Part shown: in pieces, positions 1-64,000 of the stretch
Position numbering within the stretch: position 1 is the stretch's first letter
Layout of the letters: each line of letters begins with the position of its first letter
Source: Tsukamurella paurometabola
GTDB taxonomy: Bacteria; Actinomycetota; Actinomycetes; Mycobacteriales; Mycobacteriaceae
DNA: 64,000 nt
Direction of reading: 5' to 3'
NCBI RefSeq assembly: GCF_900631615.1
Contig: NZ_LR131273.1
Location: 620,001-684,000 of the forward strand
The notes under the pieces: model-generated
Database searches by the model: none
What the model saw: the letters and a program-made list of their open reading frames with translations, nothing else
What the model was told of the DNA's origin: nothing
Made by a program: the position numbers and the translations under genes

Positions 1-1
1 G

Positions 2-241
2 TCGGCGAAGGTCTACCTGGTCGAGGTCCGCGTCGATCCCGGATCGACCCAGGCGTACGAGGTACCAGGGCTGTCCCGCGACGACGCGGGGTGCACCTAC
101 GACTCAGTGCTCACGCGGCCATACACGTGTTACGCCACGGTCGGGCGGTACGTCCTCCAGGCGGAGTCGACGACCCTCGACCTCGCCCGCCAGGCGATCT
201 CCGCCACCTACCTGATCAACAGGACCGTCGGCGAGAACTGA
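2..241 (+). CDS. C-terminal part of a probable secreted lipoprotein (partial)
   Basis: The gene runs in from the left edge and only its last 79 codons are present, ending in TGA at 239-241. The visible part contains two cysteines (in DAGCTYD and YTCYATVG) and ends in a pattern like GRYVLQAES followed by AISATYLINR. That layout resembles the C-terminus of mycobacterial/Tsukamurella lipoproteins of the DUF7373 type, but I recall this only as a pattern and the family call is tentative. It converges on the acetoacetyl-CoA synthetase gene with no spacer: its stop ends at 241 and the opposing stop starts at 242. Confidence 0.6.
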   Translation, partial: SAKVYLVEVRVDPGSTQAYEVPGLSRDDAGCTYDSVLTRPYTCYATVGRYVLQAESTTLDLARQAISATYLINRTVGEN

Positions 242-2104
242 TCACCACACGTGGGCGCGGCCCTGCTCCTCGTACCAGCTGAGCAGGTCCGGATCGTCGA
301 CGGACTTCGGGTCGACGTTCACGTCGCGGCCGGCGAGCATGCCGGTCACGGGGATCTCCAGCTTCTTCCCCGTCTTGGTGTGCGGGATGCCCGGCGCCAG
401 GATCACCTCGTCGGGCACGTGCCGCGGGGAGAGCCTGGTGCGGACATCGGTGCGGATGCGTTGCACCAGCTCCTCCGTCAGCTCCTTGCCGGGAACGAGG
501 GTGAGGAACATCGGCATCCAGTACTTCGCGTCGGGCCCGTCCACGCCGACGACCATGGCCTCGGCGACCTCGGGGACGGCCTCGACCACCTCGTAGATGT
601 CGGCGGAACCCATGCGGATGCCGTTGCGGTTCAACGTCGCATCGCTGCGGCCGTGGATGGTGATCGACCCGCGGTCGGTCAGCTCCACCCAGTCGCCGTG
701 GCGCCACACGTTCGGCGCGATCCCGTCGGTCCACTCGTGCTCGAAGTAGGCGGCGCGGTACTTCGCGTCGCCCGGGTCGTTCCAGAAGTTCGTGGGCATC
801 GACGGCATCGGCACGGTGATGACCATCTCGCCGACCTCGCCGATCAGCGGCGTCCGGTCCGGCGCCCACGCCTGCAGCGCGCACCCGAGGTAACGCACCG
901 TCAGCTCGCCCGGCACGTGCGGCACCGAGGCGGTGCCGCCGCAGAACGCGCTGCACACGTCCGTACCGCCGGAGACGGAGCTCACCGGCAGTCCGGCGGC
1001 GACGTGCTCGTCGACCCAGGTGAACAGGTCCGGCGCGAGCGGAGAGCCGGTACTGCCGATCGTCTTGAGCACCAACGCGTGTTCGGTGCCCGGGTTCAGG
1101 CCTGCCTTGCGGGAGGCCTGCAGTTGCCCGGGGCTGGTGCCGAAGAAGGTGACCTTCTCGTCCTCGCACACCTGCCACAGCCGGTCCGCCGTCGGCGCCA
1201 GCGGGTGGCCGGAGAAGGTGACGATCGTGGCACCCACCAGCAGCCCGGCCACCTGGTAGTTCCACATCATCCACGACAGGGCGGTGTGCCAGAAGAAGAC
1301 ATCGCCGGGGCCGATCTCGTTGTGCAGGCCGAGCACCTTCACATGCTCGACGAGGATGCCGCCGTGCCCCTGCACGATGCCCTTGGGCTTACCTGTCGTA
1401 CCCGACGAGAACAGGACCCACAGCGGGTGATCGAACGGTACCCGGACGGGCTTCAGCTCCGGGGTGTCCGGGCCCGGCTCCGGCAGCTCCGTGATGACGT
1501 GCGAGGCCGGAACCCCCAGCAGCCCGGCGAGTTCCGCGGTGTCGGCGCGCTTGTCGATGCGCTTGTCGCCGAAGGCGTAGCCGTCGCGGGCGAAGAGCAC
1601 CTTCGGTTCCAGCTGCGCCATCCGGCCCGCGGCGCCCTCCGGGGCGTAGTCCTGCCCGCAGCCGGACCAGACGGCACCGATCGACGCCGTCGCCAGAAAC
1701 GCCAGCACCGCGAACGGCTCGTCGGGCAGATACGCGGCGACGGTGTCGCCCACACCCACGCCCAGCGAGCGCAGCAGCTCCGCGACCGCGGAGACCCGCG
1801 CCGGCAACTCCGACCACGGGATCTCCACCCGCGCACCGTCGTCCGACAGACCGACGATCGCCGCGCCCGGCTGTGAGGCGAAGCGCAGCACCCGGTCGAC
1901 GTAGTTCAGCTCCACCTCGGGGAACCAGCGGGCTCCGGGCATCTCCCGCGCCGCCAGCACCGGGCCGCTCCGCTCCCCCAGCTCGAAGAAGTCCCACACC
2001 GCGCCCCAGAACGCCTCGGGCTCGGACACGGACCACTGGTACACGGCGCCGTAGTCCCCCGTGGGGAGGCCGACGGACTCTGCGAAGCGATCGATCGAAT
2101 GCAC
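242..2104 (-). CDS. aacS: Acetoacetyl-CoA synthetase (acetoacetate-CoA ligase)
   Basis: A 620-residue ANL-superfamily ligase that should activate acetoacetate to acetoacetyl-CoA with ATP. The N-terminal segment (WSVSEPEAFWGAVWDFF, then ARWFPEVELNY) is typical of acetoacetyl-CoA synthetases. The AMP-binding core motif SSGTTGKPKGIVQGHGG is intact, as is the C-terminal hinge/lysine region (PHTKTGKKLEIPV). It is the last gene of the leucine-degradation operon, 4 bp after the acyl-CoA ligase gene. The CitE-like lyase encoded upstream is expected to release acetoacetate, so this enzyme would recover it. In M. tuberculosis the equivalent cluster carries scoA/scoB, a CoA transferase, which I do not see here. 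Confidence 0.92.
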   Translation of the reverse strand: MHSIDRFAESVGLPTGDYGAVYQWSVSEPEAFWGAVWDFFELGERSGPVLAAREMPGARWFPEVELNYVDRVLRFASQPGAAIVGLSDDGARVEIPWSELPARVSAVAELLRSLGVGVGDTVAAYLPDEPFAVLAFLATASIGAVWSGCGQDYAPEGAAGRMAQLEPKVLFARDGYAFGDKRIDKRADTAELAGLLGVPASHVITELPEPGPDTPELKPVRVPFDHPLWVLFSSGTTGKPKGIVQGHGGILVEHVKVLGLHNEIGPGDVFFWHTALSWMMWNYQVAGLLVGATIVTFSGHPLAPTADRLWQVCEDEKVTFFGTSPGQLQASRKAGLNPGTEHALVLKTIGSTGSPLAPDLFTWVDEHVAAGLPVSSVSGGTDVCSAFCGGTASVPHVPGELTVRYLGCALQAWAPDRTPLIGEVGEMVITVPMPSMPTNFWNDPGDAKYRAAYFEHEWTDGIAPNVWRHGDWVELTDRGSITIHGRSDATLNRNGIRMGSADIYEVVEAVPEVAEAMVVGVDGPDAKYWMPMFLTLVPGKELTEELVQRIRTDVRTRLSPRHVPDEVILAPGIPHTKTGKKLEIPVTGMLAGRDVNVDPKSVDDPDLLSWYEEQGRAHVW

Positions 2105-2108
2105 CCCG

Positions 2109-3734
2109 TCACCCTTCCAGACCGAGCAGCGTCACGGACTCTTCTCGCATCTGCACCTTGCGGATCTTTCCCGATACCGTCATAGGGAAGGCCGATACCA
2201 CGTGCACGTACCGCGGGATCTTGTGTCGCGCGATCTTCCCCTCCGCGAACGCCTTCAGGTCGTCCACGGTGAAGGACTCCACCCCCTCGCGGAGCTGGAT
2301 CCAGGCCATCAGTTCCTCGCCGTACTTCTCGTCGGGCACGCCGATCACCTGTGCGTCCAGGATGTCCGGGTGGGTGTAGAGGAACTCCTCGATCTCGCGC
2401 GGGTAGATGTTCTCGCCGCCGCGGATCACCATGTCCTTGATGCGGCCCGTGATGCGCACGTAGCCGTTCTCGTCCATGGTCGCGAGGTCACCGGTGTGCA
2501 TCCAGCCGTCCGCGTCGATGGCCTCGGCGGTCTTCTCCTCGTTGTTCCAGTAGCCCTTCATCACGGAGTAACCACGGGTGCAGAGCTCCCCGACCTCGCC
2601 GCGGGGCATCACGGTGCCGTCGATCGGGTCGATCACCTGGATCTCCAGGTGCGGTCCCACCCGGCCGACGGTGCCGACGCGCAGCTCCAGGGCGTCGTCG
2701 ACGCGGGTCTGCGTGGACACGGGCGAGGTCTCCGTCATGCCGTAGCAGATGGAGACCTCGCTCATACCCATCCGGTCGACCACCTTGCGCATGACCTCCT
2801 CCGGGCACGGTGAGCCGGCCATGATGCCGGTGCGCAGGCTGGAGAGGTCGTAGGAGTCGAAATCCGCGAGGGCGAGCTCGGCGATGAACATCGTGGGCAC
2901 GCCGTAGAGGCTGGTGCACTTCTCGGCGGCGACGGCGGCCAGCGCGTCCGCGGGCAGGAACGCCGGGCCGGGGATCACCATGGCGGCGCCGTGGGTGATG
3001 GCGGCGAGGTTGCCCATCACCATGCCGAAGCAGTGGTAGAAGGGCACCGGGATGCAGATCGAGTCCTGCTCGGTGTAGTTCAGCAGCTCGCCCACGAGGA
3101 AGCCGTTGTTGAGGATGTTGCCGTGGGTCAGCGTGGCGCCCTTGGGGAATCCCGTGGTGCCCGAGGTGTACTGGATGTTGATCGGGTCGTCGGCGCGCAG
3201 CTCGTCACCGAGGTCCGCGAGGGCGTCGAGCTCGTTGTCCGACGGTGCCGCCAGGTACGCCTCCCAGGCGGGCGAGCCGAAGGTGACCACGTCACGCAGC
3301 GCGGGCGCCTCGGGCCGGGCGGCCTCCAGCATCGCCGCGTACTCGGAGGTCTTGAAGCTGGTCATCGAGTACACGGCCACGATGCCCGATTGGTTCAGGG
3401 CGTACTCCAGCTCGCGCTGCCGGTACGCGGGATTGAGGTTGACCAGGATGACGCCGGCCAGCGCCGTGCCGAACTGCACGATGACCCACTCCGGCGTGTT
3501 GGGCGCCCACACGCCCACGCGATCGCCGCGCCGGATTCCGTTGCGCAGCAGCCCGGCCGCGAAAGCGCGGGAGTCCGCGAGCAGCTCGTCGTAGGTCCAG
3601 CGCCGGCCCGACGGCACGTCGACGAGCGCGGTGCGCTCGCCGAACCGATCGGCCGTCATCTCGAGCTGGGCGCCGATCGTGGCGGTGAGCAGCGCGGGCT
3701 CGGCCTCGCCGCGGTCGTAGGACGGGGTGGTCAT
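2109..3734 (-). CDS. fadD35: Fatty-acyl-CoA synthetase, FadD35-like AMP-binding ligase
   Basis: A 541-residue acyl-CoA ligase with the AMP-binding motif [16 protein letters not shown], the YGMTETSP motif, the GWMHTGDLA motif and the C-terminal catalytic lysine region ([15 protein letters not shown]). Family members activate medium- or long-chain or branched fatty acids to their CoA esters. The gene lies between the acetoacetyl-CoA synthetase gene and the CitE-like lyase gene on the same strand. This is the place of fadD35 (Rv2505c-type) in the mycobacterial leucine/isovalerate cluster. The substrate is not readable from sequence; a short branched-chain acid is inferred from context. Confidence 0.85.
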
Positions 3735-3756
3735 CTCTTCACTCCTACTGATCTCT

Positions 3757-4599
3757 TCAGTCGGCCCGGGCGACGATCGCGCGGGCCTGGGCGAGCAGCG
3801 GCGCGTCGATCATCTGACCCCGCACCTGGTAGACGCCGTTGTTGCCGGCCTCCGCCTCGAGCACCTCGCGGGCCCAGGCGATCTCGTCGTCCGTGGGCCG
3901 ATAGGCGGCACGGATCACCGCCGCCTGCGAGGGATGGATGCAGACGGTGGCGGCGAAGCCGAGCGCCACGGCGTCCTCCGCCTCGGCGGCGAGCCCCTCG
4001 GTGTCGGCGATGTCGATGTGCACCGCGTCGAGCGCGAACCTGCCGTGCGCGGCCGCCGCGAGCCGGGTCGCCGAGCGGACGTACCGGGGGACGTCGCGGT
4101 ACGTCTGATCCGCGAAGCGGCTGGACCGCCCGCCCATCGCGGCCACCAGGTCCTCCGCGCCCCACATGAGGCCGATGCACCGCGGGTGGGCGGCGATCTC
4201 GTTCACGTTCACGGCGCCCAGGGGCGTCTCGATGAGCGCGATCACCTGCAACCCGTCGACCTGCGCCAGCCGGTCCAGCTGGTGCGCCGACTCGGTCTTG
4301 GCGAGCATGACCACACGATAGGCCGTGCGGCGCAGCGCCTCGATGTCTTCGGCGAAGTCGTAGGTGCCGAAGGCGTTCACCCGCACGATCGTCGTCGCCG
4401 GGTCGAGGTCGTTGTCGATCAGGGCCTCACGCGCCGCGGGCCGCGCGTCGGCGGTCACCGCGTCTTCGAGGTCGAGGATCACCGCGTCGGCGCGCTCGGC
4501 CGCCTTGGCGTACCGCTCGGGCCGATCCGCCGGGCAGAACAGGATCGCGGGGCCGGGTGGCCGCCACGCGGGAGCGCTCAGGTCGTCGTGGTGGAACAT
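3757..4599 (-). CDS. citE: CitE-like beta-hydroxyacyl-CoA lyase (HpcH/HpaI family)
   Basis: A 280-residue TIM-barrel lyase of the CitE/malyl-CoA lyase group. It shows the substrate and metal-binding pattern of the family: [11 protein letters not shown] near residues 39-49, the acidic metal ligand in [10 protein letters not shown] and the aspartate in MWGAEDLV. The M. tuberculosis homologue in the same position (Rv2498c) is known as a beta-hydroxyacyl-CoA lyase that cleaves (R)-HMG-CoA to acetyl-CoA and acetoacetate and also acts on citramalyl-CoA. There are no citrate lyase alpha or gamma genes nearby, so citrate fermentation is unlikely. The gene ends 22 bp before the ligase gene and abuts the MaoC gene. 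Confidence 0.88.
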
Positions 4600-5112
4600 C
4601 TACGCGCCCTCCCCCGCCGAATCCGCCGGAGCCTTCCGCACCAGCGTCGACCGCTCGGCCACGGCGACCACGGCGCCGTCCTGGTTCCGCGCGACGTGCC
4701 GCAGGTTGACGATGCCCTCGCCGGGCCGCGACTTCGACTCCCGCTTGCCCGTGCACAACGTCTCCGCGTACAGGGTGTCGCCGGCGAAGACCGGCGCGGG
4801 GAAGGCGATCTCGGAGAAGCCCAGGTTCGCGACCAGGGTCCCCTGGGTGAGCTGCGCGACGGACAGGCCCACCAGCGTGGAGAGCGTGTACATCGAGTTC
4901 ACCAGCCGCTGGCCGCCGAAGCCCGGCTGCTGCGCGGACCAGTGAGCGTCGAGGTGCAGTGCCTGGGTGTTCATGGTCAGCTTGGTGAACAGCATGTTGT
5001 CCGCCTCGGTGACGGTGACGCCGGGCCGGTGCTCGTACAGCACGCCGTCCTCGAACTCGTCGAACCACAGGCCGCGCTGAGTGACCCGCCGCACGGGCTC
5101 CTGCTCGCTCAT
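4600..5112 (-). CDS. MaoC-like (R)-specific acyl-CoA hydratase/dehydratase
   Basis: A 170-residue hot-dog-fold protein, the normal size for a single MaoC domain. It contains the region TEADNMLFTKLTMNTQALHLDAHW, the place of the catalytic Asp/His dyad of (R)-hydratases, and a typical FAGDTLYAET strand. It is Rv2499c-like by position. In the leucine pathway it would hydrate methylglutaconyl-CoA to (R)-HMG-CoA for the CitE-like lyase encoded next; this assignment is inferred from the pairing. Its ATG overlaps the stop of the acyl-CoA dehydrogenase gene by 4 bp (ATGA), which suggests translational coupling. Confidence 0.85.
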   Translation of the reverse strand: MSEQEPVRRVTQRGLWFDEFEDGVLYEHRPGVTVTEADNMLFTKLTMNTQALHLDAHWSAQQPGFGGQRLVNSMYTLSTLVGLSVAQLTQGTLVANLGFSEIAFPAPVFAGDTLYAETLCTGKRESKSRPGEGIVNLRHVARNQDGAVVAVAERSTLVRKAPADSAGEGA

Positions 5113-6257
5113 GCCTGCAGCCCCAGCGAGCGCGCGATCAGCATGAGCTGGACCTCGGTGGTGCCCTCGCCGATCTCGAGGATCTTCGAATCGCGGTAGT
5201 GCCGCGCGACGGGGTACTCGTTCATGAAGCCGTAGCCGCCGTGGATCTGGGTGGCCATGCGCGCGTTGTCCATCGCCGCCTCGGAGGAGATCATCTTGGC
5301 GATGGCGGCCTCCTTCTTGAAGGGCTTCCCGGCGAGCATCAGCCGGGCCGCCTCGTAGTAGGCGACGCGCGAGGTGTGCGCCCGCGCCTCCATCCGGGCG
5401 ATGGCGAAGGCGATCGACTGGAACTCGCCGATCGGCTTGCCGAAGGCGTTGCGCTCCTTGGCGTACTTCACCGACTCGTCGACGCAGCCCTGCGCGGCGC
5501 CGGTCGCGACGGCGGCGATGGCGATGCGGCCCTCATCGAGGATGGAGAGGAAGTTGGCGTAGCCGCGGCCCTCCTCGCCGAGGAGGTTCTCCTTCGGGAC
5601 GCGCACGTCGGAGAAGCTCAGCGGGTGCGTATCGGAGGCGTTCCAGCCGACCTTGTTGTACGCGGGCTCCACGGTGAACCCGGGCGTGCCGCTGGGCACG
5701 ATGATGGTCGAGATCTGCTTGCGGCCGTCGGGCTTGGTGCCGGTCACCGCGGTCACGGTCACCAGGCTGGTGATGTCGGTGCCCGAGTTGGTGATGAACT
5801 GCTTGGAGCCGTTGATGACCCACTCGTCGCCGTCGAGCTTGGCGGTGGTCTGGGTGCCGGAGGCGTCCGAGCCGCAGCCCGGCTCGGTGAGGCCGAAGCC
5901 GGCCAGGTTCTCGCCCGCGGCGAGCGACGGCAGGTACTTCTGCTTCTGCTCCTCGGTGCCGAACTTGTAGATCGGCATGGCGCCGAGGCCGACGCCGGCC
6001 TCCACCGTCATCGCGACCGACTGGTCGACGCGGCCGAGCTCCTCCAGTGCGAGGGCGAGGGCGAAGTAGTCGCCGCCCATGCCGCCGTACTCCTCGGGGA
6101 AGGGCAGGCCGAACAGGCCCATCTGCCCCATCTGCTTCACGACCTCGTACGGGAAGGAGTGCTCCTCGTCGTGCTTGGCCGAGACGGGCGCGACCACCTG
6201 GTTGGCGAAGTCGCGCACCGTGTCCCGCAGGTCGGCGTAGTCCTGGGTCAGTTCCAT
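5109..6257 (-). CDS. fadE19: Acyl-CoA dehydrogenase, FadE19/isovaleryl-CoA dehydrogenase type
   Basis: A 382-residue FAD flavoprotein with the whole acyl-CoA dehydrogenase fold: an N-terminal helical domain, the GFGLTEPGCGSD signature around residue 122, and the C-terminal QIHGGYGFMNEYPVARHYRD signature. It ends in IGEGTTEVQ, where the catalytic glutamate of short/medium-chain enzymes sits. It is equivalent by position to fadE19 (Rv2500c). The likely substrate is isovaleryl-CoA or another short branched acyl-CoA, inferred from the carboxylase genes upstream. It starts 1 bp after the stop of the biotin carboxylase gene. Confidence 0.9.
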   Translation of the reverse strand: MELTQDYADLRDTVRDFANQVVAPVSAKHDEEHSFPYEVVKQMGQMGLFGLPFPEEYGGMGGDYFALALALEELGRVDQSVAMTVEAGVGLGAMPIYKFGTEEQKQKYLPSLAAGENLAGFGLTEPGCGSDASGTQTTAKLDGDEWVINGSKQFITNSGTDITSLVTVTAVTGTKPDGRKQISTIIVPSGTPGFTVEPAYNKVGWNASDTHPLSFSDVRVPKENLLGEEGRGYANFLSILDEGRIAIAAVATGAAQGCVDESVKYAKERNAFGKPIGEFQSIAFAIARMEARAHTSRVAYYEAARLMLAGKPFKKEAAIAKMISSEAAMDNARMATQIHGGYGFMNEYPVARHYRDSKILEIGEGTTEVQLMLIARSLGLQA

Positions 6258-6258
6258 G

Positions 6259-8226
6259 TCAGTTCTCTTCCGTTTCGGTAGCCGTGACGGTCGCGAGCAC
6301 CTGGGCCGCGGTCACCTTGTCTCCTGCGCGCACCGCGATCGACACCACACCGTCGTGCGGCGCCGTCAGCGGCTGCTCCATCTTCATCGCCTCGATGATC
6401 ACCAGGGTCTCGCCCTTGGTCACCGCCTGGCCGTCCTCGACCGGCACCGCGACCACGGCGCCCGGCATGGGGCTCACGACCTCGCCGCCGTGGGCGCCGT
6501 CGCGGTCCTTCGACGTGGACCTCGCCAGCGGCAGCTCGTACGTGCCGTCCTCCCCACTGACCCAGTAGGTTCCGCGATCGAGTGCGACGGTGACGGGCGT
6601 GGAGAAGCCGTCCACCACCAGGCGCTCGCCGACGATCCGGGCCGTTCCCGACCAGTCCAGGCGGGGCTCGTCGCCGGTGCTGCGCACCGTCACCGCGTCG
6701 CCCAGGACGGACGCGTCGACACCGTCGAAGCGCACGACGGTGGGCTGCGCGCCCCCGATGCGCCACCCGGTCTCGGTGCCCCAGGCCCCCTCGCCACGGG
6801 CCGCGGCGACCGCGGTGACCGCGGCGGCGGCGTACGCGCGGACCGTCGGCTCGGGGCGGGTGTAGGTGGGCGCCAGGCGATCCAGCAGCTCGGTGTCGAG
6901 CGTGCCGGAGACGACGCCGGCGTCCGCGAGGACGAACCGGCAGAAGTCGACGTTGGTGCGCAGGCCGGTGAGCTGGGTGCCGGCGAGGGCCTCGTCGAGG
7001 CGCCGCAGGGCCTGCTCGCGGTCGTCGGCGTGCACGATCACCTTGGCGAGCATCGGGTCGTAATCGCTACCGACCACGCTGCCCGCCTCGATGCCGGTGT
7101 CGACGCGGACGGGGCCGCGGCGATCGCTGCGGGGGTACCGCAGGGCCGTGACGGTGCCACCGGTGGGCAGGAAGCCGGCCGCCGGGTCCTCCGCGTAGAC
7201 GCGGGCTTCGACGGCGTGACCGGTGAGCACGATGTCGTCCTGGGTCAGCGCCAGCTTCTCGCCGTTGGCGACGCGGATCTGCTGCTCCACCAGGTCGACG
7301 CCGGTCACCAGCTCGGTAACCGGGTGCTCGACCTGCAGGCGGGTGTTCATCTCCATGAAGAAGAACTGATCGGGGCGGCGGGCCGAGACGATGAACTCGA
7401 CGGTGCCGACGCCGGTGTACCCGACGGAGCGCGCGGCGTCGCAGGCGGCGCGGCCGATCTCGGCGCGGGTGGCCTCGTCGAGCAGCGCCGACGGCGCCTC
7501 CTCGATCACCTTCTGGTGGCGGCGCTGCAGCGAGCACTCGCGCTCCCCGAGGTGGATCACGTTGCCGTGCTTGTCGGCGAGCACCTGCACCTCGATGTGG
7601 CGCGGGGTGTCCACGAAGTGCTCCATGAACAGCGTGTCGTCGCCGAACGCGGCGGCGGCCTCCCGGCGCGCGGCCGCGACCGCGGCGGGCAGGTCCGCCG
7701 GGTTCTCCACCCGGTGCATGCCCTTGCCGCCGCCGCCCGCGCTGGGCTTGATGAGCACGGGGAAACCGATGCCCTCGGCCGCGTCGATGAGGTCGGCGTC
7801 CGTGAGGCCCGGGCGGCTGATGCCGGGGACCACGGGCACGTCGCGCTCGACGACCGCGGCACGCGCCGTGATCTTGTCGCCCATCGTCTCGATGGATTCG
7901 ACGGGCGGGCCGAGGAATTCGATCCCCGCCTCCGAGAGTGCCCGGGCGAACGCCGCGTTCTCGGAGAGGAAGCCGTAGCCGGGGTGCACCGCGTCGGCGC
8001 CGGTGGCGCGGGCCGCCTCGACGACCTTGTCGATGCGCAGGTAGCTCTCGGTCGCGGCCGCCGGGCCGAGGCGCACGGCCTCATCGGCGAGCTTCACGTG
8101 CCGGGCGTCCGCGTCCGCATCGGAGTACACCGCGACGCTGGCGATGCCCAGGGTGCGCAGGGTATCGATGACGCGGCAGGCGATCTCGCCGCGGTTCGCG
8201 ATCAGGACCTTCTCGATCTTGCTCAT
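6259..8226 (-). CDS. accA1: Acyl-CoA carboxylase alpha subunit (biotin carboxylase plus BCCP)
   Basis: A 655-residue alpha subunit. It has an N-terminal biotin carboxylase domain ([15 protein letters not shown]), the ATP-grasp glycine-rich loop ([11 protein letters not shown]), the [16 protein letters not shown] signature and a C-terminal biotinyl domain with the biotinylation site EAMKMEQ about 40 residues from the end. Together with the AccD1-like subunit it should carboxylate methylcrotonyl-CoA or a related acyl-CoA in leucine breakdown. Two starts are possible: ATG at 8226 (chosen, MSKIEKV, with a GAGAG upstream) or ATG at 8235, which overlaps the accD stop as TGATG. The open frame continues much further upstream, but that part is a shadow of accD. 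Confidence 0.93.
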
Positions 8227-8234
8227 ATCTCTCA

Positions 8235-9767
8235 TCACATCCGGAAGACGCCGTAGGAGACCTCGGGCAGCGGCGTACGGGACGCCGCGTCCAGCGCGAG
8301 GCCGAGGACGGTGCGGGTGTCGGCGGGATCGATCACGCCGTCGTCCCACAGCCGGGCCGTGGAGTAGTACGCCTGCGACTGCCGCTCGAACTGGTCGCGC
8401 ACGCCCTGCTTGAACTCCTCCACGCCCTCCTGATCGCGGCGGACGGAGGCGAGGGTGTCGGCCGCCTGCGGGCCGCCCATCACCGAGATCCGCGCGTTGG
8501 GCCACATCCACAGGAACCGCGGCGAGTAGGCGCGGCCGCACATGGAGTAGTTGCCGGCGCCGAAGGAGCCGCCCACGATCACGGTGAACTTCGGGACGCG
8601 GGCGCACGCCACGGCGGTCACCATCTTGGCGCCGTGCTTGGCGATGCCGCCCTCCTCGTACTGGCGGCCCACCATGAACCCGGTGATGTTCTGCAGGAAC
8701 AACAGCGGGATGCGGCGCTTGTCGCACAGCTCGATGAAGTGGGCGCCCTTCTGCGCGGCCTCGGCGAACAGCACGCCGTTGTTGCCGATGATGCCCACCG
8801 GATGGCCGTGGATCCGCGCGAACGCGGTGACCAGCGTGGTGCCGAAGAGCTCCTTGAACTCGTCGAACTCGCCGCCGTCGGCGATGATCTCGATGACCTT
8901 GCGCACGTCGTAGCCGATCTTCGGATCGGTCGGCACCACGTCGTACAGATCCGTCTGCGGGCGCGCCGGGGGCAGCGCCGGACGCACGTCCCACTGCACC
9001 TCGCCGACCGGGCCGAGGCGGCCGATGATCTGCCGGACCTTCTCCAGCGCCTCGTCGTCGGAGTCGACGAGGTGGTCGGTGACGCCGGACTTGGTGGAGT
9101 GCATGAGGCCGCCGCCGAGGTCCTCGGCCGTGACGTCCTCGCCCGTCGCGGCCTTCACCAGCGGCGGGCCGGCGAGGAAGATGGTGCCCTGGTCCCGGAC
9201 GATGACCGTCTCGTCGCTCATGGCGGGCACGTAGGCACCGCCGGCGGTGGAGCTGCCGAGCACCGCCGCGATCTGCGGGATGCCGGCGGCACTCATGTTC
9301 GCCTGGTTGTAGAAGATGCGGCCGAAGTGCTCCCGGTCGGGGAAGACCTCGTCCTGATTGAGCAGCATGGCGCCGCCCGAGTCCACGAGGTAGACGCAGG
9401 GCAGCCGGTTCTGCATCGCGATCTCCTGCGCGCGCAGGTGCTTCTTGACGGTGATCGGGTAGTACGTGCCGCCCGAGACGGTCGCGTCGTTGGCGACGAT
9501 CATCACCTGGCGGCCGGACACCGTGCCGATGCCGGCGACGGCACCCGCGGCGGGGGCCTTGCCGTCGTACATGTCCTCGGCGGCGAGCGGCGCCACCTCG
9601 AGGAACGGGCTGCCGGTGTCCAGCAGCCTGCGGATCCGCTCGCGGACCAGCAGCTTTCCGCGGCCCTCGTGGCGGGCGCGTGCGCGCTCACCGCCGCCCT
9701 GCGCCACCCTGTCGAGCCGCTCCCGCAGCTCGGCGACGTTCGCCTCGTGTTCCTCGCGGAATGTCAC
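8235..9767 (-). CDS. accD1: Acyl-CoA carboxylase beta subunit (carboxyltransferase)
   Basis: A 510-residue carboxyltransferase of the AccD1/MCC-beta type. It shows both crotonase-like halves, with [10 protein letters not shown] and [11 protein letters not shown] in the first and the glycine-rich [20 protein letters not shown] in the second. It is the partner of the biotin carboxylase encoded just downstream. The start is GTG at 9767, chosen because AAAGGAGC lies 5 bp upstream, a near-ideal ribosome binding site. It is the first gene of the catabolic operon. The 162-bp gap upstream contains a dispersed dyad repeat and probably the operon promoter. Confidence 0.93.
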
Positions 9768-9843
9768 GCCCGCTCCTTTGGGTTATTCACCATTAACTGA
9801 ATCCCAGAGTAGCTGTGACGCGCGCCACCTGTCTACCCCACGT

Positions 9844-9906
9844 CGATTGAACACCGTTACGGACAGGAAAACCGCAGGTCGGAAAATCCGAAACGGTGTT
9901 CAATCG
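9844..9906. repeat. Dispersed dyad repeat, family A, copy 1
   Basis: A perfect 15-bp inverted repeat (CGATTGAACACCGTT at 9844-9858 and its complement at 9892-9906) surrounds a 33-bp core containing AAACCGCAGGTCG. A second copy with the same core in the same orientation lies at 33710-33773. The element begins 24 bp past the TetR stop on the minus strand and ends 77 bp before the accD start, so it may also act as a transcript-end hairpin. Confidence 0.8.
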
Positions 9907-9929
9907 GGTGGGGCCGGTGGGGCGGAAAG

Positions 9930-10544
9930 TCAGACGCCGAGGGCCGCGAGGGCCTTGTCGCGCAGCAGTGCGCGGAGCCGCGGCTGCGGCAGCGCCGGCA
10001 GGCTCGGAGCGGCGTTGATCAGGCCGAAGACGGCGTGCACCACGGCGCGGTTGTCCACCGGATCGCCGCCGAGCGCGGTGAGCGCATCGGTCCAGATCTC
10101 CACGTACTGCCGCTGCAGGCGCCGTACGCGGCGCGCCGATTCCGGCGCGAGCGACCACATGTCGCGGTACTGCACGCGGATCAGGTCCGGCTCCGACGCG
10201 GCGAAGTCCACGTGGAAGTCGACGAGATCGCGCAGCGCCTGCCGCGGGTCGCCGGCGCGCTCCTCCGCGACCCGGCGGCCACCGTCGTACAGGTACTCGG
10301 AGATCTCCACCAGGAGCGCGGCGAGCACGTCCTGTTTACCCGCGAAGTGGCGGTACATGGCGGGACCGGAGACGCCCGCGGCCGCGCCGATGTCCTCGAG
10401 GCGCACGCCGGCGAAACCGCGCTCGGCCATCAGCGCCGCCGCGGCGGCGAGTAGTTCGCGGCGGCGGGCCGCCTTGGCGCGCTCGCGCGCCGTCCCCGCC
10501 TCGGCCCCTGCCGCGCCGCTCCGGCGGGTCGTCGGTACCTCCAT
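9930..10544 (-). CDS. TetR-family transcriptional regulator
   Basis: A 204-residue regulator from the ATG at 10544; a GTG at 10577 would add 11 residues of unlikely composition. The N-terminal helix-turn-helix is clear (RRRELLAAAAALMAERGFAGVRLEDIGAAAGVSGPAMYRHFAGK). The ligand-binding C-terminal half is typical in length. By position it matches the TetR gene (Rv2506-type) beside the mycobacterial leucine cluster, so it probably controls that operon in response to an acyl-CoA; the ligand is inferred. It is on the same strand as the operon and divergent from the M-box unit. Confidence 0.85.
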   Translation of the reverse strand: MEVPTTRRSGAAGAEAGTARERAKAARRRELLAAAAALMAERGFAGVRLEDIGAAAGVSGPAMYRHFAGKQDVLAALLVEISEYLYDGGRRVAEERAGDPRQALRDLVDFHVDFAASEPDLIRVQYRDMWSLAPESARRVRRLQRQYVEIWTDALTALGGDPVDNRAVVHAVFGLINAAPSLPALPQPRLRALLRDKALAALGV

Positions 10545-10612
10545 GGCGGGCCACACTACTCGGCTTGCCCCGCTCACGACCCCGTGTCATGCTTGTTGCG
10601 CAAGGCGCCAAT

Positions 10613-10760
10613 CGTTCGCTGAGGCTCCTTCGCGGAAACAGGCCAGCGACCCCGAACGTCGAGAGACGCCCCGGGTCAGGACAGGCGCATCCGGCTTAAG
10701 GGTGCTCCCCGATTGGCTCCCGTTCACGGGTTCACGCCGCGAAGTGCTGAAGGTCTGACG
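10613..10760 (+). promoter_or_regulatory. M-box (ykoK leader) Mg2+ riboswitch
   Basis: The leader matches the M-box consensus segment by segment. GCTGAGGCTCC is at 10618-10628, GAACGTCGAGAGACGCC at 10653-10669, GGGTCAGGACAGG at 10673-10685, CCGGCTTAAGG at 10691-10701 and AGTGCTGAAGGTCTGACG at 10743-10760. The ends can pair weakly as P1 (CGTT near 10613 with GACG near 10757). M-boxes sense Mg2+ and repress downstream magnesium-uptake genes when Mg2+ is plentiful. The next genes are a leader ORF, an MgtC-family gene and an ABC transporter, which fits. GGAGGG (10762-10767) can pair with CCCTCC (10781-10786) just after the aptamer as a possible expression-platform stem. Confidence 0.93.
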
Positions 10761-10825
10761 TGGAGGGGCGCGCTTCGTCACCCTCCCTCCGGCGCGCGGA
10801 ACCGTCGACCCGTGGAGGTGATGCA

Positions 10826-10888
10826 ATGCCCGACGACAGTCGTAGTCGATCGCTCGGCGCTTCCCGCATCACCGTGGGAAGCCGCTGA
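10826..10888 (+). CDS. Short leader ORF between M-box and mgtC (20 codons)
   Basis: An ATG at 10826 sits 7 bp after GGAGG (10813-10817), a textbook ribosome binding site. It opens 20 sense codons, MPDDSRSRSLG followed by ASRITVGSR, ending in TGA at 10886-10888. It lies in the long (about 280 bp) leader between the riboswitch and mgtC. Two hairpins start 13 bp after its stop. A regulatory upstream ORF is inferred from the layout. A competing frame from the ATG at 10821 has only a 3-bp RBS spacing, so I rank it lower. Confidence 0.5.
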   Translation: MPDDSRSRSLGASRITVGSR

Positions 10889-10901
10889 GCGCACCATGAT
10901 C

Positions 10902-10940
10902 CGGGCCGGAGGCCCGCCCCGCCGACGGTGCGCCGTCGGC
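10902..10940 (+). promoter_or_regulatory. Tandem hairpins after the leader ORF, possible attenuator
   Basis: Two adjacent stems are visible: CGGGCC/GGCCCG with a 3-nt loop (10902-10916) and GCCGACGG/CCGTCGGC with a 4-nt loop (10921-10940). There is no T-tract, so intrinsic termination would be of the U-less actinobacterial kind, or these could be Rho or ribosome-pausing structures. They stand between the leader ORF and mgtC. Function is inferred from position. Confidence 0.45.
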
Positions 10941-11042
10941 CGCGCCGCGCTGCCTCCGTTCCACTGACACCTGCCACACCCTGCTCCGCCGCGCCCCTCG
11001 GGCAGCGGCGCGGTAGCGCGTGCCCGGACGAGGGGAATCACC

Positions 11043-11762
11043 ATGCACGCCACGAACATCGACCTGCTCGACATCCTGCTGCGCATCGCGGCCGGTGTCG
11101 GCTTCGGCACCCTGATCGGACTCGAGCGCCAGTACCGCGCCCGCATGGCCGGCCTGCGCACCAACGCACTGGTCTCGGTGGGCTCCGCGCTCTTCGTCGT
11201 CCTGTCCGCCTACGGTTTCGCCGGCGGCGATCCCACTCGCGTCGCGGCGCAGATCGTCTCCGGGATCGGCTTCCTCGGCGGCGGCGTGATCCTGCGCGAC
11301 GGCCTCACCGTCCGCGGCCTGAACACCGCCGCCACTCTGTGGTGCTCCGCCGCGGTCGGCGCCCTGTCCGGCTCGGGGATGTACGTCCCCGCCGCGATCG
11401 GCACCGCCGTGGTGATCGGGGTCAACACGGCACTGCGCTCGGTCGGGCACGCCGTCGACCGCGCACCCGACACCGGCAAGGAGGCGCCGAGCCGCTACGA
11501 GTTCGTCGCCGTGACGCGCGACGAGAACGAGGCGCACGTGCGGGTGATGCTCGTGCAGGCCCTGAGCCGCACCGTCTTCCACCTGCAGTCCATCAGCAGC
11601 GTGGACACCGAGGACGGCCGCGTCGAGGTACGGGCCACGCTCGCCGCCGACGGTCGCGACGACCGCGCCCTCGAGACCGCGATCAGCCAGCTCAGCATGG
11701 AGCCATCGGTCACGGCGGTGCGCTGGGACGCGCTGCCCGAGCGTGAGGAGGCGGACCTGTGA
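11043..11762 (+). CDS. mgtC: MgtC/SapB-family membrane protein
   Basis: A 239-residue inner-membrane protein with about five hydrophobic segments in the first 140 residues and a cytoplasmic ACT-like C-terminal domain. It carries the family hallmarks GFGTLIGLERQ, the LRTNALVSVGSALF segment, and IVSGIGFLGGGVILRDG with GLNTAATLWC. MgtC proteins promote growth at low Mg2+ and during infection by modulating ATP synthase or membrane potential rather than by transporting Mg2+. The ATG follows GAGGGG by 7 bp. It is the first full gene behind the M-box, and its stop overlaps the permease start (GTGA). Confidence 0.9.
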   Translation: MHATNIDLLDILLRIAAGVGFGTLIGLERQYRARMAGLRTNALVSVGSALFVVLSAYGFAGGDPTRVAAQIVSGIGFLGGGVILRDGLTVRGLNTAATLWCSAAVGALSGSGMYVPAAIGTAVVIGVNTALRSVGHAVDRAPDTGKEAPSRYEFVAVTRDENEAHVRVMLVQALSRTVFHLQSISSVDTEDGRVEVRATLAADGRDDRALETAISQLSMEPSVTAVRWDALPEREEADL

Positions 11763-13513
11763 GCTCCCTCTTCGCTCCCCTGCTCGGCCGCCGGCGGACC
11801 GAACGCGCAGGCCGCCGCTCGATCGCCGCCGACGTGCTGGTGCTCGCGGGCGCGGCTGCCCTGATCTGGCTGACGATCCGCGTGGGCCAGGGCATGGGCG
11901 CGCCGATCGACCTGGCGCACAGCAGCACCCGCGTCGACACCGACCCGTCGAACCTGCCCTACTACGCGCTGCGCTCCCTACTGCGCATGTTCCTCGCGCT
12001 CGCCGCGTCGATCGTCTTCACCTTCGGCTACGCGCTGCTCGCGGCGCGGTCGCGGCGGGCGCGCGCGGTGCTGCTACCACTGCTCGACGTGCTGCAGTCC
12101 GTGCCGATCCTCGGGTTCCTGTCGGTGACGGTGACCGTCTTCCTCGCGCTGTTCCCGGGGTCCGCACTGGGCCTCGAGTGCGCGGCCGTGTTCGCCATCT
12201 TCACCTCGCAGGCGTGGAACATGACCTTCGCCTTCTACCAGAGCCTCATCAGCCAGCCGCGCGAACTCGGCGAGGCCGCCCGCGACCTGGGACTCTCACG
12301 GTGGCAGCGGTTCTGGCGGCTCGACGTGCCCAGCGGCATGATCCCGCTGGTCTGGAACGCGATGATGAGCTTCGGCGGCGGTTGGTTCTTCCTCACCGCG
12401 TCGGAGGCCGTCTCGGTGGCGGGCGACGAGTACGCCCTACCCGGCATCGGCGCCTACGTCGCCACCGCCTCGGCCGACGGTGACCTCGCCCGCGTCGGGT
12501 GGGCGATCGCGGCGATGATCGTGGTCATCGTCGGGGTGAACCTCCTGTTCTGGAGCCCACTGACCGCCTGGGCCGAGCGGTTCCGGCTCGAGGACTCCGC
12601 GACCGGCCGCATCCCGCGCTCGGCCGTGCTGACGCTCCTGCGCCGCTCGCACGTCGCCGACGGGGTGCGCCGCGCCGCCGCGCCGGTGGTGACGCGACTG
12701 GACCGGGTCTTCGGCGCGCTCGGCCGCACCGGGCACGCCGCGCCGGCCGACCCGCGCCGCGCCCGCCTCGGCGACATCGCGTTCGGCACCGTCGTGCTGG
12801 CCGTCCTGGCGTACGGGCTGTGGCGGGCGCTGGAGGTGATCCTGCGCGACGCCGGCCCCGCCGAGGTCGGGCACGTGCTCCTGCTGGGCCTCGCCACGAT
12901 GGCGCGGGTCGCGGTGGTGATGGTGTTCGCCACCGTCGTGTGGGTGCCGATCGGCGTGATCGTCGGCCGCAGCCCGCGCCTGACCCGGGCCCTGCAGCCC
13001 GTCGTGCAGGTGTGCGCGAGCTTCCCCGCCAACTTCCTGTTCCCGCTGGTCACCGCGGTCCTCGTGGCGTGGAACATCCCGCTCGACCTGGGCGGCGTCG
13101 TCCTCATGGCGCTCGGCACGCAGTGGTACATCCTGTTCAACGTGATCGCCGCGGCCAGCGCCATCCCCGGCGACCTGCTGGAGGCGGCCGACGACATGCG
13201 GCTGCCCCGGCTGCTGAAATGGCGCTACGTCCTCCTGCCCGGCGTCTTCGCCGGGTACGTGACCGGCGGGATCACCGCCGCCGGCGGTGCCTGGAACGCG
13301 TCGATCGTCGCGGAGGTCGTCTCGTACGACGGGACGACGCACCACGCGTACGGGCTCGGCGACTACATCGCACAGGCCACAGCCGCCACCGGGCCCGAGC
13401 ACGGCCCGCACCTCCTCCTCGGGATCGTCGTGATGTGCCTGTTCGTCGTGGGCACCAACGCCGCCCTGTGGCGCCGCCTCTACCGCACGGCCGAACGCCG
13501 CTACTCGCTCTAG
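11759..13513 (+). CDS. ABC transporter permease with two fused BPD-type domains
   Basis: A 584-residue polytopic protein made of two binding-protein-dependent permease domains. Each half carries an EAA-like loop: the ELGEAARDLGLSRWQRFWRLDVPSGMIPL region near residues 165-200, and the DLLEAADDMRLPRLLKWRYVLLPGVF region near 475-505. It resembles the duplicated permease of nitrate/sulfonate-like systems. Translation starts at GTG 11759, overlapping the mgtC stop by 4 bp. No substrate-binding protein gene is present in the operon. Control by an M-box suggests a role in Mg2+ homeostasis, which is an inference. Confidence 0.85.
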   Translation: MSSLFAPLLGRRRTERAGRRSIAADVLVLAGAAALIWLTIRVGQGMGAPIDLAHSSTRVDTDPSNLPYYALRSLLRMFLALAASIVFTFGYALLAARSRRARAVLLPLLDVLQSVPILGFLSVTVTVFLALFPGSALGLECAAVFAIFTSQAWNMTFAFYQSLISQPRELGEAARDLGLSRWQRFWRLDVPSGMIPLVWNAMMSFGGGWFFLTASEAVSVAGDEYALPGIGAYVATASADGDLARVGWAIAAMIVVIVGVNLLFWSPLTAWAERFRLEDSATGRIPRSAVLTLLRRSHVADGVRRAAAPVVTRLDRVFGALGRTGHAAPADPRRARLGDIAFGTVVLAVLAYGLWRALEVILRDAGPAEVGHVLLLGLATMARVAVVMVFATVVWVPIGVIVGRSPRLTRALQPVVQVCASFPANFLFPLVTAVLVAWNIPLDLGGVVLMALGTQWYILFNVIAAASAIPGDLLEAADDMRLPRLLKWRYVLLPGVFAGYVTGGITAAGGAWNASIVAEVVSYDGTTHHAYGLGDYIAQATAATGPEHGPHLLLGIVVMCLFVVGTNAALWRRLYRTAERRYSL

Positions 13514-13545
13514 CCGGCCGACCCCTTATTACTAGGAGCAGTTCC

Positions 13546-14844
13546 ATGACCACCACGCTCGCCACCCCGCTGATCCGGCTGCAGGGGCTCACCAAGAGCT
13601 TCGAGGGCGCCCACGGCGATACCCTCACCGTGCTCGACGGCATCGACCTCACCGTCGAGCCGGGCGAGATCGTCGCCCTGCTCGGCCGCTCCGGATCGGG
13701 CAAGTCCACCCTGCTGCGCATCATGGCCGGCCTGATCCCCGCGACGTCCGGCACCGTCGAATCCGACGGTGCGCCGCTGTCCGGGCCCAACCCCGCCGCC
13801 GCGATGGTCTTCCAGTCCTTCGCCCTCATGCCCTGGCTGACCGTTCAGGACAACGTCGAGCTGGGCCTGACCGCCCGCGGCGTGCCGCGCGCCGAGCGCC
13901 GGACCCGCGCCCTCGAGGCGATCGACACCATCGGCCTCGACGGCTTCGAGTCGGCGTATCCGCGCGAGCTGTCGGGCGGTATGCGGCAACGGGTCGGCTT
14001 CGCCCGCGCGCTCGTGCTCGAACCCGACCTCCTGCTCATGGACGAGCCGTTCTCCGCCCTGGACGTGCTCACCGCCGAGAACCTGCGCGGCGAGCTGGTG
14101 GAGCTGTGGGGCCGCGAGGGCTTCCCGACCCGCAGCGTCTGCATCGTCACCCACAACATCGAGGAGGCGGTACTACTCGCCGACCGGGTCGTGGTGCTCG
14201 GCTCCAAGCCCGGCCGCGTCGTCCACGAGACCCGGATCGACCTGCCGCGCCCGCGCACGCGCACCGCGCCGGAGTTCGAGGCCATCGTCGACGAGCTGTA
14301 CGGCGCACTGACCGGCCGCGCGGCCGAGATCGAGCACGAGCCGGACCCCGTCGAGGCGACGCCCGTGAGCCGCCCGCTGCCGGACGCGACCGTGGACGGC
14401 ATCGCCGGCCTCCTGGAGCTGGTCGCGGCGCACGGCGAGCAGGCGGACCTGCCCGACCTCGCGGCGGACCTGAACTTCGAGCTCGACGACATCATGCCGC
14501 TCGTCGACGCGGCAGCGATGCTCGACTTCGTGGAGGTGGCCGGCAACGACATCGTCCTCACCGAGCGCGGCGCCACCTTCGTCGGCGTCCCGCTCACCGA
14601 GGCGAAAGAGGTGTTCGCCCGGCAGGCGGCCGCGCGTGCCCCACTGGTGCGGACCGTCCTCCGGGCCCTGCGCACGGCACCCGACGGTGCGCTGCGCAGC
14701 GGCTTCTTCCTGGATCTGCTGCGTCGCGGGTTCGGTCCCGACGATGCGGCGCGCCAGTTGCGGCTGGCCGTCGACTGGGGGCGGTACGGCGAGCTCTACG
14801 ACTACGACGCCGACGGTGGCCGGATCCGCCTGGACCAGCGATGA
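13546..14844 (+). CDS. ABC transporter ATPase with C-terminal AAA-associated domain
   Basis: A 432-residue protein. Residues 1-250 form a standard ABC ATPase with Walker A GRSGSGKST, Q-loop VFQSFALMPWL, signature ELSGGMRQRVGFARAL, Walker B DLLLMDEPFSALD and the H-loop VTHNIEEA. Residues 290-432 form an extra domain of the kind annotated as AAA-associated, which accompanies duplicated NitT/TauT-type permeases; winged-helix-like repeats are plausible. The ATG has GGAG 9 bp upstream and lies 32 bp after the permease gene. It completes a binding-protein-less transporter. The ligand is unknown; magnesium or a related metal is inferred only from the riboswitch. Confidence 0.87.
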   Translation: MTTTLATPLIRLQGLTKSFEGAHGDTLTVLDGIDLTVEPGEIVALLGRSGSGKSTLLRIMAGLIPATSGTVESDGAPLSGPNPAAAMVFQSFALMPWLTVQDNVELGLTARGVPRAERRTRALEAIDTIGLDGFESAYPRELSGGMRQRVGFARALVLEPDLLLMDEPFSALDVLTAENLRGELVELWGREGFPTRSVCIVTHNIEEAVLLADRVVVLGSKPGRVVHETRIDLPRPRTRTAPEFEAIVDELYGALTGRAAEIEHEPDPVEATPVSRPLPDATVDGIAGLLELVAAHGEQADLPDLAADLNFELDDIMPLVDAAAMLDFVEVAGNDIVLTERGATFVGVPLTEAKEVFARQAAARAPLVRTVLRALRTAPDGALRSGFFLDLLRRGFGPDDAARQLRLAVDWGRYGELYDYDADGGRIRLDQR

Positions 14845-15039
14845 TGCATCGTCATCTGAGAGTTTGTGATCTCATTGTGACCAATCGCACATTCCCCCGA
14901 ACCGCTCCCCTAGAGGTTGTCTCGTCGCAATCATTTCGTTATCGTCGGCGGGACGCGGATCACGAAGCGGTCACGATGAGGACATCGTCGGATCACCACG
15001 TGGTCCGAAGTGCGGTTTTACGGTTGGAGTAGGCGAGAT

Positions 15040-16047
15040 ATGACACGGAGTCGCGAGAGCCACGTGCGCTGGCAAGGCGGCACGCAGGTCCTCGATGATG
15101 AGTCGATCACCGCGATCATCCCCCTGGATGAGCTCGAGACCCGCCTCGAAGAGGCCTATTCCGAGAACTGGTCCGACACGCCGGACGACACCGCGCTGGT
15201 CTACCGCCCCTCCAGCTCCGAGGTCACGCAGGACCTCATGATCCCCGAGGTGCTGTTCACCGGGGACACGGAGCTGGACGCGCCCGAGCTCGACGAGCTC
15301 GAGGACACCGCGCTCCTCGGCGCGCCGGAGGCGGCCCCCGAACTCATCCCGACGCCCGTCCGCAAGGGCGGCAAGCACCGCGTCCCCACCGCGCCGCACG
15401 CCCTCAAGGGCCGCGCCGCGCTGCTCGCCCTCGCCGCGGGCGCCAGCGTCGCCGGTGCCGCCGTGGTCAACGCCACGGGCAGCGACACCCCGTCGACCTC
15501 GCAGCAGCCGATCACCCCGCCCGCGGGCCCCGAGGCGAACGCCGGCCGCCAGGCGCCCCTGCCCGCCGCGCAGGACTCCGAGCAGTTCGCCGCCGGTCTC
15601 GCCGGTGGCAAGGCCCGCAAGGACGCCGACGACAAGCGCATCATCGACTCGATGCGCCCGAAGGTGACCGCCCCCGTGAACGGCGCCACCCTCACCTCGA
15701 ACTTCGGCACCCGCTGGGGCGCCATGCACGGCGGCCTCGACCTGGCCGCCCCGCTCGGCACCCCGCTGTTCGCGGCCGCCGACGGCGTGGTCACCGACGC
15801 CGGCCCCGCCTCGGGCTTCGGCATCTGGATCAAGATCCGCCTCTCCGACGGCACCGTGCTGGTCTACGGCCACATGTACAACGTCAACGTCCGGGCCGGC
15901 CAGACCGTGAAGGCCGGTGACCTCATCAGCTGGGTCGGCAACAACGGCTACTCCACCGGCCCGCACCTGCACTTCGAGGTGCACAGCCCCGGCGGCGCCA
16001 AGATGGACCCGCAGGCCTGGCTCGCCGAGCGCGGCATCCGCGTCTAG
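15040..16047 (+). CDS. M23-family peptidoglycan peptidase, membrane-anchored
   Basis: A 335-residue protein with an acidic cytoplasmic N-terminus (1-105), one transmembrane segment (about 123-145), a linker, and a C-terminal LytM/M23 domain. The zinc site is intact: His230 in MHGGLDLAAP plus the HLHFEV motif (His309, His311). It should cut peptide bridges in the cell wall outside the membrane. The ATG at 15040 is chosen over an upstream GTG at 15010 because GGAGTAGGCGAG lies just before it. It converges with the helicase gene as Rv0950c does with uvrD1 in M. tuberculosis. The 195 bp upstream shows no riboswitch I can recognise. Confidence 0.88.
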   Translation: MTRSRESHVRWQGGTQVLDDESITAIIPLDELETRLEEAYSENWSDTPDDTALVYRPSSSEVTQDLMIPEVLFTGDTELDAPELDELEDTALLGAPEAAPELIPTPVRKGGKHRVPTAPHALKGRAALLALAAGASVAGAAVVNATGSDTPSTSQQPITPPAGPEANAGRQAPLPAAQDSEQFAAGLAGGKARKDADDKRIIDSMRPKVTAPVNGATLTSNFGTRWGAMHGGLDLAAPLGTPLFAAADGVVTDAGPASGFGIWIKIRLSDGTVLVYGHMYNVNVRAGQTVKAGDLISWVGNNGYSTGPHLHFEVHSPGGAKMDPQAWLAERGIRV

Positions 16048-16066
16048 GACCCCAGAAACGCTGACA

Positions 16067-16093
16067 AGGCGCCCCGGAGCACCCGGGGCGCCT
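16067..16093. terminator. Bidirectional rho-independent-type terminator
   Basis: A perfect 11-bp stem (AGGCGCCCCGG at 16067-16077 with its complement at 16083-16093) and 5-nt loop, followed by TTT on the plus strand. It sits between the convergent M23 peptidase and helicase genes. Confidence 0.85.
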
Positions 16094-16135
16094 TTCGCGT
16101 CGTCGGGGGGCTTCGCCCGGCCGGAGCGGCCGCCG

Positions 16136-18568
16136 CTACAGCTTCTCCATCGGCAGGCCGCCGAAGGTCATCAGGGTGACGGTGCCCGACGAGCCGAAGT
16201 CGAACGTCGCGCGCTCCATCGGCCCCGCGCCCGTCACGGCGGTGACGGTGCCCAGCCCGAACGAGTCGTGCGACACCCGGTCGCCCACGGCGAGCGTGAG
16301 CTTGTTCGCGCGCCGCGTCGGCTTGGGCGCACGCTTGGGCGTCCAGCCACCGTCGGAACCCGAGGACCGGCCCCGACCGCCGTACTGGCCGCCCCCGTTC
16401 TGCCCGCCCCAGGACTGGCGGTCCTGCCCGAACACACCCCGCGAGCCCCCGAACTGGCTGCGCTTGGGCTCGAGACGGCGCCAGTCGATGAGGTGCTGCG
16501 GGATCTCCGTGAGGAAGCGCGACTCGGGGTTCTGCATCGGATCGCCCCACGTGGAGCGGACCATCGCACGGGAGACGTACAGTCGCTCGCGGGCGCGGGT
16601 GATGCCCACGTAGGCGAGGCGGCGCTCCTCCGCGAGCTCGGACTCGTCGCCCAGCGCACGCATGTGCGGGAACTGCCCGTCCTCCCAGCCGGTCACGAAG
16701 ACCACCGGGAACTCGAGGCCCTTCGCGGTGTGCAGGGTCATCATGGTGACGACGCCGGCGTCGCTGTCCGGCACCTGATCGGCGTCCGCGACCAGTGAGA
16801 CCCGCTCCAGGAACGCCGCGAGCGATCCGGGCTCCGGCGCCCCCTCGTCGACGACGACATCGGTGAAGTCCTGCGCGGAGAACTCGCGAGCGACGCTGAT
16901 CAGCTCCTCGATGTTCTCGAGGCGCGCGCCGTCCTGCGGATCCGACGAGCCCTCCAGCTCGGCCCGGTAGCCCGTCTTCTCGACGACGGCCTCCAGCAGG
17001 TCGCCCAAGTCCTGATCCTCGTCCGCGGCGATGCGGCGCAGGTCCGCCATGAGGCCGGCGAACGAGGCGATCGCGTTGCGCGAGCGGGGATTCAGCATGG
17101 CGACGGTGCCGTCGACCGCGTCCTCGATGGCGCTGGCGAACGTGCCGCCACGGTTCTCGGCGTGCACCGTGAGGCAGGCCTGCGCCCGGTCGCCGATGCC
17201 GCGGCGCGGCGTGTTGACGATGCGCTGCAGGCTGACGGTGTCGTTCGGATTGTCGATGGCGCGCAGGTAGGCGACGAGGTCGCGCACCTCCTTGCGCTCG
17301 TAGAAGCGGACGCCGCCGACCACCTTGTAGGGCACGCCGTGCCGGATGAAGACCTCCTCCAGCACGCGCGCGGCGGTGTTGGTGCGGTAGAAGACCGCGA
17401 CGTCGCTGTACTTGACGCCCTTGTCGGCCAGCGCGTCGATCTCCGAGACCACGAAACTCGCCTCGTCGTGTTCGTTGTCGGCGACGTAGCCGGTGATGAG
17501 GTCACCGTCGCCCTGGTCGGTCCAGAGCTTCTTCTCGCGACGCCCGGCGTTGCGGGCGATGACCGCGTTGGCCGCGGAGAGGATGGTCTGGGTGGAGCGG
17601 TAGTTCTGCTCCAGCAGGATGGTCTCCGCGTTCGGGAAGTCGCGCTCGAACTCCTCGATGTTGCGGATCGTCGCGCCGCGGAAGGCGTAGATCGACTGGT
17701 CGGCGTCGCCCACCACGCACAGCTCGCTGGGCTCGACCCCGTCCGCGTCGGTCTCCAGGCCCACGAGCTCGCGGACCAGCACGTACTGCGCGTGGTTGGT
17801 GTCCTGGTACTCGTCGACCATCACGTGCCGGAAGCGGCGGCGGTAGTACTGCGCCACGTTGGGGTGCGACTGCAGCAGCGCCACCGTCTCCCCGATCAGG
17901 TCGTCGAAGTCGAAGGCGTTCGCGCCGCGCAGCCGGGACTGGTAGGTGCCGTACACCTCGGCGACGGTGGCCGCGAACGGCTCCCCCGTCTTCGCCGCGT
18001 CCGCCGACGCCTGCTCCGGGTCGATCAGCTCGTTCTTCAGGTTGCTGATGTGGGTGGCGAGCGCCCGCGGCGCGAACTTCTTCGCGTCCAGCCCCATCTC
18101 CTTGACGATCATGGTGAGCAGGCGGCGGGAATCGTCCGCGTCGTAGATGGAGAAGTTGGAGTTCATCCCCGGCAGCAGGCCGGCCTGGGCGCGGAGGATG
18201 CGCACGCAGGTGGAGTGGAACGTGGAGACCCACATGATCTTCGCGCGGTTGCCGACGAGACCGGTGACGCGCTCCCGCATCTCCGCGGCGGCCTTGTTGG
18301 TGAAGGTGATCGCGAGGATCTGCCCCGGATGCGTGTTGCGCGCCGCCAGCAGGTAGGCGATGCGGCGCGTGAGCACCGCCGTCTTGCCCGATCCCGCGCC
18401 CGCGACGATGAGCAGCGGCGAGCCCTCGTGCAGCACCGCCGCCCGCTGCTGCGGGTTGAGCCCGTCGAGCAGTTCCTGACCGCGTTCCTTCCGCTCCGCC
18501 TGCGCTTTCGTGCGGGAGAAGGGCTGACGCTGGCGGAGTCCGGACTGCTGCGGTGCTGGGTTACTCAT
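16136..18568 (-). CDS. uvrD1: ATP-dependent 3'-5' DNA helicase UvrD1/PcrA
   Basis: An 810-residue superfamily 1 helicase. The Q motif and Walker A (NPQQRAAV, then GAGSGKT at 57-63), Walker B VMVDEYQDTN, motif III VVGDADQSIYAFRGA, motif IV LEQNYRS, motif V MTLHTAKGLEFPVVFVTG and motif VI EERRLAYVGITRARE are all intact. The C-terminal tail ends in a Tudor-like fold (VGDRVSHDSFGLGTVTAV), as in mycobacterial UvrD1. It works in nucleotide excision and other DNA repair. Gene order with the M23 peptidase and chorismate mutase matches the Rv0948c-Rv0950c region. Confidence 0.95.
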   Translation of the reverse strand: MSNPAPQQSGLRQRQPFSRTKAQAERKERGQELLDGLNPQQRAAVLHEGSPLLIVAGAGSGKTAVLTRRIAYLLAARNTHPGQILAITFTNKAAAEMRERVTGLVGNRAKIMWVSTFHSTCVRILRAQAGLLPGMNSNFSIYDADDSRRLLTMIVKEMGLDAKKFAPRALATHISNLKNELIDPEQASADAAKTGEPFAATVAEVYGTYQSRLRGANAFDFDDLIGETVALLQSHPNVAQYYRRRFRHVMVDEYQDTNHAQYVLVRELVGLETDADGVEPSELCVVGDADQSIYAFRGATIRNIEEFERDFPNAETILLEQNYRSTQTILSAANAVIARNAGRREKKLWTDQGDGDLITGYVADNEHDEASFVVSEIDALADKGVKYSDVAVFYRTNTAARVLEEVFIRHGVPYKVVGGVRFYERKEVRDLVAYLRAIDNPNDTVSLQRIVNTPRRGIGDRAQACLTVHAENRGGTFASAIEDAVDGTVAMLNPRSRNAIASFAGLMADLRRIAADEDQDLGDLLEAVVEKTGYRAELEGSSDPQDGARLENIEELISVAREFSAQDFTDVVVDEGAPEPGSLAAFLERVSLVADADQVPDSDAGVVTMMTLHTAKGLEFPVVFVTGWEDGQFPHMRALGDESELAEERRLAYVGITRARERLYVSRAMVRSTWGDPMQNPESRFLTEIPQHLIDWRRLEPKRSQFGGSRGVFGQDRQSWGGQNGGGQYGGRGRSSGSDGGWTPKRAPKPTRRANKLTLAVGDRVSHDSFGLGTVTAVTGAGPMERATFDFGSSGTVTLMTFGGLPMEKL

Positions 18569-18678
18569 CTCCCGTCCAGCCTAGCCGGGGAGGCCGACAA
18601 GTTTCGCCCGCCGCGCGCGGGCCGCGGGACGATCGGGAACAGCCGCGGAAGCGCGTGGGCGCAGGTGGGTGCGAACAA

Positions 18679-18728
18679 TCGAAGCGTTCTGCGAGATTCC
18701 GGCGCAGGATCCTCGCAGAACGCTTCGA
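18679..18728. repeat. Dispersed dyad repeat, family B, copy 1
   Basis: A perfect 16-bp inverted repeat (TCGAAGCGTTCTGCGA at 18679-18694 and its complement at 18713-18728) with an 18-nt spacer, followed by AAGATG. A second copy with the same arms, the same spacer length and related spacer sequence is at 63864-63925. It lies between the helicase start and the end of the secreted-protein gene. Confidence 0.82.
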
Positions 18729-18740
18729 AAGATGTCGGCG

Positions 18741-20522
18741 TCAAGCGGCGGTGGGAGCGGCCTCGTCGCTGTCGGCACCTGCCGACTCCTCGGTGACCGG
18801 CACGTCCGCACCAGCGGTGGCGTCGGCGCCCGCGGATTCCTCGGATGCGGCGGATTCCTCCGACGCGTCCTCCGCCGGGGTGTCCGTTGCCGGAGCCTCC
18901 GTCACTGGGGAGTCCGTCGTCGGGGACTCGGCGGGAGTCTCCACCGGGGTCTCCGCGGGCGCCTCGGTGGTCGGTGTGCCGGCCGCCGGAGCCTGCGCGT
19001 CGGGCACCGTCGGGGTCGAGGGCTGCGAAGCGCCGCCCGTCGACGGTTCGGACACCGCGTCGTCGGTGGTGTCGACGACGGAGGTCTCGACCGCGGCCTT
19101 CGCCGGAGCGTCCGCACGGGCCGTGGCGACACCCGCGTCCGCGGTCTTGCCGGTGAGCCCGTCGAGGAAGCCGGTCCCGACACCGAGCAGGCCCGGCAGC
19201 AGGCCGATGGTGAACGGGTTGTCCGAGAACAGCGCGTTGTTGCCCTCGGTCAGCGTGGCGCCCAGGCCCGCCACCGCGGCGTTGATCGCGGCGATCGGAT
19301 CGCCGGTAGCGAGCGCCTTCACCGCGTTCTCGACACCGGTGAGCGCGGCCGACGGCACCATCCGCGTCGCGTTGTAGAGCCCGAGCGTCAGGTACAGCAG
19401 CGGCTCCGCGGCACCGTCGAGGCCCTTGCCCAGCGGGCCCAGGAACGGGTTGAGCTTGTCTCCGGTCTGGAGCACGGCGCCGCCGAGCTCGAGCAGCGGA
19501 GCGGCGAGGATGCCGTGGATGACCTCGTAGGACTGCGACCAGTTCCCGCTCGGCACGCCACTGAGCAGGGTGCTGAGGATCCGCTGTACGCCGTCGGGTC
19601 CGGCGAGGTTGGTCGCGATCCGGGTCAGCGTATCCGTCCAGATCCCGCCGATCGCGCCGAAGTCGGGCAGTGCGGTCGGCGACGCCGCGAGCGTGGACGC
19701 CGACGCGGACGCGAAGGTGACCTCATTGCCCGTCGGCAGGGTGAACGGCCCCGCGTTCGCCCAGTCGGATCCGGCGATCCCGCCGAGGACCGTCGGGAGC
19801 AGGTTGATCAGGCTGGGGATCGCGCCGTACTCGCCGAACAGCGCGCCGATGACCTTCTCGTTCACGACGGACGCCGTGCCGAACAGGGACGTCAGCGCCG
19901 CGGCTGGGCCGCCGGTGCCGAGCGCCTTCAGCGCGGCGGTGACGCCGTCGGCGAGGAGCGCCGGCACCTCGACGCCCGCCTGGAGCGGACCGAGCGCGAG
20001 ACCCAGGAGCGGCCCCAGCGCGGCCGTCAGACCGTCGCCGATCGGCCCGAGCTGGCCGCCGATCGCGTCCATCACCGGAAGCAGGCTGATCGCGGGCGTG
20101 AGGATCGAGCCGGTGATCGTCGTGACGAAGGTCGTCCACGCGTCGCCCACCTTGCCCGCGGCGAGATCGGCCTGGATCTTCTCCAGGTTCACCAGCAGGT
20201 TGTCCTCGAGGTATTCGAAGAAGGCCTTGCCGGCGTCGCCGGCGGCGCCCGCGATCGTGGCGGCGTTGCCGAGTTGGTCCTGCACCAGCTTCGTCAGGCC
20301 GGTGACCGGGTCCGTGACGAACTTCAGGCCCATCGCCGTGGCCCAGTTCGCGACGGCACTGGCGGCGCCGCCGAGGTCCTGGACGATCGGCGGGAGCGAC
20401 GGTGCCGTCACCGCGCCCATCGACGTGGCGACGGGCGCGACCGCGACGGCCGCCGCCGCGGCCAGGGCGACGGCGGGTGCGGCGTAACGACGGTGGGAGG
20501 ACCGAGGATCTGCTGCGAGCAT
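18741..20522 (-). CDS. Secreted two-module protein with acidic Pro/Thr-rich tail (paralogue 1)
   Basis: A 593-residue protein I cannot assign to a named family. It has an Ala-rich signal peptide (about 1-40) ending near MGAVTAP. Two related hydrophobic Gly/Leu/Ala modules lie at about 151-230 and 354-433. Each starts near a Leu-Gly-Pro-x-Gly-x-Gly-Leu motif and ends in a G-D-P-like turn, then Leu-Phe. A long, low-complexity Pro/Thr/Glu/Ser tail (about 480-593) follows. The start ATG 20522 has AAGGG 9 bp upstream. The neighbouring gene at 20798-22582 is a clear paralogue with the same layout and a matching upstream region. Cell-envelope location is inferred. Confidence 0.82.
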   Translation of the reverse strand: MLAADPRSSHRRYAAPAVALAAAAAVAVAPVATSMGAVTAPSLPPIVQDLGGAASAVANWATAMGLKFVTDPVTGLTKLVQDQLGNAATIAGAAGDAGKAFFEYLEDNLLVNLEKIQADLAAGKVGDAWTTFVTTITGSILTPAISLLPVMDAIGGQLGPIGDGLTAALGPLLGLALGPLQAGVEVPALLADGVTAALKALGTGGPAAALTSLFGTASVVNEKVIGALFGEYGAIPSLINLLPTVLGGIAGSDWANAGPFTLPTGNEVTFASASASTLAASPTALPDFGAIGGIWTDTLTRIATNLAGPDGVQRILSTLLSGVPSGNWSQSYEVIHGILAAPLLELGGAVLQTGDKLNPFLGPLGKGLDGAAEPLLYLTLGLYNATRMVPSAALTGVENAVKALATGDPIAAINAAVAGLGATLTEGNNALFSDNPFTIGLLPGLLGVGTGFLDGLTGKTADAGVATARADAPAKAAVETSVVDTTDDAVSEPSTGGASQPSTPTVPDAQAPAAGTPTTEAPAETPVETPAESPTTDSPVTEAPATDTPAEDASEESAASEESAGADATAGADVPVTEESAGADSDEAAPTAA

Positions 20523-20623
20523 GGAGAAACACCCTTCAACTGGAGTGAGCCGGATCACACACGAACCGGACGAACGGAACATACGCCCACGTCGTGGATT
20601 ATCGGACCGCTTTCGAAGAAGCT

Positions 20624-20652
20624 TTGCGACACCACACGTCAATCTGTCTCAA
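20624..20652 (-). promoter_or_regulatory. Conserved 29-bp imperfect palindrome upstream of paralogue 1
   Basis: A 29-bp element, plus-strand TTGCGACACC at its left end and CTGTCTCAA at its right, lies 102 bp from the start codon. It aligns without gaps to the element at 22685-22713 upstream of the second paralogue (about 23 of 29 identical). This copy is the more degenerate palindrome. A shared regulator site is inferred. Confidence 0.55.
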
Positions 20653-20713
20653 TGCGGTCTGCACGTTTCTGAACACGCCTGGTCAGCGCCACATTTTTTG
20701 CCCCGGGTACGGG

Positions 20714-20774
20714 ACCGCTCCCCGGCGGGGGAAGTCGTGGCCGGTAGTTCCACGCGTCGGCGCCGGGGAGCGGT
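20714..20774 (-). terminator. Strong hairpin after paralogue 2, probable terminator
   Basis: A perfect 14-bp inverted repeat, ACCGCTCCCCGGCG (20714-20727) with its complement at 20761-20774, encloses a 33-nt loop with a further short stem (GTGG/CCAC). It begins 24 bp past the stop of the downstream-reading gene at 20798 and ends before the promoter region of the next gene. No T-tract is visible. Confidence 0.6.
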
Positions 20775-20797
20775 GTCGCACCGGGTCGCACCCGGGA

Positions 20798-22582
20798 TCA
20801 GACGTCGGGGTCGGCCTCCGCGCCCGTCGCGGCGTCATCCGCGCCGCCCTCCGAAGCGCCGCCCTCCGACGCGCCGTCAGTCGCACCCGACGGCGCACCC
20901 GCCTCGACCCCCGTCGGGGCCTCGACGGTCGGCTCGGCCGGGGTCGTCGGCTCCGCCGGGGTCGTCGGCTCCGCCGGGGTCGTCGGCTCCGCAGGCGTCG
21001 TCGGCTCCGCAGGCGCAGTCGGCGCGGTCGGCGCGGTCGGCGCGGCGGCGTCATCCTCGGCGACCGTGCCGCCCGTCGGAGCGCCGACGGACGGAGTGCC
21101 GACGGACGGGGTCGACGCCTCGACGGCGACGGCGGTCGTCGCGGGCGCGGCGGTGCTCGCGACGGAGTCGGTGGACGTCGGAGACTCCGCGGCGGGCTTG
21201 AACGCGTCGAGGATGTTCTTGCCGATGTTCGCCAGCCCCGGGAAGACCGCGTTGTCGAAGGGATTGTCCTTGGCGACGAACAGGCGGTCGTTGAGGAACG
21301 TGGTCAGTGCGCCGACGTCCGCCGCGAGCCCGGTGAGCGCCTTGGCGGGATCGCCGGAGAGCAGCGCGGTCACCAGGTTCTGGCCGATCGCGACCACCTT
21401 GCCCGGGGTGTCGAAGAGCACCGCCAGCGCGGAGTTCCCGAGCCCGATGAAGTCCGCCTGGGAGTTCGTGAGGCCGACGCCGATCGGGCCGAGGTAGGGG
21501 TTCACCAGATCGGTGATCGGCATGACGCCGCCCAGCAGGACGATGATCGACAGCGCCTTGGCCTTGTCGGTGACGTCGCCGATCGCACCGGCCGGGTCGC
21601 CCTTGCCGAGCTTGCCGAACGCGTCGGTGATCGTCTTCAGTACGCCGGGCGTCCACTCATCGCCCTTGACGCTCGCGGCGAACATCTCGAAGCCCGCCTT
21701 CCATGCCTCGAACAGCGTCGCGAAGTCCGGCATCCCCAGCGCCGGGGCGGAGGCGACGGCGGCGCGGGCAGCCATGGCGTCGGCCTGGGCGGAGGCGGGC
21801 AGCTTGGGGATCAGCTCGCCCAGCACCGCGGAACCGGCCTTGACCAGGTTGGGGATGAGCCCCGTCGACGCGTTCGTGATGTTGGCCTCGAGGAACTTGC
21901 CGATGCCGGCGACGCCGGTCGAGACGGCGGCGCCGATCTTGGTGACGTCGCCCGAGAGGACGGCCTTGGCGATGCCCTCACCCGCGGCGAGCACCTCGTA
22001 GGGCAGGCGGAGCGCGAGCGCGAACGCGGACTGGCCGAGCGGGATCAGGTGCGGAAAGGCGGCTTCGAGCCCCTTGCCCAGGGCGCCGAGCTTCGGGTTG
22101 AACTGGTCCGCGATCGGGAAGAGCACCGACATCAGGCCGATGAGGGCCGCGGCCTCGATGGCGCTGCCGATCGGCCGGTAGGCGCCGGCGACGCTGCCGG
22201 CCTTGATCGACGCGAGCGCCTGCTCGAACGCGTTCGGGAGCCCGCCACCGCCCTCACCCGTTCCGGCGAGGCTGGCCTGGACCTGCTTGAAGGCCTCCTG
22301 CAGCGTCTCCGCGAGGAAGGTGACGTCGCCCCAGCCCCAGGTCGGCGCGGCCGCGGCGGCGGCCGGGCCGGCGGCGCCGGGCAGGAGGTTCGCGACGGAA
22401 CCGGCGACCTGCGTCTGCAGATTCACCAGCTTCGCGGGGTTCACGAGAACGGTGGAGGCCGGCGCGGTGACCGCGCCGACGGAGGCGGTCACGGGCGCGA
22501 CGGCGATCGCCGCGGCGGTGACCATGGCGAGGGAGGCGCCGGCGTAGCGGCGCGGGACGGATCGACGGACGACGGCTTGCAT
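20798..22582 (-). CDS. Secreted two-module protein with EPTTPA-repeat tail (paralogue 2)
   Basis: A 594-residue paralogue of the 18741-20522 product. It has a signal peptide (1-40) ending in the same GAVTAP motif. Hydrophobic modules at about 157-236 and 357-436 open with FNPKLGALGKGLEAA and VNPYLGPIGVGL and close after S-G-D. A low-complexity acidic tail follows, including several EPTTPA repeats encoded by an 18-bp tandem repeat at about 20931-21010. The start ATG 22582 is chosen because GAAGGGTG lies upstream, exactly as in the paralogue. I recognise no enzyme motif. A surface or envelope role is inferred from the signal peptide and tail. Confidence 0.82.
   Translation of the reverse strand: MQAVVRRSVPRRYAGASLAMVTAAAIAVAPVTASVGAVTAPASTVLVNPAKLVNLQTQVAGSVANLLPGAAGPAAAAAAPTWGWGDVTFLAETLQEAFKQVQASLAGTGEGGGGLPNAFEQALASIKAGSVAGAYRPIGSAIEAAALIGLMSVLFPIADQFNPKLGALGKGLEAAFPHLIPLGQSAFALALRLPYEVLAAGEGIAKAVLSGDVTKIGAAVSTGVAGIGKFLEANITNASTGLIPNLVKAGSAVLGELIPKLPASAQADAMAARAAVASAPALGMPDFATLFEAWKAGFEMFAASVKGDEWTPGVLKTITDAFGKLGKGDPAGAIGDVTDKAKALSIIVLLGGVMPITDLVNPYLGPIGVGLTNSQADFIGLGNSALAVLFDTPGKVVAIGQNLVTALLSGDPAKALTGLAADVGALTTFLNDRLFVAKDNPFDNAVFPGLANIGKNILDAFKPAAESPTSTDSVASTAAPATTAVAVEASTPSVGTPSVGAPTGGTVAEDDAAAPTAPTAPTAPAEPTTPAEPTTPAEPTTPAEPTTPAEPTVEAPTGVEAGAPSGATDGASEGGASEGGADDAATGAEADPDV
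20931..21010. repeat. 18-bp tandem repeat inside the secreted-protein gene
   Basis: About four copies of an 18-bp unit (plus strand GCCGGGGTCGTCGGCTCC with drift in the last copies) encode the six-residue repeat Glu-Pro-Thr-Thr-Pro-Ala in the tail of the 20798-22582 product. Such repeats can change copy number by slippage. Confidence 0.85.
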
Positions 22583-22684
22583 GTCAGGCAGCACCCTTCG
22601 GCTGGAGTGAGTCCGATCACAGCAGATTCGGACCAGCGCACCATACAACCCACACCGTGGATATACGTCCGAATTTTGGAAACT

Positions 22685-22713
22685 TTGCGACATCAGACGT
22701 TGATGTGTCGCAA
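22685..22713 (-). promoter_or_regulatory. Conserved 29-bp palindrome upstream of paralogue 2
   Basis: The element starts TTGCGACATCA and ends TGTGTCGCAA, an interrupted palindrome with half-sites TTGCGACA/TGTCGCAA, 103 bp from the start codon. Its partner at 20624-20652 is at almost the same distance (102 bp) from the first paralogue. The flanks share CGTGGAT and the GGAGTGAG/CCGATCACA-type segment, so the whole leader was duplicated with the gene. Confidence 0.6.
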
Positions 22714-22779
22714 CAGTTGATCCACAGTGGGGGTTAATTGCTGGTCAGAGGTTGCGCTCGTCAGGACATGGTCCGTCGG

Positions 22780-24603
22780 TCAGCGGGCGGCCGACGCGGG
22801 CACCAGCAGGCCGATCGGCCCACTCCCCACGCAGGCGACCAGGCCCGGTGTCTCCGCGCGCGCGACGAGACCGTCGCCGGTCCCCGTGACACGGGCGTAG
22901 ACGGTGTGCGCTCCTCGACGGACGGGCACCCGCACCGGCGTCGCGCCGCGCTGCTGCTGCAGCACCACCACCCCGTCGGACGAGGCGAGGTAGTTGAGCT
23001 CGACCACCCAGTCCCAGAAGGCGAGCGGCCCCTCGTACGCGAGCGTCACCGGCGCACCGTCGTCGACCCGGGTGCCGCAGGGGAACGGACCGAGCGGCAG
23101 GCTGCGGACGCGTGTGACCCGCCCGGGCTGGAAGCGCCCCTGCTGGTCCACGACGGTGGCCTCCCGCGCGTACTCGGCGAACCGCGGGTGCGTGGGTTGC
23201 GTGGCCAGGATCCGCGACAGCCGGTTGTTCGGGCCGGCGAGCCGGGCCAGGACGTCGCCGTACACCTCCTGGTCGAGCACCTCGCGGTCGGCGTAGGCGG
23301 CCGATCCGGCGCGGAGGTTCTGCAGGTAGGGACCGGTCGGGTTGTCGTGCCACAGGGGCGCGAAGCGGACCGCGGACAGGGTGCCGCTCACCGCGAAGGC
23401 GATCACGACGGCCGCCCAGAACCGCCGGCCGCTCGTGAATCCGGCGACTCTCGACCTCACGAGGCCGAATCCGGCCCCGTGGCCCCGGAATCCGCCGGTG
23501 TCACACCGCAGAACGATCGCCGCGGCCAGCGTGAGCACCCACGCGAAGTCCGCGAAGTAGCGCAGGGAGAGCGGCAGCAGCGCCGACGTGTACTCCGAGC
23601 TGCGCAGGAAGAAGACGGTCGACGAGGCGCCGAGGAAGTACACCGCGGCCGCGCCCCAGACCGCGAGCCCCCGCGGGGCGCGCCACCACGTGACCGCGAG
23701 GATCGCGACGATCGCGACCAGCCCCACGACGGTGATCGTCACGTCGGTGACCACGAGCGGCGGGCCCGGGTTCTCGCGTCGCCACGTCCACGGCCCGCCC
23801 ACCGCGGCGGGTGCGAGCACCGCGTTCACCGACCGCCACAGCACCCGCGCCGTGAACCCGACGGTGTGCGTGCCCGGCCGCGACGCGGTGACCGACAGCC
23901 ACAGCACCACCCACGCCACGACGACCAGCGCGAACGCCGCCCACAGCCACCGGCCGCGGCGCAGCACGGTCCGCACGGGCCGGCGGTGACCGCGCACGTA
24001 CGGCAGCAGGCCTGCCGCCGCGAACGCGACGAAGGGAATGACCAGCGCCTTCTCGAAGAAGAGCAGGGAGACCAGGAGCGCCGCGACGGCGTACGCGCCG
24101 GACCTCCGACTCCCCCGCAGGTACCGGATCGTCTCGGCCACGACCACCGCGAGCCCGATCTGCAGCGGCAGCGCGTTGAGCGCCGACGCCCACCAGGCCG
24201 TCGCGGTGAGCGTGAGCGGCGTGAACAGCAGGAAGACGAAGGGGATCAGCACCCCGGGGCGCCGGCCCGCGACGATCACGAGTGCGCGCAACGAGAGCAG
24301 TGAGGCCACCAGCTGCAGCAGCAGGATCGACGCGGCGGCCGCGGGCCAGCTCAGCGGCGCGACCTTGGTGATCGCGGCGGCCGCGAACAGCGTGCCGGGC
24401 ATGAAGTGCCCGTCGTAGTCGACGAACCACCCGCCGAGGTCGGTGAGCGGGCGCGCCGCCCGGCCGATGAAGGCCACGTCGTCCCAGTAGAAGTTCCCGC
24501 GCGCCAGCACGTACCCGCGGACCGCGAGCTGCAGCACGATGAGGACCGCCGCGCCGATCCACAGCTGTCGCCGCGGTGCGGGGAGTCGGGGCCAACGGAG
24601 CAC
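22780..24603 (-). CDS. Polytopic membrane protein, possible GT-C-like glycosyltransferase
   Basis: A 607-residue integral membrane protein with roughly ten or more hydrophobic helices, followed by a soluble C-terminal part of about 180 residues. After the first helix comes NFYWDDVAFIGRAARPL. An acidic DD pair in the first extracytoplasmic loop is typical of GT-C glycosyltransferases, but I cannot confirm the family. The GTG start at 24603 is chosen because the divergent chorismate mutase gene starts at 24646; the open frame continues over that gene but is not coding there. There is no known equivalent at this place in M. tuberculosis that I can name. Confidence 0.72.
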   Translation of the reverse strand: MLRWPRLPAPRRQLWIGAAVLIVLQLAVRGYVLARGNFYWDDVAFIGRAARPLTDLGGWFVDYDGHFMPGTLFAAAAITKVAPLSWPAAAASILLLQLVASLLSLRALVIVAGRRPGVLIPFVFLLFTPLTLTATAWWASALNALPLQIGLAVVVAETIRYLRGSRRSGAYAVAALLVSLLFFEKALVIPFVAFAAAGLLPYVRGHRRPVRTVLRRGRWLWAAFALVVVAWVVLWLSVTASRPGTHTVGFTARVLWRSVNAVLAPAAVGGPWTWRRENPGPPLVVTDVTITVVGLVAIVAILAVTWWRAPRGLAVWGAAAVYFLGASSTVFFLRSSEYTSALLPLSLRYFADFAWVLTLAAAIVLRCDTGGFRGHGAGFGLVRSRVAGFTSGRRFWAAVVIAFAVSGTLSAVRFAPLWHDNPTGPYLQNLRAGSAAYADREVLDQEVYGDVLARLAGPNNRLSRILATQPTHPRFAEYAREATVVDQQGRFQPGRVTRVRSLPLGPFPCGTRVDDGAPVTLAYEGPLAFWDWVVELNYLASSDGVVVLQQQRGATPVRVPVRRGAHTVYARVTGTGDGLVARAETPGLVACVGSGPIGLLVPASAAR

Positions 24604-24645
24604 GGTGCTCGATGGTAGATCCCACGGCTGTGGAAAACTTGAGCC

Positions 24646-24930
24646 ATGAGCACACCGGACGACACCGGCGCCGAGACGCCGCTCGCCGACGAGGAGATCC
24701 AGGCCCTGCGCGAGGAGATCGACCGACTCGACGCGGAGATCCTGGCCGCGGTCAAGCGCCGCAGCGAGGTCTCGCAGATCATCGGCCGCACGCGCATGGC
24801 GTCGGGCGGTACGCGGCTGGTGCACTCGCGGGAGATGAAGGTGCTCGAGCGGTTCTCCGAGCTGGGCCGGGAGGGCCACACCCTCGCGATGCTGCTGCTC
24901 CGCCTGGGGCGGGGCCCGCTCGGCCGGTAG
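24646..24930 (+). CDS. Chorismate mutase, AroQ class (intracellular)
   Basis: A 94-residue all-helical AroQ mutase converting chorismate to prephenate for Phe/Tyr synthesis. The signature LREEIDRLDAEILAAVKRRSEVSQIIG is at about 26-52, followed by the short loop and RLVHSREMKVLERFSELG. Short length without a signal peptide matches the AroQ-delta type (Rv0948c-like). Enzymes of this type have low activity alone and are boosted by binding DAHP synthase. The C-terminus LGRGPLGR resembles the tail that makes this contact. It is divergent from the membrane-protein gene with a 42-bp gap. Confidence 0.92.
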   Translation: MSTPDDTGAETPLADEEIQALREEIDRLDAEILAAVKRRSEVSQIIGRTRMASGGTRLVHSREMKVLERFSELGREGHTLAMLLLRLGRGPLGR

Positions 24931-24947
24931 CGCCCGACGGTCCGCGG

Positions 24948-26078
24948 TCAGGCGCGGGCCGGGATCCCCGTGAAGAAGTCGACGAGGGCGCCGGGCGCGG
25001 CGTCGCCCAGTAGCAGGGTCGCCATCGCGTCCGCGGCGGCCGCGGACTCCGCGGCGCGGTCGAACATCTCACTCTCGTAGGCGGCGAGCGCCGCCTCGGG
25101 ATCGCCGGGGTTCTCGACGAGGTGCCGGGCCAGCTCGGCACCGTCGAACAGCGCGATGTTGGCGCCCTCGCCGGCGGGTGGGCTGACGTGCGCCGCGTCG
25201 CCGACCAGCGTGACGCCCGGGACGTGGTCCCAGCGCAGCCCGACGGGAAGCGTGTAGAGCCGCCGCGGCACGAGCGGCGTATCCGATTCGGCGATGAGCC
25301 GGAGCAGGTCCTCCGACCAGCCCGGGTACTCGGCGATCACGCGATCGGCCGCCGCCGGATCCGCCCAGTCGATCCCGTCGGCCCAGTCCTCGGCGACGTG
25401 CAGTTGGGCGTAGGTGTGCACGATGTCGCCGGCCTCGGCGTGGGTGCTGATCCCGCGGCCGGGCGCGAGGGCGAACATCGCACCCTCCCCGACCAGCTCG
25501 GCGATGCCGGGGTGCCGGCGCCGGACGTCGTGCAGGTAGGTCTCGACGTAGGTGGTGCCGTAGTACGACGGTGCCTCCTCCGTCACCAGAGCGCGCACCC
25601 TGGACCAGGCACCGTCGGCCCCGATCAGCAGGCCGGTCGGGACGGTGGTCCCGTCGGCGAACGTCACCTCGTGCCGCCCGCCGCCGAGCGCGCGCACCGC
25701 CGTCACCTTGGCGCCCCAGCGGATCGTGCCCGCCGGGAGGGAGTCGAGGAGGAGGCGGCGCAGGTCGCCGCGGAGCACCTCGGGCCGGCCGCCGTCGCCG
25801 TCGTCGGGCAGGTCGAGCAGGACGGTGCCGTCGCGGTCGAGCGCCCGGGTGGCCTCGCCGCCCTCGTGGATCAGGGCGCGGAACCCAGCGGTGAGGCCGG
25901 CGGCCTCGAGCGCCGCCTGGCCGTCCGCCTCGTGGATGTCGAGCTGGCCGCCCTGGGTGCGCGACATGGGCGTCGGCTCGGCCTCGTAGATCACGGCGTC
26001 GATGCCGTGGACGTGCAGGACGCGGGCCAGGGCGAGGCCGCCGAGCCCGGCGCCAATGATCGTGATGGGTGTCCGCAT
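24948..26078 (-). CDS. FAD-dependent monooxygenase, Tet(X)-like
   Basis: A 376-residue class A flavoprotein monooxygenase. It has the dinucleotide-binding [26 protein letters not shown] at the N-terminus, the DG motif in [17 protein letters not shown], and the [25 protein letters not shown] motif that binds the FAD ribityl chain. This group hydroxylates aromatic or polycyclic compounds and includes tetracycline-inactivating enzymes; the actual substrate is unknown. The ATG at 26078 directly follows the intergenic operators. It is divergent from a TetR gene, which suggests induction by its substrate. Confidence 0.88.
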
Positions 26079-26092
26079 GGCACTCCCCTTTC

Positions 26093-26134
26093 GGTTGGAA
26101 CATCGTTCCAACCGAGTTTGGAACAATGTTCCAA
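26093..26134. promoter_or_regulatory. Two tandem TetR operator palindromes
   Basis: Site 1 (26093-26113) has arms GGTTGGAAC and GTTCCAACC around ATC. Site 2 (26118-26134) is TTGGAACAATGTTCCAA. The centres are 23 bp apart, and the pair fills the 74-bp gap between the divergent monooxygenase and TetR genes. This is a direct reading; binding by the adjacent TetR protein is inferred. Confidence 0.88.
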
Positions 26135-26152
26135 TTGTGTCAAGATGGACGC

Positions 26153-26815
26153 GTGCCACCCCGCAGCCGCCGCACCGACGCCCTCTCCCGCGAGCGCATC
26201 GTGGAGGCCGCGATCGGCCTGCTCGACGCGAGCGGCCCCGACGCGCTGACCTTCCGCGCACTCGGAGGCGCCCTGAACACCGGCAGCGGCGCGATCTACC
26301 ACCACGTCGCCGGGAAGGACGAGCTCCTCGCCGCCGCGACCGACGCGGTGCTGCGGCCGATCCTCGCCGCGCCCCCGGGCGGCGCCGACCCCCGGGAGAC
26401 GATCCGCGCGCTGGCGCTGGCCCTGTTCGACGCGATCGACGCACACCCGTGGCTGGCCGCGCAGGTGATGGCCGACCCGGGCCGGCCGGCGAACCTGCTG
26501 CTGAGCGAGCGGATCGGCGGCGCGGTGCTGGCGATGGGCACGCCGGAGGCGGCGCTGTTCGACGCGGCCACCGCCGTGGTCGGCTACGTGCTCGGCTCCG
26601 CCGCGCAGAACGCCGCGAACGCCCGCTCGGATCTCGCGCGCAGCGGGCCCAGCCGCGCGGAGTTGCTGGGCGGCGTCGCCTCCCGCATCGAACAGCTCGA
26701 CCCCGACGAGTTCCCGTATCTGCGCCGCATCGCCGCCACCATTGCGGGCCACGACGACCGCGCCCAGTTCCTGGCGGGACTCGACCTGCTGCTGGCGGGC
26801 ATCGACGCCCTGTAG
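26153..26815 (+). CDS. TetR-family regulator with TetR-type C-terminal domain
   Basis: A 220-residue regulator, GTG start at 26153 just after the second operator. The helix-turn-helix is [48 protein letters not shown]. The C-terminal half ([23 protein letters not shown]) resembles the TetR_C group that binds drugs or aromatic ligands. It probably represses itself and the divergent flavin monooxygenase gene through the palindromes at 26093-26134. Confidence 0.88.
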
Positions 26816-26910
26816 CGGCTGCACCACACCCACTGCGATCCGTCAAGGATCACGTTCACGGTGCCATCGAACCCCAGGTCGAAGGGGCTTTCTCCGCCAG
26901 ACTAGCGGGC

Positions 26911-27708
26911 ATGCCCAGCCCTGACGACTATCTCGTGTGCGCCACCCAGCGCAGCGGGAGCACACTCCTCGTGGAGTCCCTCGCGGCCACCGGCGTCGCC
27001 GGGCGGCCGCAGGAGTTCTTCCAGTACTACCCGTCCTCGTCGCTGTCGCCGCAGCCCCGCGAGTGGTTCGCCGGCGTCGACGATCCGTCGCTGCTCGACC
27101 TGCTCGACCCCATCGATCCCGGCACCGTCGACCCGCGCGGTCCGGAGCAGTGGCGCGCCGACGTGCTGCGCGAGGGCCGGACGCCCAACGGCGTGTGGGG
27201 CGGCAAAATCATGTGGAACCAGACCCCCGTGCTGGTCGCCCGCACGCGCACGGCGTCCGGCTCGGTCCGGACGGCCATCCGGTCCCTGTTCGACGGCGCC
27301 GACCCCCTCTACGTGCACGTGCACCGGCCCGACGTGGTCGCCCAGGCCGTCTCCATGTGGCGCGCGGTGCAGACCCGCGTCTGGCGCGACGATCCCGATC
27401 ACGACGTGGAACGCGACGAGCGCGCCGTGTACCGCGCCGAGGGGATCGCCCACCTCGCGGGGATCCTCCGCGAGCAGGAGCGGGCCTGGCGGGCGTGGTT
27501 CGCGTTCGAGGGCATCACCCCCCTCGAGATCGACTTCCACGAGCTGACCGCCGACCCGCGGAAGACGACGGCCCGCGTGCTGGACGCGATCGGGCAGGAC
27601 CCGGATCTCGCTCCCCCGCCGCCGTTGAAACCCCAGTCCAACGCCCGCTCGAAGGAGTGGGCGGAGCGCTACCGCGCCGACGCCGCCGAGAACGGATACC
27701 CCCTATGA
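26911..27708 (+). CDS. stf0: Stf0-type sulfotransferase (trehalose 2-sulfotransferase-like)
   Basis: A 265-residue PAPS-dependent sulfotransferase. The 5'-phosphosulfate-binding loop is [11 protein letters not shown] at 10-20, and the 3'-phosphate-binding region follows in [28 protein letters not shown], close to the loop, is typical of Stf0, which sulfates trehalose on the way to sulfolipids in M. tuberculosis. Whether trehalose is the acceptor here is unproven. The last 4 bp overlap the cysD start (ATGA), so acceptor enzyme and PAPS supply are translationally linked. GATCC/GGATC (26837-26851) is a small inverted repeat in the upstream gap. Confidence 0.9.
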
Positions 27709-28646
27709 GCACACTGACGCCCGAACCGATCGCCGCCGTCGACGAACTCCGCGTCCTCGAGGCCGAGGCGGTGCACATCATCCGCGAGGTCGTCGCCGAG
27801 CTGGAGCGCCCCGTGCTCCTGTTCTCCGGCGGCAAGGACTCGATCGTGCTGCTGCGGCTCGCGGAGAAGGCGTTCCGGCCCGCGCCGCTGCCGTTCCCGA
27901 TCCTGCACGTGGACACGGGGCACAACTTCCCCGAGGTGATCGAGTTCCGCGACCGCCGCGTGACCCCGACCGCGGAGAACCCCGACGGGATCGAGCTCAT
28001 CGTCGCCTCGGTGCAGGAGTCGATCGACACGGGCCGGGTCGCGGAGTCGACGGAGTCCTCCGGCTCGCGGAACCGGCTGCAGACCCGCACCCTGCTGGAC
28101 GCCCTGGAGGCGGGCAACTTCGACGCCGCGTTCGGCGGCGCCCGCCGCGACGAGGAGCGGGCGCGCGCCAAGGAGCGGGTGTTCAGCTTCCGCAACGAGT
28201 TCGGCCAGTGGGACCCGCGGGCGCAGCGCCCCGAGCCCTGGTCGCTGTACAACGGCCGCATCCGCCGCGGCGAGTCCGTCCGGGTGTTCCCCCTGTCCAA
28301 CTGGACCGAGCTCGACATCTGGCGCTACATCGAACTCGAGGGCCTGGAGCTGCCGTCGATCTACTACGCGAGCGAGCGGGAGGTCTTCGAGCGCGACGGG
28401 ATCCTGCTCACCGTCTCGGAGTTCACGCCGCCGCGCGACGGGGAGACCGTGAACCGGGAGTGGGTGCGCTACCGCACCGTCGGCGACCTGACCATCACCG
28501 GCGCGGTCCGCAGCCGCGCCACCGCCATCGCCGACGTCATCGCGGAGATCTCCGCCGCCACCGTCTCGGAGCGCGGCGAGACCCGCGCCGACGACCGCAC
28601 GTCCGCCGCCGCCATGGAGGACCGGAAGAAGGAGGGGTACTTCTGA
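27705..28646 (+). CDS. cysD: Sulfate adenylyltransferase subunit 2
   Basis: A 313-residue PP-loop ATP sulfurylase catalytic subunit that makes adenylylsulfate from sulfate and ATP. The PP-loop [15 protein letters not shown] is at 38-52, followed by [15 protein letters not shown] and [22 protein letters not shown], all conserved in CysD. The C-terminal EDRKKEGYF is also typical. It overlaps stf0 by 4 bp and the cysNC start by 1 bp (TGATG), forming a tight operon. Confidence 0.95.
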
Positions 28647-30535
28647 TGACCGAGGTACTCATCAGGAACACCACCCGGCAGCTGCTGCGCCTCGCCACCG
28701 CGGGCTCGGTCGACGACGGCAAGTCGACGCTCATCGGCCGCCTGCTGCACGACACCGGCAGCCTGCCCACGGACCACCTCGACGCCGTCACCGACGGCGA
28801 CGAGGTGGACCTGGCGGCGCTGTCCGACGGCCTGCGGGCCGAGCGCGAGCAGGGCATCACCATCGACGTGGCCTACCGCTTCTTCTCGACCGCCACCCGC
28901 AGCTACGTGCTCGCCGACACCCCCGGCCACGAGCGGTACACCCGCAACATGTTCACGGGCGCCTCGAACGCGCACGTCGCGATCCTGCTGGTGGACGCCC
29001 GCAAGGGGGTGCTGCGCCAGACCCGCCGGCACGCCCGCATCGCGACGCTCCTCGGCGTGCCGCACGTCATCGCCGCGGTGAACAAGATCGACCTCGTGGA
29101 CTTCTCCGCGGAGCGGTTCGCGGAGGTCGAGGCGGAGCTCGCCGAGCTCGCGGTGCGGCTCGGCCTGGACGCGATCCCCGCGATCCCGCTGGCCGCCAAG
29201 CTCGGCGACAACGTCGTGCACCGGTCCGCGCACACCCCCTGGTACGACGGCCCGACGCTGCTCGAGCACCTCGAGGGCGTGCCGCTGCGGGCACCGTCGG
29301 CGGTCGCGACGGAGCTGCGCCTGCCGGTCCAGTGGGTCTCCCGGCCCACCGCCGAGCGGCGCCGACGGTACGCCGGCCGCGTCGCCGCCGGAACGCTGAC
29401 CGTCGGCGACGAGGTGCTGGTCCTGCCGTCGGGCAGCCGTTCGACGGTGACCGCGCTCGACACGCTCGACGACGACCGCGCGACGGCGGTCGCCCCGCTG
29501 TCGGTCTCGGTCGAGTTGGCCGACGACATCGACGTGGGCCGCGGCGACGTCCTCGTCTCCGGCGCCGAGGGCGCGCACCTGCCGGTGAACGCCCGCGAGC
29601 TGGAGGTCACCGTCTGCTGGCTGGCCGAGAAGCCCCTGCGGGCGGGCGACCGCGTGGCGCTCAAGCACGCCACGGCGACGGTCCGCGCGACGGTCCAGTC
29701 CTTGGAGCGCCGCCTGGACCCCGAGACGCTCATCGAGCAGGTCGGGCCGAGTGAGCTGGCGCTCAACGACATCGGCACCGTGACGCTGCGGACCTCGTCG
29801 GTGGTGGTGGCCGACCCGTACGCGCAGAACCGGGATACGGGCGCGCTGATCCTCATCGACGAGGCGAGCTACGACACGGTGGGCGCGGGCACGATCGCGG
29901 AGGCCCGCGAGGTGGTTCCCGGGCAGGCGACCCGCAACGACATCCGCTGGCACCCCAGCTCGCTGGGGCGGGCGGAGCGCTGGGCGAGGACCGGGCAGCG
30001 CGGCGCGACGGTGTGGTTCACGGGCCTGCCCGCCTCCGGCAAGTCGACGGTGGCGGTCGCCCTGGAGCGGGCGCTGGTCTCGCGGGGCCGCGTCGCCTAC
30101 CTCATCGACGGCGACAACATCCGCCACGGCATCTCCGACGACCTGGGCTTCTCCCCCGGCGACCGGGCGGAGAACATTCGCCGCGTGGGGCACCTGACGC
30201 GCCTGTTCGCGGACGCCGGGGTGATCTCGATCGCCTCGCTGGTCTCGCCGCTGCGATCCGACCGGGAGATCGCCCGGGAGCTGAACCGGGCCGCCGACAT
30301 CGACTTCCTCGAGGTGCACGTCTCGACGCCGGTGTCCGAGTGCCGCAAGCGCGACCCGAAGGGCCTCTACGCCCGCGCGGACCGCGGCGAGCTGCGGGGC
30401 CTCACGGGCGTCGACGGGCCGTACGAGAAGCCCGAGAACCCGGACCTGCGCTTCGACACCACCGGCGCCGACACCGACGAGCTCGCGCAGCGGGTGATCG
30501 CGCTGCTCGTGGAGCGGGGAATACTCGAGGAGTGA
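28646..30535 (+). CDS. cysNC: Bifunctional sulfate adenylyltransferase subunit 1/APS kinase
   Basis: A 629-residue fusion. Residues 1-435 form the EF-Tu-like GTPase CysN: P-loop AGSVDDGKST at 19-28, DTPGHERYTRNM, NKIDLVD. Residues 440-629 form APS kinase CysC: P-loop GLPASGKST near 460, DGDNIRHG, then the substrate-binding KGLYARADRGELRGLTGVDGPYE. Together with CysD it turns sulfate into PAPS. GGAGG precedes the ATG within the end of cysD. The fused form is the usual mycobacterial arrangement. Confidence 0.95.
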   Translation: MTEVLIRNTTRQLLRLATAGSVDDGKSTLIGRLLHDTGSLPTDHLDAVTDGDEVDLAALSDGLRAEREQGITIDVAYRFFSTATRSYVLADTPGHERYTRNMFTGASNAHVAILLVDARKGVLRQTRRHARIATLLGVPHVIAAVNKIDLVDFSAERFAEVEAELAELAVRLGLDAIPAIPLAAKLGDNVVHRSAHTPWYDGPTLLEHLEGVPLRAPSAVATELRLPVQWVSRPTAERRRRYAGRVAAGTLTVGDEVLVLPSGSRSTVTALDTLDDDRATAVAPLSVSVELADDIDVGRGDVLVSGAEGAHLPVNARELEVTVCWLAEKPLRAGDRVALKHATATVRATVQSLERRLDPETLIEQVGPSELALNDIGTVTLRTSSVVVADPYAQNRDTGALILIDEASYDTVGAGTIAEAREVVPGQATRNDIRWHPSSLGRAERWARTGQRGATVWFTGLPASGKSTVAVALERALVSRGRVAYLIDGDNIRHGISDDLGFSPGDRAENIRRVGHLTRLFADAGVISIASLVSPLRSDREIARELNRAADIDFLEVHVSTPVSECRKRDPKGLYARADRGELRGLTGVDGPYEKPENPDLRFDTTGADTDELAQRVIALLVERGILEE

Positions 30536-31518
30536 ACTGCTGCACGCCCGAGGGCCCGGACCTGCCGCCGCATGCCGGTGCGGTGCCGGGCGGCGGTGCG
30601 GTGCCGGGCGACGGTGCGGTGCCGGGCGGCGGTGCGCATCCGATCCCCCAGGCGCGTGTCCCGGCCGGTGCGTTCGCGATGGGCGATCACCACGGCGACG
30701 GCTACCGCGCCGACGGCGAGCTCCCGGTGCACCGGGTCGTGCTGCCGGGCTTCGCGATCGACGCGACGACGGTGACCGTCGCCGCGTTCGCCGCTTTCGC
30801 CGACGCGACGGGGTACGTCACCGACGCCGAGCGGTTCGGCGCGTCGGCGGTCTTCCACGCGAGCGCCGCCCGGCGCCGGGAGCGCAGCGAACGGGCCGAA
30901 TCCGTCCAGCACCCGTCCGCCGGGGTGCCGGTCCCGGGCACGCCGTGGTGGCTGACGGTGCCGGGCGCGACGTTCCGCGCGCCGGGCGGGCCGGGCACCG
31001 TCGCCCTCGACGACCATCCGGTCGTGCACGTCTCGCACGCGGACGCCCGCGCCTACTGCGCGTGGGCGGGCCGGGCCCTCCCGACCGAGGCGCAGTGGGA
31101 GTACGCGGCGCGCGGCGGCCTGGACGGCGCCCGCTACCCCTGGGGCGACGAGCACCCCGTGCCGGGGCGGGACTGCAACATCTTCGTCGGGGACTTCCCC
31201 AAGCCCGACGGTGCGGTCGGCACCGTCGCGGCGCGCTCGTACGCGCCGAACGGCTACGGCCTGTACCAGGCGGTGGGGAACGTGTGGGAGTGGTGCGCCG
31301 ACCGGTTCTCGGCGCGCTACTACCGTGCGTCACCGGAGGTTTCGCCGACGGGGCCGGACCGCGGGACCGCCCGGGTGCTGCGCGGCGGCAGCCACCTCTG
31401 CCACGACTCCTACTGCTACCGCTATCGCACGGCGGCCCGCAGCCACAACACCCCCAACTCGACGGCGAGCAACATCGGATTCCGCACCGTGTCCGATTCT
31501 GATATCGTGATTCCATAG
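30532..31518 (+). CDS. Formylglycine-generating enzyme (sulfatase-activating)
   Basis: A 328-residue FGE/SUMF1-fold protein that converts a sulfatase cysteine to formylglycine. The N-terminal FAMGDHHGDGYRADGELPVH, the ALPTEAQWEYAARGG and the GNVWEWCADRF signatures are present. The catalytic/copper-binding cysteine pair is intact as C290 and C295 in HLCHDSYC, followed by RTAARSHNTPNSTASNIGFR. The GTG start overlaps the cysNC stop (GTGA). The N-terminal linker carries three 18-bp repeats (30577-30630) encoding Ala-Val-Pro-Gly-(Gly/Asp)-Gly. Its likely client is the CSPARG sulfatase encoded at 32222-33652. Confidence 0.93.
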   Translation: MNCCTPEGPDLPPHAGAVPGGGAVPGDGAVPGGGAHPIPQARVPAGAFAMGDHHGDGYRADGELPVHRVVLPGFAIDATTVTVAAFAAFADATGYVTDAERFGASAVFHASAARRRERSERAESVQHPSAGVPVPGTPWWLTVPGATFRAPGGPGTVALDDHPVVHVSHADARAYCAWAGRALPTEAQWEYAARGGLDGARYPWGDEHPVPGRDCNIFVGDFPKPDGAVGTVAARSYAPNGYGLYQAVGNVWEWCADRFSARYYRASPEVSPTGPDRGTARVLRGGSHLCHDSYCYRYRTAARSHNTPNSTASNIGFRTVSDSDIVIP

Positions 31519-31543
31519 ATCCGATATACACCGGAGGTGCGAC

Positions 31544-31795
31544 ATGTCCGCGACACTGCCCGAATTCCGCGACGCACCGCTGAAGCTCACCTCCCTGCGC
31601 GCGCCTGAGGGCCTCTTCGACCGGGCGCGGGAGGAGCTGGGCTACGCATCCAATCAGGACATGGTGGTCAGCCTCGTCGAGCTGGCGCTCAAGCAGAAGC
31701 TCCAGCGGGACATGATCGAGCGGATCGCATCGAATCCCGACGGTCCCTACGCCGCGCTCGCGGATCCCGAGTTCCTCAAGGAGGCGAGGCGGTGA
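31544..31795 (+). CDS. vapB: VapB-type antitoxin
   Basis: An 83-residue small protein directly upstream of a PIN-domain toxin gene and overlapping it by 4 bp. The N-terminal half (LKLTSLRAPEGLFDRAREELGYASNQDMVVSLVELALKQ) fits a ribbon-helix-helix antitoxin. The C-terminal part would wrap the toxin. GGAGG lies 8 bp before the ATG. The short region before it (31497-31531) contains GATATC- and CGATATA-type sequences that overlap the end of the FGE gene and may hold promoter and operator. Confidence 0.8.
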   Translation: MSATLPEFRDAPLKLTSLRAPEGLFDRAREELGYASNQDMVVSLVELALKQKLQRDMIERIASNPDGPYAALADPEFLKEARR

Positions 31796-32220
31796 CGCTT
31801 CCGGTCGACGAGCGCCCTGTGCCGCACATCGTCGACAACTCCGTGTGGTCGAGGATCCAGACCGGCGAGATCGGCAGCACCGCGCTGACATCGTTCACGA
31901 CGGGCGGGAACTTCCTCGCGGCATGCGCGCCGCAGCTCCTGGAAGCGCTCTACTCCACACGTTCTCCCCGGGAGTGGGACTCCGAATACGCCACGAACTG
32001 GGAGTTCCTCGACGTGCTGCATCCCGGCGTCGAAACCCACGCCGTCTCCGTCGAGCTGCAGCGCCGACTCTGGCACTCCGGCAAGGTACGCGCGGCCGGC
32101 CCCGTCGAGACGATGATCGCCGCGATCGCCATCCGCCACGACGCGGTCGTAGTGCATCGCGACAGCGACTACGAGCGGATCGCGGAGGTGGCGCCGGAGT
32201 TCCGGCAGGTGCGGGTGTAG
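31792..32220 (+). CDS. vapC: VapC-type PIN-domain ribonuclease toxin
   Basis: A 142-residue PIN-domain protein. The first acidic residue is in IVDNSVWSRI, a glutamate pair follows mid-protein, and the last acidic residues are in ETMIAAIAIRHDAVVVHRDSDYERIA, the standard layout of the metal-binding nuclease site. VapC toxins cut tRNA or rRNA and are silenced by VapB. The pair is wedged between the FGE gene and the convergent sulfatase gene, whose stop follows by 1 bp. Confidence 0.87.
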   Translation: MTLPVDERPVPHIVDNSVWSRIQTGEIGSTALTSFTTGGNFLAACAPQLLEALYSTRSPREWDSEYATNWEFLDVLHPGVETHAVSVELQRRLWHSGKVRAAGPVETMIAAIAIRHDAVVVHRDSDYERIAEVAPEFRQVRV

Positions 32221-32221
32221 A

Positions 32222-33652
32222 TCAGGCGTTCGCTGCGTCGGCGCGGGCCCGCTCGGCCGACTCGCGCGGGACCAGTTCGCGGCGCTCGCCCTGCGGGCGG
32301 CGCGACGGCAGCGGAACCTCGTCGGCGTCGGGCTCGGCCCGGCCGGCGAAGAAGGCGGCCATGAACGCCTCGGCGATCTTGGTGCCCTCGGCCTCCGACG
32401 GCAGCACGTCGCCGGTCGTCTCGCGCCAGTTCGCGAGCACGCCGGCGAGGCGCCGGGCCACCCACTGGTAGGCCGGCTCATCGATCACGTTGTGCCGCTC
32501 GTACGGGTCGACGACCAGGTCGTACAGCTCCCGACGGGGCCGCGGCGCGGCCGTCGCGTACGGGTCGAGCGACGCGGCCGACGAGCTGTCCGCGATGTCG
32601 AGCGGCAGCAGCAGCGCGGGCCGGTCGGCGTAGTTCTCGATGTAGCTGAACTGCTTGGTGCGCACGGCGCGGATCGGGTCGTAGGCGTCGTGGTAGGTCT
32701 TCTGCGTGAACAGCCCGGCGCGCACCTGCTCGCCGGTGGGCTCGAGGAGTTCGGCCGCGTGGGTCTCGCCGTCGAGGTCCTCCGGCAGGGGCAGGCCGAG
32801 GAGGTCGAGCACCGTCGGGGTGAGGTCGACGCCCGAGAACAGGTCGTCGTACACGCGCGGCGCGAGGCCCAGGGCGCGGGGCGGCCGGGCGATGAAGGCG
32901 ACGCCGGTGCCCTCGCCGTAGAGCGTGGACTTGGCGCGGGGGAAGGCGAGGCCGTGGTCGGTGATGAACAGGATCCACGTGTTCTCGGCGAGCCCCAGCT
33001 CGTCGACCGTGTCGAGCAGTCGCCCGACCGCGGCGTCGGCCTGCGTGATGCTGCCGTGCAGCCCGGCCAGATCCTCGCGGACCTGCGGGGTATCGGGAAG
33101 GAAGCCGGGCACGCCGATCGCGTCCGGGTCGGCGGGCACGTACTGGTCGACGGGGTACGGGCGGTGCGTCTCGAAGAACCCGGCGGTGAGGAAGAAGGGC
33201 TCGTCGCGCGTGGCGGCGTCGGCCAGCCATCCCTGCGACTGCGCCACGACGTAGTCGCACAGCGAGTCCGAGACGTCGGCGGTGTCGAAGCCCAGCCGGC
33301 TCGGGTCGGCGCTCTCGTGCTGCATGCCGAACAGGGCGCTGCGGTAGCCCGCCTCGCCGAGCAGCGCGGGCAGGGTCCGCACGTGGTCGTGATACTCGAA
33401 GCCGTGGTGCGCGAGGCCGACGAGGCCGTTGCGGTGCGGGTGCAGGCCGGTGAACAGCGATCCGCGCGCGGGCGAGCAGAGCGGCGCCGTCGCGTGGGCG
33501 TCGGTGAACCGGATCCCCTCGGCCGCGAGGCGGTCGAGGTTCGGGCTGACGACCCCCTCCGCGCCGTAGCAGGTGAGGTGGCGACCCAGGTCGTGCCAGT
33601 GCACCAGGATCACGTTCTCCCGCGTGCCGCTACCCGCCTGCTCGTCCACCAC
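32222..33652 (-). CDS. Type I sulfatase (arylsulfatase family)
   Basis: A 476-residue sulfatase of the alkaline-phosphatase superfamily. The formylglycine motif is C59-S-P-A-R-G in APLCSPARGSLFTGLHPHRNG, so it needs activation by FGE. A metal-binding segment NVILVHWHDLGRHLTCYG starts the protein, and ILFITDHGLAFPRAKSTLYGEG carries later metal ligands. There is no signal peptide, so it is probably cytoplasmic. The substrate is unknown; a sulfated metabolite made by the neighbouring Stf0 or an external sulfate ester is inferred. It starts at GTG 33652. Confidence 0.9.
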   Translation of the reverse strand: MVDEQAGSGTRENVILVHWHDLGRHLTCYGAEGVVSPNLDRLAAEGIRFTDAHATAPLCSPARGSLFTGLHPHRNGLVGLAHHGFEYHDHVRTLPALLGEAGYRSALFGMQHESADPSRLGFDTADVSDSLCDYVVAQSQGWLADAATRDEPFFLTAGFFETHRPYPVDQYVPADPDAIGVPGFLPDTPQVREDLAGLHGSITQADAAVGRLLDTVDELGLAENTWILFITDHGLAFPRAKSTLYGEGTGVAFIARPPRALGLAPRVYDDLFSGVDLTPTVLDLLGLPLPEDLDGETHAAELLEPTGEQVRAGLFTQKTYHDAYDPIRAVRTKQFSYIENYADRPALLLPLDIADSSSAASLDPYATAAPRPRRELYDLVVDPYERHNVIDEPAYQWVARRLAGVLANWRETTGDVLPSEAEGTKIAEAFMAAFFAGRAEPDADEVPLPSRRPQGERRELVPRESAERARADAANA

Positions 33653-33709
33653 CCCTCGACGGTGCCACAGACCGCTGCGCCGCGGTGAGGTTTGCGATCA
33701 CCCCGACTG

Positions 33710-33773
33710 CAATTGAACACTGTTTCCGACAGAGAAACCGCAGGTCGCGGTGATCGTAAACGGTATTCAATTG
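33710..33773. repeat. Dispersed dyad repeat, family A, copy 2
   Basis: Arms CAATTGAACACTGTTT (33710-33725) and AAACGGTATTCAATTG (33758-33773) pair at 14 of 16 positions. The core AGAAACCGCAGGTCG matches copy 1 at 9844-9906 in the same orientation. It lies 11 bp past the stop of the minus-strand aldehyde dehydrogenase gene, just as copy 1 lies 24 bp past the stop of a minus-strand gene. Confidence 0.8.
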
Positions 33774-33783
33774 CGATGGGCGG

Positions 33784-35247
33784 TCACTGGAGGGCGATGT
33801 AGCGGGTCTCCAGGTACTCCTCGATGCCCTCGCTGCCGCCCTCGCGGCCGAAGCCGGAGGCCTTCACGCCGCCGAACGGGCCGGCGGGGTCCGAGATGAC
33901 TCCGCGGTTCACGCCGACCATGCCGGACTCGATCCGGTCGGCCACCCGCAGTGCGCGGTCGAGGTCCTTGGTGAAGATGTAGGCGGCCAGGCCGTACTGG
34001 GTCGCGTTCGCGGCGGCGACTCCCGCGTCCTCGTCGGCGAAGGAGACGATCGGGGCGACGGGGCCGAAGACCTCCTCGGTGAGGATCCGGGCGTCGGCGG
34101 GGACGTCGGCGAGCACCGTCGGCGGGAAGAAGTGGCCGGGGCCGTCGGGCGCGACCCCGCCGAGCCGCAGCGTCGCGCCCTTGGCGACCGCGTCCTGCAC
34201 CAGCTCCGAGACGGTGGCCTGCTGGTCGGCGGAGACCAGCGGCCCGATGGTCACGCCCTCGTCGATGCCGCGGCCCAGGACGTACTTCGCCATGCCCTCG
34301 ACGAGCTTGTCGGTGAACTCCTCGAGCACCGACTCGTGCACGTGGAAGCGGTTGGCGGCGGTGCACGCCTCGCCGCCGTTGCGCAGCTTCGCGAGGAGGG
34401 CCTGCGCGACGGCGTGGTCGACGTCGGCGTCGTCGAAGACGACGAACGGCGCGTTGCCGCCCAGCTCCATCGACGTGCGCAGGATGCCGGGCGCCGACTG
34501 CGCGACGAGCGCGGCGCCCACCTCGGTGGACCCGGTGAAGGTGAGCTTGCGCAGCCGCGGGTCGGCGAGCAGCGGCCCCGTCAGCGCGCCGGACTTCGAG
34601 GTGGGCAGCACGGAGATCACCCCGTCCGGCACGCCCGCGTCCTTGAGCACCTCGGCGAGCAGCAGCATCGTCAGCGGCGTGAGGCCGGCGGGCTTGACCA
34701 CCATCGTGGCGCCGGCCGCCAGCGCGGGCCCGATCTTGCGGGTGCCCATCGCCAGGGGGAAGTTCCACGGGGTGATCGCGAGGCACGGCCCGACGGGGGC
34801 CTTGCTCACCAGGATCCGGCCGGTGCCGGCGGGCGCCGGCGTGTACCGGCCCGCGATGCGGACGGCCTCCTCGGAGAACCAGCGGAAGAACTCCGCGCCG
34901 TACTTGAGCTCGTTGGCCGACTCGGGCAGCGCCTTCCCCATCTCGAGGGTCATCAGCAGCGCGAAGTCGTCGGCCCGGGCGTGCAGTCCCTCGTAGGCGG
35001 CGCGGAGGATCTCGCCGCGCTCCCGGGCGGGCGTCGCGGCCCACGCGGGACCCGCGGCGACGGCCGCGTCGAGCGCGGCGGCGCCGTCCTCGGGCGTGGC
35101 GTCGGCGACCTCGACCAGCACCTCCTCGGTGGCCGGGTCGTGCACCGGAAAGGTTGCGCCCGAACTCGAATCGCGGAACGCTCCGCTCACGAAGATCCCC
35201 GTGGGGATGCGGTCGAGGAGATCACGGACGCGCTGTTCGGTTGCCAT
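33784..35247 (-). CDS. NAD(P)-dependent aldehyde dehydrogenase, succinate-semialdehyde type
   Basis: A 487-residue ALDH-superfamily enzyme with NAD-binding PWNFPLAMGTRKIGPALAAG, catalytic Glu in MELGGNAPFVVF and catalytic Cys in NGGEACTAANRF. Within the superfamily it looks most like GabD/succinate-semialdehyde dehydrogenase (PVGPCLAITPWNFP, GMVGVNRGVISDPAGPFGGVKASGFGREGG at the C-terminus). The exact substrate is not certain. The gene stands alone, divergent from pgi with a 112-bp gap. Confidence 0.87.
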   Translation of the reverse strand: MATEQRVRDLLDRIPTGIFVSGAFRDSSSGATFPVHDPATEEVLVEVADATPEDGAAALDAAVAAGPAWAATPARERGEILRAAYEGLHARADDFALLMTLEMGKALPESANELKYGAEFFRWFSEEAVRIAGRYTPAPAGTGRILVSKAPVGPCLAITPWNFPLAMGTRKIGPALAAGATMVVKPAGLTPLTMLLLAEVLKDAGVPDGVISVLPTSKSGALTGPLLADPRLRKLTFTGSTEVGAALVAQSAPGILRTSMELGGNAPFVVFDDADVDHAVAQALLAKLRNGGEACTAANRFHVHESVLEEFTDKLVEGMAKYVLGRGIDEGVTIGPLVSADQQATVSELVQDAVAKGATLRLGGVAPDGPGHFFPPTVLADVPADARILTEEVFGPVAPIVSFADEDAGVAAANATQYGLAAYIFTKDLDRALRVADRIESGMVGVNRGVISDPAGPFGGVKASGFGREGGSEGIEEYLETRYIALQ

Positions 35248-35359
35248 ACCGCCACCCTAGCTCCGGGCCGAGCGTGCGCGCAGGGCGTTGTCCGGGCACC
35301 GCCTGTGACCTCGTCCGTGAACCGCCCGCGGCGGCGCTGCGGACACTAGGCTGGCCGCC

Positions 35360-37018
<1,659 letters not shown>

Positions 37019-37027
37019 CCCGCAGGC

Positions 37028-37825
37028 CTAAGGCCGTTCCGTCGCCGCCCGCTCGCGCCAGGGGTTGGTGAGGCGCGCGGCGGCGTCGGCGAGCGCCTCG
37101 GCGACGGTCGCGATCCGCGCCTCGTCGACCTGCTCGGACGGGATGGCGACGCCCAGACCCAGCGGCGGGTCGCCCGGCGCCCACGCGGGCAGTGCGACCG
37201 CGATGCCGGTGACGCCGAGGGTGCCGTGGCCGGGGTCCAGGGCGTAGCCGCGCTCGCGCACGCGCGCCAGCTCGGCGCGGATCGCGGCGTCGGTCACCTC
37301 GCTGCCGTCGACGGCGCTGCGCGCGGGCACCGCGTCCGCGAGGGTCGCGTCGAGCTCGTCGTCGGGCAGGCCGGCCAGGAGGGCGTGGCCGGTGGCGGTG
37401 AAGACCGCGGGGAGCCGGGAGCCGAGCGGGGTGCCGAACCGGTAGGGCACGCGCCCCTCGTGCCGCGCCAGGTAGAGGGCGTGCGCACCGTCGAGCATCG
37501 CGATCTGGACCAGCTCGCGGCGCAGCACGGGCGAGGCGGAGATGACCGGGAAGAATTCGCGGACCTGGTTGAACTGCAGAGCGTAGGCGCCGCCGATCTC
37601 CGCCGTGCGCCGGCCCAGGGAGAAGCCGCCGGGCACGCGGCGGATCATGTCGCCGTCCTCGAGGGCCTGGCAGAGGTTGGCGCACGAGGACTTGGCGATG
37701 CCGAGGCCGCGGGCCAGGTCGCTGAGGCTCAGGGCCGGACTCTCGGACTCCGCGAGCAGCGCGAGGATGCCGATCGCGCGGGTCACCGCGGGCGCCGGGG
37801 CGCGCGTGCCCTCGGGCGAGGCCAT
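37028..37825 (-). CDS. IclR-family transcriptional regulator
   Basis: A 265-residue regulator. An N-terminal winged helix-turn-helix (ALSLSDLARGLGIAKSSCANLCQALEDGDMIRR) and a C-terminal IclR effector domain with VFTATGHALLAGLPDDEL and ERGYALDPGHGTLGVTGIAVAL are present. Its ATG overlaps the stop of the dehydrogenase gene (TGATG). It probably controls that gene and the divergent reductase gene through the inverted repeat at 38892-38936. The inducer, perhaps a hydroxy acid, is inferred. Confidence 0.9.
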   Translation of the reverse strand: MASPEGTRAPAPAVTRAIGILALLAESESPALSLSDLARGLGIAKSSCANLCQALEDGDMIRRVPGGFSLGRRTAEIGGAYALQFNQVREFFPVISASPVLRRELVQIAMLDGAHALYLARHEGRVPYRFGTPLGSRLPAVFTATGHALLAGLPDDELDATLADAVPARSAVDGSEVTDAAIRAELARVRERGYALDPGHGTLGVTGIAVALPAWAPGDPPLGLGVAIPSEQVDEARIATVAEALADAAARLTNPWRERAATERP

Positions 37826-38877
37826 CAGTAGAACTCCACCGTGTCGACGACGTTCGCCATCGGCGCACCGTCGAGCAGGGCGGTGGCGTTGCGGGCGAAG
37901 AGCCGCGCGATGCGCCTACCCTCCTGCCGGCTCAGCGCCGCGGTGTGCGGGCTGGCGAGCACCCGCGGGTGGCCCCACAGCGGGCTCTGCTGCGGGAGCG
38001 GTTCGGTCGCGAAGACGTCGAGGGCGGCGAAGCCGATCCGCCCGTCGTCGAGGGCCCGCAGCAGCGCGTCCTCGTCGATGACGGTGCCGCGGCCCACGTT
38101 GGCGAGCAGGGTGCCGGGGCGGACACCGGCGAGGAGTTCGGCGCCGATGAGCTTCTCGGTGGCGGCGGTGCCGGGCAGCGTCACGACGATGGCGTCGACC
38201 TGCGCGGCCGCGGCGGCGAGCTCGTCGAGCGGGACCACGCGATCCACGTGCTCGACGGGGCGGCCGCTGCGGGAGGTGCCCCAGACCGTCGAACCGCAGG
38301 CCTTGAACCGGGCGGCGGTCGCCGCGCCGATGCCGCCGAGGCCCACGATGAGCACCGTCATCTCGTCGAGGTGGCGCATGGCCCAGCGCTCGGCGGGCCA
38401 GTGCCGGGCGGCCTGATCGTCCTCGAGGCGACGCAGGTCCTTGGCGCCGGCGAGGATCCCGAACAGGGCGAACTCGGCCAACGTCGATCCGTGCACGCCC
38501 GCGCTGGTGGTGAAGGCGACGCGCTCCAGTTCGGCGGACGTCAGGCCCGCGGCGCGCACCTGGGCGCCGCCGCCGGCCGCGGTCGCGTGCACCCAGCGCA
38601 GCGACGGGTTGGCGCGGACGACGGCGGCGAGCCGCGCGGGCTGCACGTCGGGGATGCCGAACAGGGCGTCGGCGCCGTCGAGGAGGGCGGTGAAGGCGGC
38701 CTCCTGCTCGGGGGTGCGGGCGAAGGTGGGGTCCCCCTCCCAGTCGGCGTCCCAGCGGGCCGGCCGGTTCAGGGAATGGTCGCGCAGCAGCTCGACGCGG
38801 GGTTCGAGCCGCTCGATGAGCAGGCAGTCGTCCTCGGGCAGGTCGACGGCGAGGGCGGCGCGGAGCGTGGCGGTCAT
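37825..38877 (-). CDS. D-isomer-specific 2-hydroxyacid dehydrogenase
   Basis: A 350-residue NAD-dependent oxidoreductase. The cofactor motif is VLIVGLGGIGAATAARFKACGSTVWG. Catalytic residues appear in order: Arg in LLANVGRGTVID, Glu in DVFATEPLP, and His in SPHTAALS. The N-terminal third is less conserved and lacks a recognisable specificity signature; the reaction is reduction of a 2-keto acid or oxidation of a D-2-hydroxyacid. Transcribed with the IclR gene and divergent from a 3-hydroxyisobutyrate dehydrogenase-like gene. Confidence 0.87.
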   Translation of the reverse strand: MTATLRAALAVDLPEDDCLLIERLEPRVELLRDHSLNRPARWDADWEGDPTFARTPEQEAAFTALLDGADALFGIPDVQPARLAAVVRANPSLRWVHATAAGGGAQVRAAGLTSAELERVAFTTSAGVHGSTLAEFALFGILAGAKDLRRLEDDQAARHWPAERWAMRHLDEMTVLIVGLGGIGAATAARFKACGSTVWGTSRSGRPVEHVDRVVPLDELAAAAAQVDAIVVTLPGTAATEKLIGAELLAGVRPGTLLANVGRGTVIDEDALLRALDDGRIGFAALDVFATEPLPQQSPLWGHPRVLASPHTAALSRQEGRRIARLFARNATALLDGAPMANVVDTVEFY

Positions 38878-38891
38878 ACCGCGAGTCTAGT

Positions 38892-38936
38892 CATTCGGCC
38901 AACATATTGAACGCAATTCGCTAGGTTGGACGAATG
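38892..38936. promoter_or_regulatory. Inverted repeat in divergent promoter, probable IclR operator
   Basis: Arms CATTCGGCCAAC (38892-38903) and GTTGGACGAATG (38925-38936) pair at 11 of 12 positions across the 56-bp gap between two divergent oxidoreductase genes. The right arm includes the ATG start of the plus-strand gene. IclR as binder is inferred from gene order. Confidence 0.7.
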
Positions 38937-39842
38937 ACGGAGGTTGCGACCCCCTCGAGCGGGGTGACGGTCGGCGTGATCGGACTCGGCGCCATGGGCG
39001 CCCCCATGGCGCGGCACCTGGCCCGCGAGCACGGCACCGTGCACATCACCGCCCGGCGCCCGCGCCCCGACCTCGTGGCCGACGGTGCCGTCCAGCACGA
39101 CGACGCCGCATCGCTCGCCGCCGTCGCCGACGTCGTGCTCCTCATGCTGCCAGATCTGCCCGAGGTGGAGGAGGTGCTCGCGGGCGGGCTGCTCGCGGGC
39201 GACCGCCCCCTGCTGCTGCTCATCGGCTCCACCTCGTCCGCGCCCGGCGTCCGCGCGCTGGCGGAGCGCCTCGACCGCGAGACCGGCGGCCGGGTCCGCG
39301 TCGCCGACACCCCCGTCTCCGGCGGCGACGACGGCGCGATCGCCGGCACGCTGTCGATCATGATGGGCGGAACCGAGGAGGACTGCGCCCTCGCCGCGGC
39401 GGTGCTGGCGCCCTGCGGCACCCCGGTGCGCCTCGGGCCGCTCGGGGCGGGACAGGTCGCGAAGGCCTGCAATCAGCTGGTGGTCGCCGCCACGATCGCC
39501 GCCCTGGGCGAGGCGACGGTGCTCGCCGACCGCTCCGGAATCGACCTGGGCACGATGTGGGACCTGCTCGGCGGGGGCTACGCCGCCTCGCGCCTACTGG
39601 ACACGCGCAAGGAGAAGCTGGTCAGCGGCGACGACACCCCGTCGGGAATGGCGAAGTACCTGCTCAAGGACCTGCGGTCGGGCGCGGAGGTCGCGGCCGC
39701 CACCGGTACGGAGGCAGCCCTGCTGCCCGCCCTGCTGGCCGAGTTCGAGGAGATCGTCGCCGCGGGGCTGGGCGAGCGCGACATGTCCGTGACGCGGCGG
39801 TTCGTGGCCGAGCGGAAGCCGGGCGGAGCCGGCCGGGGCTGA
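38934..39842 (+). CDS. 3-Hydroxyisobutyrate/tartronate semialdehyde dehydrogenase-like reductase
   Basis: A 302-residue beta-hydroxyacid dehydrogenase. The NAD(P)-binding GVIGLGAMGAPMARHLAREH motif opens the protein, followed by the substrate-binding VADTPVSGGDDGAIAGTLSIMMGG and the catalytic lysine region GPLGAGQVAKACNQLVVAATIAALGEA. The pairing with an IclR-controlled 2-hydroxyacid dehydrogenase suggests breakdown of a small hydroxy acid, such as a glycerate-type compound; this is inferred. The start ATG lies inside the operator-like repeat, so repression could block both transcription and initiation. Confidence 0.88.
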   Translation: MTEVATPSSGVTVGVIGLGAMGAPMARHLAREHGTVHITARRPRPDLVADGAVQHDDAASLAAVADVVLLMLPDLPEVEEVLAGGLLAGDRPLLLLIGSTSSAPGVRALAERLDRETGGRVRVADTPVSGGDDGAIAGTLSIMMGGTEEDCALAAAVLAPCGTPVRLGPLGAGQVAKACNQLVVAATIAALGEATVLADRSGIDLGTMWDLLGGGYAASRLLDTRKEKLVSGDDTPSGMAKYLLKDLRSGAEVAAATGTEAALLPALLAEFEEIVAAGLGERDMSVTRRFVAERKPGGAGRG

Positions 39843-39853
39843 CGGCTCACGGC

Positions 39854-40081
39854 TCACGGCTCCGTGGGGATCTGCCAGGTGCCGTTGGACGAACAGCTGA
39901 GCACGAAGCCCTGGTTACGCTCGAGCGCGAGCTTCCCGAGGGGGTATCCGGCGCAGCTCTCGCCGATGCTGCCGCGGGCGTAGTCGCTGATGTCCGGGTC
40001 CGCGTGAGCGGGGGCGGCGGCCACGAGGAGGGCAACCCCGGCTGCGGAGGCAATCGTTGCGGTCTTGATGAATGTGCGCAT
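39854..40081 (-). CDS. Small secreted protein, 75 residues
   Basis: A short exported protein with a clear signal peptide (MRTFIKTATIASAAGVALLVAAAPAHA, cleavage after AHA) and a mature part of about 48 residues with two cysteines, beginning DPDISDYARGSIGESC. The ATG at 40081 follows AAAGGTGG. Similar tiny exported proteins of unknown role are common in mycobacteria. I do not recognise the family. Downstream it faces the end of the reductase gene, 11 bp away. Confidence 0.75.
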   Translation of the reverse strand: MRTFIKTATIASAAGVALLVAAAPAHADPDISDYARGSIGESCAGYPLGKLALERNQGFVLSCSSNGTWQIPTEP

Positions 40082-40275
40082 TTCGCACCACCTTTCGTCC
40101 CTTCTCACGCTAGGAATCGCGACGTCGCGGCACATCCGGGCCGATCCCCCAGCTTTCGGCGCGACGCCTCAGGGCTGATCCCCTAGTCCGTTCGGGGGAC
40201 GCCCCACATAGCCGCTCGTTGCATTCGCAACACCCGGTCGTGAGACCCTCTCCCCCGACTGCGATAGTGACCGCC

Positions 40276-41556
40276 ATGACGAGGTGCTCATCGCCGCGGC
40301 CGGCGCGCGGCCCGAACCGCCGACCGCGACGGTGGACGGCCGGTGCCGTGCTGGCCTGCGCGCTGCTGCTCGCCCCGCTCGCACCCGCGGCGACCGCGGC
40401 ACCGTCGTACCTCGACCTGCCGATGCCCAACCGCGACGCCTCCGTCGCGCCGGGCGGGGTGCATCCCGCGCTGCCCACGACGAGTGCGCCGCTGGGCCGG
40501 GCTCTCGCCGCCGCGCGCGCCGCCGGCACCGCGCCCCGGCGGTACGCCGCCCTGCTGCAGCAGTACTGGCTCGTGCGCGCCACCGAGCGCGCCGGGATCG
40601 ACTTGGCGGGGTGGGATCCGCGCGCCGGGGTGGCCGCGAACTACGGCAATCTCAACCGCTCGTACGCGTTGTACGAGCGGCTGCAGCTCGAGCACCGGGA
40701 GCTGCGCTGGTCGGGCCAGGGCGGGCAGGTCGGCGCCGATTTCGGCGGCGGTCTGCTGGACTTCGAACTCGGCGGCGGGGTGTTCGCGCTACCGGGCCTG
40801 CAGGCCGCGACGAACGCGCTCGCGACGGCGCTGGTGGATCGGCTCGGGCCGCAGGGCGTGGCCCTGCTTCCGGAGGGGCTCGCCGCGGTGCTCCGCGCGA
40901 TGCGCAGCATCACGCCCCGGGACATCGCGTGGAGCACCGGAATGATCCTGGTGATGCAGAAGAACATCTTCTCGGACCTGATGCCGATGCACATCGCGTA
41001 CGTCGATGGCGGGCTGCCCGCACTGGAGGAGATGCGGCGCGCCGGGCTGTTCGACGGCGCGATCATGGCCGCCTGGCGCGACGTCGCGTCGGGCGACGAG
41101 GCGCGGATCACGGCCGGCAACTCCGCACTCCTGCGCCGTGAGCAGCACGACAACATCGGCCGTCAGTGGGAGCAGGTGCGCCGCTATCGGGGCGACGTCG
41201 GCGAGGCCATCACCTACCTGTCGACCGTCGCGGGCTCACCGTCGGTGGCGGGCGTGATCCCGCCCCGCGAGTACCGGTCCGTGCGGTACCCGGTCACCAC
41301 GCCCGACGGCCGCCGCGCCGTCGTGACCCTGCCGCTGCCGGACTGGAACTGGGCGGTGTTCGCCGATCGCTGGAGCTACATCACCGAGCAGCTGGTGCCG
41401 AAGTACCAGTGGGCGGTGCGCCACGACTGGCCGTCGCTGGAACGGATCTTCCGCACCCCGTACGAGGTGCAGATGCAGTCGCACCGCCCGCTGTTCCAGC
41501 TGCCGCAGCTCCTGCAGTCCGCGGTGAACGGGCTTCGCGTCGAGGTCGTCGGCTGA
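40276..41556 (+). CDS. Secreted protein of unknown function, 426 residues
   Basis: A signal peptide (about 1-39, AVLACALLLAPLAPAATA) precedes a mature protein with no motif I recognise. It is rich in Trp and Arg, with no repeats or extra transmembrane segments. Segments such as WDPRAGVAANYGNLNRSYALYERLQ and RYRGDVGEAITYLSTVAGSP look helical. The ATG at 40276 is preferred over the GTG frame start because it begins directly with a typical n-region. It converges on the short-chain reductase gene with an 11-bp gap. Function unknown. Confidence 0.75.
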   Translation: MTRCSSPRPARGPNRRPRRWTAGAVLACALLLAPLAPAATAAPSYLDLPMPNRDASVAPGGVHPALPTTSAPLGRALAAARAAGTAPRRYAALLQQYWLVRATERAGIDLAGWDPRAGVAANYGNLNRSYALYERLQLEHRELRWSGQGGQVGADFGGGLLDFELGGGVFALPGLQAATNALATALVDRLGPQGVALLPEGLAAVLRAMRSITPRDIAWSTGMILVMQKNIFSDLMPMHIAYVDGGLPALEEMRRAGLFDGAIMAAWRDVASGDEARITAGNSALLRREQHDNIGRQWEQVRRYRGDVGEAITYLSTVAGSPSVAGVIPPREYRSVRYPVTTPDGRRAVVTLPLPDWNWAVFADRWSYITEQLVPKYQWAVRHDWPSLERIFRTPYEVQMQSHRPLFQLPQLLQSAVNGLRVEVVG

Positions 41557-41567
41557 CGCCGCTCGGT

Positions 41568-42305
41568 TCAGATGAGGCGGCGGGTCAGTTCGTCGGGCGC
41601 GTGCCGCAGCACGGCACCGAGCGGCGTCCACGGCCACGACGGGACGGCGGCCTCCTTGGGCTCGCGGTCGATCGCCTTGACGAGGGCCTTCACGCCGTCC
41701 TCGAGGGACGACTTCATGGACGTCTTCACGCCCTTGTTGATGTCGGTCTCGATGAACCCCGGCTTGATTACGGTGACCGTGATGTCGCTTCCCGCGAACT
41801 CCGCCTGCAGGCCCTCGCCGAGCGCCGTGAGCCCCGCCTTGCTGGCGGAGTAGGCGGCCTGCGCCTTCGGCATGCCGCGCTGACCGGCGATCGAGGAGAT
41901 GAGCACGAGGTGGCCGCGACCCTGCGCGCGGAACACCTCGAGCACCGCCTCCGCCTGCGCGAGCGCACCGGTGAGGTTGGTCTGCACCGTCTCCAGGTTG
42001 GCGTGGGCCTTGCCGGTGCCAAGCGGTGCGCCCTTGCCGATGCCCGCGTTGATGATGGCGCGGTCGAGCCCGCCGAGCCGCTGCACCACGTCGTCGATCG
42101 CCACGGGCACGGCGGCGAAGTCCGTCACGTCGAGCCGGCCGATCTCCACGGCGCCCGCCCTGGGGCAGCTGGTCAGCTCCGCGCGCAAGGCCTCCAGCCG
42201 GTCGAGGCGGCGCGCGAGGAGCCCTACGTCCTCGCCGCGCTCCGCATACGTCCGAGCCATGCCTTCGCCGAGACCGGAGCTGGCTCCGGTGATGAGGATC
42301 CGCAT
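41568..42305 (-). CDS. Short-chain dehydrogenase/reductase (Rv0945-like)
   Basis: A 245-residue classical SDR with TGASSGLGEGMA for cofactor binding, NAGIGKG, catalytic Ser in LISSIAGQRG and the YSASK active-site pair. The C-terminal half (VPSWPWTPLGAVLRHAPDELTRRLI) closely follows the M. tuberculosis Rv0945 pattern, and the gene belongs to the same Rv0944-Rv0950 backbone. Substrate unknown. GGGGGA precedes the ATG. Its 5' end lies inside the 3' end of the YczE gene (82-bp same-strand overlap). Confidence 0.9.
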   Translation of the reverse strand: MRILITGASSGLGEGMARTYAERGEDVGLLARRLDRLEALRAELTSCPRAGAVEIGRLDVTDFAAVPVAIDDVVQRLGGLDRAIINAGIGKGAPLGTGKAHANLETVQTNLTGALAQAEAVLEVFRAQGRGHLVLISSIAGQRGMPKAQAAYSASKAGLTALGEGLQAEFAGSDITVTVIKPGFIETDINKGVKTSMKSSLEDGVKALVKAIDREPKEAAVPSWPWTPLGAVLRHAPDELTRRLI

Positions 42306-43006
42306 TCCCCCACCATATCCACGCCGTGCGCGCACGGCCCGGTGGCGGCACCGTCGTGCGCGTCGCGGTCCGGGGCCCCGTGCGGCTCCCGATCGCCGGG
42401 CGCGTGGCCGTGCCCGCCGCCGCGGGCCAGCGCCGGGCCGCCCAGGCCGGTCCGGGCGAACACCTGGATGAGCGGTCCGACGCCGACCGCGTAGAGCACG
42501 GTGCCGATGCCGAGGGTGCCGCCGAGCAGGAAGCCCACGACGACCACCGCGACCTCCATCGCCGTACGCACCACCCGCACCGAACCCCCGGTCCGGGCGA
42601 CCAGCCCCGTCATCAAGCCGTCGCGCGGCCCGGGCCCCATGCCCGCCCCGATGTAGAGCACGGTCGCGAAGGCGTTGAGCACGATGCCGCCGAGCATCAT
42701 CGGGACCGCGACGACCAGCGCGGGGTTCTCCGGGAAGAGCGGCGCCATGGTGTCGAAGGCGACGCCGATGACGACCACGTTGGCGACGGTGCCGAAGCCC
42801 GGCTTCTGCCGGATCGGGATCCACGCCAGCAGCACCAGCGCGCCGATCACGATCGACGTCACCCCCACCGACAGGCCGATCCGCTGCGCGAGCCCCTGGT
42901 GCAGGACGTCCCACGGCATGTTGCCGAGGCCGGCGCGCAGGATCGCGACCATCGCCGTGCCGTACAGCCACAGGCCCACGAAGAGCTTCCCGAGTCGAAT
43001 CATCAT
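42224..43006 (-). CDS. YczE/YitT-like integral membrane protein
   Basis: A 260-residue protein with about five hydrophobic helices in the first 205 residues (LFVGLWLYGTAMVAILRAGLG through GFLLGGTLGIGTVLYAVGVGPLIQV). A hydrophilic His/Gly-rich tail then runs into the start of the next gene. YczE proteins are usually shorter, so the last 50 or so residues are unusual. It is divergent from a MocR regulator gene, the partner known for this family. Two adjacent ATG codons (43006, 43003) are possible starts. Substrate unknown. Confidence 0.82.
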   Translation of the reverse strand: MMIRLGKLFVGLWLYGTAMVAILRAGLGNMPWDVLHQGLAQRIGLSVGVTSIVIGALVLLAWIPIRQKPGFGTVANVVVIGVAFDTMAPLFPENPALVVAVPMMLGGIVLNAFATVLYIGAGMGPGPRDGLMTGLVARTGGSVRVVRTAMEVAVVVVGFLLGGTLGIGTVLYAVGVGPLIQVFARTGLGGPALARGGGHGHAPGDREPHGAPDRDAHDGAATGPCAHGVDMVGECGSSSPEPAPVSAKAWLGRMRSAART

Positions 43007-43044
43007 GACACTCACCCTGCTCGCAAGTGGCATGACAATCCATA

Positions 43045-43064
43045 GCCAGTTCTGAAATACTGGC
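43045..43064. promoter_or_regulatory. Inverted repeat upstream of MocR gene, candidate operator
   Basis: GCCAGT (43045-43050) and ACTGGC (43059-43064) form a perfect 6-bp dyad with an 8-bp AT-rich spacer, 4 bp before the MocR start codon. Placement between divergent genes suggests autoregulation; inferred. Confidence 0.55.
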
Positions 43065-43067
43065 CTC

Positions 43068-44513
43068 ATGTTCCCCGCAACTGGCTCTGTCGGCGCGGCC
43101 GCCCTGGTGCGCCAGCTCGGCTCGTGGCGCCCCTCCGGCGCACGCCCGGCGTACCTGGCGCTCGCCGAGGCGCTGCGCCTACTGGTCCTGGACGGGCGGG
43201 TCCCCGTCGGGACCGCGCTGCCGAGCGAGCGCGCCCTCGCCGCACACCTCGAGGTCAGCCGCACGACGGTGACCGCCGCGTACGCCGAGCTGCGCGACAG
43301 CGGGCACCTGCAGTCCCGGCAGGGCGCGCGCAGCGTGCTCTCGCTGCCGCACGCCGTGCCGGCCGAGCCCGCGGACACCGGCCCCGAGGCCGACCTGATC
43401 CGGCTGAACATCGCGGCACCGTCGGCCCCCGACCAGATCGTGCACGACGGCTACCGGCACGCGCTCGAGTGCGCGCCGCCCTACCTCGCGGGGATCGGCC
43501 TCTACCCCGGCGGCGTGCGGGCGCTGCGGGAATCGATCGCGCGGCGGTACACCGACCGCGGGCTGCCGACCGACTCCGAGCAGGTGCTGGTCACCTCCGG
43601 CGCGCAGCACGCGCTGCGCGTCGTGCTGGACACGCTGGTGCACCCCGGCGACCGCGTGATCGTCGAGCAGCCCACGCACCACGGCACCATCCTCGCGCTG
43701 CGCCGGCACAATGCGCGGCCCGTCGCCGTGGGCCTGCACCCGGAGCACGGCTGGGACCTCGACCAGCTCGAAGCCGTCGTGAAGCAGCAGAATCCGCGGA
43801 TCATCTTCACCATCCCCGACTTCCACAACCCGACGGGTCTGCTCCTCGACGAGGCCGGACGGCGGCGGCTCGGCGAGATCTCCGCGCGCTACCGGGTGCC
43901 CGTGGTGGTCGACGAGACGATGGCGGAACTGGCCCTCGACGTTCCCGCTCCCCCGCCCGTCGCGTCCTTCGCACCGCGCGGCGCCCGGATCATCACACTG
44001 GGATCCGCGAGCAAGACGATCTGGGCGGGCCTGCGGGTGGGCTGGATCCGCACCGAGACCTCCCCCGATTCACTCACCGCGGCGAGGTACGACATGGACC
44101 TCGCCGGCGCCGTCTTCGAGCAGCTCGCCGCCGGCTACGCCCTCGACCACCTCGCCGACTTCCTCCCCGGGCGGCTGGATTCGCTGCGGGTGGCGCGGAC
44201 GGTCGCGCGGGACGCGGTCGCCGAGCACCTCCCAGGCGCGATGGTCTCCCCCGGCGTCGGCGGGCTGTGCCTGTGGGTGACGCTGCCGCGGCCCGTCGGG
44301 ACCGCCACCGCCGCCGCGGCCGCCGCCCTCGGCGTGCGCATCGCCGCCGGCTCGGCCTTCGGGGTCGACGGTGCCCTCGAGCGCAACATCCGCATCCCCT
44401 ATTCGCTGCCTCCCGACCAGTTGGCCCAGGCCATCGAGCTGGTGGGGGCGGCGTACCGTCGGGCGACGGGCGGCGCGACGATGCCCGATCTTGCGGGCCA
44501 GCTCGTCGTGTGA
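43068..44513 (+). CDS. MocR/PdxR-family regulator (GntR HTH plus aminotransferase domain)
   Basis: A 481-residue fusion. Residues 20-95 form a GntR winged helix (VPVGTALPSERALAAHLEVSRTTVTAAYAELRDSGHLQSRQG). The rest is a fold type I aminotransferase domain with PNPT-like FHNPTGLLLD and the PLP lysine in GSASKTIWAGLRVGWI. Such regulators sense PLP-linked ligands. Divergence from a YczE membrane-protein gene makes it a YczR-type member. The ligand is unknown. Confidence 0.9.
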   Translation: MFPATGSVGAAALVRQLGSWRPSGARPAYLALAEALRLLVLDGRVPVGTALPSERALAAHLEVSRTTVTAAYAELRDSGHLQSRQGARSVLSLPHAVPAEPADTGPEADLIRLNIAAPSAPDQIVHDGYRHALECAPPYLAGIGLYPGGVRALRESIARRYTDRGLPTDSEQVLVTSGAQHALRVVLDTLVHPGDRVIVEQPTHHGTILALRRHNARPVAVGLHPEHGWDLDQLEAVVKQQNPRIIFTIPDFHNPTGLLLDEAGRRRLGEISARYRVPVVVDETMAELALDVPAPPPVASFAPRGARIITLGSASKTIWAGLRVGWIRTETSPDSLTAARYDMDLAGAVFEQLAAGYALDHLADFLPGRLDSLRVARTVARDAVAEHLPGAMVSPGVGGLCLWVTLPRPVGTATAAAAAALGVRIAAGSAFGVDGALERNIRIPYSLPPDQLAQAIELVGAAYRRATGGATMPDLAGQLVV

Positions 44514-44514
44514 C

Positions 44515-45312
44515 CTACGCGCCGCAGGCGGACGGGCGGGCACGCGCCCCGCAGAACGCCGCGTCATCGAACGTCGGTGCCGTGGAGATGATGTCGGCCT
44601 CGAGGTCGAGGCGCAGCTTTTCAGGCGATACGAGCGCGTAGGCGCTCGCCGGACGCACGCCCGTGATCCTCTGCTCCGCCATCACGGTGCCGGGACCCAT
44701 GACCTCGGCGCCGGGGACGGCGACCTCGTTCTGGAGGACGAAGCCGTAGGAGACGTTCTCGATGCAGTTCACGCCGCTCTCGTCACAGAGGTCCTTGTAG
44801 TACCCCGTGCCCGTGCCGTCCGCGCGGATCGTGAGCCCACGCCCGTGCCCGCCGTACCAACCACGGAGCATTGAGGCACGCACCCGGGTGTAGTGGTAGC
44901 TCGTGCCGCGGTTCGGGATGGACAGCGTCATCGCCTCCCAGTCGATCGCGCCGATCAGCATGCGGGTGCGCGGGTCGCCCTCGGTCTGCAGGGCCGCGAT
45001 CGTCCCGCCGGCGAATCCGGGCTCCGTCACGAGCTCCCACCGGTCGATGTTCACGACGCGGCCGGAGAAGTCGACGGTCTGCCGCGTGCCGTCGGGGAGG
45101 TAGCGATCCCACACTTCGGCGGGTTCCTCCGTCCGCACCCAGGTGCCGACGAGGAGGTCGCGGACGCGATCGAGGTCCTGCGTCGGCGCGGGCGCGGCCG
45201 ACGCCGTCGATGACGCGGTGGGCGGCACCCAGTAATCGATGATCGGCTCCGCCGGCGAACATGCCGCCGTCAGTGCCGCCAGAAGCGACATCGCGACGAT
45301 CTTCGTCTTCAT
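44515..45312 (-). CDS. Lipoprotein of unknown function
   Basis: A 265-residue lipoprotein: signal MKTKIVAMSLLAALTAAC with a good lipobox (LTAAC, Cys18), then a Ser/Ala/Pro linker and a beta-rich domain (VGTWVRTEEPAEVWDRYLPDGTRQ) reminiscent of lipocalin-like sensors. Two further cysteine pairs occur near the C-terminus (DLCDESGVNC). I do not recognise a named family. The start at 45312 is chosen because the signal peptide begins there. It converges with the MocR gene and is divergent from a membrane-protein gene. Confidence 0.78.
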   Translation of the reverse strand: MKTKIVAMSLLAALTAACSPAEPIIDYWVPPTASSTASAAPAPTQDLDRVRDLLVGTWVRTEEPAEVWDRYLPDGTRQTVDFSGRVVNIDRWELVTEPGFAGGTIAALQTEGDPRTRMLIGAIDWEAMTLSIPNRGTSYHYTRVRASMLRGWYGGHGRGLTIRADGTGTGYYKDLCDESGVNCIENVSYGFVLQNEVAVPGAEVMGPGTVMAEQRITGVRPASAYALVSPEKLRLDLEADIISTAPTFDDAAFCGARARPSACGA

Positions 45313-45394
45313 GAAGAAATGGTAATGCAATCTGAATTCGCCTCGCGCACGGCTGCCGCGCCGGAGCCTCGATCGACGCCCGTACATTGTTCAC

Positions 45395-45886
45395 GTGAAC
45401 ACTGAATTCACCGATCATCCGAACCCGCTCTTCGACCGGCGCTCAGGCAACTGGATCGTGTACCTCGCCCTGCTCTCCTGGATCGCACTCATGGCCGCGG
45501 CCGCGTGGGCCTGGGTCGCCGCGTCGGCACCCCGCGGGCTCACGTCGGCGATCATTCTCGCGACGTTCGTCGTCGCGACAGCGGGATGCATCGCGCAAGC
45601 GGTGGGAACCGGGAGTCAGCGCGACGGCAGGCCGGCGTATTACATCCTGCGCCCGGACAACACCTGGGCGCCGTACGTCTCCCTCGTCACCCCTAGGGCG
45701 ACCGCCCTCGCACCGGTCGTCGGCACCCCCGTCGTGGCGGTTCTGGTCGCAGGCGTGTTCGTCCGCCAGGGCGGTCCGACGGTCGTTGAGGTCGTGGCGT
45801 TCGTCGCCTACGCACTGCTGGCGAACGGCGCACTGCTCGTGAGCCACCGTCACGCCGCCGCCTACCGGGCCGACCCGTCCGCGTGA
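45395..45886 (+). CDS. Small membrane protein, 163 residues
   Basis: A protein with four predicted transmembrane helices (about 22-44, 50-68, 104-121 and 130-148). There are no catalytic motifs. The polar loop between helices 2 and 3 is GSQRDGRPAYYILRPDNTW. It starts at GTG 45395, which lies in the palindrome GTTCACGTGAAC (45389-45400). Family not recognised. It is divergent from the lipoprotein gene with an 82-bp gap, so they could share regulation. Confidence 0.7.
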   Translation: MNTEFTDHPNPLFDRRSGNWIVYLALLSWIALMAAAAWAWVAASAPRGLTSAIILATFVVATAGCIAQAVGTGSQRDGRPAYYILRPDNTWAPYVSLVTPRATALAPVVGTPVVAVLVAGVFVRQGGPTVVEVVAFVAYALLANGALLVSHRHAAAYRADPSA

Positions 45887-45979
45887 CGTCCGCCACAATC
45901 GCCACTCCCCGGAATCATCGGGACCACGGTCCGGTTGAACGTCAGCAGAACCGACGACCTCCGCTGGAAGGACCCCGAC

Positions 45980-46600
45980 ATGGGACAGAACAACACCGCA
46001 CGTGACCTCGGACTCCTCGCCCTGCGTACCGCCGTCGGCGGCGCGCTGGCCTTCCACGGCGCGCAGAAGCTGTTCGGCGCCTTCGGTGGCGGCGGCCTCG
46101 ACGCCACCGCCCAGGGCTTCGAGTCCATGGGCTTCGCACCCGGCAAGCCCAACGCCGCCCTCGCCGGCGCGGGCGAGCTGGCCGGTGCCGCCCTCGCGCT
46201 CGGCGCCGCGACCCCGCTGGCCGCGGCCGGCGGCGTGGGCGCGATGCTGGTCGCCGCCGAGGTCCACCGCCCGCAGGGCTTCGCCGCGCAGAGCGGCGGC
46301 AACGAGTACCCGATCACCCTCGGCGTCGCCGCCGCCGCGCTGGCCCTCACCGGTCCCGGCCGCTTCTCCGTCGACCACCTGCTGGGCGACCGCCTCAACA
46401 AGCCGTGGCTCGCCGCGCTCGCGCTGGGCGGCGCCGTCGCCGGCGGCGCGGTCACCATCGCCCGCCGCAACGCCGCACTCGCGCAGGCCGAGGCCGTCTC
46501 CCAGGAGATCGAGGACGAGGCCGCCGAGGGCGACTTCCTGCTCGGCGACTACGACCCGGAGACGGGCAAGAACGACGGCGCGGACAAGCTCATCAAGTAG
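45980..46600 (+). CDS. DoxX-family membrane protein
   Basis: A 206-residue DoxX-type protein. The N-terminal RTAVGGALAFHGAQKLFGAFGG region is the DoxX signature, followed by three more hydrophobic helices, a fifth near 140-156 and an acidic cytoplasmic tail (EIEDEAAEGDFLLGDYDPETG). DoxX proteins join oxidoreductase complexes that handle thiol or superoxide stress in mycobacteria; the role here is inferred. GGAAGG lies before the ATG. Confidence 0.87.
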   Translation: MGQNNTARDLGLLALRTAVGGALAFHGAQKLFGAFGGGGLDATAQGFESMGFAPGKPNAALAGAGELAGAALALGAATPLAAAGGVGAMLVAAEVHRPQGFAAQSGGNEYPITLGVAAAALALTGPGRFSVDHLLGDRLNKPWLAALALGGAVAGGAVTIARRNAALAQAEAVSQEIEDEAAEGDFLLGDYDPETGKNDGADKLIK

Positions 46601-46641
46601 TCCCGCCGCCGCGGCACTCACCGGCCGCGAATTGAACACGA

Positions 46642-46677
46642 ATGCCGCCGGACCCCTCACCCAGGGTCCGGCGGCAT
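46642..46677. terminator. Bidirectional terminator between doxX-like gene and efeB
   Basis: A perfect 14-bp stem, ATGCCGCCGGACCC (46642-46655) with its complement (46664-46677), and an 8-nt loop, lies in the gap between convergent genes. A second, looser dyad (CCGGTTC 46697-46703 with GAACCGG 46776-46782, inner AGTTCTGCG/CGCAGAACT) follows up to the efeB stop. Confidence 0.82.
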
Positions 46678-46784
46678 CGTCATTGAGAGGGGCACCCGGT
46701 TCAGAATTTCCAGTTCTGCGGGGCCACACGTGTTCCAGTGCACGCGCGACTGCGCAGAACTCGACATCGTGAGCCGAACCGGCC

Positions 46785-48050
46785 CTATCGGAACAGACCG
46801 GCCCCCAGGAAGTCGTCCGCACCCCGCACCCCGGGGACGGCGAAGAAGTAGCCGCCGCCGAAGGGCGTCACGTAATCGGTGAGCGGCTCGTCGATCAGGC
46901 GCTTCTGCACCTCCTCGAACTGCGCCTCGACGTCCTGCTGGAAGCACAGGAAGACGTGGCCGCAGGCCATGTTGCCGTTCATGTCGAGCCCGAGGTCGTA
47001 GTTGTACGACCGGCGCACCAGGCGCTGCTTCTCCGTCTTCTCGCCCTCGCGCGGGTTCGCCAGGCGGATGTGCGAGTCCATGGGGATCACGTCGCCCTCG
47101 GGATCGGCGGCGAAGTCGGGCTCGTCGGTCTCGGCGGCGCCGTCGAGCGGGGCGCCGGAGTCGCGGCGCCGCCCGAACATGCCCTCCTGCTCGGCGATCG
47201 AGACGCGGTCCCAGAACTCGACCATCATCCGGATCAGCCGCACCACGAAGTACGTGCCGCCCGTCGCCCACGCGGGCTCGCCGCCACCCGTGACCCAGAT
47301 CAGCTCCTCGGCCTGCGCGCCGACGGGGTTCGCGCTGCCGTCCTTGAAGCCCATGAGGTTGCGGGCGGCGCCCTCGGGCCGCGGCGGTGCGCCGTAGCCC
47401 TGCATCTTCCACCGCAGCTGCATCGCGCCGCGGGTGTGCTTCGCGATGTCGCGCAGCGCGTGGTGCACCGTGTCGGGGTTGTTGGCGCACAGCTGCAGCA
47501 CCAGGTCGCCGTGCATCTGCGCGGGATCGGGCTGGTCGTTGGGGAACACCGTCATCGGCTTGAGCTTCGCGGGCTTGCGGCCGCCCAGCCCGAACCGGTC
47601 GTCGAACAGCGACGCCCCGACGCCGAGGGTGACGGTGAGCCCGTCGGCCGGGACCACCGGACCCAGCACCGCGCTGTCGGCGGGCGGCTTGCCCACCCCC
47701 AGGTTCGCCGGGGTGCCGCCCGCCGTGAGGAACCGCGCCCGGTCGGTGATGGTGCGCAGCAGCTGCTCCAGTCCGGCACGGTCCGGCGCGATCACGTCGA
47801 ACGCCGCGACCATGAGCGCGGCCTGCTTCTCCGCCGGGGCGGGGGTCAGGATGCCGGACTGGTGCTCGCCCTCGAACGGGTAGGAATCGCGCACGGTCGG
47901 GCCCGAGGACTGTGCGGCGTCGCTGCGCGCACCCCCGGCCAGCACGCCGCCGACGGCGGCCACGCCCACGGCGCCGACCGCCGCGCCCTGCAGGAACTTC
48001 CGCCGCCCGGTCCCGGACTCCTCCGGCGCGGTCATCTGCTCATCGCTCAT
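46785..48050 (-). CDS. efeB: Deferrochelatase/DyP-type heme peroxidase EfeB
   Basis: A 421-residue DyP peroxidase exported by the Tat pathway: twin-arginine signal GTGRRKFLQGAAVG at 13-26. The heme-side GxxDG motif is MGFKDGSANPVG, and the proximal histidine is in PMDSHIRLANPR. In Efe systems EfeB works outside the membrane to help release or oxidise iron. It overlaps the EfeU-EfeO fusion gene by 11 bp, so the two are co-translated. Confidence 0.92.
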   Translation of the reverse strand: MSDEQMTAPEESGTGRRKFLQGAAVGAVGVAAVGGVLAGGARSDAAQSSGPTVRDSYPFEGEHQSGILTPAPAEKQAALMVAAFDVIAPDRAGLEQLLRTITDRARFLTAGGTPANLGVGKPPADSAVLGPVVPADGLTVTLGVGASLFDDRFGLGGRKPAKLKPMTVFPNDQPDPAQMHGDLVLQLCANNPDTVHHALRDIAKHTRGAMQLRWKMQGYGAPPRPEGAARNLMGFKDGSANPVGAQAEELIWVTGGGEPAWATGGTYFVVRLIRMMVEFWDRVSIAEQEGMFGRRRDSGAPLDGAAETDEPDFAADPEGDVIPMDSHIRLANPREGEKTEKQRLVRRSYNYDLGLDMNGNMACGHVFLCFQQDVEAQFEEVQKRLIDEPLTDYVTPFGGGYFFAVPGVRGADDFLGAGLFR

Positions 48051-50073
48051 GCTTGGGGATCTCCAGGAGGTTGGGCACGGCGGACAGGGTCTCGAGGGCC
48101 TGCCCGACGGTGCCGTTGATCTTCTGCCGCAGCGCCAGCGCGGGCTGCTCGAGCGGCGGGTAGGTGCCGTCGGGCCGCTTGACGGCGTCGAGGGCCTTGA
48201 CGATGTCGTCCAGCTCCCGGCGCGCCGTGGGCAGCAGGTCGGGCACGCGGGGCGCGAGCAGCGGCTCGAGGACGCGGAGCACGGCGCGGGTGGCCTCGAC
48301 GTCGGCGGCGGTCGCGGCGTAGCCGGCGTGCGCGCCCTGGTCGCTGACGCCCGTGAGGTGGTCGCGCAGCGCGTCCTCGAGGATCTCCTGGGCGCGCTTG
48401 GTGAGCGTGATCGGGTCGCCCGCGATGTCGTCGGTGCGCAGGTCCGCGCGGACCTTCGTCAGGCCCTCGAGGGTCTTGTCGACCTGCGCGATCAGGGCGG
48501 TCGACGGTTCGCCGGTCCACAGCCCGTACTCGATCCGCCGGATGCCGGAGAACTCCGGATCGCGAACGCCGTCGGCGAAACCGTCGGGCAGGCCGGCGAC
48601 GGCCGTCCCCGCCTCGCCGAAGCTGTTGTACGAGGCGCCGACCTTCTCCCAGGCGGTCATGGCGTCGAGCCACGCGGCCTTGGCGCCCGCGGTGTCGCCG
48701 CCGCCGAGCGCGGCCCGCACGCGGTTCAGCGCCGACTCGACGGCGGGCAGCACCGTGAGCACGTAGTCCTGGTACTTCGCGTTGGCGCCGTCGAGGTCGT
48801 CCTTGGTGACCCGCGCGACGGGCTTCGGCGCATCGCCCCCGCCGCCGGTCACGGTGAACTGCTCGGAGCGGGTCTCCTTCTGGCCGGCGAGGTAGCAGAC
48901 GAACTGGTAGCCCCCGTTGCCCAGCGTCGCCGACAGGTCGGCGGTGGTGGCGGGGCCGAGGGTCTCGATCTCGCCGACGACGGCGTCGCCGCTGTCGACC
49001 AGGGTGATCTCGCCGGATTTGCCGGACTTGTTGGTGACGGTGATGCGCTGCTGCCCGGCGGAGGCGCCGGTGAAGCCCTTGGCGCAGTCCGCCTCGGTGA
49101 CGGTGACCGCGCCCGCGGCGGCCGGCTTGCCGGGCAGGATCGCGATGATGAGGCCCGCGACCAGCAGCGGCACCAGCACGACGACGGCGGCCGCGAGGCC
49201 GGTGCGGGTCCCGGCGAGGCGGGCCGCCCAGGCCTCGAAGCGGCCCTTCTCCTCGGGCGTCGCCGGCGCGGGCGTCGTGCCGAGGAAGATCCCCAGCACG
49301 ATCACCAGGTAGGCGAGCCACGCGAACACCTGCAGCACCGTCATCTTCGGGGCGAGGTTGGTGATGCCGCCGATCAGCGCCACCCACCACGAGTCGGTGC
49401 TGATGCTGCCGGTGAGGTCGAAGGCGATCCAGGTGCGGCCGGGCAGGACGCCGGCGTTCTGCAGGTCACCGAGGCCGTAGGCGAGGACACCCGCGGCCAC
49501 GACGATGAGCAGGATCGCGGTGTACCGGAAGAACGTCGCGAGGTTGAGCCGCACGGCCTGCCGGTAGAGCAGCACGCAGATCCCGAACGCGACCGCGAGG
49601 CCGAGCGCGGCGCCGACCGCCGGGGCCACCGCGTCGCCCGAGGCGCGGGCCGCGGTCCACAGGAACAGCGTGGTCTCCAGGCCCTCGCGCGCGACGGCGA
49701 AGAACGCGGTGAGCACCAGCGCGCCCGCGCCGAGCACCATCGCGGTCTCGACGTCGGCGCGCAGCCCCTTCGACAGCGACGCGGCGGTGCGCCGCATCCA
49801 GAAGATCATCATGGTCACGAGCAGCACCGCGAGCACGCTCAGCACACCCGCGACGACCTCGCGTGCGGTGGCCGACAGCTCCGACGTGGTGAAGGTCAGC
49901 ACCGCACCGAAACTCACCGACAACGAGGCCGCGCCCAGCGCGCCCAACCACACCGGCACCCGCGAACCGCCCGACTTCTTCACGGCGGCGAGCAGGATGC
50001 TCACGATCAGTCCCGCTTCCAGGCCTTCACGCAGGCCGATGAGGAAGTTCGGGACGGCATCACCCCAGTTCAT
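48040..50073 (-). CDS. EfeU-EfeO fusion: FTR1 iron permease plus cupredoxin/imelysin domain
   Basis: A 677-residue fusion. Residues 1-310 are an FTR1-type permease with both iron-binding R-E-x-x-E motifs (REGLE at 15-19 and 128-132) and seven helices. Residues about 320-400 resemble the EfeO cupredoxin-like domain (VTVTEADCAKGF, GNGGYQFVCYLAGQ). Residues about 415-677 are an M75/imelysin-type helical domain (EFSGIRRIEYGLWTG). Separate EfeU and EfeO proteins are more usual. Iron uptake is strongly suggested by EfeB and by the iron box at 50080-50098. The start at 50073 is the only ATG after that box. Confidence 0.9.
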   Translation of the reverse strand: MNWGDAVPNFLIGLREGLEAGLIVSILLAAVKKSGGSRVPVWLGALGAASLSVSFGAVLTFTTSELSATAREVVAGVLSVLAVLLVTMMIFWMRRTAASLSKGLRADVETAMVLGAGALVLTAFFAVAREGLETTLFLWTAARASGDAVAPAVGAALGLAVAFGICVLLYRQAVRLNLATFFRYTAILLIVVAAGVLAYGLGDLQNAGVLPGRTWIAFDLTGSISTDSWWVALIGGITNLAPKMTVLQVFAWLAYLVIVLGIFLGTTPAPATPEEKGRFEAWAARLAGTRTGLAAAVVVLVPLLVAGLIIAILPGKPAAAGAVTVTEADCAKGFTGASAGQQRITVTNKSGKSGEITLVDSGDAVVGEIETLGPATTADLSATLGNGGYQFVCYLAGQKETRSEQFTVTGGGGDAPKPVARVTKDDLDGANAKYQDYVLTVLPAVESALNRVRAALGGGDTAGAKAAWLDAMTAWEKVGASYNSFGEAGTAVAGLPDGFADGVRDPEFSGIRRIEYGLWTGEPSTALIAQVDKTLEGLTKVRADLRTDDIAGDPITLTKRAQEILEDALRDHLTGVSDQGAHAGYAATAADVEATRAVLRVLEPLLAPRVPDLLPTARRELDDIVKALDAVKRPDGTYPPLEQPALALRQKINGTVGQALETLSAVPNLLEIPKHER

Positions 50074-50079
50074 GCCTAT

Positions 50080-50098
50080 TAAGGTAAGGCACGCCTGC
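50080..50098. promoter_or_regulatory. IdeR/DtxR-type iron box upstream of efeUO
   Basis: TAAGGTAAGGCACGCCTGC matches the IdeR consensus fully in the left half and partly in the right (14 of 19 by my count). It sits 7 bp from the EfeUO start codon, overlapping the ribosome-binding region. Iron-dependent repression is inferred. Confidence 0.7.
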
Positions 50099-50139
50099 CT
50101 GTCGACGCCAAGCGATGCCTACCCTCAGGGCGGTTTCGC

Positions 50140-51012
50140 CTATTTCAGGAGTTTGGACATCCGACGGTCCGCCAGCACCTTGCCGCCCGTCTGGCAGGTG
50201 GCGCAGTACTGGAACGAGCGGTCGGCGAACGAGACCTCACGCACCACATCGCCGCAGACGGGGCACGGGCTGCCGGTCCGGGCGTGCACCTTCATGCCCG
50301 AGCGCTTCTCCGCCTTGAGCGTGGCGACGTGCTGCCCGACGGACCGCTCGACCGCGTCCTCGAGCTCGGACCGCATGGCGGCGTACAGGGCGTCGACCTG
50401 CGCCTCGTCGAGCGACTTCGCCGCCGCGAAGGGCGAGAGCTTGGCGGCGAAGAGGATCTCGTCGGAGTAGGCGTTGCCGATGCCGGCGATCGTGCGCTGG
50501 TCGCGCAGCAGCGTCTTGAGCTGCGCCCGCGAGCCGGCGAGGATCGCGGCGAACTCGTCGCGGGTCACGTCGAGCGCATCCGGGCCGAGCGTCGCGACCA
50601 TCTCGATCTCCTGCGGATCGTGCACGATCCACACCGCGAGCCGCTTCTGCGTGCCCGCCTCCGTGAGGTCGAAGCCCTCGCCCGGCGGCCCGACGTGCAC
50701 GCGCAGCGCGATCGGCGACTTACCGCCGGGTTTGAGCGGCGTCGGCGAGAGCTTCTCGGACCAGCGCAGCCACCCGGCGCGCGAGAGGTGCACGACGAGG
50801 GCGAGCGCATCGTCGCCCTTCCGCGCATCGAGGACGAAGTACTTGCCGATCCGGCGGGTGCCGGTCACGGTGGCGCCGACCAGGTCGTGCGGGCCCGGCG
50901 CATAGGTCTTGAGCACGGACAGCGCCGCCACGTCCACCCGGCGCACCTGCGTGCCGACGGCCTTGGCGGCCACGTAGTCCGCGATCGCGGCGATCTCGGG
51001 AAGCTCCGGCAT
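50140..51012 (-). CDS. Fpg/Nei-family DNA glycosylase
   Basis: A 290-residue base-excision repair glycosylase/AP lyase. The mature N-terminus PELPE (Pro2 and Glu3 catalytic), the helix-two-turn-helix segment RTIAGIGNAYSDEILFAAKLSP, and a complete C-terminal zinc finger (CPVCGDVVREVSFADRSFQYCATCQTGG) are all present. The position matches Rv0944 of M. tuberculosis, which I recall as shorter. Preferred lesion unknown. Divergent from the CysQ-like gene by 22 bp. Confidence 0.9.
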   Translation of the reverse strand: MPELPEIAAIADYVAAKAVGTQVRRVDVAALSVLKTYAPGPHDLVGATVTGTRRIGKYFVLDARKGDDALALVVHLSRAGWLRWSEKLSPTPLKPGGKSPIALRVHVGPPGEGFDLTEAGTQKRLAVWIVHDPQEIEMVATLGPDALDVTRDEFAAILAGSRAQLKTLLRDQRTIAGIGNAYSDEILFAAKLSPFAAAKSLDEAQVDALYAAMRSELEDAVERSVGQHVATLKAEKRSGMKVHARTGSPCPVCGDVVREVSFADRSFQYCATCQTGGKVLADRRMSKLLK

Positions 51013-51034
51013 GACCCCACTCTAGGGTGGGGGT

Positions 51035-51787
51035 ATGACGTTCTTCGGCCGTTCCGACGGTGGCGCCCTGTCCGACATCGAGCTCGCGGCCGAGATCGCC
51101 GACGGTGCCGGGCGGATCCTGCAGGCCATCCGGCACGGTTCGCTGCTCGACGACGGGGTGCTGGGCGACACCGGCGACCGGCTCGCGCAGGCCTGGATCG
51201 CACGGGTCCTGCGCCGGCACCGGCCGCACGACGCGGTGCTGTCGGAGGAGGCGCCGGACTCCACGCATCGGCTCACCGAGGACCGGGTGTGGGTCATCGA
51301 CCCGCTCGACGGCACGCGGGATTACGCGGCACACCGCCCCGACTACGCCGTGCACGTCGCGCTCACCCAGGGCGGGCAGCCCGTGCACAGCGCGGTCTCG
51401 CTGCCCGCGATGGACCGGGTGTTCCGCTCCGACACCGTGACCGCGCCCACCGGCGCACTGACGGGCAACCTCGCCCTGTCGCGCAGCCGCGCGACGCCCG
51501 GCATGTTCCGGGTCGCGGACGCGCTGGGCCTCACGCCGGTCTCGCTGGGCTCCGCCGGGGTGAAGACGATGGCCGTCGTGACCGGGCAGGTCGACGTCTA
51601 CCTGCACGCGGGCGGCCAGTACGAGTGGGACTCGTGCGCGCCCGTCGGGGTCGCGCGGGCCGCGGGCCTGCACTGCTCGCGCCTCGATGGCAGCGATCTC
51701 ACCTACAACAACCCCGATCCCTACCTCCCCGATCTCGTCGTCTGCCGCCCCGAGCTGGCGGAGAAGGTCCTCGACGCGCTGAACTGA
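51035..51787 (+). CDS. cysQ: CysQ-like 3'-phosphoadenosine 5'-phosphatase/inositol phosphatase family
   Basis: A 250-residue metal-dependent phosphatase. Motifs SEEAPDSTHRL, WVIDPLDGTRDYA and YEWDSCAPVGVARAAG make up the lithium-sensitive phosphatase site. Family members remove the 3'-phosphate from PAP left by sulfotransferases, or hydrolyse inositol phosphate or fructose bisphosphate; CysQ is preferred by the sequence pattern. It fits the sulfation genes at 26911-30535 although it lies 20 kb away. Confidence 0.85.
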   Translation: MTFFGRSDGGALSDIELAAEIADGAGRILQAIRHGSLLDDGVLGDTGDRLAQAWIARVLRRHRPHDAVLSEEAPDSTHRLTEDRVWVIDPLDGTRDYAAHRPDYAVHVALTQGGQPVHSAVSLPAMDRVFRSDTVTAPTGALTGNLALSRSRATPGMFRVADALGLTPVSLGSAGVKTMAVVTGQVDVYLHAGGQYEWDSCAPVGVARAAGLHCSRLDGSDLTYNNPDPYLPDLVVCRPELAEKVLDALN

Positions 51788-51791
51788 ACCG

Positions 51792-52457
51792 ATGAGCGGG
51801 TGGACGGGGACTGTGCACCTCGGTGTCGGCGCGCTGGCCTACGACGGCCCCGTCGGGACGACGGGGCGGCACCGGCATGCGGCGTGGCAGTTCCTCGCGC
51901 TGCGGTCCGGGACGGTCACCGTCACCGTCTGGCCGCCCGACGGTCCGCCGCAGGGCCGAGAGGGGCTGACCGCCTTCGTGATCCCGGCGGGAACTGTGCA
52001 CGCGATCGGCCCGGTCGCGCCGGACGCGGCGGGGATCACCGTCTACCTCGATCCCGACGCGGTGCCGACAACGCTCCCCGAGGCGCCCACGGAGGCCGAG
52101 CTGCGAGCGCTGGCGACGGCGCGGGACCGGCTGCGGCCGGTGCATCCGTACGTGCGGTCGGCACTGGATGTCGTGGCGCGGCGGCGGTCCGAGGCGCTGT
52201 CGCTCACCGTCGTCGCCGCGGAGATCGGGGTGTCGGCCTCGCACCTGAGCCGGCTGTGGCGCCGCGACCTGGGCCTCGCCTTCCCCGCCTGGGTGCGCTG
52301 GTCGCGCCTGCGCGCGATGGCCGAGCGGGTACGGGACGGCGCGTCGATCACGGACGCCGCACACGCCGCGGGCTTCGCGGACGGGGCGCACGCCAGTCGG
52401 GTCTGCCGGGAGATGTTCGGGTTATCGCCGCAGCAGCTGCTGGTGGCTCTGGGCTGA
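51792..52457 (+). CDS. AraC-family transcriptional regulator
   Basis: A 221-residue regulator with an N-terminal cupin (GRHRHAAWQFLALRSGTVTVTVW) and two C-terminal helix-turn-helix motifs (VVAAEIGVSASHLSRLWRRDLGLAFPAWVRWSRLRAM, then ITDAAHAAGFADGAHASRVCREMFGLSP). It is 4 bp after the CysQ-like gene and 53 bp before the hydroxylase-like gene. Either could be its target. Confidence 0.87.
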   Translation: MSGWTGTVHLGVGALAYDGPVGTTGRHRHAAWQFLALRSGTVTVTVWPPDGPPQGREGLTAFVIPAGTVHAIGPVAPDAAGITVYLDPDAVPTTLPEAPTEAELRALATARDRLRPVHPYVRSALDVVARRRSEALSLTVVAAEIGVSASHLSRLWRRDLGLAFPAWVRWSRLRAMAERVRDGASITDAAHAAGFADGAHASRVCREMFGLSPQQLLVALG

Positions 52458-52510
52458 TCGGATCGATCCGTTCAAGCCCCGCAGCGCGCCCTGCGGCGAG
52501 GGTGGACGGC

Positions 52511-53431
52511 ATGAAGAACCTTCTCCGCTACGGCTATCCGCTCCTCATGCTGGTCGGCGTGAACGGCACGATCATCGCGCTTGCCGGCTCGGGCGCCCCG
52601 AAGCTCACCCTGATCGGCGTGGTCCTGGCCGCCATCGTCCTGTCGTTCGCCGCCGAACGGGCCGTCCCCTACGAGCGGGACTGGAACCGCTCGCACGACG
52701 ACGCGGGCCGCGACGTGGCGCACGTCCTGGTCAACGAGTCGCTGATGCTCGCCTCGCTGGCGGTGATCCCACTGGTGGCAGGGGTGCGCGGCCCGGGCTC
52801 GTGGTGGCCGCACGCGCTGCCGTTCTGGGCGCAGGTGCTGCTCGCGGTGGTGGTAGCCGACCTGGGAATCACGGTGGTGCACATGGCGAGCCATCGGTAC
52901 GGCTGGCTGTGGCGGCTGCACGCGGTGCACCACAGCATCACCCGGTGCTACGGGCTCAACGGACTGATGAAACATCCCCTGCACCAGACGCTGGAGACGC
53001 TCGGCGGGGTGACGCCACTGCTGGTCCTGGGGATGCCCGTGCCGGTCGCCTCGGCGCTGGCCGCGATGGTCGCGGTGCAGTTGCTGATGCAGCACTCGAA
53101 CGCCGACTACCGGGTGGGGCCGCTGCGGTCCGTGCTCGCCCTCAACGAGGGGCACCGGTTCCACCACCAGCGCGAGGCGGGGGCGGGTGATGTGGACTTC
53201 GGCCTGTTCACCCTGCTCTGGGACCACGCATTCGGCACCTACGTGCTCGATCGCCGGCGCCGGTTCACCAGCGCCGACCTCGGCATGGCCGCCAAGCCGG
53301 ACTATCCGACGGCGTACCGCGCGCAGCTCGTCGTGCCGTTCACGGCGGCCGGTGGCTGCGGGGAAATGGGCCCGCTGCCGCGCCGGACGGTGCGGCAGCG
53401 AATTCAGTCGGCGGGGCGGCGGAGCAGGTAG
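52511..53431 (+). CDS. Sterol desaturase/fatty-acid hydroxylase-superfamily membrane protein
   Basis: A 306-residue membrane protein with five or so hydrophobic helices and the histidine-box pattern of di-iron oxygenases: HMASH, then HAVHHS, HPLHQ and HRFHHQ. These bind iron for hydroxylation or desaturation of a lipid. Substrate unknown. The 3' end overlaps the convergent cobF gene by 28 bp. Confidence 0.87.
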   Translation: MKNLLRYGYPLLMLVGVNGTIIALAGSGAPKLTLIGVVLAAIVLSFAAERAVPYERDWNRSHDDAGRDVAHVLVNESLMLASLAVIPLVAGVRGPGSWWPHALPFWAQVLLAVVVADLGITVVHMASHRYGWLWRLHAVHHSITRCYGLNGLMKHPLHQTLETLGGVTPLLVLGMPVPVASALAAMVAVQLLMQHSNADYRVGPLRSVLALNEGHRFHHQREAGAGDVDFGLFTLLWDHAFGTYVLDRRRRFTSADLGMAAKPDYPTAYRAQLVVPFTAAGGCGEMGPLPRRTVRQRIQSAGRRSR

Positions 53432-54168
53432 ACGTCCATGATCCAGCCGTGCTCTGCGCGGGCCTCGGCGCGGGTGCGGGCGATGCGCTCGCCCACCTCG
53501 CCGACGGGGCCGTCGATCAGGATCTCCTCGGGCGTGCCCAGGTAGGCGCCCCAGTAGATGTGGTCCGTGGGTTCGGCGGTCTCGCGGAAGGTGCAGTCGG
53601 CGTCGAGCATCACGACGGTGTTGCGGCCGTCGTCCTCGGGCAGGCGCCGGCCGGTGGTGATGTGGATCGGCTCGCCCACCCGGTTGAGCAGGATCGCGTG
53701 CGCGGCGGTCAGGGCCTGGACGCTGGTGATACCGGGGATCACCTTCGGTACCAGCGGGAGCGTGCGGGCCACGCGCTCGACGACCCGCAGCGTCGAGTCG
53801 TACAGCGACGGATCGCCCCACACGAGGAAGCCGGCGTTCCCGCCGTCCGGCACATGCTCCGCGATGGCCGCGGCCAGCGCCCGCGCCCGGGCGTCGTGCC
53901 ACTCGGCGACGTTGGCGGCGTAGGCACCGTCGGGCCGGGAGGCGCCGCGCTCGGCGGACCGGTCCCGCGGCGGGTCGGGCACGAGCACGACGGGGGTGTC
54001 GGGCGCGTGCCGGTCGACGATCTCCTGCCGGATGCCGGTGAGCGTTCCCGCGTTCGGCTTGTCGAGGACGAACAGGGCGTCGGCGGAGCGCATCGCCTCG
54101 ATCGCGCCCACGGTGACGTGCCCCGGGTCACCGGCACCGATGCCGATGACCAGCGCCGTGCGGGTCAC
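53404..54168 (-). CDS. cobF: Precorrin-6A synthase (deacetylating) CobF
   Basis: A 254-residue SAM-dependent tetrapyrrole methylase (VIGIGAGDPGHVTVGAIEAM at the N-terminus, then LVWGDPSLYDSTLRV and PKVIPGITSVQALTAAHAI). CobF methylates C-1 of precorrin-5 and releases acetate in aerobic cobalamin synthesis. No other cob genes are in the window, so it stands apart from its pathway. GTG start at 54168, overlapping the TetR stop (GTGA). M. tuberculosis is known to lack cobF. Confidence 0.92.
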   Translation of the reverse strand: MTRTALVIGIGAGDPGHVTVGAIEAMRSADALFVLDKPNAGTLTGIRQEIVDRHAPDTPVVLVPDPPRDRSAERGASRPDGAYAANVAEWHDARARALAAAIAEHVPDGGNAGFLVWGDPSLYDSTLRVVERVARTLPLVPKVIPGITSVQALTAAHAILLNRVGEPIHITTGRRLPEDDGRNTVVMLDADCTFRETAEPTDHIYWGAYLGTPEEILIDGPVGEVGERIARTRAEARAEHGWIMDVYLLRRPAD

Positions 54169-54788
54169 GCGATCGGCTCGCTGTACATGTTCAGGGTGGC
54201 GGTGAGCAGGTCGATGCGGTTCTGCTTGAGGGTCGCGTTGTCCGGGTCGATGACGCAGTACGAGGCGGTCCCCTCGTGCACGGCGAGCAGGGCGTAGCCC
54301 AGCGCCTCGGGCTTGGTCACGCGGCGGCCGGCCGCCTCGAGCACGTGCATCACGGTGGGGATCATGTTCGCCAGGAGCATCTGCTGGGCGTCGCGGACCG
54401 TCTGATTGAGCTCCGGCGTGCGGGTGCACAGCGCCACGAAGTCGCCGTTCACGCGCTGCCAGCGCTCGTTGACCGGGATGGCGCGGACCGCCATCTCGAT
54501 GAGCTTGCCGTAGTCGGCGCCCTGCACCACGTAGGTGTCGACGACCTTCGCCATGACGTCCATGATCCACTGCACGTGGAACCGCCAGACCTCGATGAAC
54601 AGCTCCTCGAGGCTGGTGAAGTTGGAGTAGAACGCGCCGCGCGTGAAGCCCGCCGCCTCGCACACCATGGTCACGTTCGTCGAGCCGTAGCCGTGCTGCG
54701 CGAACACCAGATAGGCCGCCCGGATCAGTCGCCGACGGGTCTTCGCGCGCCCCTTGGGGTCGTCCGTCGGTTGCAGCGCCGCGGTCAT
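54165..54788 (-). CDS. TetR-family transcriptional regulator upstream of cobF
   Basis: A 207-residue regulator with HTH in TRRRLIRAAYLVFAQHGYGSTNVTMVCEAAGFTRGAFYSNFTSLEELF. The C-terminal ligand domain is unremarkable. Translational overlap with cobF by 4 bp suggests joint expression. A candidate operator lies at 54840-54851. The target set and ligand are unknown. Confidence 0.88.
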   Translation of the reverse strand: MTAALQPTDDPKGRAKTRRRLIRAAYLVFAQHGYGSTNVTMVCEAAGFTRGAFYSNFTSLEELFIEVWRFHVQWIMDVMAKVVDTYVVQGADYGKLIEMAVRAIPVNERWQRVNGDFVALCTRTPELNQTVRDAQQMLLANMIPTVMHVLEAAGRRVTKPEALGYALLAVHEGTASYCVIDPDNATLKQNRIDLLTATLNMYSEPIA

Positions 54789-54839
54789 CCGGCCGTCCCC
54801 GTGGGACAGAATTCGCGTCGCTGTGTCATCGGCTCAGTG

Positions 54840-54851
54840 TACCCGTCGGTA
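54840..54851. promoter_or_regulatory. Short inverted repeat upstream of TetR/cobF, candidate operator
   Basis: TACC-CGTC-GGTA lies 52 bp upstream of the TetR start in the 143-bp gap to the divergent Pro-rich protein gene. It is short, so the assignment is tentative. Confidence 0.4.
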
Positions 54852-54931
54852 GCCACGCCTTCAGCAGTACTTCAGCGACCGCCAACCGCGACGCCCTAGC
54901 GTTGTGGGCATCACGTCGTAGGAGGTCCGCA

Positions 54932-56015
54932 ATGCCCGATTCACCGCCCGCATCCGCACCCGGCGCGACCCGGATCGCCGGGCTCTGCCTCGCCGTGCTG
55001 GGCGCCGTCGGTTTCGCCGCCGCGACCTTCACCACCTGGTACCGGGTGACCGCGCCCCTGCCCGACATCGCCCGGTTGGGCGATCTGCCCTCCGAGATCG
55101 AAGCCAGGATCAACGGGATCGGCACGGTCACCATGCCCGCGTACGGCAACCTCGACGTCTCCTCCTCGGTGCCGAACGACGTGGCGTGGGGCGGATGGGC
55201 CGCGATCGTGCTCGCCGTCGCGACGGTCGTCACCGCGGCCGCCGCGGCCCTCGGCCCGGCGCGGTGGCGCCCCGCCGGCGCGTGGGGCACGCTCGCCGGC
55301 GGCGTGCTCGGCGCCGCCCTGGGGCTGTACGCGCAGCTCGTCCCCGTCGGAACGCAGCCGGTGTCCGTCGGCGGCTTCACCCTGCAGGTCGACACCGCCG
55401 CCTCGGTCGGGCCGCCCGTCGTGTGGATCGCCGCGCTGCCCGTGCTGCTCGGCGCGGTGCTGCTGGATCGGGCCCGACGGTCCGCCCCCCGCCGCGCAGC
55501 AGGCCCCGTCGGCGCCGCAGCCGCCGTCGTCGCCCTTCGGCCCCGTCGCCGGGGCACCCGCGTTCACCCCGCCCGGCTCCCCGACACCCGGCTCCCCGGC
55601 CGCCGCCGCGGGGGTGCCCGGCCCCCACGTGCCCGGGCCGCCGATGCCTCCCGCCCCGATGCCGGGCGCGCCGATGCCCCAGGCACCGTCGAACCAGCAG
55701 GTCCCGGCGGACGCGGGGTGGGCGCGCCCCGTCGCACCGCCGATGCCGGCGCAGGCGCCGCCCCCGCTCCCCGCACCGGTGCCCGCGGAGCAGACCCGCA
55801 CCGCGGTCGCGCCGGTCGCACGGCGGCGGCCGCAGCCCGACTGGGACCGGAACTGGCCCGGCACGGTGCCGCCGAAGCCGGGACCGCCCACCCCGTCGGA
55901 GCAGCACACCCAGGTGGTCAAGCGGCCGCCGCGACCGGTGAAGGTGTCACCCAAACCCGAGACCGGGACGCTGCCCCGCCGCGATCCGCGGTTCGACAGC
56001 CCCACGCAACCCTGA
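54932..56015 (+). pseudogene. Membrane protein with Pro-rich tail, split by a frameshift at a C6 tract
   Basis: The N-terminal part (ATG 54932 after AGGAGGT) encodes about four transmembrane helices to near residue 180. In that frame the sequence after the C6 run at 55485-55490 becomes an unnatural Arg-rich stretch that runs to 56110 and would overlap the opposing gene. In the +1 frame the same DNA encodes a natural Pro-rich tail (AQQAPSAPQPPSSPFGP through PETGTLPRRDPRFDSPTQP) ending at 56015, just short of the opposing gene. One C too many in the run explains this. It may be a true mutation, phase variation or a sequencing error. Family not recognised. Confidence 0.75.
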
Positions 56016-56025
56016 GATCCGGGGG

Positions 56026-56625
56026 TCAGCCCTCCAGCTCGGCGACGCGGGCGCGCAGCCGGTCGATCTCGGCCTGCAGTTCGGCCTCGCGCTCCGCCGC
56101 CACCTTCTGATAGGCCTCCCCCAGCTGCTTGATGTACTCGCGGTCGAAGCGCGGGATGATGCTGCGCTGGCAGTTCCAGTCGAACGCCTCGACGGCGATC
56201 TCGATCACCCGGCGGTCCTCGGTCTCGCGGACCGTGCCGCGCCCGAACACCTTGAGCCGCACCCGCCGCGGGTAGTCGACGAAGAACATGGCGAGCCGGT
56301 CGTCGCCCGCGAGGTTGCCCAGCGTGACGAACTGATTGTTGCCCGGAACGTCGATGAAGCCCAGCCGCCCCGTCGCCGGGTCGTGCTGCACGAAGCCCGC
56401 CGGGCCGCTGCGGTACTGCAGATAGGGCCAGCCCTGCGGGGTGATCGTGGCGAGGCAGAACTGGTCGGCGCGGGTGATCATGAGCAGCTCGCGGTCGGTG
56501 AGCGCCTGCGGACCGTCGTCGCCGCGCTCGAGCTGCCGGCCGTAGGCCACGTAACTGCCGTTGCGGCGCTGACGCTCCAGGGCGTCGTCGCCGAAGACCA
56601 GGTGGTGGTAGTGGTTGTTCGGCAC
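56026..56625 (-). CDS. Pyridoxamine 5'-phosphate oxidase-family flavin-binding protein
   Basis: A 199-residue split-barrel FMN-binding protein: DQFCLATITPQGWPYLQYRSGPAGF followed by RLGFIDVPGNNQFVTLGNL and RLAMFFVDYPRRVRLKVFGRG. It ends in a short charged coiled coil (KVAAEREAELQAEIDRLRARVAELEG). Members bind FMN or F420; the exact activity is unknown. It converges with the frameshifted gene and is divergent from rnhA. Confidence 0.87.
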   Translation of the reverse strand: MPNNHYHHLVFGDDALERQRRNGSYVAYGRQLERGDDGPQALTDRELLMITRADQFCLATITPQGWPYLQYRSGPAGFVQHDPATGRLGFIDVPGNNQFVTLGNLAGDDRLAMFFVDYPRRVRLKVFGRGTVRETEDRRVIEIAVEAFDWNCQRSIIPRFDREYIKQLGEAYQKVAAEREAELQAEIDRLRARVAELEG

Positions 56626-56662
56626 GGCTTCACGGTAGCGCGCCCCGCTAGGATGGCTCCTC

Positions 56663-57106
56663 GTGGCGGACGAGATCGTGATCTACACCGACGGCGCGTG
56701 CCTGGGAAACCCCGGGCCCGGGGGCTGGGGCGCGGTGCTGCGCTTCGGCGAGCACCAGAAGGAGCTGTACGGCGCCGAGAAGGACACGACGAACAACCGC
56801 ATGGAGCTCATGGGCGCCATCTCCGCCCTGGAGGCCATCACGCGACCGCTGCCGGTGGTGCTGTACACCGACAGCTCGTACGTGAAGAACGGCATCACCA
56901 AGTGGATCGCCGGCTGGAAGCGCAACGGCTGGAAGACCGCCGCCAAGCAGCCGGTGAAGAACGCCGAGCTGTGGCAGCGCCTGGACCAGGCCGCGGCGCG
57001 TTACGACATCGACTGGCGCTGGGTGAAGGGACACGCGGGCAACGAGGGCAACGAGCTGGCCGACCAGCTGGCCTCCCGCGGCGCGCAGGAGGCCCGGGAC
57101 GCCTAG
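56663..57106 (+). CDS. rnhA: Ribonuclease HI
   Basis: A 147-residue RNase H that cuts RNA in RNA-DNA hybrids. The catalytic set Asp10, Glu48, Asp70 and Asp134 with His124 is intact ([36 protein letters not shown]), and the basic handle segment [16 protein letters not shown] is present. GTG start at 56663. It ends 4 bp into the convergent DUF2510 gene. Confidence 0.95.
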
Positions 57107-57549
57107 CCGCGCTCCGAACGTCGAGTACTGCGGCGCAGGACAGGTCCCTGCGCACCTCGATGGCCCGAGAACTCGACGGTGGGAAGCAATCGCCGCTTCG
57201 CCGGCTTCGCCGCGGGGCGCAACCGCGGCGGAGCGTCGGCCGTGCGAGCGCGGACCCGCGTGCCCGGGGCGGCGACCGGCGGCACGCCGGGATCGGCGAA
57301 CCGGCGGGTCCACTTCGTGCCGTTCCACCAGCGCATCCGCGCGGCGCCCTCGGGATCGGGATACCAGCCGGCGGGGGCGACGGGCGGCGGCAGCTCGGCC
57401 CTGCGCGGCAGTGGAAGGCCCCCGGGGACGCGGGCCGCGGGCAGTTTCAGCACGGGCACCCGACGAGCGGCGGCCGGCGGGCGGCGGGTCCGCGCCGGTG
57501 CGACGCTGACCCGCACCGGCCCGACCTCGGTGCTCGCGCGTATCGCCAT
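57103..57549 (-). CDS. DUF2510-domain protein
   Basis: A 148-residue basic protein with one DUF2510 motif, [29 protein letters not shown] at about 60-88, between Arg/Pro-rich stretches. DUF2510 is common in actinobacteria, often in membrane proteins, and has no known role. The last 20 or so codons lie in a nested inverted repeat (GTCGAGT 57120-57126 with ACTCGAC 57171-57177; GCGCAGG with CCTGCGC inside) that may serve as terminator for rnhA as well. Confidence 0.75.
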
Positions 57550-57567
57550 ACCCGGATCATGCCCCGA

Positions 57568-58722
57568 TCAGGCCGCGCTGAGCTCCAGAATCGCGATCTC
57601 CGGGGGCGCGGCGACGCGCACCGGCGGGCCCCACGCCCCGGCACCGCGGCTGGTGTAGACGGGCATGCCGTCGACCGATTCGAGTCCCTGCAGCGCCGGC
57701 TGCTGCAGCGTCACGAGGTACCGGAAGGGCCAGATCTGCCCGCCGTGCGTGTGGCCGGCGACCTGCAGATCCGCTCCGCGCGCGGCGAACTCGCGGCCCT
57801 GCAGCGGCTCGTGCGCGACGGCGAGCACGAACTCCGACCGCTGCACCCCTTGGAAAGCCGCGTCGTAGTCCGCGGCGAGCGGCGGGCTGCCCTTGCGGTC
57901 GTTCACGCCGACCACCGTGATCGCCGACCCGCCGTTCGCGCCGTCGCGCCACAGCTGCACCGACTCGTTGGTCAGCGGTCGCACCCCCACGTCGCGCCAC
58001 CGCTGCACCCAGTTCACGGCGTCGCCCGCGTAGTACTCGTGATTGCCGGTCACGGCCAGCACGCCGAGCGGGGCGCGCAGGTCGCGCAGCGGTGCCAGGT
58101 CCTCGCCGATCTGCGCGACGGTGCCGTCGATGAGGTCGCCGCCGAGGATCACCAGGTCGGGCTCCTCGGCGTTGGTGCGGTCCACGACGTCCTGCACGAA
58201 CGACCGCGTGCGCACGGGCCCGGCGTGGATGTCGGTGATGAGCGCGACCTTCACCGTCTCCAGCACCGCGGGCATCGACGTGAGGCGGATCTGCGTGTGC
58301 GTGACCCGCGGCGTCGCGGCCTCGACCAGCCCGTACAGCGTGGCGCCGACGGCACCGACCACGCCCACCAGCGCGACGACCCGGCGTAGCGGCGCACCGT
58401 CGAACCCGGGCCGGACCAGCCGGATCAAGCGGGTGAGCACCCACAGCACGCCCAGCACCAGCAGGGTGAGCAGCAGGTAGAAGACCGTCGCGAGCCAGGT
58501 GAGGCCGGCGGCGCTGATCCAGCGCACGCGGTCCGGGTCGATGCGGCCGTTGCCGGCCAGGAGGCCGACGGGCGCGGCGAGCGTGAGCAGGACCGCGATC
58601 GCCACGGCGGCGGTGCCGGCGGCGCGCGCCGGACGGGCGCCCCAGCGGCGCACGACGCGCCACTGGACCAGGGCCAGCGCCCCGACAGTGACGATGAGAA
58701 CCACGATGACGCCGGTGGGCAC
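57568..58722 (-). CDS. Membrane-anchored metallophosphoesterase
   Basis: A 384-residue protein with four N-terminal transmembrane helices (to about 145) followed by a calcineurin-like phosphoesterase. The metal ligands are present in order: ITDIHAG, VILGGDLIDG, VTGNHEYYAG, VAHEP and GHTHGGQ. YkuE-like enzymes of this group act on phosphodiesters at the membrane. The GTG start at 58722 is chosen for GAGGGGGAG 6 bp upstream; an ATG at 58749 is the alternative. Confidence 0.88.
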   Translation of the reverse strand: MPTGVIVVLIVTVGALALVQWRVVRRWGARPARAAGTAAVAIAVLLTLAAPVGLLAGNGRIDPDRVRWISAAGLTWLATVFYLLLTLLVLGVLWVLTRLIRLVRPGFDGAPLRRVVALVGVVGAVGATLYGLVEAATPRVTHTQIRLTSMPAVLETVKVALITDIHAGPVRTRSFVQDVVDRTNAEEPDLVILGGDLIDGTVAQIGEDLAPLRDLRAPLGVLAVTGNHEYYAGDAVNWVQRWRDVGVRPLTNESVQLWRDGANGGSAITVVGVNDRKGSPPLAADYDAAFQGVQRSEFVLAVAHEPLQGREFAARGADLQVAGHTHGGQIWPFRYLVTLQQPALQGLESVDGMPVYTSRGAGAWGPPVRVAAPPEIAILELSAA

Positions 58723-58804
58723 GCGCGTCTCCCCCTCGTGATGATGCAAACCCGGACATCCGAATGTACCCGGCGGGGGTCTCCTGGCTACACTCGTGCC
58801 GCAC

Positions 58805-58878
58805 GCCCTCGTAGCTCAGTCGGATAGAGCGGATCTCTCCTAAAGATCAGGTCGCAGGTTCGATTCCTGTCGGGGGCA
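58805..58878 (+). tRNA. tRNA-Arg (anticodon CCT)
   Basis: A 74-nt cloverleaf: acceptor GCCCTCG pairing with CGGGGGC, D-arm GCTC/GAGC, anticodon stem GATCT/AGATC with loop CTCCTAA (anticodon CCT) and T-arm GCAGG-TTCGATT-CCTGT. Discriminator A at 58878; the CCA is not encoded. It decodes AGG. Confidence 0.96.
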
Positions 58879-58893
58879 CTCCGCGCGCGACGT

Positions 58894-60474
58894 CTACTTG
58901 GCGCGCTTGGCGACCGCGTTGACGAAGTCCGCGAGCATCTGCTGCTCCGTATCGGCCGACTGGGCGGTGCCGCCGGTGGCGTCCGCGATCTTCTTCAGCG
59001 CCGGCAGGTCGGCGTCCTTGCTGATGCCGACGGTGTGGATGTTCACCGGCCGCGCCGGGTCGACGAGCTTGCGCAGCTCGGCCACGAGCTGGTCGAGGGT
59101 GGTGCCGCCGTCCTTCTCGTTGCCGCCGTCGGTGAGCAGGATCAGCGAGTTGGAGTAGGCCGGGTCGAAGTCCTTGACGGCCTGCCGGTAGGCGGCCAGC
59201 GTCGTGTCGTAGAGGCCGGTGCCGCCGCGGACGCGGCCGGGCAGCGAGTTCACCCCGTCGAGCAGTGCCTGCCGCTGGGTCTTGTCCCCCCGCTTGTCGG
59301 ACAGCCGCGCGGTGGGCACGACCTCGGTCCAGTCCTTGCCGCCGTTCGTCGCGAGCGCGAAGGTCCACAGGCCGACGGCGTTGGCGTCGGGGATCTGGGT
59401 GACCACCTTGGTGAAGCCCGATGCGAGCATCCCGATGCGGGTGGTGTCCCCCACCTTCTCGTCCATCGACCCCGAGGTGTCGACGACCACGAGCGCCTTC
59501 AGCGGCACCGCGAGGGTGGAGTAGGTCTGTTCGGCGCGCGTGAGCCGGGAGCGATCGGGGTCCGGGAGCGCGGTCACCGCGCCCACGCCGCCCGACGGTG
59601 CCTCCGCCAGCGTGGTGCCGCGCAGGCCGTCGCGGGCGAGGGCGGCGCGGCCGTCGTCGGAGGTGAAGGCGCCCGCGAGCCGCTCGCCGGCGTCGGTGGC
59701 GGCGGCCTTCCGGTCGCCGGTGGCGGCCACCGCGAGGAGCAGCTCGTCGCGGGGCGCGCCGCTCTTCGGCACGAGGGCCGCGAGGTCGCCGCGGGTCTTC
59801 TTCTCGGCGAGGTACGCGTACTCGGGGACGGCCACGACGCCGCCGTCCGCGGCCGCGGCCGCGACGGGGTCGCCGCTCACGCGCTTGGCCGCCTGGGCGT
59901 ACTGGGCCAGCACCGAGTTGAGCGCCTGATCGTCGCTCCCGCCCGGGCGGGAGGCCTCGGCCACGGCCGCGGCGACGGGCGCCTCCGCGTAGGGGGAGTC
60001 CGCGGGCACGGCGCGGATCGTGGCCTGCGTCATCGCCTCGGCCCAGCTCGCGGGCTGCGGGACGGCGGCGCCCGCGAGGACGATCGGGGATCCGGCCACG
60101 ACGGTGGTCGGCAGCTCCCGGCCGAGCTGGGCGGACACGGCGTCGGCGCGCAGCCGCGACGGAGCGATCCACAGGTCGGCCGCGCCGCTCGCCAGCCGCC
60201 CGGCCGCCTCGCGATCCGGTGCCTCGCTGACCGCGAGGGTGGTGCACGTGCCGGAGGCGAGCGCCGCCTGCGAGCGGATGGCGGGCGCGAGCGCCGGGTC
60301 GGCCAGCACGGTCACGGTGCGTTGTTCCCCGCAGCCCGCGAACCTGCCGCCGACGATGGCGACCAGCCCGGCCACGAGGACCGCGACGAGCGCGGCGCCC
60401 ACGAGGAGCCGCGCGACGTTCCGCCCGCGCGGCTTCTCCGCGGCCGGGTCACCCGGCGCGTAATGACGACCCAT
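58894..60474 (-). CDS. VWA-domain protein with substrate-binding-like N-terminal domain
   Basis: A 526-residue membrane-anchored extracytoplasmic protein: one transmembrane segment at 21-43, a Cys after it (FAGCGEQ), a periplasmic-binding-protein-like region (about 50-290), then a von Willebrand A domain with the MIDAS motif DTSGSMDE near residue 335 and ILLTDGGNEKDGG later. Metal-dependent ligand binding is expected; the partner is unknown. It lies directly after tRNA-Arg on the opposite strand. Confidence 0.87.
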   Translation of the reverse strand: MGRHYAPGDPAAEKPRGRNVARLLVGAALVAVLVAGLVAIVGGRFAGCGEQRTVTVLADPALAPAIRSQAALASGTCTTLAVSEAPDREAAGRLASGAADLWIAPSRLRADAVSAQLGRELPTTVVAGSPIVLAGAAVPQPASWAEAMTQATIRAVPADSPYAEAPVAAAVAEASRPGGSDDQALNSVLAQYAQAAKRVSGDPVAAAAADGGVVAVPEYAYLAEKKTRGDLAALVPKSGAPRDELLLAVAATGDRKAAATDAGERLAGAFTSDDGRAALARDGLRGTTLAEAPSGGVGAVTALPDPDRSRLTRAEQTYSTLAVPLKALVVVDTSGSMDEKVGDTTRIGMLASGFTKVVTQIPDANAVGLWTFALATNGGKDWTEVVPTARLSDKRGDKTQRQALLDGVNSLPGRVRGGTGLYDTTLAAYRQAVKDFDPAYSNSLILLTDGGNEKDGGTTLDQLVAELRKLVDPARPVNIHTVGISKDADLPALKKIADATGGTAQSADTEQQMLADFVNAVAKRAK

Positions 60475-60513
60475 GTGTGCGGTGCCGCTCTCTGCGAGGT
60501 GGTGCTGGTGGGG

Positions 60514-60687
60514 TTACTTCTGCTCGCCGCCGGCGACGAACTTCTTCGCGGCGTCCTGCGCCTTGTCGACCTGCGCGGCGAACTTGCCGTCGGTCTTGCC
60601 GTCGACGAAGTCGCCCGCCTTGTCGATGAGGTTCGGGTTCTTGCCGAGGGCGTCCTTGGCCTTGTTCGCGAGGTCCTTGAAATCCAT
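60514..60687 (-). CDS. MT0933-like antitoxin (Rv0909-type)
   Basis: A 57-residue helical, Lys/Asp-rich protein (MDFKDLANKAKDALGKNPNLIDKAGDFVDGKTDGKF). The pattern DKAGDxVDxKTDGK..xxVDKxQDAAKK is that of the Rv0909/MT0933 antitoxin family. The Rv0910-type toxin gene that usually accompanies it is not adjacent here. It is just after the VWA gene and 10 bp before the stop of the MBL-fold gene, all on the minus strand. Confidence 0.82.
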   Translation of the reverse strand: MDFKDLANKAKDALGKNPNLIDKAGDFVDGKTDGKFAAQVDKAQDAAKKFVAGGEQK

Positions 60688-60697
60688 GCGTGACAGG

Positions 60698-61810
60698 CTA
60701 GCGGACCGTCGACCACCAGTCGTGCGGACCAGGTGCGATCCCACCATCGGCGGCCGCGCGGGCACCGTCGACCCGGCCGCCCGGCATGGGGACGATCGTG
60801 GCCACCCCGGCCTCCTCCGCGGCGGCGAGCAGCCGCTCGACGGGCTCGGACCAGTCGTGGAAGGCGAGGTTGAAGGTGGCCCAGTGCACGGGCACGAGCG
60901 GGGCGCCGGGCTTGGCGATCATCGCGTGGATCGCGACGGCCTCCTCCGGGTTGGTGTGCACGTCGGGCCAGAGCGGGTCGTAGGCGCCGATCGGCAGCAG
61001 GGTGAGGTCGAACGGGCCGAAGTGGTCGCCGACCAGCTTGAACCGCTCCGTGAAGCCGGTGTCGCCGCCGAAGAAGACGGAGTGCTCCGGCCCGACGAGC
61101 GACCAGGACGCCCACTGCGTGGAGTTGCGGGTCAGGCCGCGGCCGGAGAAGTGCCGGGCCTCGGTGCACACGACCTTGAGGCTCTTCCCGTCGCGGGTCA
61201 GCGTGTGCGCCTGGTCCCAGTCCAGCTCGACGATCCGGTCCTCCGGCACGCCCCACGCGCGCAGGTGGCCGCCCACGCCGATGGGGACGCAGAAGGGCAC
61301 GTCGCGGTCGCGGGTGAGCTCGTCGATGGTGGGGAGGTCGAGGTGGTCGTAGTGGTCGTGGCTGATGATGACCGCGTCGATCTCCGGGAGCGCGCTGAGC
61401 GCGACGGGCACGGGGTGCAGCCGCGCGGGGCCGATCGTCGGCGACGGGGACACCCGCTCGCCCCAGACGGGGTCGGCGAGGATGCGGAAACCGTCGACCT
61501 CGATGAGGACCGACGAGTGCCCGAACCAGGTGACGGCGAGGTCGGAGGCCTGGTCGGGCGCGGGGACCGCGACCAACGGGATCGGCTTCGACGGACGGCC
61601 CTGCCCGTGCCGGGCGCGGCCGACGACGCCGCGGGCGATCTTCCCGGCGTCGAAGCGCTCGTGCGGGCTGTCCGGGTCCGAGTTGGTGTAGACGGTGTCG
61701 ACGCGGGCGCCCATCGAGCGACGCAGGCCCCGGCCGGCGCGCACGAGCGTGCCGCCGGTGACCCCCGCGAGCGCGCCCGCCGCGAACGTCGCGACGGTCC
61801 TCAGCCGCAT
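60698..61810 (-). CDS. MBL-fold metallohydrolase, Rv0906/NAPE-PLD-like
   Basis: A 370-residue protein with an N-terminal hydrophobic anchor (RLRTVATFAAGALAGVTGGTLV) and a metallo-beta-lactamase domain of the UlaG/NAPE-PLD type: WFGHSSVLIEVDG, ILADPVWGERVSP, the zinc motif SHDHYDHLD, the ARHFSGRGL segment, FFGGDTGF and HWATFNLAFHDW. Phosphodiesterase or lipase action on a phospholipid is possible but unproven. It lies 1 bp after the echA6 stop, as Rv0906 lies beside echA6 in M. tuberculosis. Confidence 0.9.
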   Translation of the reverse strand: MRLRTVATFAAGALAGVTGGTLVRAGRGLRRSMGARVDTVYTNSDPDSPHERFDAGKIARGVVGRARHGQGRPSKPIPLVAVPAPDQASDLAVTWFGHSSVLIEVDGFRILADPVWGERVSPSPTIGPARLHPVPVALSALPEIDAVIISHDHYDHLDLPTIDELTRDRDVPFCVPIGVGGHLRAWGVPEDRIVELDWDQAHTLTRDGKSLKVVCTEARHFSGRGLTRNSTQWASWSLVGPEHSVFFGGDTGFTERFKLVGDHFGPFDLTLLPIGAYDPLWPDVHTNPEEAVAIHAMIAKPGAPLVPVHWATFNLAFHDWSEPVERLLAAAEEAGVATIVPMPGGRVDGARAAADGGIAPGPHDWWSTVR

Positions 61811-61811
61811 G

Positions 61812-62546
61812 TCAGCGGCCCTGGAAGCGCGGCTCGCGCTTCTCGATGCGGGCCATGATGGCCTCCTTGAGGTCCTCGGAGTCCCACACCGCGTGCAGCC
61901 GGGCCTCCTCGGCCTCGGTGAGGGGTTCGACGGCGACGTCGCTCTTGAACAGCGCCTTGTAGTTCTGCAGCGACAGCGGCGCGAGGCCGGCGATGCCGCG
62001 GGCGAACTCGAGGGCCGCCTCGCGGTCGCCGATCGCGTTGGCGAAGCCCAGCTCGGCGAGCTTCTCGGCGCCGATCTTCTGCGCGGCCATGAGCACGCCG
62101 CGGGCGTGGCCGCCGCCGACCAGGTCCTCGAGGCGGCGCAGCGTCCACTTGTCGATGGTGACGCCGAGCTTCGCGGCCGGGATCGCGATGGTGGCACTGG
62201 GGTCCAGCACGCGCAGGTCGGCGACCATCGCCATCTGCACCCCCGCGCCGACGGCCGGCCCGTTGAGCGCGGCGACCACGATCTGCTTCATCGCCTCGAC
62301 CCGGCGGTAGAAGCGGATGACCCGCTCCATGAAGTTCTTGTCGAGCACGGCCCCCGACCGCAGATCCGCCCCCGCGGAGAAGACGGTGCCCTGCCCCGTG
62401 AGCACGATGACGAAGACCTCGTCGGCCTCCGCGCGGTCGAACGCCGCCTCCAGGCCGTCCATGATCTCGGGGTTGAGAGCGTTCCGCGCTTCGGGGCGCT
62501 GGAACTCGATGACGGCGACCTTCTCCTCCAGCGTGTAACCAATCAT
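61812..62546 (-). CDS. echA6: Enoyl-CoA hydratase-like protein EchA6
   Basis: A 244-residue crotonase-fold protein closely following M. tuberculosis EchA6 along its length (VIVLTGQGTVFSAGADLRSGAV, then ALNGPAVGAGVQMAMVADLRVLDP; C-terminal MARIEKREPRFQGR). EchA6 is catalytically impaired and feeds acyl-CoAs to mycolic acid synthesis through MmpL3/FAS-II in mycobacteria. ATG 62546 (MIGYTLEEK) is preferred over 62555. Its presence supports a mycolic-acid-producing host. Confidence 0.9.
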   Translation of the reverse strand: MIGYTLEEKVAVIEFQRPEARNALNPEIMDGLEAAFDRAEADEVFVIVLTGQGTVFSAGADLRSGAVLDKNFMERVIRFYRRVEAMKQIVVAALNGPAVGAGVQMAMVADLRVLDPSATIAIPAAKLGVTIDKWTLRRLEDLVGGGHARGVLMAAQKIGAEKLAELGFANAIGDREAALEFARGIAGLAPLSLQNYKALFKSDVAVEPLTEAEEARLHAVWDSEDLKEAIMARIEKREPRFQGR

Positions 62547-62569
62547 GGCCCGCAATCTACGCTACGGGG

Positions 62570-63679
62570 GTGAAGGATGTCGTCGTGGTCGGTGCTGGCC
62601 AGGCCGGTCTCTCGGCCGCTTACTTCCTCCCTCGATTCGGTATCGAGAATTTCGTTGTGCTGGATCACAACGCCGGTCCGGGCGGCGCGTGGCGCCAGCG
62701 CTGGCCGTCACTGACGCTCCGCTCGGCGAATCATGTGCACGACCTGCCGGGCTGGGGCCTGCAGGACGCGCTCGGCACCGACTGCGATGACATTCCGGCC
62801 GCCACCGGCGTCGCGCAGTACTTCGGCGAGTACGAACGCCGGTTCGGGATCGACGTGCACCGGCCCGCCCACGTCGCGTCGGTCTCGCGATGCGACGGCG
62901 GCTACCTCGTCGCCGGACACGGCGCCGAGGGCCCGTTCGAGTACCGGGCCGCCGCCGTCATCAACTGCACCGGCACGTGGGACCGGCCCTTCTGGCCGAC
63001 GGTGGCGGGCGGACCGTCGTTCCGCGGGACCCAGCTGCACGCGCACGACTACCGCACCGCCGAACCCTTCGCGGGCAAGCGGGTGGCCGTCGTCGGCGCC
63101 GGGATCACCGCGGTGCAGCTGCTGCTGGAGATCGCCGAGGTCGCGGAGACGGCCTGGTTCACCCGCCGCGAGGTCCAGTGGGACACCACGCCCTTCGATC
63201 CCGACAAGGGTCGCCGCGCCGTCGCGCGCGTCGAGGAGCGGGTGCGGGCGGGCCTGCCGCCCGGATCCGTGGTCTCGGTGACGGGCCTGCCGATGACCGA
63301 CGCCATGCGCCGCGGCATCGAGGCCGGGGTGCTGGTCCGGCGCCCGATGTTCGCCTCGCTCTCGCCCGACGGTCCGCTGCTGGCCGACGGCACGCTCGTC
63401 CCCGCCGACGTGATCCTGTGGTGCACCGGCTTCCGCTACTCGATGGACCACCTGGCGCCGCTGAACCTGCGGTCCCCCGGCGGCGGCATCGTGATGACCG
63501 GGCGGCTGGCGACCGAGGTCGCCGGCGAGCCGCGGCTGCACCTGCTGGGCTACGGGCCGTCGGCGTCGACGATCGGGGCGAATCGTGCGGGGAGGGAGGC
63601 GGCGCGAGCCGTTGCCGAGGTCGTGGGCGGGGCCGGCGGGCCTCGACCGGGACGGGTGGGGGAGACGCCGCTCGCTTAG
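62570..63679 (+). CDS. FAD/NAD(P)-binding flavin monooxygenase-like oxidoreductase
   Basis: A 369-residue flavoprotein. The FAD motif VVVVGAGQAGLSAAYFLPRFGIENFVVLD opens it, the NADPH motif RVAVVGAGITAVQLLLEIAE comes near 170, and ILWCTGFRYSMDHLAPL precedes the C-terminus. It resembles YczP/CzcO-type and N-hydroxylating monooxygenases; substrate unknown. GTG start at 62570. Divergent from echA6 with a 23-bp gap. The 3' end lies inside the left arm of a 22-bp inverted repeat (63649-63746). Confidence 0.87.
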   Translation: MKDVVVVGAGQAGLSAAYFLPRFGIENFVVLDHNAGPGGAWRQRWPSLTLRSANHVHDLPGWGLQDALGTDCDDIPAATGVAQYFGEYERRFGIDVHRPAHVASVSRCDGGYLVAGHGAEGPFEYRAAAVINCTGTWDRPFWPTVAGGPSFRGTQLHAHDYRTAEPFAGKRVAVVGAGITAVQLLLEIAEVAETAWFTRREVQWDTTPFDPDKGRRAVARVEERVRAGLPPGSVVSVTGLPMTDAMRRGIEAGVLVRRPMFASLSPDGPLLADGTLVPADVILWCTGFRYSMDHLAPLNLRSPGGGIVMTGRLATEVAGEPRLHLLGYGPSASTIGANRAGREAARAVAEVVGGAGGPRPGRVGETPLA

Positions 63680-63746
63680 ACCTCCTCGCCTCGCCTAGCG
63701 GCTCGGGTCGTCCGATGCGCTCGACGGCGTCTCCCCCACCCGTCCC
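63649..63746. terminator. Perfect 22-bp inverted repeat around the monooxygenase stop codon
   Basis: The left arm at 63649-63670 (starts GGGACGGGTGG) lies in the last codons of the oxidoreductase gene. The right arm, its exact complement, is at 63725-63746. They are 54 nt apart. The stem is strong enough to act as a terminator or transcript-end structure, though the long loop is unusual. Confidence 0.5.
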
Positions 63747-64000
63747 TCGTTTCCTTCGGGGTCGCGTCCGGCACGGTCGCCGTCCCACGTTGGCGTTGGG
63801 ACCCGAGGTTGGTGTGCGGGCGGCTCTCCGGTTGTGTCCGAGACGGACAGGCCCGGTGCCCATCATCTTTCGAAGGGTTCTGCGATGTTCCGCGTCGGAT
63901 TCGTCGCAGAACGCTTCGAAAGATGTGTGTTGCGGCGGTATGGGTGTCGTCCCCCGCGCCGCGCCGGATCCCCACCGCACGCCAGCGCCGGCGCCGGCGG
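63680..64000. other. Noncoding right end
   Basis: These 321 bp after the monooxygenase stop hold the right arm of the 22-bp inverted repeat and copy 2 of the family B dyad repeat. I see no convincing gene; the open frames here have no ribosome binding site or recognisable product. The next gene presumably begins beyond the window. Confidence 0.6.
63864..63925. repeat. Dispersed dyad repeat, family B, copy 2
   Basis: Two 22-nt arms (63864-63885, starting CATCTTTCGAAG, and 63904-63925, ending CTTCGAAAGATG) pair with a single mismatch around an 18-nt spacer. Arm and spacer length and pattern match copy 1 at 18679-18728. Confidence 0.82.

Follow-up and report, generated by a model that had tools for sequence, protein, structure and literature searches.

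What does an ABC transporter do when its genes lie behind an M-box and mgtC and no gene for a binding protein is found beside them? The question is raised by a locus in a 64,000-nucleotide stretch of Tsukamurella paurometabola DNA, called the window here. We consider it probable that the locus is a Mg2+-starvation operon whose ABC transporter imports Mg2+, and we infer both the cargo and the direction of transport from context. The features are as follows.

10604..10772, + strand: M-box (RF00380) Mg2+-sensing aptamer, a full-length covariance-model match
10776..10790, + strand: pyrimidine-rich anti-Shine-Dalgarno (anti-SD) stretch, from the sequence; it can pair with SD2 (10814-10821) or, by eye, with SD1
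10826..10888, + strand: small upstream ORF of 20 codons (MPDDSRSRSLGASRITVGSR), between the M-box and mgtC
11043..11762, + strand: mgtC (MgtC/SapB family); PF02308 at 126.9 bits and PF21770 at 93.6 bits, both above cut-off
11759..13513, + strand: duplicated BPD_transp_1 permease, 584 aa; PF00528 in two stretches
13546..14844, + strand: ABC ATPase with a C-terminal AAA_assoc_C domain, 432 aa; PF00005, and PF09821 at 121 bits

The preliminary description had read this region as an M-box leader followed by three closely spaced genes (mgtC, a duplicated permease, and an ATPase with an AAA_assoc_C domain), and each part of that reading held. The RF00380 match (10604-10772, +) covers model positions 1-169 of 169 and scores 108 bits versus a gathering score of 44 (E 4e-23); it is the sole M-box detected in the 4.70 Mb Tsukamurella genome and was aligned with 22 other M-boxes. 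An SD1-like GGAGGGG (10762-10768) lies close to its 3' end, and the small upstream ORF, missed in the preliminary description, is preceded by a strong Shine-Dalgarno sequence, GGAGGTGA, at 10814-10821. An SD and a small ORF occupy this position in 17 of the 19 M-box leaders examined. Pairing of the anti-SD with SD2 is present in the minimum free energy fold, a fold that is no better than those of shuffled sequences (z -0.16). Downstream, Pfam domains were found for all three proteins. The first has both the PF02308 membrane domain and the PF21770 C-terminal domain of the MgtC/SapB family and scores 191.5 with the NCBIfam MgtC equivalog model, below its cut-off of 255.

The M-box, mgtC, permease and ATPase form one tight operon, an arrangement that is conserved within the genus. 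A GTGA overlap joins mgtC to the permease gene, and 32 bp separate the latter from the ATPase gene. A separate promoter between mgtC and the permease was sought, and a scan for sigma-70-like promoters found none from 10300 to 15100; the one terminator-like site in this interval lies within the ATPase gene (0.9 expected from shuffles). Pfam was run on nine ORFs from the 6.3-20.6 kb interval (accC, accD, tetR, mgtC, permease, ATPase, an M23 peptidase, a UvrD-type helicase and one unmatched), and no binding protein was found among them or among the annotated recurrent neighbor families of permease loci. Importers with the NitT/TauT-type fold normally need a binding protein, a point against the import reading.

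In the mechanism that we infer, including its Mg2+ response in Tsukamurella, its Rho step and the role of the C-terminal domain, high cytosolic Mg2+ would fold the M-box and mask the Shine-Dalgarno sequence of the upstream ORF. Transcription would then end early, most likely via Rho, as reported for the M-box of the Mycobacterium tuberculosis pe20 operon (PMC12810186). At low Mg2+ the leader would open, and mgtC, permease and ATPase would be produced together. The duplicated permease and the ATPase would constitute an ABC transporter without a neighboring binding-protein gene, which most likely uses ATP to import Mg2+, either as such or hydrated or in a complex; the AAA_assoc_C domain may gate this transporter, and MgtC would in parallel adjust cell physiology. 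According to the available text of PMC12810186, the pe20 operon likewise has an M-box, SD1, anti-SD, SD2 and a small upstream ORF and runs to mgtC, and its M-box acts as a translational switch plus Rho. It differs in carrying PE/PPE genes where Tsukamurella has the ABC transporter, and the term "abc" is absent from the main text of that paper, as far as available.

The BPD_transp_1 permease and the ABC ATPase are two of the parts expected of a NitT/TauT-type importer. Over cut-off, Pfam finds PF00528 alone in the permease and PF00005 plus PF09821 in the ATPase, and the CorA, MgtE, MgtA/B, CNNM and NRAMP Pfam models match neither protein. Among curated NCBIfam models, those of the nitrate/taurine/sulfonate class match best, with none reaching its cut-off (ntrB 62.4/209, TauC 38/342, SsuC 23.9/347). 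The closest solved relatives of the permease, CmpB (E 4.5e-14) and a nitrate permease (2e-11), are anion carriers by name; the cyanobacterial-type CmpBCD/NrtBCD systems (9u9z, 8w9m) to which they belong are also among the closest solved ATPase sequences. However, CmpBCD/NrtBCD permease chains have 279-280 residues, whereas the Tsukamurella permease is one duplicated 584-residue chain, and the ATPase matches cover the ATPase domain alone and not AAA_assoc_C. The AAA_assoc_C profile found no significant relative among solved structures; the idea that this domain is an ArsR-like winged helix was set aside as not demonstrated, with a profile comparison probability of 0.1 percent and a single, insignificant PDB match (E 0.15). 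The acidic residues D110, E140, E172, E216 and E519 are invariant across 34 permeases. The permease family is seen in Actinomycetota, Cyanobacteriota, Pseudomonadota, Acidobacteriota and Chloroflexota; viral contigs gave seven pattern matches, none of them a relative.

The pairing of M-box and ABC transporter is no accident. The sample of the order (249 genomes) has the permease in 8 genomes and an M-box in 22, and the M-box lies just upstream of five of the eight permeases, in one case (genome G074) without an intervening mgtC; scans of the three M-box-less permease loci found no M-box. Another genome of Tsukamurella's family has an M-box immediately before the permease. Within the Gardnerella/Bifidobacterium family (151 genomes), the permease is present in 48 and an M-box in 31. 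All 31 lie on the strand of the permease, 127-643 bp upstream of it, and the 103 genomes that lack the permease yielded no M-box (Fisher p 2.7e-20, for genomes that are not independent). With strict filters, 17 of the 48 permease-bearing genomes had no M-box, and lenient scans of five M-box-less loci still gave none; no mgtC was found near the permease in the nine loci of this family that were examined. At a Chloroflexota locus, an M-box (5619-5811) and a 12-pair terminator-like hairpin (5860-5887) precede the permease.

The association extends across phyla and to Mg2+ transport genes as well as M-boxes. We compared 86 listed distinct permease loci; the related loci are the best 80 of at least 561 confirmed relatives, and the counts lean to close relatives. 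L039 and L042 were left out, their contigs being equal in length to those of L054 and L057. Neighboring genes were chosen by codon-position G+C, antisense ORFs having swamped the first clusters, with counting floors of 200 bits for MgtA, 60 for MgtC and 45 for ArsR. Whole genomes were searched for M-boxes in the case of 78 genomes behind the 80 loci, the larger set under strict filters. At least one of five markers (M-box, mgtC, mgtA, Mg2+-type NRAMP, corA) is present within ~6 kb at 39 of the 86 loci, 37 from the main tally and two added by hand. An M-box is directly upstream at 19, mgtC is present at 23, mgtA at 9, an NRMT-type Nramp gene at 5 and corA at 3. All nine mgtA neighbors exceed the curated Mg2+-ATPase cut-off, and on a FastTree tree the labels change at least eight times for the M-box, at least ten for mgtC and at least four for mgtA. 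The other 47 loci, including all 16 cyanobacterial and 7 proteobacterial ones, have none of the five markers, which weighs against the import reading, and 43 of the 47 have no ArsR either; flanks are cut short in 12 of the 86, and 11 of those 12 are marker-less. ArsR/SmtB-type regulators occur at 17 of the 86 by tblastn, six of them HMM-confirmed; the ArsR gene of L076 is HMM-confirmed yet outside the 17, below the bit threshold. No M-box was found in five mgtA-linked loci or in L071, scanned as a locus, and Rfam gave no riboswitch at gathering score in 10 cyanobacterial, acidobacterial and Caballeronia loci; a Chloroflexota locus scanned along with them was alone in giving an M-box. No MgtE match was seen near the loci, with queries consisting of only two pieces of 122-123 residues.

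These neighborhoods, together with M-box-permease-ATPase loci without a nearby mgtC, strongly support the earlier proposal that this transporter class functions in Mg2+ homeostasis. There is a lesser but appreciable chance that the transporter is part of the Mg2+-starvation response and carries something else: an anion or organic acid with which Mg2+ enters as a complex, phosphate or bicarbonate that restores the balance of the cell, or K+ or a polyamine that replaces Mg2+. Its sequence kin are nitrate/bicarbonate-type transporters, and MgtC is not known to carry Mg2+ itself, as the preliminary description also states. Moreover, the M. tuberculosis M-box operon has PE/PPE genes beside mgtC, as described in PMC12810186, so not every M-box target is a classical Mg2+ transporter. 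However, in the Gardnerella/Bifidobacterium sample no M-box target other than the transporter was found (31 of 31), and elsewhere its neighbors include dedicated Mg2+ transporters from three unrelated families (MgtA, NRMT, CorA); both points speak against a different cargo. It is very unlikely that the ABC proteins serve MgtC, as an accessory complex that depends on MgtC or controls it. This alternative, also raised in the preliminary description, draws on the many actinobacterial loci in which mgtC immediately adjoins the transporter, up- or downstream (23 of the 86 listed loci hold one), but it fits badly because the M-box and transporter occur without a close mgtC in Bifidobacterium, Gardnerella, Chloroflexota and G074. 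Least credible of all is an M-box that controls mgtC alone beside unrelated genes of nitrate/sulfonate-like function: the best curated matches are of that class and many genomes have the transporter without M-box or mgtC, but the nitrate, taurine and sulfonate models score far below cut-off, the genes overlap or lie 32 bp apart, the arrangement is genus-conserved, and the M-box linkage persists in other lineages without a nearby mgtC.

If Mg2+ import is correct, the transporter would represent a new class among those for Mg2+. For prokaryotes, PMC12810186 lists four types of Mg2+ channel or transporter (CorA, CorB/C, MgtA/B and MgtE), and the NRMTs are a further one (PMC8806188); ABC transporters are not among them. 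Where "magnesium/Mg2+ ABC transporter" was found in print, in four papers, it denotes genes named mgtA or mgtB (three) or an entry in a metabolic model list (one). NRMTs, which are M-box-linked in several actinobacteria and neighbor the ABC genes at 5 of the 86 listed loci, belong to an unrelated protein family, NRAMP, and are not ATP-driven (PMC8806188). Salmonella mgtCB also couples mgtC with a low-Mg2+-induced primary active transporter, but that transporter, MgtB, is a PhoPQ-controlled P-type ATPase (PMC9276622, in the text available), whereas Tsukamurella has an ABC transporter under an M-box. The preliminary description had called the unit a candidate new one; its Mg2+ link is strongly supported, but its novelty needs a caveat, since an M-box was reported in 2017 for an ABC transporter of Bifidobacterium breve UCC2003, Bbr_0406-07, in whose expressed 5' leader it lies and whose permease is assigned to COG4986 (PMC5746004). 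Both systems place an M-box before an ABC transporter; the B. breve one is presented as a single case, with mgtC unnamed in the available text. Judged through Bifidobacterium relatives, the Bbr_0406-07 permease, known by its description, would be of the same family as that of Tsukamurella.

Somewhat more guardedly than for the Tsukamurella operon, we regard it as likely that these transporters form a widespread, so far unrecognized class of ATP-driven Mg2+ importers: binding-protein-less ABC systems whose permease is duplicated and whose ATPase carries a fused regulatory domain, M-box-switched in at least two phyla. A family with nitrate/taurine-type curated matches may be misnamed, and its cargo is now directly testable. 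MgtC, whose role is called elusive (PMC12810186), gains a conserved transporter partner. In Gardnerella-like genomes without CorA, the class would also be a leading candidate for the regulated uptake of Mg2+. No CorA was found in eight permease-bearing genomes of this kind, and neither MgtE nor MgtA over cut-off in the four tested. A CNNM protein is kept in all eight, which leaves them with a candidate besides the ABC transporter, and the idea that it is the sole Mg2+ route in Gardnerella was rejected. The Tsukamurella genome, for its part, already has three CorA, one MgtE and five CNNM matches, which weighs against the import reading.

Several individual loci were set apart in the counts. A cyanobacterial P-type ATPase encoded near the permease (L126) clustered with MgtA, failed the Mg2+ model (363 vs 611) and was not counted, nor was a weak corA-like fragment (55 bits) at L078. 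A divergent M-box had been considered for L109 (Eremiobacterota) and was dropped, since the M-box of that genome lies elsewhere. At L093, an M-box is located downstream on the other strand, outside the 19, and precedes three corA genes.

The leader ahead of mgtC, which a preliminary description had identified as an M-box by its consensus, matched the RF00380 model over its full length (10604-10772; 108 bits against a cut-off of 44), and no second M-box was found in the rest of the 4.70-Mb, single-contig genome. Downstream of it lie:

10826-10888, small ORF between the M-box and mgtC
11043-11762, mgtC
11759-13513, duplicated ABC permease, 584 aa
13546-14844, ATPase, 432 aa

The tight packing noted earlier is present: mgtC and the permease gene overlap by GTGA, and 32 bp separate the permease from the ATPase. 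A promoter scan revealed no σ70-like sequence inside the operon, although actinobacterial promoters can escape such a scan. A divergent tetR-type regulator gene (9930-10577) lies on the upstream side; if its longest ORF is correct, a gap of just 26 bp separates it from the start of the M-box, leaving little space for an operon promoter unless this overlaps tetR. The permease is 94% identical to that of Tsukamurella sp. M9C, the closest named relative among the best 80 of 561 loci, and four named Tsukamurella loci share the same flanks, accD and tetR upstream and an M23 peptidase gene downstream.

Within the order, both the permease (8/249 genomes) and the M-box (22/249) are rare, and in five of the eight permease genomes the permease lies just downstream of an M-box. 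By a rough estimate, which counts an M-box within 1500 bp upstream on the same strand, about 0.0014 such pairs would be expected by chance in this sample. The layout M-box, mgtC, permease recurs in genomes G191, G238 and G214 besides the window; in G074, another genome of the window's family, the M-box directly precedes the permease with no mgtC between. The remaining permease loci (in G102, G128 and G203) yielded no M-box, even with lenient filters.

Among 151 genomes of the family of Gardnerella genome G295, the permease is present in 48 and the M-box, under strict search filters, in 31. All 31 M-boxes share the strand of the permease and sit 127-643 bp upstream of it; under these filters none was found in the 103 permease-less genomes or in 17 permease-bearing ones (Fisher p = 2.7e-20, a guide only, since the genomes are related). 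Scanning five of the family's M-box-less loci with lenient filters again gave no M-box. The transporter is the sole M-box target found in the sample.

Contigs of 84,980 species were then scanned across phyla, and 86 distinct loci (the best 80 of 561, the window and five more from the order sample) were compared, with shortened flanks in 12. Within this set, an M-box lies directly upstream of the permease or its mgtC in 19 loci, belonging to Tsukamurella, Nocardia, G074, G214, Bifidobacterium, Gardnerella and an uncultured Anaerolineae (Chloroflexota, L129). Neighbouring mgtC genes (23/86) are mostly just upstream, with downstream placement instead in two Streptomyces and one Crossiella; mgtC was not found in any of the nine loci of the Gardnerella/Bifidobacterium family in this set, four of which have an M-box. 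Other neighbours are mgtA (9/86, all nine proteins exceeding the cut-off of a curated Mg2+-ATPase model), ArsR/SmtB-type regulators (17/86), Nramp genes (5/86) and corA genes (3/86; L085, L087 and L093). In Leucobacter L093 (9153-12909), a minus-strand M-box (12744-12909) precedes three corA-type genes, which converge on the ABC genes; in Acidimicrobiia L076 (3260-8973), an ArsR-type gene, NRMT, permease and ATPase form a single same-strand row. At least one of M-box, mgtC, mgtA, NRMT and corA occurs in 39/86 loci (37 without corA; L087 and L093 were added by hand), or 43/86 with ArsR. The other 43, including every one of the 16 cyanobacterial and 7 proteobacterial loci, contain none of these markers.

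Residue positions in the five neighbouring Nramp proteins were placed by means of NRAMP motifs. These proteins have most of the residues listed for Mg2+-carrying NRMTs (PMC8806188), namely the TM6 Thr, Ala and Trp (GTTVAPW); the TM1 Asn position is occupied by Gly in L076 and by Ala in the remaining four proteins, and Gln, not Asn, replaces the second TM1 His. The GTTVAPW signature of NRMTs, with DAGA or DAGG, is also seen in Nramp genes downstream of M-boxes (L018, L025, L030, L048, L050, L138, L140, L142, L143, L145-L147, L161-L163 and L166, the last with GTTIAPW; the genes in L048 and L050 are those of L025 and L030). Therefore, the "manganese-type" mycobacterial M-box class (PMC12810186) may, judging from one Mycobacterium-like locus (L018), be a Mg2+ NRMT class.

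The operon is very likely real and linked to Mg2+. The claim that Mg2+ itself is the cargo of the ABC transporter is less secure; we consider it probable. We infer import for the transporter half because M-boxes usually control Mg2+ uptake genes (PMC12810186) and because the other genes beside it encode Mg2+ transporters from three unrelated families. Counting against Mg2+ import are the kinship of the permease to CmpB and a nitrate permease, the many loci lacking Mg2+-related neighbours, and the failure to find a binding-protein gene near the operon. The window genome has three CorA, one MgtE and five CNNM matches, with no MgtA over the cut-off; thus, an inducible extra is what the ABC transporter would represent there. 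No CorA was found in eight Gardnerella-like genomes that carry the permease, but all eight have a CNNM protein; neither MgtE nor MgtA over the cut-off was found in the four tested (families searched: CorA, MgtE, MgtA and CNNM).

An M-box has been reported in the expressed leader of Bbr_0406-07, a B. breve ABC transporter with a COG4986 permease (PMC5746004). The open-licence PMC literature yielded neither a functional test of that transporter nor a link between M-box, mgtC and transporter; subscription papers may hold more. The four papers in this literature that speak of a "magnesium" or "Mg2+" ABC transporter apply the term to genes called mgtA or mgtB, or to a metabolic-model list entry. 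A Mg2+-carrying ABC transporter would, if confirmed, be something new assembled from known parts.

Like the leader of M. tuberculosis pe20 in PMC12810186, the window leader has an SD-like GGAGGGG at the aptamer end; a run of pyrimidines follows, and another strong SD precedes the small ORF. Within an 88-nt leader fragment these pyrimidines pair with that second SD, in a fold no stronger than shuffles (z -0.16), so the case for the switch rests on analogy: at high Mg2+ the small ORF would be masked and Rho would stop transcription, and at low Mg2+ the operon would be made. Small ORFs with a strong SD (11-51 codons by scan) follow the M-box in 17/19 leaders examined (the window, L040, L041, L043, L054-L056, L065-L067, L072, L073, L083, L084, L096, L110 and L124), and in most of 23 further M-box leaders; none was found in L081 and none was convincing in L129. 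In L129 a 12-pair terminator-like hairpin (5860-5887) follows the M-box, and its 5' arm, read by eye, could base-pair with GAGGGGC, which lies at the end of the aptamer; this could be the layout of a transcriptional off-switch. The leader peptide of PMC12810186 is there called specific to mycobacteria; small-ORF starts such as MPDDS, MPDGS and MPGGNS look similar to the MSSSDSP type found in loci of genus g2 (Mycobacterium-like). Streptomyces orinoci (G265) carries eight M-boxes, on contigs C2 (five), C9 and C25.
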